From an uncultured Hyphomicrobiaceae bacterium (GTDB lineage: Bacteria > Pseudomonadota > Alphaproteobacteria > Rhizobiales > CAMYJA01): 41,086 nucleotides of DNA. The notes beneath the pieces were generated by a model that did no database searches, was not told where the DNA came from, and worked only from the letters and a program-made list of their open reading frames with translations. Of this stretch, positions 1 to 41,086 are shown piece after piece. The DNA lies in NCBI GenBank assembly GCA_947258705.1, contig CAMYJA010000015.1, positions 1 to 41,086 on the forward strand, read 5' to 3'. Position numbers and translations under genes: made by a program. Every line of letters begins with the position of its first letter. The first letter of the stretch is position 1.

Positions 1-240
1 GAGATTGCCATATACACCGGCCATGCCTTCCTTGCGGCCGAGGTCCTCATTGAGCGCCAAGGCTTTCCAGTGCATGTCCTCGGCTTTGTCAAGATCGCCG
101 CGCGTCCGGTAGATGAGGCCGAGATTGCCATAGTCGCTGGCCATGCCTTCCTTGCGGCCGAGTTCCTCCTCGATCGCCAAGGATTTCCGGTGCATGTCTT
201 CGGCTTTGTCAAGATCGCCGCGCATCCTGTAGATGAGGCC
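1..240. repeat. Tandem 120-bp repeats encoding TPR units
   Basis: Bases 1-120 and 121-240 are two nearly identical 120-bp units (about 13 differences counted by eye). Each encodes one 40-residue TPR on the minus strand. The following unit (from 241) is already diverged. The array continues off the left edge, so its copy number is unknown. Confidence 0.8.
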
Positions 241-945
241 GAGATTGCCGCTGGCCACCGCGATGAGTCCCTTGTCGGATGTGCGATTGCCCAGTGACAG
301 GACTTTCTCATAGGCTTCCTTCGCGTCGTCGAGCTCGCCTATACGCATGAGCAAAACTCCGAGCCAGTTCCAGCCGTCGGGATCGTCCGGATCGAGGTCG
401 GTCGCTTTCCGGTAGGAGCTGAGGGCCTTTTCGGTGTCATGGAGATAGGCCAAGGCGCCGATATGGCGGTGGGCCGCCGCCGCTTCGCGCCGGGCCGACG
501 CGCCGAGTTCCTCCTTCCGGGTGGCGATCTCGGCGAAAATGCGCTCGGCTTCTTCCGTGTCACCGATGGCAAGTTTTTCGAGAGCGTGATCGATCGTGCC
601 TGAGGGAGCTTCATCCCGCTCCGCCTGCAACGCCGCCACCGCCGCGGTCAGTGCTCTTATTTCCTCTTCCCGCGCTTCGAGCTCGCCGTCTCTCTCCTCC
701 ATGGCCTTCAGGGTGGCGCGGGCGATTTCCTCTGCCGTTAGAGCGGGTTGAGGCACGTGAGATGGTTCGGAAACAGGTAGCTGTTTTTTGATGAGTTTTC
801 TGAGTATTGCGCCAATAACGCCAATAATGGTGAATAAGGCTGCCCAGAAACCCACCTGCCGGGCAAGCTTTTCGTCAGGTTCCCAGTTTGTAACGGCGGC
901 CACGATGTTCCAAAAGCCGTCCAATATCTGATCGAGGATTTCCAA
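1..945 (-). CDS. Membrane-anchored TPR-repeat protein, partial (C-terminus beyond left edge)
   Basis: The frame stays open from a stop at 1045-1047 down to base 1. The translated protein has an N-terminal hydrophobic helix (plus-strand bases about 785-850, residues like FWAALFTIIGVIGAIL followed by RKLIKK). A charged, probably coiled-coil stretch follows (about 615-720, rich in E, R and A). Then come tetratricopeptide repeats of 40 residues with the kinesin-light-chain-like pattern YGNLGLIYRTRGDLDKAEDM. The anchor plus TPR arrangement suggests a scaffold for protein contacts on the cytoplasmic side; the partner is unknown. The start is uncertain: no ATG lies before the membrane helix, so TTG at 943-945, GTG at 901-903 or GTG at 1039-1041 are the options. 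Identification as TPR is firm; function is not. Confidence 0.75.
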   Translation of the reverse strand, partial: MEILDQILDGFWNIVAAVTNWEPDEKLARQVGFWAALFTIIGVIGAILRKLIKKQLPVSEPSHVPQPALTAEEIARATLKAMEERDGELEAREEEIRALTAAVAALQAERDEAPSGTIDHALEKLAIGDTEEAERIFAEIATRKEELGASARREAAAAHRHIGALAYLHDTEKALSSYRKATDLDPDDPDGWNWLGVLLMRIGELDDAKEAYEKVLSLGNRTSDKGLIAVASGNLGLIYRMRGDLDKAEDMHRKSLAIEEELGRKEGMASDYGNLGLIYRTRGDLDKAEDMHWKALALNEDLGRKEGMAGVYGNL

Positions 946-1054
946 GCGCCCCTGCCCGTCAATATTTTTTGCATCTAGATGCCGGGCATGACGATAAAGG
1001 TCGGGCGAAGTATTCGCAAGGTTTGAGCTTGCCGTGCACACCCCTCATCCCGTC

Positions 1055-1074
1055 ATTCCTGCGAAGGCAGGAAT
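1055..1074. repeat. Solo 20-bp palindrome, dRS3-like (ATTCCT-N8-AGGAAT)
   Basis: The palindrome ATTCCTGCGAAGGCAGGAAT is followed by CCAGCC. It shares its GCGAAGGC centre and its CCA right flank with the palindrome at 32931-32950. The inner C/G pair of that copy is replaced here by T/A on both arms, so the dyad is preserved. It lies in the spacer between the TPR gene and the small lipoprotein gene. Confidence 0.75.
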
Positions 1075-1214
1075 CCAGCCAACCCGCGGCCGGAAGACCG
1101 GTATCGGATAATCCTCGAAATTGCCTGTGCGGCAAAGTGACGATGACGGTTCGTGTGAGGTGACGTTGTGGAGAATAATACGCCTCAGAGATTGCCGCCA
1201 TTAATGGCCGCCAG

Positions 1215-1397
1215 CTAATAGCTGCCGCGCGCTGGCTCGGCCGGCGGCGGGGCGTTTTCCGTCTTGCTTGTATCGGCTGATTTATCAGCACTCGAGCCGT
1301 CCGGCGATGCGCAGGACGCGAGAAAGAGGACGGCGCCCGTCATAAGGACCGGATATGATACGCGTTTGATCAGAATCTTCAAATTCATCGCTTTCAT
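1215..1397 (-). CDS. Small lipoprotein, 60 aa, unknown function
   Basis: The N-terminus is basic (MKAMNLKILIKR), followed by a hydrophobic stretch ending in a lipobox LASC at residues about 25-28. Export and lipidation at that cysteine are therefore expected. The mature part is short, low-complexity and rich in S, D, K, A and P, with no recognisable fold. The first ATG (1395-1397) is preceded by AAGGGG about 6 bases upstream, a good ribosome binding site, which supports translation. It is divergent from mazG, with about 165 bp between them. The family is not recognised; it could be a small entericidin-like or spacer lipoprotein, but nothing shows that. Confidence 0.65.
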   Translation of the reverse strand: MKAMNLKILIKRVSYPVLMTGAVLFLASCASPDGSSADKSADTSKTENAPPPAEPARGSY

Positions 1398-1563
1398 CGG
1401 TGCCCCTTGTTGTACATTTGTCTTTTTCGTGCCGCACCTTATGACGGCAAATCATGGCGATGGCAATGCGATCGCAACTTTCTCCAATCAAGAAAATGTG
1501 AGCGGGCTTGGAATGTGCCCCCTGCCCCATGCTAAAGGAACCGGCAGGGAGAATATTCATGGG

Positions 1564-2481
1564 ATGGTGCGGATGAGTACGGACGACAAAAACGAACAAC
1601 AGGATATCAATGCCGGGAACATGGCCCGGCTGATCGAGATCATGGCAGCTTTGCGCACGCCGGGGACCGGATGTCCCTGGGATCTCGAGCAGGATTTCAA
1701 TTCCATCGCGCCCTATACCATCGAAGAGGCCTATGAGGTGGCGGACGCCATCGCGCGCGGCGACTTGGCGGACCTCAGGGACGAGCTCGGCGATCTTCTC
1801 TTTCAGGTGGTCTATCACGCCCGCATGGCGCAGGAGGCACAGCATTTCGATTTCGCGGATGTGGTGAGTTGCATATGCGATAAAATGGTGCGGCGGCATC
1901 CGCATGTGTTCGGCGATCACGGCGCGGCCACGGCAAGCGACGTGAATGTGCTCTGGGACGAGATCAAGGCGGCGGAAAAGGCTGATAAACCCGCTGGCGA
2001 ATCTGCAGATAAAACCACGCACAAGTGCGCTTCCCTGCTCGACGACGTGCCCCTGGGGCTCCCTGCCCTGACACGCGCGGTCAAGCTGCAAAAGCGCGCC
2101 GCAAAAATCGGTTTCGACTGGCCGGCGCTGGGGCCCGTGTTTGACAAGCTCGAAGAGGAAATGGGCGAGCTTTCGGAAGCTGTCTCCGTCGGGTCGCAGG
2201 ATCAGATCGAGGACGAATTCGGCGATGTGCTGTTCGCCCTGGGCAATCTGGCACGGCATCTTGATCTCGACCCGGAAGCGGCGCTGAGACGGGCCAATGG
2301 CAAGTTCACCACGCGGTTCCAGCATATGGAACGCACTAGTGCGGGCACTCGTGCGGACGCTGGTGCGGACGCTGGTGCCGGGGCCGATGAAGCTTCACCG
2401 CTGGCGGGTTTATCGCCCGAGGAACTGGACCGGCTGTGGCGGGCGGCGAAGAAGAACACGCCCGCCGACCCAGCGCAATAA
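1564..2481 (+). CDS. mazG: Nucleoside triphosphate pyrophosphohydrolase MazG
   Basis: MazG hydrolyses (d)NTPs to the monophosphate and PPi, which cleans the nucleotide pool. The protein has about 305 residues and two MazG all-alpha domains. The N-terminal one contains GCPWDLEQDFNSIAPYTIEEAYE and the metal-binding ExxE...D pattern in DLRDELGDLLFQVVYHARMA. The C-terminal one contains KLEEEMGELSEA followed by EDEFGDVLFALGNLARHL. The tail before the final helix carries an A-D-A-G tandem repeat. An in-frame upstream extension to 1264 is not credible, because it runs antisense through the lipoprotein gene. ATG 1564 follows AGGGAG by 12 bases; ATG 1573 is the alternative. In many alphaproteobacteria mazG follows hflX; here the two are about 11 kb apart. 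Confidence 0.92.
   Translation: MVRMSTDDKNEQQDINAGNMARLIEIMAALRTPGTGCPWDLEQDFNSIAPYTIEEAYEVADAIARGDLADLRDELGDLLFQVVYHARMAQEAQHFDFADVVSCICDKMVRRHPHVFGDHGAATASDVNVLWDEIKAAEKADKPAGESADKTTHKCASLLDDVPLGLPALTRAVKLQKRAAKIGFDWPALGPVFDKLEEEMGELSEAVSVGSQDQIEDEFGDVLFALGNLARHLDLDPEAALRRANGKFTTRFQHMERTSAGTRADAGADAGAGADEASPLAGLSPEELDRLWRAAKKNTPADPAQ
2341..2388. repeat. 12-bp tandem repeat inside mazG (ADAG codons)
   Basis: Two exact copies of GCGGACGCTGGT (2353-2364, 2365-2376) are flanked by two degenerate copies. They encode an Ala-Asp-Ala-Gly linker between the second MazG domain and the C-terminal helix. Confidence 0.8.
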
Positions 2482-2488
2482 ACCGGGC

Positions 2489-3262
2489 CTAATGGGTCTT
2501 GCGGTTTTTCAGAGGCTTGCCGTCGGTACCTAATTCCTCGCCGCGCATGGCCCGGCGGTGATTGATGCGGGCGATGTGGAAGCGCTGGAAGCTGGGCTGT
2601 TTTTCATAAACCTTGTGTTTGACCCAGGTGAAAATGTCATAGACCGTATGCATGCCGACCTGGTTGAGGCGCACGACCTCAAGTGCGCGGCCCGATTTGC
2701 CCTTAAGCCCCGAGAGGTCGTCCTTGATGAAGACAAGCGTCGGCGTGAACAGCACGTTGTAGCGCGCCGCCAGCTTTTTCTCGCTCATGACCTTGCCGTC
2801 GAAATCGGTGACATCACGGTCGCCCCACATATTGATCTGGACGACGTCGAAATGCTTGCGCACATAGTCGTTGACATATTTAGCCGACAGGGACTCGGTT
2901 TGCAGCTTTTTGCAATAGGAGCAGCCGCGCTGCTCGAATATCAAAACGATCCGTTTGCCGTTCGCCCTGGCCTCACTGTAGTCGTCGCGCAGATTGAGGA
3001 AGGAACCCACGAACCAGTCGTGGCGATAAAGCCCGTCCTCGCCCTTTTTCGGCATGATCCGGGGTTCGACGGGGCCCATGGCGGGCGGCAGTCCCTTGAA
3101 GTCAAAAACGGGTGGATTTGCCTTGTCCTGGGCTGTCGTGGGCGCGCCTGTGACGGCCAAAAACATCAGAGCCGCCATGCATGTGCCGACAATGAGCGCG
3201 GCCTTGCCGGACTTGTTGGACTTGTTGGACAAGTCATCACATTTGAGCATTTTGACTTTCAT
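2489..3262 (-). CDS. Exported thioredoxin-fold protein (SoxW-like)
   Basis: The protein has about 257 residues. An N-terminal signal/anchor segment (around AALIVGTCMAALMFLAVTGAPTTA) is followed by a proline-rich linker and a thioredoxin domain. The redox motif is GCSYCK (Cys114 and Cys117) and the cis-proline region is VLFTPTLVF. This points to a periplasmic disulfide reductase or carrier of the SoxW/thioredoxin-like family; the substrate is unknown. The first ATG (3266-3268) abuts GGAG directly, so the ATG at 3260-3262 (MKVKMLK), 6 bases after GGAG, is the better start. It converges with mazG (stop codons 7 bases apart). The tail after the fold is basic and conserved-looking (FQRFHIARINHRRAMRGEE). 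No sox genes lie nearby, so a sulfur-oxidation role is not implied. Confidence 0.75.
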   Translation of the reverse strand: MKVKMLKCDDLSNKSNKSGKAALIVGTCMAALMFLAVTGAPTTAQDKANPPVFDFKGLPPAMGPVEPRIMPKKGEDGLYRHDWFVGSFLNLRDDYSEARANGKRIVLIFEQRGCSYCKKLQTESLSAKYVNDYVRKHFDVVQINMWGDRDVTDFDGKVMSEKKLAARYNVLFTPTLVFIKDDLSGLKGKSGRALEVVRLNQVGMHTVYDIFTWVKHKVYEKQPSFQRFHIARINHRRAMRGEELGTDGKPLKNRKTH

Positions 3263-3404
3263 GATCATCTCCGGGATTGGAATGCAAATATGCGCATATA
3301 AACTTATGTAGGGAAATTCTAGCGGAACTCCCGGTGCGCGACAAGCAGGGATAATCTATGGCCGAAGAGACGCTTACTGCTCAATGACAAATGCGATTTT
3401 CCAT

Positions 3405-3442
3405 ACAAAAAAGCGCGCCCCCATGAAGAGACGCGCCTTCTT
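3405..3442 (-). terminator. Rho-independent terminator after the barrel-protein gene
   Basis: Read on the minus strand, AAGGCGCG pairs with CGCGCTTT across a 13-14 base loop, and a T run follows (plus-strand A run at 3407-3412). It lies about 25 bases after the stop codon of the outer-membrane protein gene. Confidence 0.7.
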
Positions 3443-3463
3443 GAGACTGGATTGTCAGGATGT

Positions 3464-4417
3464 TCAGGGTAGCACATTACCTAATGGCACGGTCCCGCGC
3501 AGGAACGGTCCGTGGGTGACGAATTCGTCCGTGCTGTCGCCGAACCTGTAGGGCGCGTAGTAAGCAGCCACGCGCGCATCCATATCAAGGGCGCCGTAAA
3601 GGGCATCGAAGCGATAGCCCAGCGTTACCGAACCCGGTCCGACCTGGAAGGCCAATCCGGCTTCAAGATTGATGGTCCCGGCGACACGATGATCGCCATC
3701 CTTGAACGGATAATAGGTGACGCCGGCATAGGTAAAGTTCGTCTTATATTCGGCCTCGCCGTAGAGTACGCCGAATTTTGCACCGCCAACCGCCGTTATG
3801 CCGGAGCCAACAGGCATGCCGCCACGGACGCCGACAAATGGGCCGTAGCCGGTAAATTTGCTTTCGACATTGTGCGTGCCGGCAAGGAGGGTGCTTGACG
3901 TCGTCACGTCGCGTTCCACGCCAACATATTGCAGACCGCCGAATACCTGCATGCGACCGGAACCAAGACCGAATTCCATGCCCGCTTCAAATTCCAGGGC
4001 ATGATATTCCGCATCGACTTCCGTATTCATGTTGGGCGCCGTAAAAAAGCCGATGATTGGATTATAGACATAAATGCCATTCGGACTGGCTTTGTTGTCG
4101 TCGAGATCGGTGTAGGTGAAGCGCATGGCGGCGTGCATGCCGTTGGCCCATTTGTTGCCGACGGTGATTTCGCCGCTCCAGCCATCGCCGTCGTCAGTGC
4201 TTACGCTGGGATAAGGTGCAACGGGGCCAAGGCCGATATCAAAATCCGACAGGCTAAAGGCATAGGTTCCACCGAGTTCAAGATAGACACCGGGCGGTGT
4301 CTCGATAGTCTGCGCTACTGCACCCTCAGGCACGGCAATGGCCAGTGCACAGATGGCCGTGCTGGTCAAAAGGGCCCTTCTGAGGCTTTTGATTGCTGAG
4401 TTTTGCGTGTTTGGCAT
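3464..4417 (-). CDS. Outer-membrane beta-barrel protein, Lpg1974/Legionella MOMP-like
   Basis: The protein has 317 residues. A signal peptide ends near AVPEGAVAQ|TIE. The rest is an array of amphipathic strands rich in G, Y, F and T (YLELGGTYAFSLSDFDIG, GWSGEITVGNKWANGMHAAMRFTYTDLDD, LEFEAGMEFGLGSGRMQVFGG, SVTLGYRFDALYGALD). This pattern, especially the YRFDALYG segment near the end, fits the Lpg1974-type pore-forming outer-membrane family. A role as a porin in the outer membrane is inferred. The last residues are GNVLP with no terminal aromatic residue, unlike the usual barrel C-terminus. The upstream region (4427-4580) carries tandem repeats and a CtrA-like site, and a strong terminator follows, so it is a single-gene unit. 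Confidence 0.75.
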   Translation of the reverse strand: MPNTQNSAIKSLRRALLTSTAICALAIAVPEGAVAQTIETPPGVYLELGGTYAFSLSDFDIGLGPVAPYPSVSTDDGDGWSGEITVGNKWANGMHAAMRFTYTDLDDNKASPNGIYVYNPIIGFFTAPNMNTEVDAEYHALEFEAGMEFGLGSGRMQVFGGLQYVGVERDVTTSSTLLAGTHNVESKFTGYGPFVGVRGGMPVGSGITAVGGAKFGVLYGEAEYKTNFTYAGVTYYPFKDGDHRVAGTINLEAGLAFQVGPGSVTLGYRFDALYGALDMDARVAAYYAPYRFGDSTDEFVTHGPFLRGTVPLGNVLP

Positions 4418-4454
4418 GATCCGATCCCCGCTTGATAAAATCTCGTTCGCGTAT

Positions 4455-4507
4455 CTGTAATTCAGGTCTCTAATTCAGGTCTGTAATTCACGCCCTGTAA
4501 TTCAGGC
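4455..4507. repeat. Four direct copies of a 13-bp unit CTGTAATTCAGGT
   Basis: Copies start at 4455, 4468, 4481 and 4495 (period 13, 13, 14). Each keeps TAATTCA. They lie 40-90 bases upstream of the barrel-protein start codon. They may be binding sites for a regulator or simple slippage products. Confidence 0.75.
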
Positions 4508-4548
4508 GAAACGCGCAAATACAGGTTCCGCTGATTAATTTTTGGGCC

Positions 4549-4580
4549 GATTCGCGGGATTAACAAATGATTAAAGAATC
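4549..4580. promoter_or_regulatory. Candidate CtrA box with flanking CcrM (GANTC) sites
   Basis: TTAACAAATGATTAA at 4560-4574 matches the alphaproteobacterial CtrA consensus TTAA-N7-TTAA exactly. GATTC at 4549-4553 and GAATC at 4576-4580 match the CcrM methylation site GANTC. A further TTAA lies at 4535-4538. The site is about 145 bases upstream of the barrel-protein start. The match is seen; function is inferred. Confidence 0.45.
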
Positions 4581-4825
4581 TGTTTATGCAGAAAAGGACG
4601 GTATTGTTGCCGAATTGCATCCATGGCACTGAAACAGTGTTTCATTATCCACCGTTAATCCACCGATCCCGGGCCAGACAGCATGGAATTCATCAAATTC
4701 TTGATGCCGGCGGCTATTCGGGGCACATGCTGTCCAGGTTGAGACAATGGGCTTCAACCCGGTCTTTCAACTTGTATGTGCAGTGCGCCCGGTTCGGGCT
4801 TCGCGGTTTTGAGGAATTTCGGAAC

Positions 4826-5674
4826 ATGTCGGCAATCATATGGATCGCATCCTTTCCGCGCTCCGGAAACACCTGGACGCGGATCTTCATCCATAATCTC
4901 TTCAATCAGATCGAGGGGAAGCAGGATGACGAACACGACATCAATGCCATGGGCAAGCGGACGACCTGGGAAATGTCCGGTCACTGGTATGAGGACCATC
5001 TCGAGAAGCCGATCGACAAATGTTCGCGCGAGGAGATTGCGCAAGTCCGTCTGAAAGCCCAGGAAACAATGGCAGCGGCCACAGAGGGGCTGTTGTTCGC
5101 CAAAACCCACAATGCGCTCGTCATGTGCCGCGGCGCGCCGGCGATCAATACCAAGGTGACGGCCGGGGCGATTTACATTATCCGCAATCCGCTCGATGTG
5201 GTGATTTCATATGCCGGCCATTACGGCATCAGCATCGACAGGGCGATCGAGCACATGAATTCGGTCAATCTGGAAACGCCGATGACCGAGCACGGCGTCT
5301 ATGAAGTTTATGGCTCATGGTCGCAGAATGTTGCGACGTGGACCGCCAAGCCGCATCAGGCCCTGCATATCATGCGTTATGAGGACATGCTTGAAAATCC
5401 CGGGAAGATCTTCAAGGGGCTGGCGCGGCACCTCCTGATCGAGCCCACCGAGGAACAGCTCGACCGGGCGGTGGAGCTTTCGAGTTTCAAGAAATCGCAA
5501 AAGCAGGAACTCGAAGAGGGATTCCGCGAACGGCCCGAGCAGTCGAAAAGCTTCTTCCGGGTGGGAAAGGCCGAGCAATGGCGCACGGAACTGACGGAGG
5601 CGCAGATCCGGTCCATCGTGGATGCCCACCGGGAGCAGATGGCGCGGTTCGATTATGTGCCGGAGGGCTACTGA
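4826..5674 (+). CDS. PAPS-dependent sulfotransferase domain protein
   Basis: The protein has 282 residues. The N-terminus IIWIASFPRSGNTWTRIF is the 5'-phosphosulfate-binding loop of the sulfotransferase superfamily. IYIIRNPLDVVISYAGHYG is the 3'-phosphate-binding motif with the RNPxDxxxS pattern. The C-terminal region with KSFFRVGKAEQW is the usual GxxGxW-like dimer/PAPS segment in altered form. It would transfer sulfate from PAPS to a hydroxyl or amine group; the acceptor (glycan, lipid or small molecule) cannot be told. ATG 4826 follows GAGGAA by 9 bases and starts directly before the first core strand. It stands alone, with no PAPS synthesis or glycan genes beside it. Confidence 0.85.
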   Translation: MSAIIWIASFPRSGNTWTRIFIHNLFNQIEGKQDDEHDINAMGKRTTWEMSGHWYEDHLEKPIDKCSREEIAQVRLKAQETMAAATEGLLFAKTHNALVMCRGAPAINTKVTAGAIYIIRNPLDVVISYAGHYGISIDRAIEHMNSVNLETPMTEHGVYEVYGSWSQNVATWTAKPHQALHIMRYEDMLENPGKIFKGLARHLLIEPTEEQLDRAVELSSFKKSQKQELEEGFRERPEQSKSFFRVGKAEQWRTELTEAQIRSIVDAHREQMARFDYVPEGY

Positions 5675-5831
5675 GGCTTTTCATCTTTTCGGATTTGCAG
5701 ACACATTCGCTGCCGCTGGCCGAAACGGCGCGACGCGACGCGACGATCATTTGATAGCGACCCTTGCATATTGCTGATAGAATGAAAGGGCTGGATGAAA
5801 AGGGGGCTCTTTTGTGTTGAAGGAGACCATG

Positions 5832-5984
5832 ATGAAAGCAATATTTCCTGCGCTCGTCCTGGCGCTGCTGATCGGGCTTTCCGGCCCGTCATTGGCGGAA
5901 GAAGACAATTACCAGGGCAATTACCCGCAATTTCCGGATTGGGCGGATCGCATTTTCACCGAGGCCGACAACGCAGGTGATTAG
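5832..5984 (+). CDS. Small exported protein, 50 aa, unknown
   Basis: This is a short gene with strong signals. AAGGAG at 5820-5825 precedes two adjacent ATGs (5829 and 5832); the second has the better spacing. The product has a classical signal peptide (MKAIFPALVLALLIGLSGPS, cleavage expected after LA before EEDN). The acidic, aromatic mature peptide of about 28 residues contains NYQGNYPQFPDWADRIFTEAD. It ends at TAG 5982-5984. No family is recognised. It lies between the sulfotransferase and phoR genes. The signal peptide plus strong ribosome binding site argue for a real gene, perhaps a small periplasmic factor. Confidence 0.6.
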   Translation: MKAIFPALVLALLIGLSGPSLAEEDNYQGNYPQFPDWADRIFTEADNAGD

Positions 5985-6173
5985 GTCCGGGGTTTTCCCT
6001 TCCCTTCTTTTCCTTTTCCCCCACATCCCCTTTTCTGACCGGCGGGAGAGGGAGACGGGAAACACTGGCGCGAGCGGCATGGGCCGCAGAACCTGTCTTT
6101 TGCCCGAACAATCCGGCAAACCGAACAGCCCGGATCCTGTCAGCCGGCGTGGCGTTAACGGCTCAACTGCGCT

Positions 6174-7262
6174 ATGAAGTGCGCGGTCATTGGAAACCGG
6201 GAACATGGTCAGGTGCCCACAAGCGAAATAGCAGCGATACTTAACGGGATAGATGCGGCGGTCTTCGTGATTGACGGAGACCGGCATATTCTGTTCGAGA
6301 ACAAGGCCGCAGAGGAGCTTTTCGGCGGCGGGCTCGAGGGCGAAAACTTTGTGCGCGCATTGCGTCATCCCGACTGCCTTATGGCGATCGACAGCGTGCT
6401 GGGGGGCAAGCGGAAAGTACAGATACCGGTTGTTCTGACCTCTCCGGTAAAGACGACCTACCGCTTAACCGTCACCTCGGTGCCCGAAGAGGACACGGGG
6501 GGCGCGGCCGCCGTCGTCAGTTTCGACGACATTTCGCATATCAGCGAGGCCGAGCAGATGCGAAGCGACTTCATCGCCAATGTCAGCCATGAACTGCGCT
6601 CGCCGCTGACGGCCTTGAGCGGCTTTATCGAAACACTGCGGAGTTCGGCAAAAGACGACGTGGCCGCGAGAAACCGGTTTCTCGACACCATGAAACGGGA
6701 AGCGCATCGCATGAACCGGTTGATCGACGATTTGCTCTCATTATCCAAGGTCGAGGTGAACGAACATGTGCGGCCGACGGACAAGGTCGATTTGCCGGCC
6801 GTTATCAAGAAGGTGACAAGCGGCCTCTCGCCGATGGTGGAACGTGAGAAGAAAACGATCCGGCTGGAGACGCCCGAACAACGCCTCGACCCTGTCGCCG
6901 GTGATGAAGATCAACTTACCCAGGTGTTTCAGAACCTCATCGAGAATGCACTGAAATACGGAAATCCGGATACGGAAGTTGTGATCGGGATTGCCGAGGT
7001 CGAAAGCCGCGACAAATTGTCCGACCGCATGCTCGCGGTTGATATTGCCGATCGCGGCCCCGGCATTCCAGCGAAGCATATACCGCGTTTGACCGAGCGT
7101 TTTTACAGGGTGGACGACAGCCGCTCACGCGACAAGGGCGGGACGGGGCTTGGCCTGGCCATCGTCAAACATATCGTAAATCGCCATCGCGGGCGTCTGC
7201 AGATAAAGAGCGAACAGGGCGTTGGGAGCACTTTCACGGTGTTGCTTCCGATCGAGGGCTGA
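6174..7262 (+). CDS. phoR: Phosphate regulon sensor histidine kinase PhoR
   Basis: The protein has 362 residues. A PAS domain (about 17-125, AILNGIDAAVFVIDGDRHILFENKAAEELF) is followed by a HisKA domain with the phosphoacceptor His139 in NVSHELRSPL. The HATPase domain has N-box NLIENALKYG, G1 DRGPGIP and G2 GGTGLGLAIVKHI. It would phosphorylate PhoB when phosphate is scarce. The family usually has N-terminal membrane helices; none is present here, and an in-frame stop at 6156-6158 excludes a longer form in this frame. ATG 6174 lacks a clear ribosome binding site; GTG 6213 is an alternative. The gene order phoR-pstSCAB-phoU-phoB makes the PhoR assignment strong. Confidence 0.88.
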   Translation: MKCAVIGNREHGQVPTSEIAAILNGIDAAVFVIDGDRHILFENKAAEELFGGGLEGENFVRALRHPDCLMAIDSVLGGKRKVQIPVVLTSPVKTTYRLTVTSVPEEDTGGAAAVVSFDDISHISEAEQMRSDFIANVSHELRSPLTALSGFIETLRSSAKDDVAARNRFLDTMKREAHRMNRLIDDLLSLSKVEVNEHVRPTDKVDLPAVIKKVTSGLSPMVEREKKTIRLETPEQRLDPVAGDEDQLTQVFQNLIENALKYGNPDTEVVIGIAEVESRDKLSDRMLAVDIADRGPGIPAKHIPRLTERFYRVDDSRSRDKGGTGLGLAIVKHIVNRHRGRLQIKSEQGVGSTFTVLLPIEG

Positions 7263-7298
7263 ACCCCCCCTTTTTTAATTATCCACACAATCTGAAAA

Positions 7299-7316
7299 CT
7301 GTCACAAAACTGAAAT
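7299..7316 (+). promoter_or_regulatory. Pho box upstream of pstS
   Basis: CTGTCAC-AAAA-CTGAAAT matches the PhoB-binding consensus of two 7-bp direct repeats (CTGTCAT) separated by 4 bases. It lies 130 bases before the pstS ATG and just after the phoR stop codon. PhoB-dependent induction of pstSCAB-phoU-phoB under phosphate limitation is expected. A weak -10-like TGCTAG follows at 7324-7329. Confidence 0.75.
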
Positions 7317-7445
7317 GTACCGTTGCTAGAGCTGCGCCAGGTTCAGGGGACAGACCGATTGTTTTTGTCGTGCATAAGTCACGGAAACCCTTGCAACCGG
7401 ATAGTTTTAATCTCACTGCAACGCAGTGGAAACAGGGAGAGCATC

Positions 7446-8516
7446 ATGAAGCTCATTTTTGTAAAGACAGCTAGCGCTATTGCGTTAATGGCCGGTCTGA
7501 CGACAGCACCGGCAATGGCGCGCGATCACATCAAAATCGTCGGTTCCAGTACCGTTTATCCTTACGCCCAAGCGGTTTCGGAAGAGTTTTCACAGAAGTA
7601 CAGCATGAAATCGCCAGTGCTCGAATCAACAGGCACAGGCGGCGGAATGAAAATCTTCTGCAAGGGCGTTGGCGAGGCAAACCCTGATATTACAAACGCA
7701 TCCCGCGCCATGAAGAAGAGCGAGTGGGACCTCTGTAAAAAGAACGGCGTCACCGACATCACCGAAGTTCACATCGGCTATGACGGATTGTCAGTCGCAC
7801 TTTCGCGTAAGGGTACGGACTTCAATCTGACAAAAGTGCAGCTCTACAAGGCGCTTGCCAAGCAGGTTCCCGTCGGCGGCAAACTCGTCGACAATCCGTA
7901 TAAGAAATGGAGCGACATCGATAAATCCCTGCCGAACCAGGCGATCCTCGTCTACGGCCCGCCACCGACATCGGGTACCCGTGACGCCTTTGTCGAGCTC
8001 GTATTCCACAAGACCTGTAAAAAGGGAAAAGTGGATTTCTGGGCCGCCAAGAAAAAAGAAATTGGCGACAAGAAGAAATTCAAGAAACTCTACAAAGCCA
8101 ATTGCTCGGCAATGCGCACAGACGGTCTGTTCGTCGAAGCCGGCGAGAACGACAACCTTATCGTTCAGCGTCTCGACGCGGATACGAAGGCTCTTGGAAT
8201 TTTCGGATATTCCTTCCTCTTTGAAAATCGCGACAAGTTGAAGGCCGTGAAAATCAAGGGCGTTGAGCCGAGCATGGCATCCATCGGCGACGGATCTTAC
8301 GGCATCTCGCGACCCTTGTTCTTCTACGTCAAGAATGCGCATCGCCGCGTCATCAAGGGCCTGAATGAGTATCTCGCGGAATTTGTCGGAAACGACGCCA
8401 TGGGCAGCGACGGTTACCTGCCTGAACGCGGATTGGTTGCATTGCCCGAAGAACAGCGCAAGGCCGTGCAGAAGGCGACAACCAGCGGCACCGGCATGAC
8501 GCGCTACATCAACTAG
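7446..8516 (+). CDS. pstS: Phosphate ABC transporter, periplasmic binding protein PstS
   Basis: The protein has 356 residues. A signal peptide (KTASAIALMAGLTTAPAMA, cleavage before RDHIK) is followed by the phosphate-binding protein fold. IVGSSTVYPYAQAVSEEF and ESTGTGGGMKIFCKG form the N-domain anion loops, and PPPTSGTRDAFVEL contributes the other phosphate-binding segment. It captures phosphate in the periplasm for PstCAB. ATG 7446 follows AGGGAG; the open frame upstream to 7323 overlaps the promoter and is not coding. Its four cysteines near 75, 98, 193 and 222 could form disulfides. It is the first gene behind the Pho box and is separated from pstC by a hairpin. Confidence 0.95.
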   Translation: MKLIFVKTASAIALMAGLTTAPAMARDHIKIVGSSTVYPYAQAVSEEFSQKYSMKSPVLESTGTGGGMKIFCKGVGEANPDITNASRAMKKSEWDLCKKNGVTDITEVHIGYDGLSVALSRKGTDFNLTKVQLYKALAKQVPVGGKLVDNPYKKWSDIDKSLPNQAILVYGPPPTSGTRDAFVELVFHKTCKKGKVDFWAAKKKEIGDKKKFKKLYKANCSAMRTDGLFVEAGENDNLIVQRLDADTKALGIFGYSFLFENRDKLKAVKIKGVEPSMASIGDGSYGISRPLFFYVKNAHRRVIKGLNEYLAEFVGNDAMGSDGYLPERGLVALPEEQRKAVQKATTSGTGMTRYIN

Positions 8517-8541
8517 TAAAAGAACGCATACGTCAACTCTG

Positions 8542-8566
8542 CAGGCCTGCCTACCCGGCGGGCCTG
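8542..8566 (+). terminator. Intercistronic hairpin between pstS and pstC (attenuator)
   Basis: CAGGCCTGCC pairs with GGCGGGCCTG around a 5-base loop (TACCC) with one T-G pair. No strong T run follows, so it is probably a partial terminator or mRNA-stabilising hairpin. It would let PstS be made in excess over the membrane components. Confidence 0.6.
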
Positions 8567-8597
8567 TAGAATTTCAAATTCGTATTGGAGGGTAAAA

Positions 8598-9977
8598 ATG
8601 ACGACGCTGGCTTTCGCCTCCATTCTTATCATGTCGGCCATGGGTTATTTTATCGGCCGACGAAGATCGCTTGCGATCGTCAATGGCGAGAGATACCGGC
8701 TTCATTCACGCCCCGTATATCACGGGGCGTTCGTTGCGCTCTGGATCGGCATTCCCACCACGCTTTTCGTCCTTTTATGGCTGCTCTTTCAATACAGCGT
8801 CATCGACAGCCTGCTCATAGGCTCGATGTCGGCAGATTTAACGGAGGGTCGAAGCGGAGAACAGGTCCAGCTGATCCTCAACGAGGTCAAGTCGATTGCG
8901 GCCGGTAATTTTTTCAATATACCCAGCCCTGAAATTCAAGACCTGGCAAACACGTATAATGCTCTGGTCGCGAAGTTCCGCTGGATGTTGGTTGCATCGG
9001 CAATCGTGATCGCTGCGGCAATATTACTGTTCACGCTGTCGCGCATCAGCGATAGCTTCCGCGCGCGCCAGGGGGTGGAAAAAGTCCTCGACGGGGTGAT
9101 GATCGGCTGTTCGCTGATCGCAATTCTGACGACACTCGGTATTGTCGTCTCACTGGTGGTCGAATCGCTCAGGTTCTTCAGCAAGGTTCCGTTTTACGAA
9201 TTTCTTTTCGGTCTCAACTGGGAACCACAGATCCCGATCCGCGAGGGACAAGTGGCGGCGGAAGGCGCGTTCGGCGCCATTCCCGTTTTCACCGGCACCC
9301 TGCTGATTGCCGGAATTTCGCTTCTGGTTGCGGTTCCCATCGGTCTGCTGGCCGCCATCTATCTCACCCAATATGCGAAATCCAGGTTGCGGGCTTTCAT
9401 CAAGCCGCTCCTTGAATTCCTTGCCGGCGTGCCGACGGTCGTCTACGGATTTTTCGCCGTGCTCGTCGTCGCACCCGCCATGAAGGAATGGGGTGCGGGC
9501 ATTGGTCTCGATATCGCACCCAACAGTGCCATCGCTGCCGGTGCGGTCATGGGCATCATGCTGATACCCTTCGTATCTTCATTGTCGGACGATGCGATCT
9601 CCGCGGTCCCTCAATCGCTGACCGACAGCTCCCTCGGCCTTGGCGCAACCAAGGGGGAGACCATCCTGAACATTCTTTTGCCGGCCGCCCTGCCCGGCAT
9701 CATAGGCGGTATCCTGCTCGCGGCCAGCCGCGCCATCGGCGAGACGATGATTGTCGTCATGGCTGCGGGGCTTATCGCGACGCTGACGTTAAATCCTTTC
9801 GAGGCGGTGACGACGGTGACGGTTCAGATCGTGACCCTGCTCATCGGCGACACGGCGTTCGACAACCCGAAAACATTATCGGCATTCGCACTCGGATTGC
9901 TTTTGTTCATCGTAACACTGTTCCTCAATGTCATCGCCTTGAGGATCGTGCAGAAATATCGTGAAAAATATGACTGA
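8598..9977 (+). CDS. pstC: Phosphate ABC transporter permease PstC
   Basis: The protein has 459 residues, longer than the roughly 320 of E. coli PstC. An N-terminal extension of two or three extra membrane helices (residues 1-160, with a periplasmic loop) is followed by the standard six-helix permease domain. The cytoplasmic EAA loop is recognisable in LTDSSLGLGATKGETILNILLPAALPGIIGG. The segment LEFLAGVPTVVYGFFAV is typical of PstC. With PstA it forms the inner-membrane channel driven by PstB. The long form is common in alphaproteobacteria. ATG 8598 follows GGAGGG. The stop codon overlaps the start of pstA. Confidence 0.93.
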   Translation: MTTLAFASILIMSAMGYFIGRRRSLAIVNGERYRLHSRPVYHGAFVALWIGIPTTLFVLLWLLFQYSVIDSLLIGSMSADLTEGRSGEQVQLILNEVKSIAAGNFFNIPSPEIQDLANTYNALVAKFRWMLVASAIVIAAAILLFTLSRISDSFRARQGVEKVLDGVMIGCSLIAILTTLGIVVSLVVESLRFFSKVPFYEFLFGLNWEPQIPIREGQVAAEGAFGAIPVFTGTLLIAGISLLVAVPIGLLAAIYLTQYAKSRLRAFIKPLLEFLAGVPTVVYGFFAVLVVAPAMKEWGAGIGLDIAPNSAIAAGAVMGIMLIPFVSSLSDDAISAVPQSLTDSSLGLGATKGETILNILLPAALPGIIGGILLAASRAIGETMIVVMAAGLIATLTLNPFEAVTTVTVQIVTLLIGDTAFDNPKTLSAFALGLLLFIVTLFLNVIALRIVQKYREKYD

Positions 9978-11268
9978 CATTCTGGATAAAATCGACAGCA
10001 AAGCATTGCATGACTGGAACTCGCCGGAGAACCGGCGGCGCGTTCAAAAACGCTATGCCCGCGACCGGTTGCTTAAAATCGCCGGACTGACCGCCATAGG
10101 TCTTGCGGTTCTGCTGCTCGGCATACTCGTCACATCGCTCCTTTATTCTGCGCGATCTGCCGTGACACAGTCCATGGTTGAACTCGAATATTTTATCGAT
10201 CCGGCAAAAGTGAGCAGAGACGCGCCGGAACGGGGCAGCTACCGGAGCATCGTCAAAAAAGCGGTGCTGACGCATTACCCGGAAGTGACGAACCGTCGCC
10301 AGCAGCGTAAAATCGTCAAGATCCTGAGCGGCGGCGTAAGTTATCTCGTGAGAGATCATGTCGTCGCAAATCCCGACGTGATGGGAAAAACGATCAGCCT
10401 TAAACTGCCGCTGTCGGACCCGTTCGATCAATTGAACAAAGGCGTCATTCGCCGCGATCTGCCGGAAAACCAGAGACGCGTATCGGACAAGGAAATCGCC
10501 TGGTTCGATGTGATGGTGAAAAAAGATCTTATCCATAATCCGATCAATTGGGGGCTTATCTTCAACAATGACAGCAGGCGGCCGGAAGTCGCCGGTTTGC
10601 GGGGCGCCATTGTCGGATCGTTTTATATTCTTCTAGTCTGTTTCCTGATCAGCTTCCCGGTCGGTATCGCCGCCGCGGTCTATCTGGAGGAGTTCGCCCG
10701 CAAAAGCCGGATGAACGATATAATCGAGGTCAATATCAACAATCTCGCGGCCGTTCCCTCCGTAGTTTTCGGACTGCTCGGGCTTGCGGTTTTCCTCGGC
10801 TTTTTCGGCCTGCCACGCTCGGCTCCCCTCGTCGGCGGCATGGTGCTGTCGCTTATGACGCTACCGACCATCATCATCGCCGCAAGAGCGGCTCTGAAAG
10901 CGGTTCCCCCGTCCATTCGCGAGGCAGCCCTCGGCATGGGCGCATCACGGCATCAGGTGATCCAGCATCATGTCTTGCCGCTTGCGATGCCGGGCATTCT
11001 GACGGGCACGATCATCGGTCTGGCTCAGGCTCTGGGAGAAACGGCCCCACTCCTTCTGATCGGCATGAACGCCTTCATCACCAGCGATCCGGGTTCCATC
11101 ATGGAGCCGGCAACGGCTCTGCCGACCCAGATTTACAGCTGGGCCGACAGTCCGGAGCGCGGATTCACGTCACGTACTTCGGCGGCCATTATCGTGCTTC
11201 TGGGCTTCCTGGTCATCATGAACACGGTCGCGATAATTCTCCGACAAAAATTCGAAAAAAAGTGGTAA
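9970..11268 (+). CDS. pstA: Phosphate ABC transporter permease PstA
   Basis: The protein has 432 residues. One N-terminal helix (about 35-60) is followed by a large periplasmic insertion of about 140 residues. The permease core starts near [35 protein letters not shown]. The EAA loop is [32 protein letters not shown]. It is the second subunit of the phosphate channel. It overlaps the pstC stop by 8 bases, which suggests translational coupling. ATG 9970 is chosen; an in-frame GTG at 9961 would add three residues. The long periplasmic insertion is typical of the alphaproteobacterial form and may contact PstS. Confidence 0.93.
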
Positions 11269-11281
11269 ACAGGACTTTCCA

Positions 11282-12154
11282 ATGGAGCCGAACATGAGCA
11301 CGGAGTATCTAGATATCGCCAATTTGGAAAACAGCAATGTCGAGCAGGGTCGACCGAGGTCCGAAGCCGCGGAAACTCCGGACATAACGCTGGATACGGA
11401 TCTCAAATTCCGGGCCCGGAACATCGATGTTTTCTACGACACCAATCAGGCATTGTTCGACGTGTCCCTGGATATCGGCGACAATGCGATCACGGCGCTG
11501 ATCGGGCCGTCGGGCTGCGGCAAAACAACATTCCTGCGCTGCCTGAACCGGATGAACGACGTTATCGATATCTGCAGGGTCACGGGGAGCGTCGAGCTTG
11601 ACGGCGATGAGATCTATACCGACAAGGTCGATCCTGTCCTTTTGCGCGCCCGGGTCGGCATGGTGTTTCAGAAACCCAATCCATTTCCAAAGTCCATATT
11701 CGACAATGTCGCTTACGGCCCGAAAATTCACGGGCTTGCCGCCGACAAGACGGAGCTTGAGGAAATCGTCGTCAACAGCCTGAAGAAGGCTGGATTGTTC
11801 GACGAGGTGAAAGACCGCCTGGCTGAACCCGGAACGGGGCTTTCGGGGGGGCAGCAGCAGCGTCTGTGCATTGCCCGGGCAATCGCCACCCAGCCCGAGG
11901 CGATATTGATGGATGAACCATGCTCGGCGCTTGACCCGATCGCAACCGCCAGGATCGAAGAGCTCATGGGGGAGCTCAAAGAGAGTCTCGCAATCGTCAT
12001 CGTGACCCATTCCATGCAACAGGCCGCGCGGGTGTCGCAACGAACGGCCTTCTTTCATCTCGGGACTTTGGTAGAATGCGGCGAGACCGAGCAGATATTT
12101 ACAAATCCGCATGACGACCGGACGCAAAGCTACATCACCGGCCGTATCGGATAG
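11282..12154 (+). CDS. pstB: Phosphate ABC transporter ATPase PstB
   Basis: The protein has 290 residues. The Walker A motif is GPSGCGKTT, the ABC signature LSGGQQQR, the Walker [14 protein letters not shown], and the H-loop histidine lies in [10 protein letters not shown]. The segment [12 protein letters not shown] and the Q-loop [22 protein letters not shown] are diagnostic for PstB. It powers phosphate import through PstCA and, with PhoU, takes part in restraining PhoR when phosphate is plentiful. It has an N-terminal extension of about 35 residues before the nucleotide-binding domain. ATG 11282 follows AGGA; ATG 11294, 6 bases after GGAG, is an equally good start. It lies 13 bases after pstA. 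Confidence 0.96.
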
Positions 12155-12177
12155 AGTCAGGAAAATTGAGAAGAGAT

Positions 12178-12918
12178 ATGGAACATACGCATATCGTCAA
12201 ATCTTTCGATAAGGATATCAATCAAATCGAAAGCCTGTTGCTGGAGATGGGCGGTCTGGTCGAGGCGCAGATCGCCGATGCCATAACCGCACTCAAACGG
12301 CGCGATACCGAACTCAGCGCCAAGGTCAAGGCCACCGACAAACGCGTCGATCAACTCGAAAAGGAGATCAACGACAGCACGGTGCGTCTGCTCGCTCTGC
12401 GCCAGCCTATGGCGGATGATCTCAGAGTGATCGTCGCAGCACTCAAAGTTTCGGCCAGTCTTGAGCGGATTGGCGATTATGCCAAGAACATCGCCAAGAG
12501 GACCAACGCGCTCGCCCAGGCAGAACCGGTGGGATCGTCCACCAACACCATCAAGCAAATGAGCAAGGTGGTACAGGAAATGATCCGGAACGTTCTCGAT
12601 GCCTTCGTCACGCGCGACATAGAAACCGCCGACGAGATCCGCCTGCGCGATGAAGATGTCGATCATATGCACAACACGCTCTTCCGCGAGTTGGTGACGC
12701 ATATGCTGGAAGATCCGCGCAGTATCACCCCATGCATGCATCTCCTGTTCATCGCCAAGAATATCGAGCGTGCGGGCGACCATGCCACGGGCATTGCCGA
12801 ACAGGTTCACTATCTCGTCAGCGGCGAGATGCCCGACGAAGCACGACCGAAAAGCGACAAAACGAGCTATATGATCGTCGATACGGACGACACACCGCCT
12901 GCGGGCGATCAAGAGTAA
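12178..12918 (+). CDS. phoU: Phosphate signalling complex protein PhoU
   Basis: The protein has 246 residues forming two three-helix PhoU repeats. The metal-binding E/DxxxD motifs are visible as SLERIGDYAKNIAKR in the first repeat and NIERAGDHATGIAEQ in the second. PhoU links the Pst transporter to PhoR and turns the regulon off when phosphate is sufficient. A TTG at 12166 in frame is possible, but ATG 12178 is preferred. It lies 23 bases after pstB and 5 bases before phoB, inside the same transcription unit. Confidence 0.95.
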   Translation: MEHTHIVKSFDKDINQIESLLLEMGGLVEAQIADAITALKRRDTELSAKVKATDKRVDQLEKEINDSTVRLLALRQPMADDLRVIVAALKVSASLERIGDYAKNIAKRTNALAQAEPVGSSTNTIKQMSKVVQEMIRNVLDAFVTRDIETADEIRLRDEDVDHMHNTLFRELVTHMLEDPRSITPCMHLLFIAKNIERAGDHATGIAEQVHYLVSGEMPDEARPKSDKTSYMIVDTDDTPPAGDQE

Positions 12919-12923
12919 GTACA

Positions 12924-13622
12924 ATGGCCGACGGCCCGCACATATTGATCGTCGAGGACGAGGCGGCACAGCTTGAGCTTCTGACCTATAATCTGGAACA
13001 GGAAGGATTTCAGCTGAGCCAGGCCGAGAACGGCGAGTTGGGCCTGCAATTGGCCATCGAGGGGAAACCCGATCTGATCATTCTCGACTGGATGCTGCCG
13101 ATTGTGTCCGGCATCGAGGTTTGCCGCCAGCTGAAAAGAAAGAAAAGCACTCGGCAAATTCCGATTCTCATGCTGACGGCCCGCACGGAAGAGTCCGACT
13201 GCGTTCGCGGGCTCGAAACGGGGGCGGACGACTATGTCGTGAAACCCTATTCAGTCAGCGAACTCATTGCGCGTATCCGCGCACTACTCCGGCGGACGCG
13301 GCCTGCCAGTGTCGGGGAAATATTATCCTATGACGGTATTTCTCTGGATCCGGAGAAACACAAGGTCAAGCGTAACGGCAAGACGATCAGGCTGGGGCCG
13401 ACGGAGTTCAAGCTGTTGTCGACTTTCATGGAAAAACCCGGCCGTGTCTGGAACCGCGAGCAATTGCTGGATCGTGTCTGGGGAATCGATGTCGATATCG
13501 ATTTTAGGACCGTGGACGTTCATGTCGGCCGTTTGCGCAAGCTTCTGGATCAGGACGGCGAGCCGGATCCCATCCGGACCGTGCGCGGAACCGGCTACTC
13601 ACTGGACATCGACGGCAAGTAA
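12924..13622 (+). CDS. phoB: Phosphate regulon response regulator PhoB
   Basis: The protein has 232 residues. The receiver domain has the acidic pair ED at 11-12, phosphoacceptor Asp55 in LIILDWMLP, and the conserved Lys in DDYVVKPYS. The OmpR-type winged helix follows, with recognition helix region DFRTVDVHVGRLRKLL and wing RTVRGTGYSL. Phosphorylated PhoB would bind the Pho box before pstS. ATG 12924 lies 5 bases after the phoU stop; the longer open frame to 12732 overlaps phoU and is not coding. The stop codon is 8 bases from that of the convergent hflX, and no terminator hairpin is visible between them. Confidence 0.95.
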   Translation: MADGPHILIVEDEAAQLELLTYNLEQEGFQLSQAENGELGLQLAIEGKPDLIILDWMLPIVSGIEVCRQLKRKKSTRQIPILMLTARTEESDCVRGLETGADDYVVKPYSVSELIARIRALLRRTRPASVGEILSYDGISLDPEKHKVKRNGKTIRLGPTEFKLLSTFMEKPGRVWNREQLLDRVWGIDVDIDFRTVDVHVGRLRKLLDQDGEPDPIRTVRGTGYSLDIDGK

Positions 13623-13630
13623 TCCCGAAA

Positions 13631-15031
13631 TCAAAGTTGTTCCAACATATCTTCCGCATCCGGAGTGCGCGCCTTGAGACGCGCCAGAACATCCGGCGCC
13701 AGCGTAACGTCGCAAACCACGCCGCCATCGTCGCGGTCTTTGGTTGTATGTACGGTACCGTGTTCGTATAGCCATGACAGCTGGGCGCGATCATGCACGC
13801 CCAGGGTAACGCGATAGAGCTTGTGGTCTTTAGTGAGCAACTCCGTGATTTTTTCAAGAAGCTCATCGAGGCCCGCGCCGGTTTTGGCCGAAATGAGAAC
13901 GGTGCGCCCCCCTGCCCTTCGGGTGGCGTTCGCCAGGTTTTCCCGCTCGTCGCCGGTGACCAGATCGGCCTTGTTCCAGATTTCCAGAATGTTGCACTCA
14001 TCGGTCCCGGCGTCTATGCCGAGGTCCTTCAGCACCGCATGCACGTCAAGGCGCTGCGCTTCGGTGTCTTCATGGGCGATGTCGCGCACATGGAGAATGA
14101 GATCGGCTTCGATGACTTCTTCCAGCGTTGCGCGAAAGGCCGCGATCAGGGAGGTGGGCAGGTCGGAAATGAAACCGACCGTATCGGACAATATGGCTGG
14201 CCGGCCATTGGCCATGGTAATTTCGCGCATGGTCGGATCGAGGGTCGCGAAGAGCTGGTCGCGCGCCAGAACCCGAGCCTTTGTCATGTGATTGAACAGG
14301 GTGGACTTGCCGGCATTGGTATAGCCGACCAGGGCAACAACCGGATACGGCACGCGGCTACGGCCCGAGCGGTGAAGCTTCCGGGTCCGTTTTACGCCTT
14401 CGAGCTCGCGTTTTATGGCATCGATGCGCACGGAGATGTGGCGCTTGTCGGCCTCGATCTGGGTTTCGCCCGGACCGCCCAAAAAGCCAAAACCGCCGCG
14501 CTGGCGCTCGAGATGGGTCCAGGACCGGACCAGGCGGCTCTTCTGGTAGGTGAGATGCGCCAGCTCGACCTGCAATGTGCCCTCGCGCGTTTGCGCCCGG
14601 TCGGCGAAGATTTCGAGGATCAGGCCCGTACGGTCGATCACCTTGGCGCGCCAGGCCCGTTCGAGATTGCGCTGCTGCCCGGGTGTGAGCGCGTGATCGA
14701 CAATGACGAGCTCGATCTCTTCCGCCTGCACGACCGCGCGCAACTCCTCGACCTTGCCCGCACCGAACAGATGCGAGGGGCGTGGATGGCTGATCCGCGC
14801 GGTACCGCTCCTGGCGATATCGAGATTGATGGCCCGAGCCAGACCGACGGCCTCTTCAAGGCGGGAGGCGGGGGTGCGCATGGCCGTTTGCTGTCCGGTT
14901 GCGGACGGCGGCGCGAGAACGGGCACGATCACCAGCGTTCTTGCCAGTTTTTTCAGCTCCAGGGCGTCATCATCCTGAGGCCGCAGCGGTTCCAGAAGTT
15001 CGGATTTCCGGTCTGGTTTAACGGGTTTCAA
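13631..15031 (-). CDS. hflX: Ribosome-associated GTPase HflX
   Basis: The protein has 466 residues. An N-terminal HflX domain (LARTLVIVPVL ... IARSGTARISHPRPSHLFGAGKVEEL) is followed by a helical linker containing GGPGETQIEADKR. The G domain has G1 GYTNAGKST, G3 DTVGFISDLP, G4 NKAD and G5 SAKTG. HflX splits stalled 70S ribosomes and binds 50S subunits. No ATG is available near the N-terminus: TTG 15029-15031 is used, and an in-frame stop lies just upstream, so a non-ATG start is likely. The C-terminal extension after the G domain (about 85 residues) is usual. The hfq-hflX order is conserved. Confidence 0.94.
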   Translation of the reverse strand: MKPVKPDRKSELLEPLRPQDDDALELKKLARTLVIVPVLAPPSATGQQTAMRTPASRLEEAVGLARAINLDIARSGTARISHPRPSHLFGAGKVEELRAVVQAEEIELVIVDHALTPGQQRNLERAWRAKVIDRTGLILEIFADRAQTREGTLQVELAHLTYQKSRLVRSWTHLERQRGGFGFLGGPGETQIEADKRHISVRIDAIKRELEGVKRTRKLHRSGRSRVPYPVVALVGYTNAGKSTLFNHMTKARVLARDQLFATLDPTMREITMANGRPAILSDTVGFISDLPTSLIAAFRATLEEVIEADLILHVRDIAHEDTEAQRLDVHAVLKDLGIDAGTDECNILEIWNKADLVTGDERENLANATRRAGGRTVLISAKTGAGLDELLEKITELLTKDHKLYRVTLGVHDRAQLSWLYEHGTVHTTKDRDDGGVVCDVTLAPDVLARLKARTPDAEDMLEQL

Positions 15032-15198
15032 TGAGGTTATGGACCCTGACTTGGTTCGGCGCTCGGCTTATTGCCGTTTGTCGCGGCCGGACGCGGATCG
15101 GCGCGGCCTTGTTTGCATGGATTATAGCATGGGGACAAGTGCCGCATACGATAAAGTGCGCAGCGGATTACAAATTCCGGATATTCATGCGGCTGGTT

Positions 15199-15456
15199 CT
15201 ACTCGGCAACCGCTACCTCTTCCGACTCCTCGTCCATCAAATGGACCGGCTGGCCGGGCATAATCGTCGAAATGGCGTGCTTGTAGACGAGTTGGGAATG
15301 ACCATCGCGCCGGAGAAGCACACAGAAATTATCGAACCAGGTTACTATCCCCTGTAATTTCACGCCGTTCACCAGAAATATCGTGAGGGGTATCTTGTTC
15401 TTTCTCACATTGTTGAGGAAGGCGTCCTGCAGGCTCTGCATTTTATCTGAAGCCAT
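15199..15456 (-). CDS. hfq: RNA chaperone Hfq
   Basis: The protein has 85 residues. The Sm1 motif region is [21 protein letters not shown] and the Sm2 motif is [10 protein letters not shown]. The N-terminal helix [24 protein letters not shown] includes the distal/proximal RNA-binding residues. A short acidic tail ([12 protein letters not shown]) ends the protein. It would form a ring hexamer that pairs small RNAs with mRNAs. ATG 15454-15456 (MASDKMQ) is the proper start; the frame is open for 34 more codons upstream, but that stretch is a leader without similarity. It lies upstream of hflX with a 167-base spacer. Confidence 0.97.
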
Positions 15457-15647
15457 GATTTTTCCGTTTTTGTTATTAGCATTTTTAGTAAGCCTGTGAG
15501 ATTCGCATTTTAGACAGTTCTCGAGACAAATAAAGCACAAGCAAAAAAAACGCGTCACAAAATGCTGTGTTCGAGCAGAAGTGCGGGGCTCCGCCGGTCG
15601 GCATTTTCGGACAAGTGTCTGATCGGAAGATTTTTATTCAGCCGCTG

Positions 15648-16514
15648 TCAGGCCAGCGAGATTTCCGCCTGGGTGTGGAAAAGATGCCTGAGTTTCAACG
15701 TGAAAGACCCCGGTTTGCCGTCGCCGACGGGCTCATCGTCTATCCGCACCACCGGCATGACGAGGTTGCTGGCGCCGGTCGTGAATGCTTCGCGCGCCGA
15801 CTGCGCTTCCGCCACGGTGAAGGCGCGTTCGACGAAATCGAACCCCTGGCTTTCCGCCAACTGTAGAACCACGGTTCGCGTTACGCCGCGCAAAATTGCG
15901 TTATCCTCGCAAGGCCGGGTGATTAAAGTTGCATCGCCATCGATGATCCAGGCATTGCTCGCGGCGCCTTCCGTGACATAGCCCCGGTCATCGACCAGCC
16001 AGGCTTCCGCAGCGCCAGCCTCTTTTGCAGCCTGGCGGGCAAGGACGCTCGGCAATAACAGCACGGTCTTTATGTCGGGGCGTTTCCACCTCATATCGGG
16101 CATCGTTTTCACCGCGATACCGCGGCTGGCCGTCTGTTCCGCCTTAGCCATGGAGACGTTGCGGGCGATACAAATCATTGTCGCCGGGGTGCTTTGGGGC
16201 GGAAAGACGAAATCCCTCGGCGCGGCACCACGGCTGATTTGCAGATAAACGAGGCCGTTGCCGATACGGTTGCGGCGAACCGTTTCGCGCATGATGCGTC
16301 CGATCGCCTTCAGGGACATCGGCAGGGGGATGGCGAGCTCGTTGAGGGAGCGTGTCAAACGCTGAAGATGCAGCGTCTCGTCGACCAGCCGTCCGGCCAG
16401 CACCTGGCACACTTCATAGACGGCGTCAGCGAATTGGAAGCCGCGATCCTCGACGTGAATTTGCGCCTGATTGTAGGGTAGATACCGCCCGTTGACATAG
16501 ATGATCCGGCTCAT
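15648..16514 (-). CDS. dat: D-amino-acid aminotransferase (class IV, PLP)
   Basis: The protein has 288 residues and belongs to the fold-type IV aminotransferases (with branched-chain aminotransferase and ADC lyase). The PLP lysine is Lys149 in RWKRPDIKTVLLLP. The cofactor-phosphate loops are seen in VTEGAASNAWIIDG and RGVTRTVVLQLAE. The N-terminal VNGRYLPYNQAQIHVEDRGFQFADAVYEV is typical of D-alanine transaminase. It interconverts D-amino acids and 2-oxo acids, for example to make D-glutamate for peptidoglycan. It sits between trkH and hfq in the ntr block, a placement known in several alphaproteobacteria. ATG 16514 is the natural start. Confidence 0.88.
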   Translation of the reverse strand: MSRIIYVNGRYLPYNQAQIHVEDRGFQFADAVYEVCQVLAGRLVDETLHLQRLTRSLNELAIPLPMSLKAIGRIMRETVRRNRIGNGLVYLQISRGAAPRDFVFPPQSTPATMICIARNVSMAKAEQTASRGIAVKTMPDMRWKRPDIKTVLLLPSVLARQAAKEAGAAEAWLVDDRGYVTEGAASNAWIIDGDATLITRPCEDNAILRGVTRTVVLQLAESQGFDFVERAFTVAEAQSAREAFTTGASNLVMPVVRIDDEPVGDGKPGSFTLKLRHLFHTQAEISLA

Positions 16515-16572
16515 TGTTATCCTTGTGGATGGTTTCGCGGTTTACGCCCGTTCAGCTTTTACAGCGCCCGGG

Positions 16573-18045
16573 TCAACTCTGCCAATAGGTAAAATTAATC
16601 AATGAGAGCAATGCGAGGATTTCAAGCCGGCCCGCGATCATGACCCCGATGAGGGTCATACGCGCAAAGGTTTCGAGTTCGGCGAACGGGGCATGGGCCG
16701 CATCGCCGGGGATGGCGACATATTGATAAGCCGGACCGATATTACTGAGCGCGCTGATCGCGGCCAGGAGGGATGATGAAAACGACAGCCCCGCCAGGGA
16801 CAGGATAATCGTTGCCGCTGTCATGATGATCAGGAGAATGGAGAAGTTGACCCAGATCGTGCGCATGACGTCGCCGGACTGCGAGCGGCTTCCGACATCC
16901 TCCGATACGATGCCATGGGGATAGACCAGACGGTGCAGTTCCTGACCGCTGTGATGCAGCATGGCGCCGAGGCGATGAAATTTAAGGCCGCCCGCGGTCG
17001 ACATGCGGCCGCCGCCGACAAAACAGATCATGAGAAGCGCGACATAGGGCAGCGTGTCGGCGAAGCTTTCGGAAAAGAAATAGCCCGTCGTGGTGATCAG
17101 GGAAGTGGCCGTTGCGAGACTGACGAGAATAGTGGACAATATCGAAGTAGGACCGGTTTGATGAGCGGTCGAGATCAAGACAGCGGCCAGCGCCAGGGTC
17201 AGCACAAGGATGACCGATGCGATCCACCATGGTTCTCTTTGCCTGTCCCGGTAATTTTTCGACCGCGAAAAAAGGTTTCCCACCCAAAACACGGAGACGG
17301 CGCCGAGATACATGAATATGGTCAGCACGGGAATTGCAGCGAGGGAGCCATAAGATTCGATGCTGGCGTTTCTCGGCATGAAACCGCCGGTGGATATGGT
17401 CGACATGGTTATGCAGAAGGCCTCGAAGGTCGGCAGGCCGCAGAGAAGAAGCAGCACGAAACAGATCGCCGTGAGCGCGCCATAGAGCGGTGCGATTTTG
17501 CTGAAGGCCGTGGCGGTCAACCAGCCGCTGTTGCCTTTCGGCTTGCGGCTGAGATTCACCATCGTATCGAGATGGGAGCTGCGGCCCTCCGCGCCATAGA
17601 AAAACGCCAGCCCCAGAAGTGTCAAAAGGCCGCCCAGCCATTGCAGAAGGCTGCGCCAGGCGATGATCGCATGGGGCAGATCGGAGACGTCGGGGAAAAT
17701 GGTTGCGCCGGTGGTTGTCAGACCCGAAACGGTTTCAAAAAATGCCGCTGTGAAATCCGGCGTGTGTCCCGAGAGATGGAGCGGAATGCTGGCAATGACG
17801 GGCAAAACCACCCAGGTTGCCGTGAGCAGTATGAACGTTTCTCCTGTGGATACGCTGCGTACGCGCCCCCGGAGGGCGAGTATCAGGATGCCTCCGAGAA
17901 ATGCCATGGCCGCGCCGCCGATGAGAAAGGCGGTGAAGGCGCGGGTTTCGTCGTAATTAAGCGCGATCGCGATCGGGATCAGGGTAAATACTGAAAGTAT
18001 TGCCAGGTTCCAGCCGAATAAATATGCCACGGGCACATAGCGCAT
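16573..18045 (-). CDS. trkH: Potassium uptake channel subunit TrkH
   Basis: The protein has 490 residues with about ten membrane helices arranged as four M1-P-M2 repeats. The four selectivity-filter loops are visible: SGLTTTGATIF, STISTGGFMPR, LITTTGYFFSES and SALSNIGPAY. GGRMSTAGGLKFHR, which carries the pore-lining basic residue region, is typical of TrkH. It imports K+ under control of the nucleotide-binding ring TrkA, encoded 37 bases upstream. The protein ends in NFTYWQS. Start and length agree with the family. Confidence 0.95.
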   Translation of the reverse strand: MRYVPVAYLFGWNLAILSVFTLIPIAIALNYDETRAFTAFLIGGAAMAFLGGILILALRGRVRSVSTGETFILLTATWVVLPVIASIPLHLSGHTPDFTAAFFETVSGLTTTGATIFPDVSDLPHAIIAWRSLLQWLGGLLTLLGLAFFYGAEGRSSHLDTMVNLSRKPKGNSGWLTATAFSKIAPLYGALTAICFVLLLLCGLPTFEAFCITMSTISTGGFMPRNASIESYGSLAAIPVLTIFMYLGAVSVFWVGNLFSRSKNYRDRQREPWWIASVILVLTLALAAVLISTAHQTGPTSILSTILVSLATATSLITTTGYFFSESFADTLPYVALLMICFVGGGRMSTAGGLKFHRLGAMLHHSGQELHRLVYPHGIVSEDVGSRSQSGDVMRTIWVNFSILLIIMTAATIILSLAGLSFSSSLLAAISALSNIGPAYQYVAIPGDAAHAPFAELETFARMTLIGVMIAGRLEILALLSLINFTYWQS

Positions 18046-18082
18046 TCAGTATCCTTTATTTCTCTCAGGGCCGTCGACGCAA

Positions 18083-19459
18083 TCAGAAATATTCGACACT
18101 TACGCGGAAGAGTTGTTCGACATCGCGGACATGTTCGGCGGTTGAAAAAATAATGACCCTGTCCTTGGGCTGGATTTCGGTCTGGCCGCCGGCAATGAAG
18201 GTTTCGCCATTTCTAAAAACCGCACCGACGCGGATACCGTCCGGCAGGTCCAGGTTTTTCAGACTTTCGCCGATCACGGGGGCGGTTTCAAGGGCTTCCA
18301 TTTCAATCACCTCGCCGGCACCGTTCTGGATGGAATGCACACCACGGATGCGGCCGCGGCGGACGTGTTGCAGCACCCGCGACACGGTTATGGCGCGGGG
18401 ATTTATCTGCGCATCGATGCCAAGAGATTTGACGACATTGGCGTAACCGGAATTATTGATCAGGCACATGTTTCGAAGCGGCCCCATCTGGCGGGCGAGA
18501 ACGCAGGCGAGTATATTGACCTGATCATCATTTGTCACAGCGATCAGTGTATCGGCATGGGTTATATCCGCCTCGTGCAGGATGTCTTCCGACAGCGCCG
18601 AGCCGTGAAGGACGACCGTTCTTTGCAATTGTTCGGCAATCGTTACCGCGCGGGTGCGGTCCGCCTCGACAATCTTTGCGCGGACCTGGCTTTGACGCTC
18701 CTCAAGGACCTTGGCGAGGTAATAGCCTATGTTGCCACCGCCCGCGATAATGATTTTTCGCGTCTCGCTCTCGTCGAATCCGAAAATCTTCAAGGTTCTC
18801 AGAACCTGATCGGTGCGGGAGATGAAATAGGCGTCGTCGCCGGCGATGAGTTGATCATCGCTGTGCGGCACGAACAGATGGCCGTCGCGCGATATGGCGA
18901 TGATTGTGCTCGGCAGGTCGGGGAAAAGCTCCGTGAGCTGACGCAGGGGGGTATCGACTATCGGGCAGTTGTCGCGGCAAGTCACGCCAACCATCGAGAT
19001 TTTTCCCTGCGCGAACGTAATGTTTTCAAATGCGCCTGGCATGTCCAGCCGGCTCAATATCATTTCGCCAACTTCAATTTCCGGAGAAATGATCACGTCG
19101 ATGGGCAGGTCTTCGCGCGAGTAGAGATTGCTCCATGCCTTGTCGAGATAGGTCTGGGCACGGATGCGGGCTATTTTCGTAGGTATGTCAAAAAGAGAAT
19201 GGGCGACCTGGCAGGCGATCATGTTGACTTCGTCATGCAGCGTGACCGCGATCAGCATATCCGCCTCGCGGGCGCCGGCATCTTCGAGATAATGCGGATG
19301 AGCGCCATGGCCGACAATGCCGCGAACGTCGAGTAGATCGTTAACGCGATTGACGAGTTCGGGTTGATTGTCGATGAGGGACACGTCGTTCCCCTCCGCG
19401 GCAAGTCTTTCGGCAATGCCGTAACCAACCTGCCCCGCACCGCAAATGATCACCTTCAT
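18083..19459 (-). CDS. trkA: Trk system nucleotide-binding regulator TrkA
   Basis: The protein has 458 residues with two RCK_N-RCK_C units. The first Rossmann motif is GAGQVGYG at the N-terminus; the second is GGGNIGYY near residue 235. Each is followed by a C-domain (MVGVTCRDNCPIVDTPLRQL; IEMEALETAPVIGESLKNL). TrkA binds NAD(H)/ATP and gates TrkH. It lies between ntrX and trkH on the minus strand, an arrangement conserved in alphaproteobacteria. The 88-base spacer to ntrX contains a perfect dyad at 19496-19517 that could serve its regulation. Confidence 0.96.
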   Translation of the reverse strand: MKVIICGAGQVGYGIAERLAAEGNDVSLIDNQPELVNRVNDLLDVRGIVGHGAHPHYLEDAGAREADMLIAVTLHDEVNMIACQVAHSLFDIPTKIARIRAQTYLDKAWSNLYSREDLPIDVIISPEIEVGEMILSRLDMPGAFENITFAQGKISMVGVTCRDNCPIVDTPLRQLTELFPDLPSTIIAISRDGHLFVPHSDDQLIAGDDAYFISRTDQVLRTLKIFGFDESETRKIIIAGGGNIGYYLAKVLEERQSQVRAKIVEADRTRAVTIAEQLQRTVVLHGSALSEDILHEADITHADTLIAVTNDDQVNILACVLARQMGPLRNMCLINNSGYANVVKSLGIDAQINPRAITVSRVLQHVRRGRIRGVHSIQNGAGEVIEMEALETAPVIGESLKNLDLPDGIRVGAVFRNGETFIAGGQTEIQPKDRVIIFSTAEHVRDVEQLFRVSVEYF

Positions 19460-19495
19460 TAGGGTCAGCCCTTTTTTCGCAGTATATGTCTAGAT

Positions 19496-19517
19496 TGAGA
19501 ACATCAACCCGTTCTCA
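19496..19517. promoter_or_regulatory. Dyad TGAGAAC-N8-GTTCTCA before trkA
   Basis: Perfect 7-bp arms lie 37 bases upstream of the trkA start, in the ntrX-trkA spacer. It may be an operator or a small hairpin; the absence of a following T run argues against a terminator. The binding protein is unknown. Confidence 0.45.
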
Positions 19518-19547
19518 TTACTGAAAGGTTAATTTTTGCGGTCCATT

Positions 19548-20942
19548 TCAGCCGGCCTCTGCGCTGCGTTGTTGGGACGTCACCCCCAGAGCGCGTAATT
19601 TGCGGTGGAGAGCCGAGCGTTCCATACCGACGAATTCGGCGGTACGCGATATGTTGCCGCCGAAACGGTTGATCTGGGCGAGAAGATATTGCCGTTCAAA
19701 AATTTCGCGCGCATCGCGCAGCGGCAGGGACATGAGATGTTCGTTGCCGCCATTGCCCCCCGACGGCACCTGGTTGCCGATTTCGTCTGGCAGCATGCTC
19801 GCGTTGATAATTTCGCTCGGGTCATCGCCGACGAGAATCATCAGACGTTCGATAATATTGTGCAATTGCCTGACATTGCCAGGCCATTCATAGGACTGAA
19901 GGACAGCGATCGCGTCTTCGCCGATCTGGCGCGGGGGCAGGCCCGACGAGGCGACGATCTGCTGGACAAAATGTTCGACAAGCAGGGGGACATCCTCGCG
20001 CCGCTCGACAAGGGCGGGGATGGAGAGGGGCACGACATTGAGGCGGTGATAGAGATCTTCACGGAAATGGCCGGAGCCCATTTCCCGATCGAGGTCACGG
20101 CTGGTGGACGACACGATGCGCACATCGACATGGACTTTCGGTCCGCCGCCGACACGCTGGAATTTTTGCTCGACGAGAACCCGGATGACCTTGCCCTGGG
20201 TTTCGATCGGCATGTCTGCGACTTCGTCGATAAAAAGCGTGCCGCCATGGGCTTCCTCAAGCGCGCCGACCTTGCGCGGCTGGCCATTGCCGCGATCCTC
20301 GATGCCGAACAGTTCTTCTTCGACGCGTTCGGGCGCAAGGGCTGCCGCGTTGAGGACAATGAAAGGCCCGTCCTTGCGCAGGGAGGTTTCGTGCAGGATG
20401 CGGGCAGCGAGTTCCTTGCCGCAACCCGACGGCCCCTTGATCATGACCCGGCTGTTGGTGGGGGCGACTTTTTCTATCGACATGCGCAGCGCGTTCATGA
20501 CCGCCGACTGGCCGATCATTTCCGTGTTCTGGCCCGCGCGCTCGCGCAGTTCGCGGTTTTCGCGTTTCAGTTTCGACGTTTCGAGCGCACGCTGGCAGAT
20601 CAGCAGGAGACGGTCGGCCTTGAAGGGCTTCTCGATAAGGTCGTAGGCGCCGCGCTTGATTGCCGTGACAGCGGTTTCGATATTGGCGTGACCCGAAATG
20701 ATGACCACCGGAAGGTCGGGATGCTGTTTCTTGATCATCGACAGGACTTCAAGCCCGTCATGGCGGCTGCCCTGAAGCCAGATGTCGAGTATGACGAGGG
20801 ACGGCCGGCGCTCTTCAATGGCCTTGATGGCCTCGTCGCTATCCCTGGCCATGCGCGTCTCATGGCCTTCATCTGCGAGAAAGCCGGCTATAAGTTCGCG
20901 AATATCTGTTTCGTCATCGACGATGAGGATGTCAGACAGCAT
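19548..20942 (-). CDS. ntrX: NtrX response regulator (sigma54-AAA+ type, GAFTGA loop absent)
   Basis: The protein has 464 residues. The receiver domain has phosphoacceptor Asp53 in SLVILDIWLQGSRHDG. The AAA+ domain has Walker A GPSGCGKE, Walker B GGTLFIDEVADMP and arginine-finger region REDLYHRLNV. A Fis-type helix-turn-helix lies at the end (NISRTAEFVGMERSALHRKLRALG). The sigma54-contacting GAFTGA loop is missing: after EELFGIED the sequence continues RGNGQPRKVGALEEAHGG. This is known for other alphaproteobacterial NtrX proteins and suggests it acts with sigma70 or as a repressor. Its start overlaps the 3' end of ntrY by 11 bases. NtrYX is linked to nitrogen, redox and envelope control. Confidence 0.94.
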   Translation of the reverse strand: MLSDILIVDDETDIRELIAGFLADEGHETRMARDSDEAIKAIEERRPSLVILDIWLQGSRHDGLEVLSMIKKQHPDLPVVIISGHANIETAVTAIKRGAYDLIEKPFKADRLLLICQRALETSKLKRENRELRERAGQNTEMIGQSAVMNALRMSIEKVAPTNSRVMIKGPSGCGKELAARILHETSLRKDGPFIVLNAAALAPERVEEELFGIEDRGNGQPRKVGALEEAHGGTLFIDEVADMPIETQGKVIRVLVEQKFQRVGGGPKVHVDVRIVSSTSRDLDREMGSGHFREDLYHRLNVVPLSIPALVERREDVPLLVEHFVQQIVASSGLPPRQIGEDAIAVLQSYEWPGNVRQLHNIIERLMILVGDDPSEIINASMLPDEIGNQVPSGGNGGNEHLMSLPLRDAREIFERQYLLAQINRFGGNISRTAEFVGMERSALHRKLRALGVTSQQRSAEAG

Positions 20943-23268
20943 CTTTTACTCCCTGAAGATCTGGTATTTGGTCGGTTGTTGCAGTTGGTGTACGGTCTTT
21001 GATATTGCTGGCGCCCTCGTCCTTCTGGTTGAGAACGCTTTTCGGCAGGACTATGGTGATTGCGGCACCGCCGCCGAAATCCTTTTTGGACTTGGCATCC
21101 TTGAGTTTCAGCATGCCGTGATGTTGTTCGACAATCTTTCGAACGATTGCCAGCCCGAGGCCCGTCCCCTTGTCCCTGGTGGTGATATAAGGCTCGACGA
21201 GACGCTGACGGTCCTTGCGCGGCAAGCCACAGCCATTGTCGATCACCTTAACATTCACATCATCCTTTTTGCTCGTCAGCCGCACCATTATGCGGCCTTT
21301 AAAGGCGGCTGGATCGTCGGATTTTTCGGCCGCGGTGGCGATCGCTTCGCTGGCGTTTTTGATCAGATTGGTCAGGGCCTGGGAAATGAGACGGCGATCA
21401 TAGGACAGAATGACAGGGTCGTCGGGCAGGTCGATATCGAATTTAATATTGCTGTTCGCGACCTGAAAAAGAAAAGCCGTTTCGCGAACGGTTTCGCTCA
21501 GGTCCTGAAACTCCATGTTCGGCTTCGGCGTACGGGCGAAGGATGAAAATTCATCGACCATGCGGCCGATATCGCCTACCTGGCGGATGATCGTGTCGGT
21601 GCATTTGTCGAATACCTCACGGTCCTCGCCGATGACGGCGCCGTATTTTCGTCGGATGCGCTCGGCCGAAAGCTGGATGGGCGTCAGGGGATTCTTGATC
21701 TCATGGGCGATGCGGCGCGCCACATCGGACCAGGCCGTATTGCGCTGGGCGGCGACGAGTTCGGAAATATCGTCGAAGGTGACGACAATGCCGTAATCGC
21801 GGTCCGCACCGCGTTCGCGGGTAATCTGCACGGCAAAGGTGCGCTCGATATCGTCGACATAAAGATGAATCTGGCCGTTATAGCGGTTCAAGCGGCTCTT
21901 TTTGGCGAACTTGTCCAGAAGGTCCGCGAATTCCGGCACGACGTTCTTGAGTTTCGCGCCCTGCAGCTTCTCGTGACTTATGCCCAGGAGCTCTATGGCG
22001 GACGGATTCATGATTGTCACGCGACCATCCGTATCGAGGCCTATGACACCTGCGCTGACGCCCGAGAGGACGGCTTCGGTGAAGCGCCTGCGTTCGGTCA
22101 ATTGTTCGTTCGTGGCGAGTAGTTCGTGGCGCTGGTCCTTGAGAACGGACGTCATGCGGTTGAACGTGGTCGACAGTTTGTGTAGATCGCCCTCCCCCTG
22201 GCGGATGGCAACCTGTATGTTGAGATTGCCTTTCGAAACCTGGTCGGAGGCGCCGATGAGCCGCCTGATGGGGGCGACCAGACGGCTGGCAAACCACAGG
22301 CCGATCCAAACAGCGGCCAGCAGCAGGGTCAGCGCTATGGTGACATACATCAGAGCGAATGCGACCTGAACCCCGGCGCGGCGTTCTTCGAGACTGTGAT
22401 ATTCGGCCATGCCCGCACGGGTGCGCTCAAGGTGGCTGATGACCTTCGGGTTTACGGGGCGTGAAACATAGAGATAGATGTCGGGGTGTTTCGGCAGCCT
22501 GGTCAGGGCGCCGACGCGTTTGGTTTTGCTGGTCGGCGTGATGATGACGGTTTTGCCATTGCGGGCGGAATTGAGGGCCGGTAGCGGCGGCTTCCGATAG
22601 CCGCCTTCAAGGCGGTTGGCAGCGGTTTCGATCATGCGTCCCTCGCCATCGATCAGGAACGCCATGGGGAGATCGCGCAGGGAGGCCTGGGCGACCAGGA
22701 GCGCCTTGAAACGGGCCGGGTTTTTCTTCGCCTGAGCAACCGCTTCATCGATATCGCGCGCCATCGCGAGCATGTCGGTGCGGATGATCTTGCCGTGTTC
22801 GTTGATATAGGCCTTGGCGATATTGCCAGAGTCGAAAATGATCGCCTTGGTGCGGTCTGAAAACCAGTGATCGAGACCGCGGTCGAGCGAAACGGAGGCG
22901 AATATGGCGAGAAGGATCGCCGGCAGAAGCGCTATAACGCTGAACAGGCTGACGATCTTGACGTGGAGGCGCGCACCCGCCTGCTCCGTTCGCCGCGCCA
23001 CCCACAGGCCCCAGATCTGCCAGGCAACGACGCCGATCATGGCAAGTATGAGGCCCAGGTTTATCAGAAGCACGGTCACGACCACCTGGTGGGTCGGCCG
23101 TATGGGGGTCAAGCCGGTCAGGATCAAATATGTGGCCAGACCGGAGAGCAGCGCCAGACAGACCACGACCAAGCCTATCCAGAAGGCCGGTCCGCTGGCT
23201 CCGGATATCAGGTCGCTCGGCTTTTTTGCGATCTTTTTCGGGTAAAGACCGCCTTTGGCTATGCTCAT
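20932..23268 (-). CDS. ntrY: NtrY membrane sensor histidine kinase
   Basis: The protein has about 778 residues. Three or four N-terminal membrane helices (FWIGLVVVCLALLSGLATYL, VVVTVLLINLGLILAMIGVV, IVSLFSVIALLPAILLAIF, FALMYVTIALTLLLAAVWIGLWF) flank a periplasmic sensor region. A HAMP domain (LVAPIRRLIGASDQVSKGNL), a PAS domain (LSGVSAGVIGLDTDGRVTIM), HisKA with the phosphoacceptor His in [19 protein letters not shown], and HATPase (NLIKNASEA, DNGCGLP, GTGLGLAIV) follow. It phosphorylates NtrX. The start at 23266-23268 (MSIAKGG) has GAGG 5 bases upstream and is preferred to ATG 23284-23286. About 400 bases separate it from ntrC, so it probably has its own promoter. Confidence 0.94.
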   Translation of the reverse strand: MSIAKGGLYPKKIAKKPSDLISGASGPAFWIGLVVVCLALLSGLATYLILTGLTPIRPTHQVVVTVLLINLGLILAMIGVVAWQIWGLWVARRTEQAGARLHVKIVSLFSVIALLPAILLAIFASVSLDRGLDHWFSDRTKAIIFDSGNIAKAYINEHGKIIRTDMLAMARDIDEAVAQAKKNPARFKALLVAQASLRDLPMAFLIDGEGRMIETAANRLEGGYRKPPLPALNSARNGKTVIITPTSKTKRVGALTRLPKHPDIYLYVSRPVNPKVISHLERTRAGMAEYHSLEERRAGVQVAFALMYVTIALTLLLAAVWIGLWFASRLVAPIRRLIGASDQVSKGNLNIQVAIRQGEGDLHKLSTTFNRMTSVLKDQRHELLATNEQLTERRRFTEAVLSGVSAGVIGLDTDGRVTIMNPSAIELLGISHEKLQGAKLKNVVPEFADLLDKFAKKSRLNRYNGQIHLYVDDIERTFAVQITRERGADRDYGIVVTFDDISELVAAQRNTAWSDVARRIAHEIKNPLTPIQLSAERIRRKYGAVIGEDREVFDKCTDTIIRQVGDIGRMVDEFSSFARTPKPNMEFQDLSETVRETAFLFQVANSNIKFDIDLPDDPVILSYDRRLISQALTNLIKNASEAIATAAEKSDDPAAFKGRIMVRLTSKKDDVNVKVIDNGCGLPRKDRQRLVEPYITTRDKGTGLGLAIVRKIVEQHHGMLKLKDAKSKKDFGGGAAITIVLPKSVLNQKDEGASNIKDRTPTATTDQIPDLQGVKDAV

Positions 23269-23675
23269 GCGGACCTCGCTCGCCATGGTTTCGCGGACGA
23301 AACATTGGAGAGGTTGATGGACAGCCCGAATTCAGGGCGTGTTTTACGCGTCACATGTGTTGTCATGAAGCACTAGAACCGGACATTATTTTACTAAAAT
23401 CAGACAAATAATGCGCTAGATTTCATCATCATCGATTAGGCCAGAGAGAACGCGGCAATTCTGGCGATTGTGTGGTAATTCGGTAACATTTATACCACGG
23501 ATAGACGATCGCGCCAGCCCCCGTCAAGATATCTCAACAACTCATTCCGAACTTGGATAATGGGATTATATGATGCAATCGGCGGCGGTTCGCGAGCTCA
23601 ATTGCGCTTCGCGCCTCGCCCCCGGCCGCGCTTTAGGCCGCTATTCTGACCGCGTTGCCGGAGCGCCTCGACCGT
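23269..23675. other. Spacer between ntrC and ntrY with a dyad
   Basis: No gene is visible in these 407 bases. They hold a perfect 8-bp inverted repeat (CATTATTT at 23384-23391, AAATAATG at 23406-23413), 98-115 bases upstream of the longer possible ntrY start. The part next to ntrC (23580-23660) is very GC-rich without a clear terminator. A separate ntrYX promoter is expected here, but no convincing -35/-10 pair was found. Confidence 0.5.
23384..23413. promoter_or_regulatory. Dyad CATTATTT-N14-AAATAATG before ntrY
   Basis: An AT-rich perfect 8-bp inverted repeat sits in the GC-rich ntrC-ntrY spacer, with CTAG tetranucleotides near both outer edges (23373 and 23416). It is a candidate operator for ntrYX. 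The spacing differs from the NtrC consensus, so the binder is unknown. Confidence 0.4.
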
Positions 23676-25133
23676 TCAATCGGCCATATCCTGATTTCTG
23701 GAAATTTTCACGACCTGCAAATCATAGTTTTTGATTTTTTTGCGCAGCGTGTTGCGGTTGATGCCGAGGAGTTCGGCAGCTTTGTACTGATTGCCCCGCG
23801 TGGCGGTGAGCGCCGAGGACAGGATCGGCGGCTCGATGATGTCGAGCATGCGCTGGTGCAGGCCCGACGGCGGCAGCTTGTTGCCGAAGCTCGCGATATA
23901 CTGGTTGAGATGCTGCTCGACCGCCTCGCCAAGATCGATGCTGCCACCGTCGAGATTCGAATATTCGACATCGGTGTTTTTGAAGATTTCGGCTTCGACG
24001 ATGTCGGCGGTGATCGCATCATGGCCGTAAAGCGCGTCGAAACGTTTGACGAGGTTTTCAAGCTCCCTGATGTTTCCCGGCCAGTTATAGCGGATCAAGA
24101 CATCGAGGGCGTCGGCATCGAGGTTTTTTGTCCCCGCATTCGGGCCGGTGCTTGTCGTCAGGAAATGCCGCACGAGGTCGGGAATGTCTTCCGTGCGTTC
24201 GCGCAGGGGCGGCAGGCGCAGCGGTACGACATTGAGCCGGTAATAGAGATCCTCGCGGAACAGGCCCTGATTGATCTGGTTCTGCAGATTTCGGTTGGTG
24301 GCAGCAATGATGCGAACATCGGTCTTAATCGATGTGCGGCCGCCGACGGTTGTATACTCCCCCTCCTGAAGAACGCGCAATAGGCGCGTCTGGGCCTCCA
24401 TGGGCATGTCGCCTATCTCGTCGAGAAAGAGCGTACCGCCCTGTGCCTGCTCAAAGCGGCCGGTATTGCGCGTCTGGGCGCCGGTGAAGGCGCCTTTTTC
24501 ATGACCGAAAAGCTCGGATTCGATCAGCTCCTTGGGAATGGCGGCCATGTTGATCGCCACAAAGGGGCCGGCGCGCCGGGTGCCGTAGTCGTGCAGCGCG
24601 TGGGCGACAAGCTCCTTTCCGGTGCCGGACTCGCCGGTAATGAGCACGGTGAGGTCCGACTGGGTCAGCCGTGCGAGAATGCGGTAGATTTCCTGCATCG
24701 CCGGTGCGCGACCGATCAGAGGCAGGCCTTCGAGTTCCGATTTGGTTTCGATATCGTTGTTACGCTTTTTCGGCTCCTTGAGCGCGCGGTTGACGATGGA
24801 GATCAGTTCAGTCAGGTCGAACGGTTTGGGCAGATATTCATAGGCGCCGCGTTCGGTCGCGGTGACGGCGGTGAGAAAGGTGTTCTGGGCGCTCATCACG
24901 ATGATGGGCAGATCGGGCCGCAGTTTCTTGATCTGGGGCAGAAGGTCGAAGGCATTGCCATCGGGCATGACGACATCGCTAATGACAAGATCGCCCTTGC
25001 CCTGAGAAATCCAGCTCCAGAGGGTGGCGACATTGCCAGTCGCCTGGGGCCGGTAGCCGGCGCGAGCAAGCGCCTGGTTCAGCACGGTTCGAATGGCCGC
25101 GTCGTCATCTGCAATCAATATGTGACCGGTCAT
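23676..25133 (-). CDS. ntrC: Nitrogen regulator NtrC (sigma54 activator)
   Basis: The protein has 485 residues. The receiver domain has phosphoacceptor Asp53 in [11 protein letters not shown]. The AAA+ domain has Walker A GESGTGKE, intact sigma54 loop [15 protein letters not shown], Walker [14 protein letters not shown] and arginine-finger region [10 protein letters not shown]. The Fis-type DNA-binding domain is at the end ([29 protein letters not shown]). It activates genes such as glnA and amtB with RpoN under nitrogen limitation. The start codon overlaps the ntrB stop by 4 bases, so the two are translationally coupled. Confidence 0.96.
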
Positions 25134-26302
25134 TGGCCGTTCTCCTCGTTATCCTGCGCGGTCACAGGGCCTGTATGCATGGGCAGTAATATGTTGAATT
25201 TGGTGCCGCCGGGATGGGTGTCGAACTCAACCGTGCCGCCATGATCCGCGATCAGTTTGGCGACCAGGGAAAGACCTAGTCCGGTTCCCGACATTTTCGT
25301 CGTGACGAAGGGGTCAAAAAGATTATCGGTGATCTCGTCCGCGATGCCGGGGCCGTTGTCGGCAACCGATATCAGGAGGGGGAGGCTGACGCTCGACCGG
25401 GTTCCCGGCAGTGTCAGTCTGATGCCCGGCCTGAAGGATGTGGAGAGCTTGATCCGGCCGTCCTTGCTGCCTGTCCCGATCGCTTCGCAGGCGTTCTTCA
25501 CGAGATTGAGAAATGCCTGGATGAGCAGGTCCCGGTCGCCTGGTATGGGGGGCAGCGACGGATCGTATTCCTCCTGAAACGTCACATCGGCACCAAAGCC
25601 CGCTTTGGCGCTCTTGACGACATGGTCGAGGACGGCGTGGATATTGACGGGCTCGCGCACCAGGCTGTTCTGTTCGCCAAACACGCCGAAGCTGTCGACG
25701 AGCTTGCAAATCCTGTCGGTCTCCTCGGCGATGAGGCGGGTCAGATTGCGATCTTCGTCTCCGATGGTCGAGTCGAGAAGCTGGGCCGCGCCCTTGATGC
25801 CGGCGAGAGGGTTCTTGATCTCATGGGCGAGGACGGAGGCCATGCCCGACACTGAACGGACGGCCTGGCGATGGATCAGCTTGCGCTCGATCATTTGCGC
25901 CATGTTGCGCTGGTGCAGCATGAGAACGATTTCATTTTCGTTGTCGCTGCTGGGGCAGCCGAAAATATCCACGACATTGCGTGCGCCGATTTTCGGTGAA
26001 CTGATGTCGATATCGTATTCGTTGATGGGCGAGGCTTTGCGCCGCACTTCCTGAATGAGAGCGCTCAGGGGGCTTGCGAACGGCACATATTCATGGATCG
26101 AGCGGCCCTTGAGAAGCTGGGCACCGGCTTGAAAAAACTGCTCGGCGGCGCTGTTGACGAAGAGGATTTCGTCCTTCTCATTGATGAGAAGTATCGGATG
26201 GGGCAGAGCGTTTACGAGGTTTGCGTCGCCCAGAACCGGAATACCACCGGCGGTGCTGATGCCGCCGCTTTCAAATTCTGCAGGTGTATTGCTCATTGGC
26301 AT
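25130..26302 (-). CDS. ntrB: Nitrogen sensor histidine kinase NtrB (GlnL)
   Basis: The protein has 390 residues and is cytosolic. A PAS domain (about 28-130, [27 protein letters not shown]) is followed by HisKA with phosphoacceptor His160 in [20 protein letters not shown]. The HATPase domain has [18 protein letters not shown] and GTGLGLSLV. It phosphorylates or dephosphorylates NtrC under PII control. It begins inside the end of dusB (10-base overlap). MPMSNTP at 26302 or MSNTP at 26296 are both possible starts. The dusB-ntrB-ntrC order is the classical nifR3-ntrBC arrangement. Confidence 0.95.
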
Positions 26303-27297
26303 GCAGCTCCCGCTTCGGCGTTAAAATCGGCGATGAGCTTGATGACCTCATCGGCGTGCGGGTTCTGGCAGAGTTGCCGCCGCCAGTATTTCCTGCGGTC
26401 GATGGCGAGCGGCGATTTATCGACATACCAGCCAAGGTGTTTTCGCGCAGCGCGAATGCCGATGTCGCGGCCGTAATGGCTGAGCGTTTCGTCATAATGG
26501 GTGGCGATCATATCGCATCGCTGCCGCCATGATGACGGCTCGGCGTCAGTGCCGCCGTCCATGAGAGCCGCCGCGATCCGGCCGAGCAGCCAAGGCGCGC
26601 CTTGTGCGCCGCGGCCGATCATGACGCCGTCCGCGCCGGACAATTCGAGCATGTTCCTGGCGTCACCGACCGAACAGGCGTCGCCATTGGCGATGACAGG
26701 CACCGAGACGGCTTTTTTCACCCGGCGGATAAAGGCCCAGTCGGCCCTGCCCTTGTAAAACTGGCAGCGCGTGCGGCCATGGACCGTGATCATTGCGACG
26801 CCCGCGGATTCGGCGCGAGCGGCAATTTCCGGCGCGTTCAGTTCGTTCTCGTCCCAGCCCATGCGCATTTTCAGGGTGACCGGAACCTGCACCGCGCCGG
26901 TGACCGCCTCGATGAGAGAGAGCGCATGATCCGGGTCGCGCATCAGGGCCGATCCGGAGAGCCCGCGCGTGACCTGTTTGGCCGGACAGCCCATATTGAT
27001 GTCGATGATCTGGGCGCCCATGGCTTCGGCCTTTTTTGCCGCCTCGCCCATCCAATGCGCCTGGCGGCCGGCAAGCTGCACGGCAAACGGGGTAATGTCC
27101 GCGCCCTTGAGTTTCAGCAGAGCCTCGTCATGGTCGTCGCATAATTGCTCGCTGGCGATCATCTCGGAAAAGACCAGCCCGGCGCCCGTGCGGCTGGCCA
27201 GATTGCGAAAGGGCAAATCCGTTATGCCGGACATCGGTGCGAGCAGCACATTGTTCTTGAGTGTGAGGGTGCCGATATTTATAGGTTTCAGGTGCAT
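26293..27297 (-). CDS. dusB: tRNA-dihydrouridine synthase DusB (NifR3)
   Basis: The protein has 334 residues forming an FMN-binding TIM barrel. [12 protein letters not shown] begins the barrel, [20 protein letters not shown] carries the catalytic Cys104, and [12 protein letters not shown] plus [17 protein letters not shown] and [21 protein letters not shown] form the FMN-phosphate site. It reduces uridines in the tRNA D-loop. It is the first gene of the ntr operon. In alphaproteobacteria it was long called nifR3 because of this position. The start ATGCACCTGAAACC has no nearby alternative. Confidence 0.96.
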
Positions 27298-27519
27298 AAA
27301 CGCGCGATCATGATCTTTTTGGGGAATTGCTTATAAATTAGGCATGATTTGTTTTTGTGCATATTTTAGGCAGCATATCGGTGAATGTTGCACTGCGCAA
27401 TAAAAATTTTGGCCCATGTGACCAATTGTTGCAGGGTCAGCGTGCAAAAGCCAGCTTCGAGCGATACTGCCCGCCCCGTTGGATAACCGGGCAAGGGCGC
27501 CCGTGAAAAAGGTTTCGGA

Positions 27520-28737
27520 ATGAACATAGCCGTATTGATTGTCGCTGCCGGACGCGGATCCAGGATGGGCGGCGGGGCGTTGCCGAAGCAGTTTCGCCGG
27601 ATCGGGAATGCGCCCATGCTCAGCCATGTGCTGGAGCGTTTCGCCACGCTCCGGGCGGTCGACCGGATCGTGCTGGTGATCCACCCTGACGACCGGGCGC
27701 GTGTCGAGGAACTGGCCGAACATCTGCCGCCCGGAAAAGTGATGCTCGTCGCGGGCGGGGCGACACGGCAAAGCTCGGTTCTCGCGGGGCTGGAGGCGCT
27801 TGAAACGCATGCGCCGGACGCGGTGCTTATACATGATGGTGCGCGCCCGTTCGTATCGCACGAACTGTGCGAGCGGGTGATCGCCGCGCTCGATGAGTTT
27901 CAGGGCGCCGTGCCCGCCCTGCCCGTTGCCGATACGCTGAAAATGGTCGATGACGGCACAGATAGCAGTTTTCACACTCTGGACCGCAGCAAGATCTATG
28001 GCGCGCAGACGCCGCAGGGCTTTCTCTTCCGCGACATACTCGATGCCCACCGCAAGGCACATGCATCGAAACGCGACGATTTTACCGACGACGCCTCGAT
28101 CGGCGAATGGAGCGGACTAGCACTCAAGCTTGTCGCGGGCGAGGAGGCCAACAGGAAAATAACCACGGGTGAAGATTTGCTCGCGGCCGATCTGAAGCAG
28201 AAAATGGGGGATGTTTTGCCGCAAAATGAGGATGACAGGCTTGAGTACCGCACGGGGTCGGGTTTCGACGTGCACCGTTTTGGCGAAGGCTCCGAGGTGA
28301 CGTTGTGCGGTCTGGCGATCCCTCATTCGCGCGGGCTGAAGGGCCACTCGGACGCGGATGTGGGGCTGCATGCCCTGACGGATGCGGTGCTGGGGGCGAT
28401 CGGCGATGGCGATATCGGCACGCATTTTCCTCCCACGGATGTGAGATGGAAGAATGCGGCATCCGACCAGTTTCTCGCCCATGCGGTGGAACGGGTGCGC
28501 GCACGGGGCGGTTCGATTGCGCATGTGGACGTGACGCTTATATGCGAGGCGCCGAAAATCGGTCCGCACAGGCCGGCCATGGTCGCACGCCTGAGTGATA
28601 TTCTGGAGATCGAACCGGACAGGATCAGCGTCAAGGCAACCACGACGGAAGGGCTCGGCTTTGCCGGCCGGGGCGAAGGCATCGCCGCCATGGCGAGCGC
28701 AACGGTGGCTTTGCCGTTGCAGAAGCTGGGCGCCTAG
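27520..28737 (+). CDS. ispDF: Bifunctional MEP-pathway enzyme IspD/IspF
   Basis: The protein has 405 residues and is a fusion of two isoprenoid-pathway enzymes. The IspD part (about 1-230) has the CTP loop AAGRGSRMGGGALPKQF, plus IHDGARPFV and YGAQTPQGF. It makes CDP-methylerythritol. The IspF part (about 243-400) begins RTGSGFDVHRFGEG with zinc ligands of the DxH type, followed by GHSDADVGLHALTDAVLGAIGDGDIGTHFP and KATTTEGLGFAGRGEG. It makes the cyclic diphosphate. The fusion is typical of alphaproteobacteria. It is divergent from dusB across a 222-base spacer. Confidence 0.97.
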   Translation: MNIAVLIVAAGRGSRMGGGALPKQFRRIGNAPMLSHVLERFATLRAVDRIVLVIHPDDRARVEELAEHLPPGKVMLVAGGATRQSSVLAGLEALETHAPDAVLIHDGARPFVSHELCERVIAALDEFQGAVPALPVADTLKMVDDGTDSSFHTLDRSKIYGAQTPQGFLFRDILDAHRKAHASKRDDFTDDASIGEWSGLALKLVAGEEANRKITTGEDLLAADLKQKMGDVLPQNEDDRLEYRTGSGFDVHRFGEGSEVTLCGLAIPHSRGLKGHSDADVGLHALTDAVLGAIGDGDIGTHFPPTDVRWKNAASDQFLAHAVERVRARGGSIAHVDVTLICEAPKIGPHRPAMVARLSDILEIEPDRISVKATTTEGLGFAGRGEGIAAMASATVALPLQKLGA

Positions 28738-28748
28738 CGCGAGGCGCC
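28729..28748 (+). other. GC-rich hairpin overlapping the ispDF stop codon
   Basis: GGCGCCT and AGGCGCC form a perfect 7-bp stem around a 6-base loop. The TAG stop (28735-28737) lies within it. No T run follows, so it is not a standard intrinsic terminator. It may protect the 3' end of the mRNA. Confidence 0.35.
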
Positions 28749-28827
28749 GGGCGTCATGGGCTGGGTGTTGCAGAATGCCCGCAGCCTGACAAATTTCACA
28801 AAAAAGGCTTTACGAATCAGTCTCCCA

Positions 28828-28849
28828 CTTGTTGTATAGACACGACTAG
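28828..28849. promoter_or_regulatory. Imperfect dyad upstream of the MarR gene
   Basis: The 22-base segment starting CTTGTTGTATA and ending GACACGACTAG is an imperfect palindrome (CT-GT-GT-T pairs symmetrically) 24 bases before the marR-type start codon. Its position and size suit an autoregulatory MarR operator overlapping the promoter. The pairing is seen; the role is inferred. Confidence 0.4.
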
Positions 28850-28872
28850 AGGGAAAAAAGGGACTGAAAAAA

Positions 28873-29343
28873 ATGATGAAAGACGGAAATATCGCCAGCC
28901 TGTCCGCGGCTGAAATCGGAGCCTCGGCATCGGCAAACTGTATCGCACTCCGTGTGCGGCGGATGAGCCGTATCATTACACGCATTTATGACGACGCCTT
29001 GCGTCCTTACGGCATCACGGCCAGCCAATATACGCTGCTCACGATCCTGGCGCAGCAGGACGGCATTACCGCGGTGGAAATCGGCCATGATCTGGATATT
29101 GAAAAGTCGACCCTGAGCAGAAACCTGAAACGGCTCGTTGCACTCGGCCTCATTGAGATGGATGCGCCGGCTGGACGGCGCGGGCGCGGGCTGCATTTGA
29201 CGGCCACCGGCGAAGAAGTCGTCAAGCTGGCCTTTCCGGTGTGGAACACGACCCAGGAGCGGGTTAAATCCATTGTCGGTTCGGATATTGCGGGGCAGGT
29301 CGACGGTCTTTTGGGGTCGGTTGAAAAGCTGGCCGCTGCATAA
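28873..29343 (+). CDS. MarR-family transcriptional regulator
   Basis: The protein has 156 residues. It has the MarR winged helix-turn-helix: dimer helix CIALRVRRMSRIITRIYDDALRPYGIT, helix-turn-helix ASQYTLLTILAQQDGITAVEIGHDLDIEKSTLSRNLKRLVALGLI, wing EMDAPAGRRGRGLHLTATG, and a C-terminal dimer helix. Such proteins are repressors released by small phenolic or oxidative ligands. The target is unknown. Two adjacent ATGs (28873, 28876) follow AAGGGA. A dyad at 28828-28849 suggests autoregulation. The cinA-like gene follows after 36 bases and may be co-transcribed. Confidence 0.9.
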   Translation: MMKDGNIASLSAAEIGASASANCIALRVRRMSRIITRIYDDALRPYGITASQYTLLTILAQQDGITAVEIGHDLDIEKSTLSRNLKRLVALGLIEMDAPAGRRGRGLHLTATGEEVVKLAFPVWNTTQERVKSIVGSDIAGQVDGLLGSVEKLAAA

Positions 29344-29379
29344 GCGGGCGACGTCCGCCAAAGTCTGAAGGACAGATCC

Positions 29380-29916
29380 ATGCCGTTATCCACCGGCAAC
29401 GACCTTTTGACAATGCGCGCGTCCGATTTGATTGACCTGCTGAGAGCGAAATCGCTGATGCTGACATGCGCGGAGTCCTGCACGGGAGGCATGCTCTCGT
29501 CGCTCGTGACGGATATTCCAGGCTCATCGGATGTGTTCGACCGCGGTTTCGTGACCTATTCCAATGACGCCAAGATGGAGATGCTCGGCGTGCCCGCCGG
29601 GCTGATCGACCGGTTCGGCGCTGTCAGCCGGGAGGTCGCGACGGCCATGGCCGAAGGTGCGATCGCGCATTCGAAGGCACAGATTTCCATCGCGATAACG
29701 GGCATTGCGGGTCCGGGCGGCGGCACGACAGAGAAGCCCGTCGGGCTTGTGCATTTCGGCGCCTGCAGAATAGAACCGGACAGCCCCGACCGCAGGTCCG
29801 CTTGCGATCCGATACATGTGGAGCGGCGCTTTGGCGATATTGCACGCGATCAGGTGCGGCTTGCAGCGGTCGGCGCCGGGCTTGATATTCTCAACGACCT
29901 GATCGCCGGTTCCTAG
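29380..29916 (+). CDS. pncC: CinA-C/PncC nicotinamide-nucleotide amidohydrolase
   Basis: The protein has 178 residues, the size of the stand-alone CinA C-terminal domain. LTCAESCTGGMLSSLVTDIPGSSDVFDRGFVTYSN and the loop ITGIAGPGGGTTEKPVGLVHFG are diagnostic, including the catalytic Ser and Lys region. It deamidates NMN to nicotinate mononucleotide in pyridine-nucleotide recycling. There is no N-terminal MoCF/COG1058 domain. ATG 29380 follows AAGGACAG. It converges with the COQ10-like gene, with 39 bases between stop codons that include 16-bp tandem repeats. Confidence 0.9.
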   Translation: MPLSTGNDLLTMRASDLIDLLRAKSLMLTCAESCTGGMLSSLVTDIPGSSDVFDRGFVTYSNDAKMEMLGVPAGLIDRFGAVSREVATAMAEGAIAHSKAQISIAITGIAGPGGGTTEKPVGLVHFGACRIEPDSPDRRSACDPIHVERRFGDIARDQVRLAAVGAGLDILNDLIAGS

Positions 29917-29928
29917 CCGGCATCCGGA

Positions 29929-29976
29929 TGCCAATGCGGCTAATTGCCAATGCGGCTAGCTGTCAACGCGGCCGTA
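29929..29976. repeat. Three 16-bp tandem copies spanning the coq10 stop codon
   Basis: Units TGCCAATGCGGCTAAT (29929-29944), TGCCAATGCGGCTAGC (29945-29960) and the diverged TGTCAACGCGGCCGTA (29961-29976). The last two overlap the final codons and TAG stop of the COQ10-like gene (minus strand). Outward copies therefore repeat the stop-codon region. Confidence 0.7.
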
Positions 29977-30477
29977 TATCCGGTCGGCGCGTGCCTCGAA
30001 CGCCTTGATGAACCTGCGCACGACCTTGTCGAAAACGGGTCCGACCATAAGCTGGACCGCGCGTTTTCGAAATTCATAGGCGATAAAAAACTCGACCTCG
30101 GTTCCGCCCTTCTCGCCGTCGTGAAATTGCCAGCGGTTCTCGAGATGGCTGAACGGACCATCGAGGTATTCGACCAGAATCTCAGGCGTGGCAGGGTCGA
30201 GGGCGACGCGGCTGCGGAAGGTTTCACGAAATAATTTATAGGCCATGGTCATGTCCGCGATGACAATTTCACTGCCCTTCGCAGTACCCTTCGCAGCGCC
30301 CGCCTCAGCGCCCGCATCAGCGCCCGCATCAGCGGGTTTCCCGGCCGGTTGGCGCTCGACGATTTGCAGGTCTTCGCAGAGGGGGACGAATTGCGGGTAG
30401 GCCTCGATGTCGGCAATCAGGGCAAACATCCTGGCGGGTGAATGGCCGACCCATTGACGGGTGTGAAACCGGTTCAT
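29956..30477 (-). CDS. COQ10/RatA-like START-domain ubiquinone-binding protein
   Basis: The protein has 173 residues. The START/polyketide-cyclase fold is recognised by HTRQWVGHSPARMFALIADIEAYPQFVPLCEDLQIVER, ending with VGPVFDKVVRRFIKAFEARADRIYG. Homologues (mitochondrial COQ10, bacterial RatA/YfjG) bind ubiquinone and support respiration. The loop after the first strand contains a low-complexity insertion of A-D-A-G and A-K-G units. It starts 1 base after the lipA stop (TGA-C-ATG), so it is translationally coupled to lipA. ATG 30487-30489 (MPGDMN) is an alternative start. Confidence 0.85.
   Translation of the reverse strand: MNRFHTRQWVGHSPARMFALIADIEAYPQFVPLCEDLQIVERQPAGKPADAGADAGAEAGAAKGTAKGSEIVIADMTMAYKLFRETFRSRVALDPATPEILVEYLDGPFSHLENRWQFHDGEKGGTEVEFFIAYEFRKRAVQLMVGPVFDKVVRRFIKAFEARADRIYGRVDS
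30275..30331. repeat. 12-bp tandem repeats inside the COQ10-like gene
   Basis: Three copies of GCGCCCGCMTCA (30296-30307, 30308-30319, 30320-30331) follow two copies of CCCTTCGCAGTA-type units. On the minus strand they encode Ala-Asp-Ala-Gly / Ala-Glu-Ala-Gly and Ala-Lys-Gly-Thr units in a surface loop. Confidence 0.75.
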
Positions 30478-30478
30478 G

Positions 30479-31477
30479 TCACCGGGCATTTGCCGCCTGG
30501 CGCGCGGTCCGCAATTTCGCGAATTCTTCACCGGCGTGATGAGATGAACGGGTGAGCGGGCTCGACTGAACGAGCAGAAAGCCCTTGGACATGCCGACCG
30601 TGGCAAAGGCATCGAACTCCTCGGGCGTGACGAAACGTTCAATGGCGGCATGTTTGCGCGTGGGCTGCAAATACTGGCCGATGGTCATGAAGTCCACATC
30701 CGCCGTGCGCAGATCGTCCATGAGCTGAAGGACTTCGTTGCGCGTTTCGCCCAGCCCCACCATGATGCCGGATTTTGTGAACATGTCCGGATCGAGTTCC
30801 TTCACACGCTCGAGCAGGCGGATCGAATGATAATAGCGGGCGCCGGGACGGATGGAGAGATATAGCGAGGGAACGGTTTCGAGATTGTGGTTGAACACAT
30901 CGGGCCCGGCGGCGACCACTGTTTCGAGCGCGCCCGGTTTGCGGAGGAAATCAGGCGTGAGGATTTCGATGGTGGTGGTCTTCGAGGCGGCACGGATGGC
31001 CTGGATCGTTTCGGCAAAATGCTGTGCGCCGCCGTCGTCGAGGTCGTCGCGGTCCACCGATGTGATGACCACGTGTTCGAGCCCGAGGGCCGAAACGGCT
31101 TGCGCCACATGCGCCGGCTCATCCGGATCGAGAGCGCCGGGCAGACCGGTCCGCACATTGCAGAACGCACAGGCCCGTGTGCAGGTGTCGCCCATGATCA
31201 TCATGGTGGCGTGACGCTTCGACCAGCATTCGCCGATATTCGGGCATCCGGCCTCCTCGCATACGGTGTTCAAACCTTTTTCGCGAACGATGCGCCGGGT
31301 TTCGGAATAGACGGCCGAGCCCGGCGCCTTGACACGGATCCAGTCCGGCTTGCGCAGCAGGGCCGTATCGGGATTGCCCGCCTTTTCGGGGTGGCGCGGA
31401 CGCGCGGGCGAACCGTTCTGCCCCTGCCCGTCACCCGGCCCGCGGCCGCCGCGGTTTTTGTCGATAATCGTAACCAT
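30479..31477 (-). CDS. lipA: Lipoyl synthase LipA
   Basis: The protein has 332 residues and is a radical-SAM enzyme that inserts two sulfurs into octanoyl-protein. The auxiliary cluster cysteines are Cys73, Cys78 and Cys84 ([13 protein letters not shown]). The SAM-cluster motif CxxxCxxC is Cys99, Cys103 and Cys106 (CTRACAFC). The C-terminal RSSxxA-type serine motif, which ligates the auxiliary cluster, appears as [15 protein letters not shown] Gly/Arg-rich N-terminal tail of about 40 residues precedes the core. It provides the cofactor for the PdhB and PdhC lipoyl domains encoded upstream and is the upstream partner of the COQ10-like gene. Confidence 0.96.
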
Positions 31478-31505
31478 GGTTCCCGTTCAAATGTCAGACT
31501 GGTTT

Positions 31506-32669
31506 TCAGGCCTGCTCGGGACCAAATTTATCCCGGAACAGGAGAAACAGGGCGCCGGCGCCGAAAATAATCGTCAAGGCTAAAATCAGGCCTCCAACAT
31601 AAGGCACTATGGAGCCAATTGCGATGAGAAAAAGCCCCGCGAGGAGGCTCAAAATGCGCTGGTTCACGCTCATCCGGTCGCCGGCCCGGTTAAAAATCCA
31701 TTCGCCAATGGCAAAACCGGAGCTGGTGAGCGCGAGCAGGACGATCAGGGGCAAGGTCATCATGAGCGCGGCGGCGAGCGGTGCGCCAAGGACGGTCAAA
31801 ACGAGCAATGCCACGATGAGCGGAATGCCGAGGAGGCCGACAATACCCCAAATGCCGCTTTTCACCGGCTGTTCGACCAGCCGATCGATGGTTTTTTCAA
31901 CACCGCCACGGGCGAGGCCAAGGCTGAAAAGTCCTGTAATGAAAGCTCCAGCCATGACCAGGGCAGCGAATGCGATCCGGCTCATCAGTCCACCGCCGTG
32001 AGAGCGGCGCATGACCTCCCATTGCGGCAGGCTTTCGATGGTGACCGTGCCGGAAATAGCGGCGCCGGCTGAAATGTCCGGTTGGCCGATGGTATGGATG
32101 ACAACGTCGCCATTGATGCGCGCCCTGTCGGTGATTTTGACATGCGGCGCCCGGATCATCAGGCCGGTTTTTGCCGAGCCCGAAAAAACGACTTCGCGAC
32201 CCTCAAGGTCGACCGGCCCGAGTGCTGCGCCCTTAAAGCTCACCTGATCGCCCGAGGCATGGATTTTTTTGCTGATGGCGGTGTTCTCCCCGATCTCTAT
32301 GTCGGCGCCCAGGATGGAGACGGCGCCGCCAACAAATGCGTTGAGAAGGATTTTGGCGCCCCAGATATCGGCGTTGCGGGATATTTCACCTGAAATGTCG
32401 ATATCGGCGCCCACGGCCCAGAGGTCATCGCCGATGTCGCCGTCGACTTTGACGATTGCGCCCATAAGCCGGGCATTCTGACTGATCGTGCCCTTGACGG
32501 CTATTTCGGCGCCGGCGGCGTAAATGGGGCCGCGGTTCTTGCCATCGATCTCGACCTTGGCGCCGAAACGGCGTAGCCCGCCGGTCTCTCCGGCCAGGCT
32601 GTCAACGGCCAATGCCATAAGGAACGACAGGCCGAGCGTCAGAGTCGTGGTGAACCTGAAACGCCTCAT
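31506..32669 (-). CDS. Exported repeat protein with C-terminal membrane domain, unknown
   Basis: The protein has 387 residues. After a signal peptide (LTLGLSFLMALAVDSLAGE), residues about 30-220 are short hydrophobic repeats of the bactofilin/beta-solenoid type (GAEIAVKGTISQNARLMGAIVKVDGDIGDDLWAVGADIDISGEIS). The C-terminal half has four or five membrane helices (IAFAALVMAGAFITGLFSLGLA, GIWGIVGLLGIPLIVALLVLTVLG, LAAALMMTLPLIVLLALTS, ILSLLAGLFLIAIGSIVPYVGGLILALTIIFGAGALFLLF). This layout is seen in uncharacterised polymer-forming-like membrane proteins. A periplasmic solenoid anchored in the inner membrane is inferred. It lies 28 bases upstream of lipA on the same strand. The function is unknown. 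Confidence 0.75.
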   Translation of the reverse strand: MRRFRFTTTLTLGLSFLMALAVDSLAGETGGLRRFGAKVEIDGKNRGPIYAAGAEIAVKGTISQNARLMGAIVKVDGDIGDDLWAVGADIDISGEISRNADIWGAKILLNAFVGGAVSILGADIEIGENTAISKKIHASGDQVSFKGAALGPVDLEGREVVFSGSAKTGLMIRAPHVKITDRARINGDVVIHTIGQPDISAGAAISGTVTIESLPQWEVMRRSHGGGLMSRIAFAALVMAGAFITGLFSLGLARGGVEKTIDRLVEQPVKSGIWGIVGLLGIPLIVALLVLTVLGAPLAAALMMTLPLIVLLALTSSGFAIGEWIFNRAGDRMSVNQRILSLLAGLFLIAIGSIVPYVGGLILALTIIFGAGALFLLFRDKFGPEQA

Positions 32670-32702
32670 TCTCCGCCTCCCTCGTCACATGCAGTAGAGC
32701 AC

Positions 32703-32765
32703 GCAATTCATTGCTAGCAATTCATCGCTCGCGAACTATCACTTGTGATTTATCACATGTGATTA
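32703..32765. repeat. Two neighbouring pairs of 14-bp tandem repeats
   Basis: GCAATTCATTGCTA/GCAATTCATCGCTC at 32703-32716 and 32717-32730. ATCACTTGTGATTT/ATCACATGTGATTA at 32738-32751 and 32752-32765. The second pair contains the palindromes TCACTTGTGA (near perfect) and TCACATGTGA (perfect). They lie 34-96 bases upstream of the solenoid-protein start codon, so an operator role is possible. Confidence 0.7.
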
Positions 32766-32927
32766 TTCTTTATCAGGAAAATCGCTGTCGGGGCAATTGG
32801 TGCGGCAATGGGGTCGGGATTGTAGAATGTATGCGGACAGTTGATTCAGCACTGTAACTTCATGTGTATGAAAATACTTAAATGTCGGGCAACCAGAAAA
32901 TCATCTGTTTCGTCAAATATTAAAAAT

Positions 32928-32958
32928 GATTTTCCCGCGAAGGCGGGAATCCAAGCGA
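32928..32958. repeat. Left inverted repeat of GIY-YIG cassette, dRS3-like core
   Basis: The palindromic core TTTCCCGCGAAGGCGGGAAT is at 32931-32950, with GAT before it and CCAAGCGA after it. It matches the right arm (33358-33388, reverse complement) at 28 of 31 positions. The core fits TTCCC-N8-GGGAA, similar to the neisserial dRS3 repeat. Confidence 0.8.
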
Positions 32959-32982
32959 CCATCCGCTTGATAAACATCCAGT

Positions 32983-33339
32983 GTGGCACGAGAGATTCAA
33001 AACACGCCGAGACACCCCAGCGTTTACATCCTTGCCAGCAGTGTGAACGGTACGCTTTACATCGGTGTCACTGCACGCTTGTTTGATCGCGCCATGATGC
33101 ACAGAGAAGGATCAGTCGAGGGGGGCACCAAGGATTACAATGTCCACCGGCTGGTCTATTATGAGATGCATGAAACGATGGCGGCGGCCCAGCTGCGCGA
33201 AAAACAACTCAAGAAATGGAAACGCTTGTGGAAGATTCGATTAATCGAAGAGATGAATCCCGAGTGGAGCGATCTTCTTGATGAAGCTGAGGAGATTTTA
33301 CGCTTTGGCCCTGGCGGTCAGGCCGATGCTCCGCACTGA
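32983..33339 (+). CDS. Small GIY-YIG nuclease-domain protein
   Basis: The protein has 118 residues and is a single-domain GIY-YIG protein (YhbQ/UPF0213-like). The motifs are present: VYILAS (Tyr15), LYIGVT (Tyr26, Gly28), LFDRAMMHR (Arg36, His40), and the metal-binding glutamate in LREKQLKKWKRLWK (Glu73), followed by NPEWSDL (Asn92). All expected catalytic residues seem intact. A GTG start at 32983 is used; no ATG lies upstream before the fold. The 20-residue acidic/Gly tail after SDL is an extension. It is the only plus-strand gene in this minus-strand block and is enclosed by a 31-bp inverted repeat, which suggests acquisition as a unit. Confidence 0.85.
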   Translation: MAREIQNTPRHPSVYILASSVNGTLYIGVTARLFDRAMMHREGSVEGGTKDYNVHRLVYYEMHETMAAAQLREKQLKKWKRLWKIRLIEEMNPEWSDLLDEAEEILRFGPGGQADAPH

Positions 33340-33357
33340 CCGATTGTTCGCTGAACC

Positions 33358-33388
33358 TTGCTTAGGTTCCCGCCTTCGCGGGAAAATC
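33358..33388. repeat. Right inverted repeat of GIY-YIG cassette
   Basis: The core GTTCCCGCCTTCGCGGGAAA is at 33366-33385. Its reverse complement matches the left arm at 19 of 20 core positions and 28 of 31 overall. It begins 18 bases after the nuclease stop codon. It can form a strong hairpin and may also end transcription of the nuclease gene or, from the other side, of lpd. A run of ten G (33392-33401) follows directly. Confidence 0.8.
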
Positions 33389-33485
33389 GGAGGGGGGGGG
33401 GAACTGGTGTCATTCTGGATGGTGGTCGGGGTGTCACACAGTCTGCGATATTCAGAGATCCGATTGATCAGCCGCGAACAGGGTA

Positions 33486-34892
33486 TCAAAAATGGATGAC
33501 GCGGCCATAGGCATCGAGAACGCTCTCGTGCATCATTTCGGACAGGGTCGGGTGGGGGAAGATGGTGTGCATCAGTTCGGCTTCCGTGGTCTCCAGGGTC
33601 TTGGCGATGGAATAGCCCTGAATGAGCTCGGTCACTTCGGCGCCGATCATGTGCGCACCCAGAAATTCACCGGTTTCGGCGTCGAAGATCGTCTTGACGA
33701 GCCCGTCGGGTTCGCCGAGGGCGATGGCCTTGCCGTTGCCCTGGTAGGGAAAACGGCCGACGCGGATTTCTCGTCCATCCTTTTTCGCCGCCTCTTCGGT
33801 CAGGCCGATGGACGCGACCTGCGGCGTCGCATAGGTGCAGCCCGGAATATTCGACGTATTCAGTGGATGCAAGCCTTCGATACCGGCGATTTTCTCGACG
33901 CAGAGGACGCCTTCATGGCTGGCTTTGTGGGCGAGCCATGGCGGTCCTGCGACATCGCCGATGGCATGGATGCCCGGCGCGCCCGTGCGGCACCATTCAT
34001 CGATGATGATGTGGCCGCGGTCGGTTTTCACGCCCGCCTCTTCAAGGCCGATATTCTCGATATTGCCGGTTATGCCGATGGCGAGGATGGCATGGGAGAC
34101 ATCGAGTTGCGTTGTATCGCCGCTCTTCGATTTGAGCATGGCGGAAACGCCGTCGCCGCTCACGTCGAGGGACTCCACCGTCGTGCCGGTATGAACGGTC
34201 ATGCCCTGTTTTTCAAAGGCCTTGCGGGCGATATCCGATATCTCGGCATCCTCGACCGGCAATATCCGGTCCATGACTTCGACAATAGTGACCTCGGCAC
34301 CGAGCGTGGCGTAAAAACTCGCAAATTCGATACCGATGGCGCCGGAGCCGATGACGAGAAGTTTTTCCGGCATGACATCGGGCATGAGGGCGTGCTTATA
34401 GGTCCAGACGCGTTTGCCGTCCGGTTTGAGATTGTCGAGAGTGCGGGCGCGGGCGCCGGTGGCGACGATGATGTTGTCGGCCTTGATTTCGGACGGCTGA
34501 TCCTCGGATTTCGACTTGATGGAAATCCTGCCGCCGCCCATCAACGACCCTTCGCCGTCAATCACGGTCACCTTGTTTTTCTTGAGGAGATAGCCGACGC
34601 CGCCGGTCAGTTTTCTTGCGACCTTGCGCGAGCGCTTGACGATCTTTTCAAGATCGAAACCGATATTGTCGGCGCTCAGGCCAAATTCATCGGCATGGTT
34701 CAGAAGCTGCAGAACCTCACTGGTGCGCAGGAGCGCCTTTGTTGGTATACAGCCCCAATTGAGGCAGATGCCGCCGAGATGCTCGCGTTCGATCAACACC
34801 GTGTTGAGGCCCAGTTGCGCGGCGCGAATGGCCGCAACATATCCGCCCGGACCACCGCCAAGGACGGCAATGTCGAATGATTGATCGCTCAC
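33486..34892 (-). CDS. lpdA: Dihydrolipoamide dehydrogenase (PDH E3)
   Basis: The protein has 468 residues and is an FAD/NAD flavoprotein. The N-terminal FAD motif is GGGPGGYVAAIRA, and the redox disulfide is Cys43-Cys48 in GGICLNWGCIPTKALL. The NAD motif is VIGSGAIGIEFASFYATLGAEVTIVE, and the second FAD segment is IHAIGDVAGPPWLAHKASHEG. The C-terminal dimer domain carries the catalytic His-Glu pair in HTIFPHPTLSEMMHE. It reoxidises dihydrolipoamide in the PDH complex. It is the last pdh gene on this strand, after the small lipoprotein gene. ATG 34890-34892 is the natural start. Confidence 0.96.
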   Translation of the reverse strand: MSDQSFDIAVLGGGPGGYVAAIRAAQLGLNTVLIEREHLGGICLNWGCIPTKALLRTSEVLQLLNHADEFGLSADNIGFDLEKIVKRSRKVARKLTGGVGYLLKKNKVTVIDGEGSLMGGGRISIKSKSEDQPSEIKADNIIVATGARARTLDNLKPDGKRVWTYKHALMPDVMPEKLLVIGSGAIGIEFASFYATLGAEVTIVEVMDRILPVEDAEISDIARKAFEKQGMTVHTGTTVESLDVSGDGVSAMLKSKSGDTTQLDVSHAILAIGITGNIENIGLEEAGVKTDRGHIIIDEWCRTGAPGIHAIGDVAGPPWLAHKASHEGVLCVEKIAGIEGLHPLNTSNIPGCTYATPQVASIGLTEEAAKKDGREIRVGRFPYQGNGKAIALGEPDGLVKTIFDAETGEFLGAHMIGAEVTELIQGYSIAKTLETTEAELMHTIFPHPTLSEMMHESVLDAYGRVIHF

Positions 34893-34938
34893 GCTCTATT
34901 CTTCCCGTTTGAAGTGAAGAAGAGCAGGCATATCGGAT

Positions 34939-35241
34939 TTAGCTTTTGACATGACATTTCGATGAGAGATAGCTGTCAAGGACCGAATTGTAACGGTCGA
35001 TCAGCTTGCGTTTTTTCGCCGAAACCTTGCGCCCGGCATTTTTCGCCTCGATGAGGCTGGGCACGCCGCGGGAATCGAGACGGCTGAGCTCCTTGCGCAA
35101 TGTTTTGCAATTTCCCCCGACCGAGGACACCATTGTACCGCCGCCGCCGCCGGCACAGCCCGTCAAAAGGCCGCCAAGCGCGAGACAGAGTGCAAGATTA
35201 ATGGCTCTGATGCCCCGAATTCCCGATTTTCCCCGTTTCAT
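34939..35241 (-). CDS. Small lipoprotein between pdhC and lpdA, unknown
   Basis: The protein has 100 residues. A basic N-terminus and hydrophobic stretch (INLALCLALGGLLTGC) end in the lipobox LTGC at about 26-29. A glycine run (AGGGGG) follows. The mature domain has two cysteines (NCKTLRKEL near 44 and SSKCHVKS at the end) that could form a disulfide. The helix-like, basic middle is KNAGRKVSAKKRKLIDRYNSVLDSYL. The family is not recognised. It lies 46 bases upstream of lpdA and 155 bases after pdhC on the same strand, so co-transcription with lpdA is likely although no metabolic link is evident. Confidence 0.7.
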   Translation of the reverse strand: MKRGKSGIRGIRAINLALCLALGGLLTGCAGGGGGTMVSSVGGNCKTLRKELSRLDSRGVPSLIEAKNAGRKVSAKKRKLIDRYNSVLDSYLSSKCHVKS

Positions 35242-35396
35242 TCAAATAGCTCCTTTGCGGGCGCTCTTTCGGCTCCCGATCCCGTTATAGCGGCCCTCGG
35301 CGTGATTCTGTACGCTTTTGCGTTTGCACAAGGAATTCCATGGAGTCGCTGAAAATGCAAGTTTTCTATGTCCTTTTTTTGATCACGAAAACTTTC

Positions 35397-36743
35397 TCAG
35401 ATTAACATCCGGACAGGATCTTCAATAAAGCCCTTGAACGCTTTCAGGAGATCGGCACCCAGCGCGCCATCGACAACCCTGTGATCGCAGGACAAGGTGC
35501 AGGACATGATGGTGGCGACATTGATCGCGTCGTCGTTGACGACCGGGCGCTGCTCGCCGGCGCCGACGGCCAGTATCGTTGCGTGGGGCGGATTGATGAC
35601 GGCGTCGAAGCTTTTGATGCCGAACATGCCGAGATTGGAAATGGACGTCGTGCCGCCCTGGTACTCATGCGGCGCCAGGCGGCGCTTGCGGGCGCGGGCG
35701 GCCAGGTCCTTTACCTCATTGGATATTTCGGACAGGGTTTTGAGATCGGCATGGCGGATTACGGGTGTGAAGAGGCCGCCTTCCACCGCCACGGCGACGC
35801 CTATATCGGAGCGCTGATGCAGGAGGCGTCCCTCTTCCGTCCAGGTGACATTGGCGTCGGGCACCTCCTGAAGGGCCAGAGCCAGCGCCTTGATGATGAA
35901 GTCGTTGACCGAAAGCTTGAAACGTCCCTCGGCGGCGTCGTTCATGCGTTTGCGCGCGCTCATAAGCTCGTTGAGCACACAATCGATATTCAGATAGAAA
36001 TGCGGGATTGTCGATTTTGCCTCAACCAGGCGCGTGGCGATGGTGCGCCTCATATTGTCGTGCGGCACAAGTTGATAGGAGTCCGGCTCATAGAGCGCGC
36101 GTATGGTGTCGTCGGACAGGGCCTGAGCCGGCGCTCTGGGCGTAACGGCCGTGCCTGCGGGGGCCTGTTGCCCAATGCCGGCCGTTTGGGCCGCCTCGAC
36201 GTCGCGCTTGGTGATGCGGCCGTTCGGTCCACTGCCCTTTATGGCCTGGAGCTCGATATTGGCGGCCCTGGCCAGACGGCGCGCGAGCGGACTTGCCGGG
36301 ATGCGGCTCGCCGTGGGCCACGGGATCTGGCCGTCAAGGGGGGCGTCCCCGCCATTTGAAGCTTTTCCCGATTGAGTTTGTGTCTGCACTTTGTCGGTTC
36401 CCTGTGTTGCCGGCGGGCCCGGCTCGGCGGCCCCGGCCCCTGTTTCGGCTGCCGCCGGCGCAAGTCCGGTGGTGATGTTTTCGAGAGCGTCCGGCCCCTC
36501 GCCTTCCTCAAGTATGATGGCAATCGGCTTGTTGACCGCCACGCCCTGAGCTCCCTCCTCGACGATGATACGGCCTATGGTGCCCTCATCGACGGCCTCG
36601 ACCTCCATCACCGCCTTGTCCGTCTCGATTTCCGCGATAACGTCGCCGGCGGATACTTCGTCGCCTTCCCTGACGTGCCATTTTGCCAGATTCCCCTCCT
36701 CCATGGTGGGGGAAAGCGCCGGCATGAGAATTTGGATGGGCAT
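35397..36743 (-). CDS. pdhC: PDH E2, dihydrolipoyllysine acetyltransferase
   Basis: The protein has 448 residues. The single N-terminal lipoyl domain has the lipoylated Lys43 in [11 protein letters not shown]. An Ala/Pro-rich linker, the peripheral subunit-binding domain (PASPLARRLARAANIELQAIKGSGPNGRITKRDVEAA) and the catalytic domain follow. The catalytic domain ends with CDHRVVDGALGADLLKAF, whose HRVVDG holds the catalytic His and Asp. It forms the core of the pyruvate dehydrogenase complex and makes acetyl-CoA. The gene is separated from pdhB by a GFA-family gene. The lipoyl-domain start is nearly identical to that of PdhB. Confidence 0.96.
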   Translation of the reverse strand: MPIQILMPALSPTMEEGNLAKWHVREGDEVSAGDVIAEIETDKAVMEVEAVDEGTIGRIIVEEGAQGVAVNKPIAIILEEGEGPDALENITTGLAPAAAETGAGAAEPGPPATQGTDKVQTQTQSGKASNGGDAPLDGQIPWPTASRIPASPLARRLARAANIELQAIKGSGPNGRITKRDVEAAQTAGIGQQAPAGTAVTPRAPAQALSDDTIRALYEPDSYQLVPHDNMRRTIATRLVEAKSTIPHFYLNIDCVLNELMSARKRMNDAAEGRFKLSVNDFIIKALALALQEVPDANVTWTEEGRLLHQRSDIGVAVAVEGGLFTPVIRHADLKTLSEISNEVKDLAARARKRRLAPHEYQGGTTSISNLGMFGIKSFDAVINPPHATILAVGAGEQRPVVNDDAINVATIMSCTLSCDHRVVDGALGADLLKAFKGFIEDPVRMLI

Positions 36744-36754
36744 GGATGCTTTCC

Positions 36755-37186
36755 TTATTGAATAGGCTCTTGCCGGTCTTTTGCCGCGATATTTTCTTCC
36801 CAGTGCCTGCCATCGAAAGCTTCGATATTGATCGAGGTAAATTCATCCGGATCAAGGCAACGCAGATTGACGCTCCATCCTTCCGGGTGGGACCTGGGAC
36901 GGTAAAAGCTTTTAATGCCGCAAATGCCGCAAAACAGATGATCGGCGGTGCCGGTGTTGAACCGGTAGCTTGTCAGTTTGTCTTCGCCTTTCAGGAGCCG
37001 GAACTGCTCATCGGTCACAATGGCATGCAGATAGCCGCTTCGGCTGCAAATCGAGCAATTACATTCCGTGACTTTCACCTCGTCAGGAAGGAAAACCTGA
37101 TAACGTACGGCTCCACAATGGCAACCGCCATCGTGCCAGATGCCTTCCCGCTCGACCCGGGTCGGGATTTCGCGATCAGGAGACAT
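36755..37186 (-). CDS. GFA/CENP-V-family zinc protein inside the pdh operon
   Basis: The protein has 143 residues. The zinc ligands of the glutathione-dependent formaldehyde-activating (GFA) fold are visible: [10 protein letters not shown] (Cys22, Cys24), [11 protein letters not shown] (Cys42, Cys44, Cys47) and [30 protein letters not shown] (Cys86, Cys89). Family members bind glutathione-adducts or act as S-hydroxymethyl-glutathione-type enzymes, but most are uncharacterised, so the true substrate is unknown. It overlaps the pdhB 3' end by 11 bases and stops 11 bases before the pdhC start, so it is translated within the pdh transcript. A role in aldehyde or thiol handling near PDH is speculative. 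Confidence 0.88.
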
Positions 37187-38582
37187 AGCAAACGGCTCTC
37201 ACGGCCTTGACCACGTCCTCCGCGTTCGGCAAGGCGAGCTTTTCGAGATTGGCGGCATAGGGCATGGGAACATCGGTTCCGGTGACCCTTGTCGGCGGCG
37301 CATCGAGATGGTCGAAGGCCTCGCTCGTAACGCGCTGGCAGACTTCCGTGCCGACCGAGCCCACCGGCCATGATTCCTCGACCGTGACGAGGCGGTTGGT
37401 CTTTTTGACGGAATTGATAACGGTTTCCATGTCCAGGGGGCGCAGGGTCCTGAGATCGACGATCTCGGCCTCGATATTGTCGCCCGACAATATTTCGGCG
37501 GCGGCATGGGCATAATCCATGCTGCGCGAATAGGAGACGATGGTGACGTCCTTGCCCTCACGGGCAATCCGCGCCTTGCCGATGGGAAGCACCCAGTCGT
37601 CAAGATCCGGCACGTCGAAGCTCTGGCCGTAGATAATTTCATTTTCGAGAAAGACGACCGGATTGGGGTCGCGTATGGCGGCCTTCAACAATCCCTTGGC
37701 GTCGGATGCGGTATAGGGGGCTACGACTTTCAGGCCGGGGATCTGGGCGTACCAGGCGGCATAGCACTGGCTGTGCTGGGCGGCCACCCGGGCGGCGGCA
37801 CCATTGGGGCCTCTGAAGACGATCGGACAGCGCATCTGCCCGCCCGACATGTAAAGGGTTTTGGCGGCCGAATTGACGATGTGGTCAATGGCCTGCATGG
37901 CAAAATTGAAGGTCATGAATTCCACGATGGGCCTGAGCCCGGCCATTGCCGCCCCCGTGCCGATGCCGGTGAAGCCATATTCCGTGATCGGCGTGTCGAT
38001 GACCCGGGCGGCCGAGAATTCCTGCAACAGGCCCTGGGAGATTTTATAAGCACCCTGATATTCGGCGACCTCCTCGCCCATGAGAAAAACATTTTCGTCA
38101 CGGCGCATTTCCTCGGCCATGGCATCGCGCAGCGCTTCGCGGACGGTGGTCGAGGTAAAGCCGGTGCCTTCCGGGACCTCCGGATCCCGGCCGACAGCAG
38201 GCGCGGCGGCTGTCTGAATCCGGCCCTTGTCGCCAGCCTGACCGGCGTCCGCCGGTGCGGTTTCGGGCGATTGCGGCGCCTGGGCCGGTTCGGGCCGGGC
38301 AGCAGCCGCAGTCGCTGCGCCAATGTCCGACTCGTCCTCGCCATCCAGCAATATGATCGCGATCGGCGTGTTGACCTTGACGCCTTCGGTGCCGTTGTCC
38401 ACGAGTATCCTGGCCAGGGTTCCCTCATCGACGGCCTCGACCTCCATCACCGCCTTGTCGGTTTCGATTTCGGCCAGGACGTCCCCCGAGGCCACGGAGG
38501 CCCCTTCCTCGACATGCCATTTCGCCAATGTCCCCTCTTCCATGGTGGGGGACAGGGCAGGCATCAATACTTCACTCGGCAT
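37176..38582 (-). CDS. pdhB: PDH E1 beta subunit with N-terminal lipoyl domain
   Basis: The protein has 468 residues. An N-terminal lipoyl domain (Lys43 in [11 protein letters not shown]) and an Ala/Pro linker precede the transketolase-like E1 beta body, which starts near [37 protein letters not shown]. The C-terminal transketolase domain contains [16 protein letters not shown]. It pairs with PdhA to decarboxylate pyruvate and reductively acetylate lipoate. The extra lipoyl domain on E1 beta is a known alphaproteobacterial feature. It follows pdhA by 54 bases. Confidence 0.96.
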
Positions 38583-38636
38583 AGTTGTTTCCAGTCGCTA
38601 TGCGGCCTGCAGATATCTGCGGCAGCCGCTTTTTCG

Positions 38637-39698
38637 TCAGGCTTCGACCAGTATGTCGGTCATGAGTTCGGATATATCCGGTTCGGGATCGTTTTGCGCA
38701 AATTCCGCCGCATCGCTGACGATGGCGCGAATTTCGCGGTCAATTTCTTTCAGGTCCGCCTCATCTTTCCCGGCGGCCAGGAGGCGGTCGCGCACCATCT
38801 GAATGGCGTCATGTTCCTCGCGTTCCTTTTTGACTTCTTCGCGGGAGCGGTATTTTGCCGGGTCCGACATGGAATGGCCGCGATAGCGATAGGTCAGCAT
38901 TTCGAGAATATAGGGACCGTTGCCGGCCCGGATCCATTCCAGAGCCTTCGATCCGGCGGCATGGACGGCGCGTATATCCATACCGTCGACCTGTTCGCCC
39001 TCGATACCGAAGCTTTGGCCGCGCTGGGACATATCGGTTGTCGCGGATGCGCGCTCGACACTTGTGCCCATGCCGTATTTGTTATTTTCAATGACGTAGA
39101 GCACGGGCAGGGACCAGAGCTTGGCCATGTTGAAGGATTCATATACCTGTCCCTGGTTGGCCGCCCCTTCGCCAAAATAGGTAATGCTTACATTGCCGTT
39201 GTTTCGGTATTTATTGGCGAATGCGAGGCCCGTTCCGAGAGGCACCTGACCGCCGACTATGCCGTGGCCGCCATAGAAGTTCTTCTCGATGGAAAACATG
39301 TGCATCGAGCCGCCCTTGCCTTTCGAATAACCACCCTGCCGGCCGGTCAGTTCGGCCATGACGCCCTTGGGATCCATGCCCGTGGCCAGCATGTGGCCGT
39401 GATCACGATAGCTGGTAATGACCTGATCGCCATCCTTGAGCGCCATCTGCATGCCGATGACAACGGCTTCCTGTCCGATATAGAGATGGCAAAAGCCGCC
39501 GATCAATCCCATGCCGTAAAGCTGACCGGCTTTTTCTTCAAAGCGACGGATGAGCAGCATTTGCCGATAGGCGTGGATGTCTTCATCAGTGGAAAATGCC
39601 GCCTCGTCGCCTGTGGATGTCTTAGCCTTGGTGCCGTTTACCTGTGTCCCGTTTGATTCGTCAGGTTTTCGGGACGTTGCTTTTTTTTGGGCCGCCAT
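38637..39698 (-). CDS. pdhA: PDH E1 alpha subunit
   Basis: The protein has 353 residues. The body starts at AYRQMLLIRRFEEKAGQLYGMGLIGGFCHLYIGQEAV, typical of E1 alpha. The thiamine-diphosphate motif is GEGAANQGQVYESFNMAKLWSLPVLYVIENN, with Glu in place of the usual Asp of GDG. The phosphorylation-loop-like segment YRYRGHSMSDPAKYRSREEV is present. It uses ThDP to decarboxylate pyruvate. A Lys/Ser/Thr-rich N-terminal tail of about 30 residues precedes the fold. It is the first pdh gene; its 274-base upstream spacer carries direct repeats and a palindrome. Confidence 0.95.
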   Translation of the reverse strand: MAAQKKATSRKPDESNGTQVNGTKAKTSTGDEAAFSTDEDIHAYRQMLLIRRFEEKAGQLYGMGLIGGFCHLYIGQEAVVIGMQMALKDGDQVITSYRDHGHMLATGMDPKGVMAELTGRQGGYSKGKGGSMHMFSIEKNFYGGHGIVGGQVPLGTGLAFANKYRNNGNVSITYFGEGAANQGQVYESFNMAKLWSLPVLYVIENNKYGMGTSVERASATTDMSQRGQSFGIEGEQVDGMDIRAVHAAGSKALEWIRAGNGPYILEMLTYRYRGHSMSDPAKYRSREEVKKEREEHDAIQMVRDRLLAAGKDEADLKEIDREIRAIVSDAAEFAQNDPEPDISELMTDILVEA

Positions 39699-39775
39699 AT
39701 GTCCTCATGGTGAATTTCGTCACTCTTAAAAATACACTGTTTGTGTCGCATGGAAACGCGTTCAGCACAATAAGA

Positions 39776-39836
39776 TTGCGCCTGTTGCAGGGCAAGTTTG
39801 CGCCTGTTGCACAGCTTGAAAGCACAATTTTTGTGC
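39776..39836. promoter_or_regulatory. Candidate operators before pdhA
   Basis: Two exact copies of TTGCGCCTGTTGCA (39776-39789 and 39798-39811) are spaced 22 bases apart, two helical turns. A palindrome GCACAA-TTT-TTGTGC (39822-39836) follows, and a further GCACAA lies at 39765-39770. All are 65-140 bases upstream of the pdhA start codon in a spacer with no gene. They look like binding sites for a pdh regulator of unknown identity. Confidence 0.5.
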
Positions 39837-39972
39837 AAATCCCGCTTTGCGCCATTGCGGTCCGTGCGAACGCCTGAAAAAGACGCAACCTACCCCCATA
39901 AAGAGCAAGCGATTGTTGGAATACTGCAAATATCAGGTTTATGTTAAATGGGGAGGATCGTACCGGGCCTGC

Positions 39973-40299
39973 TTAGCGATGCCCATCATCGAGGATGATG
40001 ATGTCGTCGGCCCTGGCAAAGTTCAGAATATCCCGGGCTTTTTCTTCGAGCATGTCATGATCAACGTTGCCATCGCTCATCAAGGCGATGTCGCGCTCAA
40101 GGCGGAACTGCACAGCCTCGAGTCCGGCCAGCTTGCGCTCCAGACGGAGCGCTTGACTATACAAACTGGACCGAGCTTCGAGACCGTGCTTGCCTTTAAT
40201 CGCATGATAGGCAAAATAGCTCATTAAAAACAAACAGATAAGCGACACTAGAATCTGTCCGGGCGCTATTCCACGCCGATCATTATAAGGCATACGCAA
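39973..40299 (-). CDS. ftsB: Septum formation initiator FtsB/DivIC-like
   Basis: The protein has 108 residues. One N-terminal membrane helix (ILVSLICLFLMSYFAYHAI) follows a short basic cytoplasmic tail. A periplasmic coiled coil (LEARSSLYSQALRLERKLAGLEAVQFRLERDIALM) comes next, and the conserved segment DMLEEKARDILNFARADDIIIL matches the FtsB/DivIC domain end. It links FtsL and FtsQ in the divisome. The position between eno and pdhA is the conserved location in alphaproteobacteria. The start is ATG 40299 or, two codons later, ATG 40293. Confidence 0.9.
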   Translation of the reverse strand: MRMPYNDRRGIAPGQILVSLICLFLMSYFAYHAIKGKHGLEARSSLYSQALRLERKLAGLEAVQFRLERDIALMSDGNVDHDMLEEKARDILNFARADDIIILDDGHR

Positions 40300-40379
40300 T
40301 ACTCAAATGCCACTCAACCAACCGAAACGCATATCTGCCACGCAACATTACTTTGCAAACGCGTTCGATGCTCTGAACA

Positions 40380-40411
40380 CACCCTTGATAACGCGCTGAT
40401 GGTTAAGGGTG
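40380..40411. promoter_or_regulatory. Dyad CACCCTT-N18-AAGGGTG upstream of ftsB
   Basis: Perfect 7-bp arms lie 80-110 bases before the ftsB start. The arm on the ftsB strand reads CACCCTTAACCAT and so contains TTAACCAT, which resembles a CtrA half-site. Only one half is present, so cell-cycle control is a guess. Confidence 0.3.
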
Positions 40412-40448
40412 AGTAAAACAGCGTCGTAATTTTTGTTTTGAGGGAAAA

Positions 40449-40470
40449 TAAAAAACCTGCGGGTTTTTTA
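40449..40470 (-). terminator. Bidirectional-looking intrinsic terminator after eno
   Basis: AAAAAACC pairs with GGTTTTTT across a short loop, giving a T run on either strand. It lies about 40 bases after the eno stop codon (minus strand). Confidence 0.65.
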
Positions 40471-40486
40471 CTCTACGCATTTCTGG

Positions 40487-41086
<600 letters not shown>

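Follow-up and report, generated by a model that had tools for sequence, protein, structure and literature searches.

A small GIY-YIG nuclease gene between outward-tagged CGTC-type REP hairpins as a candidate mobile unit

We analyzed a 41,086-nt stretch of DNA (hereafter the window; positions 1 to 41086 of contig C15 in a 2.77-Mb genome of 66 contigs) and conclude that it probably carries a REP-bounded mobile unit, in which a small GIY-YIG gene lies between outward-tagged CGTC-type hairpins to which its nuclease would be adapted. Five results, all obtained by comparing sequences, carry this conclusion. The comparison shows (i) that hairpins are alike within a locus but differ from one locus to another, at the level of both locus and loop class; (ii) that homologous units occur in unrelated surroundings, with their ends at the hairpin tags above chance; (iii) that orthologous sites may have or lack the unit; (iv) that the units are free of evident target-site duplication; and (v) that the genome also holds dispersed gene-less REP copies and short REP pairs made of this hairpin. 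An earlier note on this DNA had proposed a mobile cassette at this place, a proposal that we regard as partly supported: homologous units appear to be discrete and to come and go, and matched hairpin pairs are enriched around the nuclease genes.

Anatomy of the unit in the window

The features of the unit are collected in Table 1. The two arms that the earlier note had described as inverted copies (32928-32958 and 33358-33388) do agree at 28 of 31 positions, and a repeat finder returned them as a pair of 29 nt at 93%. Each arm folds into a 7-bp hairpin with loop GAAG, and as single-stranded DNA the two are equaled in folding by just 5 and 2 of 200 shuffles. Palindromes of this kind, with up to 3 mismatches, occur three times in the window versus a mean of 0 per shuffle (100 window shuffles). 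The pair is confirmed, with one correction to its extent, which had been put at 32928-33388: as the tags read TGAT and CGAT and not CGTC, the unit is best drawn from 32927 to 33389. Set against the shape of CGTC-1 REPs (8-bp stem, 4-nt loop, and CCA-like tail), the loop and the tails (CCA and CTA) fit and 7 of 8 stem positions pair; where CGTC-1 REPs have an unpaired CGTC tag (or TGTC/CCTC), the arms have TGAT and CGAT. This departure counts against the mobile-unit reading; since CGAT is also the tag of two other REP copies in the genome (L010 and L015), the window may hold a locally varied unit or one in decay. The solo palindrome earlier noted near position 1055 is indeed present, at 1051-1077, but its stem is that of the unit on contig C17 and not that of the window unit.

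Table 1. Features of the window unit and the solo REP
Feature	Position	Strand	Description
Whole unit	32927..33389	+	Tag-hairpin-tail / GIY-YIG gene / tail-hairpin-tag, HH (tags outward); ends placed on the model of the tag-to-tag breaks seen in its homologues
Left REP	32927..32953	+	Tag TGAT; stem TTTCCCGC/GCGGGAAT (7/8 pairs); loop GAAG; tail CCA
Inner 24 nt adjoining left REP	32954..32977	+	Common to gene-less REP copies of the same genome
Small GIY-YIG nuclease gene	32983..33339	+	118 aa; GTG start; Tyr15/Tyr26/Arg36/Glu73 present
Right REP, inverted	33363..33389	-	Tag CGAT; stem TTTCCCGC/GCGGGAAC (7/8 pairs); loop GAAG; tail CTA
Solo CGTC-tagged REP	1051..1077	+	Stem of the contig C17 nuclease unit (TTCCTGC type), CGTCATTCCTGCGAAGGCAGGAATCCA

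The unit lies between lpdA and the gene for a 387-aa protein, in a block that is otherwise on the minus strand (pdhA, pdhB, pdhC, lpdA, and lipA; names read by eye from the translations). It holds the sole convincing plus-strand gene between 29956 and 41086 (ORFs of at least 60 aa up to 36500 and of at least 130 aa beyond), as had been claimed; the longer plus-strand ORFs in this interval run antisense to the five named genes and to the gene for the 387-aa protein. A search for the 387-aa neighbor in 60 relatives and in its own genome recovered matches in four relatives at 23 to 30% identity, none of them from the family to which the window's genome belongs; that family has no member among the 60 relatives. 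Between 32400 and 33900, a search for group I introns and other RNAs recovered no intron family at E ≤1 and two sub-threshold matches at chance level.

The nuclease and its neisserial relative

The 118-aa protein belongs to the GIY-YIG family PF01541 (E = 2.9e-12; 47.1 bits versus a cut-off of 22.6). The catalytic residues of the GIY-YIG domain are Tyr, Tyr, Arg, and Glu, and the earlier statement that they are intact is borne out by a 16-row alignment, in which Tyr15, Tyr26, Arg36, and Glu73 are invariant. No family for this protein was found in PHROGs, PADLOC, or NCBIfam at the thresholds used, and a PDB search recovered two distant GIY-YIG chains only.

The window protein shares 60% identity over 88 residues with a gonococcal homologue. 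That homologue sits amid dRS3-type repeats: it is bracketed by a 29-nt inverted pair, one arm about 190 bp before it and the other about 250 bp behind it, and other repeats lie nearer. We take this homologue to be the published Ssn single-strand nuclease of Neisseria. Ssn is reportedly (in a Nature Communications paper of 2025 from the Veyrier laboratory) a GIY-YIG nuclease that cuts single-stranded DNA site specifically at such repeats and affects transformation. As this close relative is taken to be Ssn, the enzyme type of the window nuclease is probably already known, namely, Ssn-like. The same two facts, the homologue amid its repeats and the reported activity of Ssn, would also fit an Ssn-like chromosomal enzyme of genome dynamics, which would cut incoming single strands at REPs and tune transformation, with the REPs serving as regulatory or protective sites and with no transposon-like movement. 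The position of the gonococcal homologue is compatible with mobility too, and we consider a purely chromosomal role unlikely in view of the unit ends and orthologous sites described below.

Sister units and gene-less REPs in the same genome

PF01541 is found at five places in the window's genome: in a 674-aa frame, presumably uvrC, and in four small genes. Three of these four are enclosed by matched inverted palindromes whose stem differs from one gene to the next: TTTCCCGC in the window, ATTCCTGC on C17 (28 nt, 93%), and ATCCCGGC on C7 (28 nt, 100%). For the fourth, which belongs to another GIY-YIG clade, no matched palindrome pair was found. The arms of the sister units L006 and L007 have CGTC tags, and their stems pair at 8 of 8 and 7 of 8 positions, respectively.

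These hairpins also occur away from the genes. The window hairpin has exact copies at seven places in the genome, two of which are the window pair, and there are variants besides; the C7-type hairpin, with up to 3 mismatches, occurs at nine places, two of them its own pair, versus none for a reversed control. Dispersed copies and HH dimers, both characteristic of CGTC-1 REPs, are present, at a copy number that is low relative to the families in PMC3733652. Two gene-less HH pairs combine another hairpin with a window-type hairpin, one of 108 bp recovered by the scan (L004) and one of about 109 bp with atypical tags that was read by eye (L010).

We compared the inner 24 nt of four unit ends with those of 11 gene-less copies, using 2,000 shuffles. 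At the left end of the window unit, five gene-less copies are identical at 14 to 16 of 24 positions, three of them mutually identical there; at the left end of the C17 unit, three copies match at 21 of 24 positions and are mutually identical. For both left ends, sharing equally high was seen in 0 or 1 of 2,000 shuffles. Counting L003 and L010, five gene-less copies fall below 1% of shuffles at the C17 left end. At the right end of the window unit, three copies match at 12 of 24 positions (15 to 16 of 2,000 shuffles equally high), and at the C17 right end none of the 11 copies matches below 1% of shuffles.

Two further arrangements were observed. At L011/L027 (C12) and L014/L030 (C32), palindromes of two nuclease types stand 175 and 149 bp apart with their tags inward and their flanks partly common, so that two REP types are combined there in a larger repeated element. 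In genome G330, four HH pairs of 108 bp each have the kind of hairpin found in its nuclease unit on C13, a REPIN-like arrangement beside an autonomous unit.

Matched hairpins around homologous nucleases

Homologues were collected as 58 loci from a named collection and from a class sample of 289 genomes, 95 of which have a match at E = 1e-10. The survey set of 190 loci comprises the 58 collection loci, 29 plus 100 loci from the class sample, and 3 of the genome's own; matches in G107, G294, G124, and G167:C56, among others, and most short matches lie outside it. With at least 150 bp on both sides, 186 of the 190 loci could be scored for the best ungapped inverted repeat within 250 bp on each side. 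Enrichment of palindromes near GIY-YIG genes, on which the cassette proposal had been staked beforehand, was found: a matched inverted pair (score ≥16) is present at 100 of 186 loci versus 3 of 274 shifted positions and 5 of 186 cross-locus combinations of sides, where the 186 are not fully independent, since some represent the same site in related genomes (L056/L108, which are identical; L049/L106; and L060/L061/L067 of Sphingobium). The remaining 86 loci are without a matched pair at this score, which counts against a mobile unit. No inverted pair was found for the Rhizobium tumorigenes unit L251.

These figures bear on a further explanation, by which REPs of the host are so common in intergenic space that a pair around a gene is a coincidence or represents two transcription terminators. 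REPs are numerous in such genomes, and the right palindrome of the window begins 23 nt past the stop codon of the GIY-YIG gene, as a terminator might. Nevertheless, arms that match within a locus far more often than across loci or at shifted positions, and different stems around different nucleases in one genome, make this explanation very improbable.

In a simple motif reading of the 101 pairs with score ≥16 among the 190 loci, 49 pairs have outward tags only, 10 have inward tags only, 18 have both, and 24 have neither, a mixture that likewise counts against a mobile unit. Outward tagged hairpin pairs are readable at 60 loci (at least 18 of 24 letters matching). Their tags are mostly CGTC or TGTC and their tails mostly CCA or CTC, and an 8-nt arm encloses a 4-nt G-loop (35 loci), a CTTGA-like loop (19 loci), or another loop (6 loci). 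On a nuclease tree, which has few columns and many open forks, the loop class of 52 labeled loci changes 8 times versus 15.2 times when shuffled, with none of 500 shuffles as low. Palindrome similarity follows protein similarity weakly over 58 loci (rho = 0.17; 1 of 2,000 permutations as high), with 37 of 2,000 permutations as high for pairs below 60% identity and no signal for pairs below 50% (242 of 2,000); this weakness, too, counts against a mobile unit. Candidate specificity columns, scored against loop class with phylogeny ignored, are positions 35, 44, and 49 of the L006 domain. In one supported clade (L058, L112, L116, L130, L143, L233, and L108/L056), several loci have arms of the CGTCATTGCGAG type whose loops are long or variable, reminiscent of repeats of the rickettsial type.

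Unit ends and orthologous sites

In two pairs of homologous units with different surroundings (L051/L052 and L064/L079), homology starts at the GTC tag and stops at the GAC tag. L175 and L181 are two copies in one genome, likewise in different surroundings, that agree at 93.7% over 427 bp, with breaks at or near the tags; in the looser alignment used for the junction count, their breaks lie 7 and 51 nt from the tag. In that count, which covers homologous units in different surroundings and takes each locus once per side, the break in homology lies no more than 3 nt from a tag for 11 of the 24 left junctions and for 12 of the 26 right ones, as against 7.7% and 7.2% of random positions (binomial, 5e-7 and 7e-8). 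Over half of the junctions break more than 3 nt from a tag, and this speaks against a mobile unit. The outer flanks of 56 homologous units (window copy excluded) show no target-site duplication clearly above permuted pairs for k of 2 to 9.

Presence and absence were read at sites with alignable flanks. For the Sphingobium plasmids the query was the filled site that separates fnrL from a response regulator gene, and seven records align over 99 to 100% of it (four of them read, one with a frameshift). Among four shorter matches, TomTYG64 and TomTYG74 lack the gene and have a fused hairpin only, with an outward tag on both sides (the TomTYG74 hairpin is imperfect); in TomTYG72 and TomTYG65 the site is taken up by different sequence. 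Between gltA and lpxB, Sinorhizobium meliloti Ak57 has a remnant plus a full unit; the corresponding site of Sinorhizobium sp. K101 is occupied by a fused hairpin, whose left tag is CCTC, and by one more REP; two more records are K101-like by match alone. The gene-less sites on the Sphingobium plasmids (L257 and L258) and in K101 (L260) look as if a left and a right stem had joined. In Shinella, three records (two read) match a unit that is accompanied by extra REPs, and the records of Shinella H4-D48 and S. oryzae lack the unit and have no REP at the site by eye, which suggests that some gains, or complete losses, need no REP. A search with the flanks of the Rhizobium CIAT894 unit found no clean empty site among the 25 of 64 matches listed. 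At the level of aligned sequence, then, units are shown to be present or absent at orthologous sites, the direction of change not being given by these data.

These results weigh against the Ssn-like chromosomal enzyme introduced above: breaks at the tags, two copies in different contexts of one genome (L175/L181), presence and absence at orthologous sites, and the occurrence of several nuclease matches in one genome (as many as 11 in G182) all fit movement better than a fixed role. The fused hairpins raise another alternative, as ordinary stem-to-stem recombination could be their source. The unit might be moved in trans by some other transposase or by REP-REP recombination, with the nuclease gene as a passenger. 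Stem-to-stem fusion in three empty alleles fits such recombination, as do the 86 of 186 nuclease loci without a matched pair. We nonetheless hold a passenger role to be improbable: the nuclease tree follows hairpin loop class, the nuclease is more frequent in genomes that have REPs, another palindrome goes with a second GIY-YIG clade (see below for both), and PMC3733652 reports just a few fortuitous transposase neighbors of CGTC repeats.

Genome-wide association and a second GIY-YIG clade

The 289 genomes of the class sample were also scanned for exact copies of two REP patterns. Genomes with either pattern have the nuclease in 48 of 69 cases and those without it in 47 of 220 (odds ratio, 8.4, with unit arms counting among the patterns and phylogeny ignored); upon removal of 13 genomes with weak matches only, the counts are 47 of 69 and 35 of 220 (odds ratio, 11.3). 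The window's own genome was counted as pattern negative because its tags and stems differ. When genomes are ranked by copies of the first pattern, nine of the top ten have the nuclease; none was detected in the top one, G336 (91 copies). In all, 21 of the 69 REP-bearing genomes, G336 included, are without a detected nuclease, which is evidence against a mobile unit.

A UPF0213-like GIY-YIG clade (seed L005) was tried as a repeat-free control. Inverted pairs with score ≥13, of another palindrome type, were nevertheless found at 6 of its 13 scored loci (a fourteenth locus was too short for scoring), and the clade was therefore dropped as a control. In a larger set from the class sample, an inverted pair at score 16 is present at 13 of 27 UPF0213-like loci (L264, L266, L268, L269, L271, L273, L278, and others) versus 0 of 54 shifted positions; 30 loci were returned, of which 2 had flanks that were too short and L292, which lies at the start of its contig, was left out. 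The pairs are mostly of another palindrome type, e.g., CTCATCCTGAGCTTGTCGAAGGATGAG, and many are of the TGAGCTTGTCGAAGG type. As this second clade is tied to a different palindrome, the pairing of a GIY-YIG clade with a palindrome family may, as judged from these sequences, be a general rule. The pairing is in any case more general than seen from the window alone.

Proposed mechanism and implications

For the REP-bounded mobile unit that we favor, we envisage the following course. The nuclease would cut one strand at or beside the hairpin while the DNA is single stranded, during replication or uptake, and repair or annealing via the short hairpin homology could then copy the unit into another site in a homing-like manner. 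In an alternative outcome of repair, the two hairpins would fuse and the gene would be dropped. Gene-less copies might be used in trans, by analogy with the use of REPINs by RAYTs. A broader proposal, which we put forward tentatively as somewhat short of an even prospect, is that of transposable elements forming a class of their own, where the enzyme would be a free-standing single-strand nuclease of the GIY-YIG superfamily, neither HUH nor DDE, that would mobilize itself and gene-less hairpin pairs, with different clades driving different REP families across bacteria and with hairpin cutting, short-homology repair, and a fused hairpin at gene loss. Just as tentatively, the families so driven would be the G-loop CGTC type, the CTTGA-loop type, and, for the UPF0213-like clade, the TGAGCTTGTCGAAGG type.

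CGTC REPs, dRS3 and RPE-6 included, are widespread short bacterial repeats, and they are now tied locus by locus to GIY-YIG nucleases. If gene and hairpins move as one, this "orphan" repeat family would gain the enzyme that was thought to be missing. A single small protein and its hairpin now suffice for a direct test of where the CGTC REPs come from. Confirmed movement would add a further enzyme chemistry for the spreading of REP-like sequences and would offer many natural nuclease/hairpin pairs for studies of specificity.

Comparison with known systems

CGTC REPs were defined, along with GTAG-tagged REPs, by Di Nocera and colleagues (2013; PMC3733652). According to that paper, they have 8- to 9-bp stems, 4- to 5-nt loops, and mostly CCA tails; are organized mainly as HH dimers with the tags outside; occur mainly in alphaproteobacteria; and include the neisserial dRS3 (CGTC-1) and the rickettsial RPE-6. 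The likeness to dRS3 pointed out in the earlier note is therefore apt, and the gonococcal homologue itself sits amid such repeats. PMC3733652 states that these repeats "apparently lack a dedicated transposase." Among the literature matches listed, no title or beginning of an abstract links GIY-YIG nucleases with REP palindromes; we make no claim that the link is unpublished.

In form, the surveyed units resemble an HH dimer whose spacer holds a GIY-YIG gene. They share with CGTC-1 REPs the 8-nt stem arms, 4-nt loop, CCA-like tail, HH pairing, and a mostly alphaproteobacterial distribution, and the C17 and C7 units also share the CGTC tag. They differ in their associated enzyme, as PMC3733652 reports none for CGTC-1 REPs, and the window unit further differs in its TGAT/CGAT tags and in one mismatched stem pair. 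Unlike DDE-type insertion sequences, the 56 homologous units (window copy excluded) showed no target-site duplication.

Ssn nucleases resemble the window nuclease as small, single-domain, repeat-flanked GIY-YIG proteins, the gonococcal homologue being 60% identical; the difference lies in our argument that here gene and repeats form a mobile unit. The GIY-YIG homing endonucleases of group I introns share the fold, and a homing-like copy mechanism is conceivable for the unit, but the window gene is free-standing, intergenic, and bounded by palindromes, with no intron found. The closest parallel in architecture is with REPtrons, in which a RAYT (TnpA-REP) is associated with GTAG REPs and REPINs: in both, a single gene lies between tagged hairpins in opposite orientation, gene-less copies and HH dimers are scattered, and several types occur per genome. 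The window enzyme is, however, a GIY-YIG protein and not an HUH tyrosine transposase, and the tag is of the CGTC type and not GTAG. Our contribution is the anatomy of the putative mobile unit and its link to CGTC REPs, and we propose the unit as a GIY-YIG counterpart of REPtrons.
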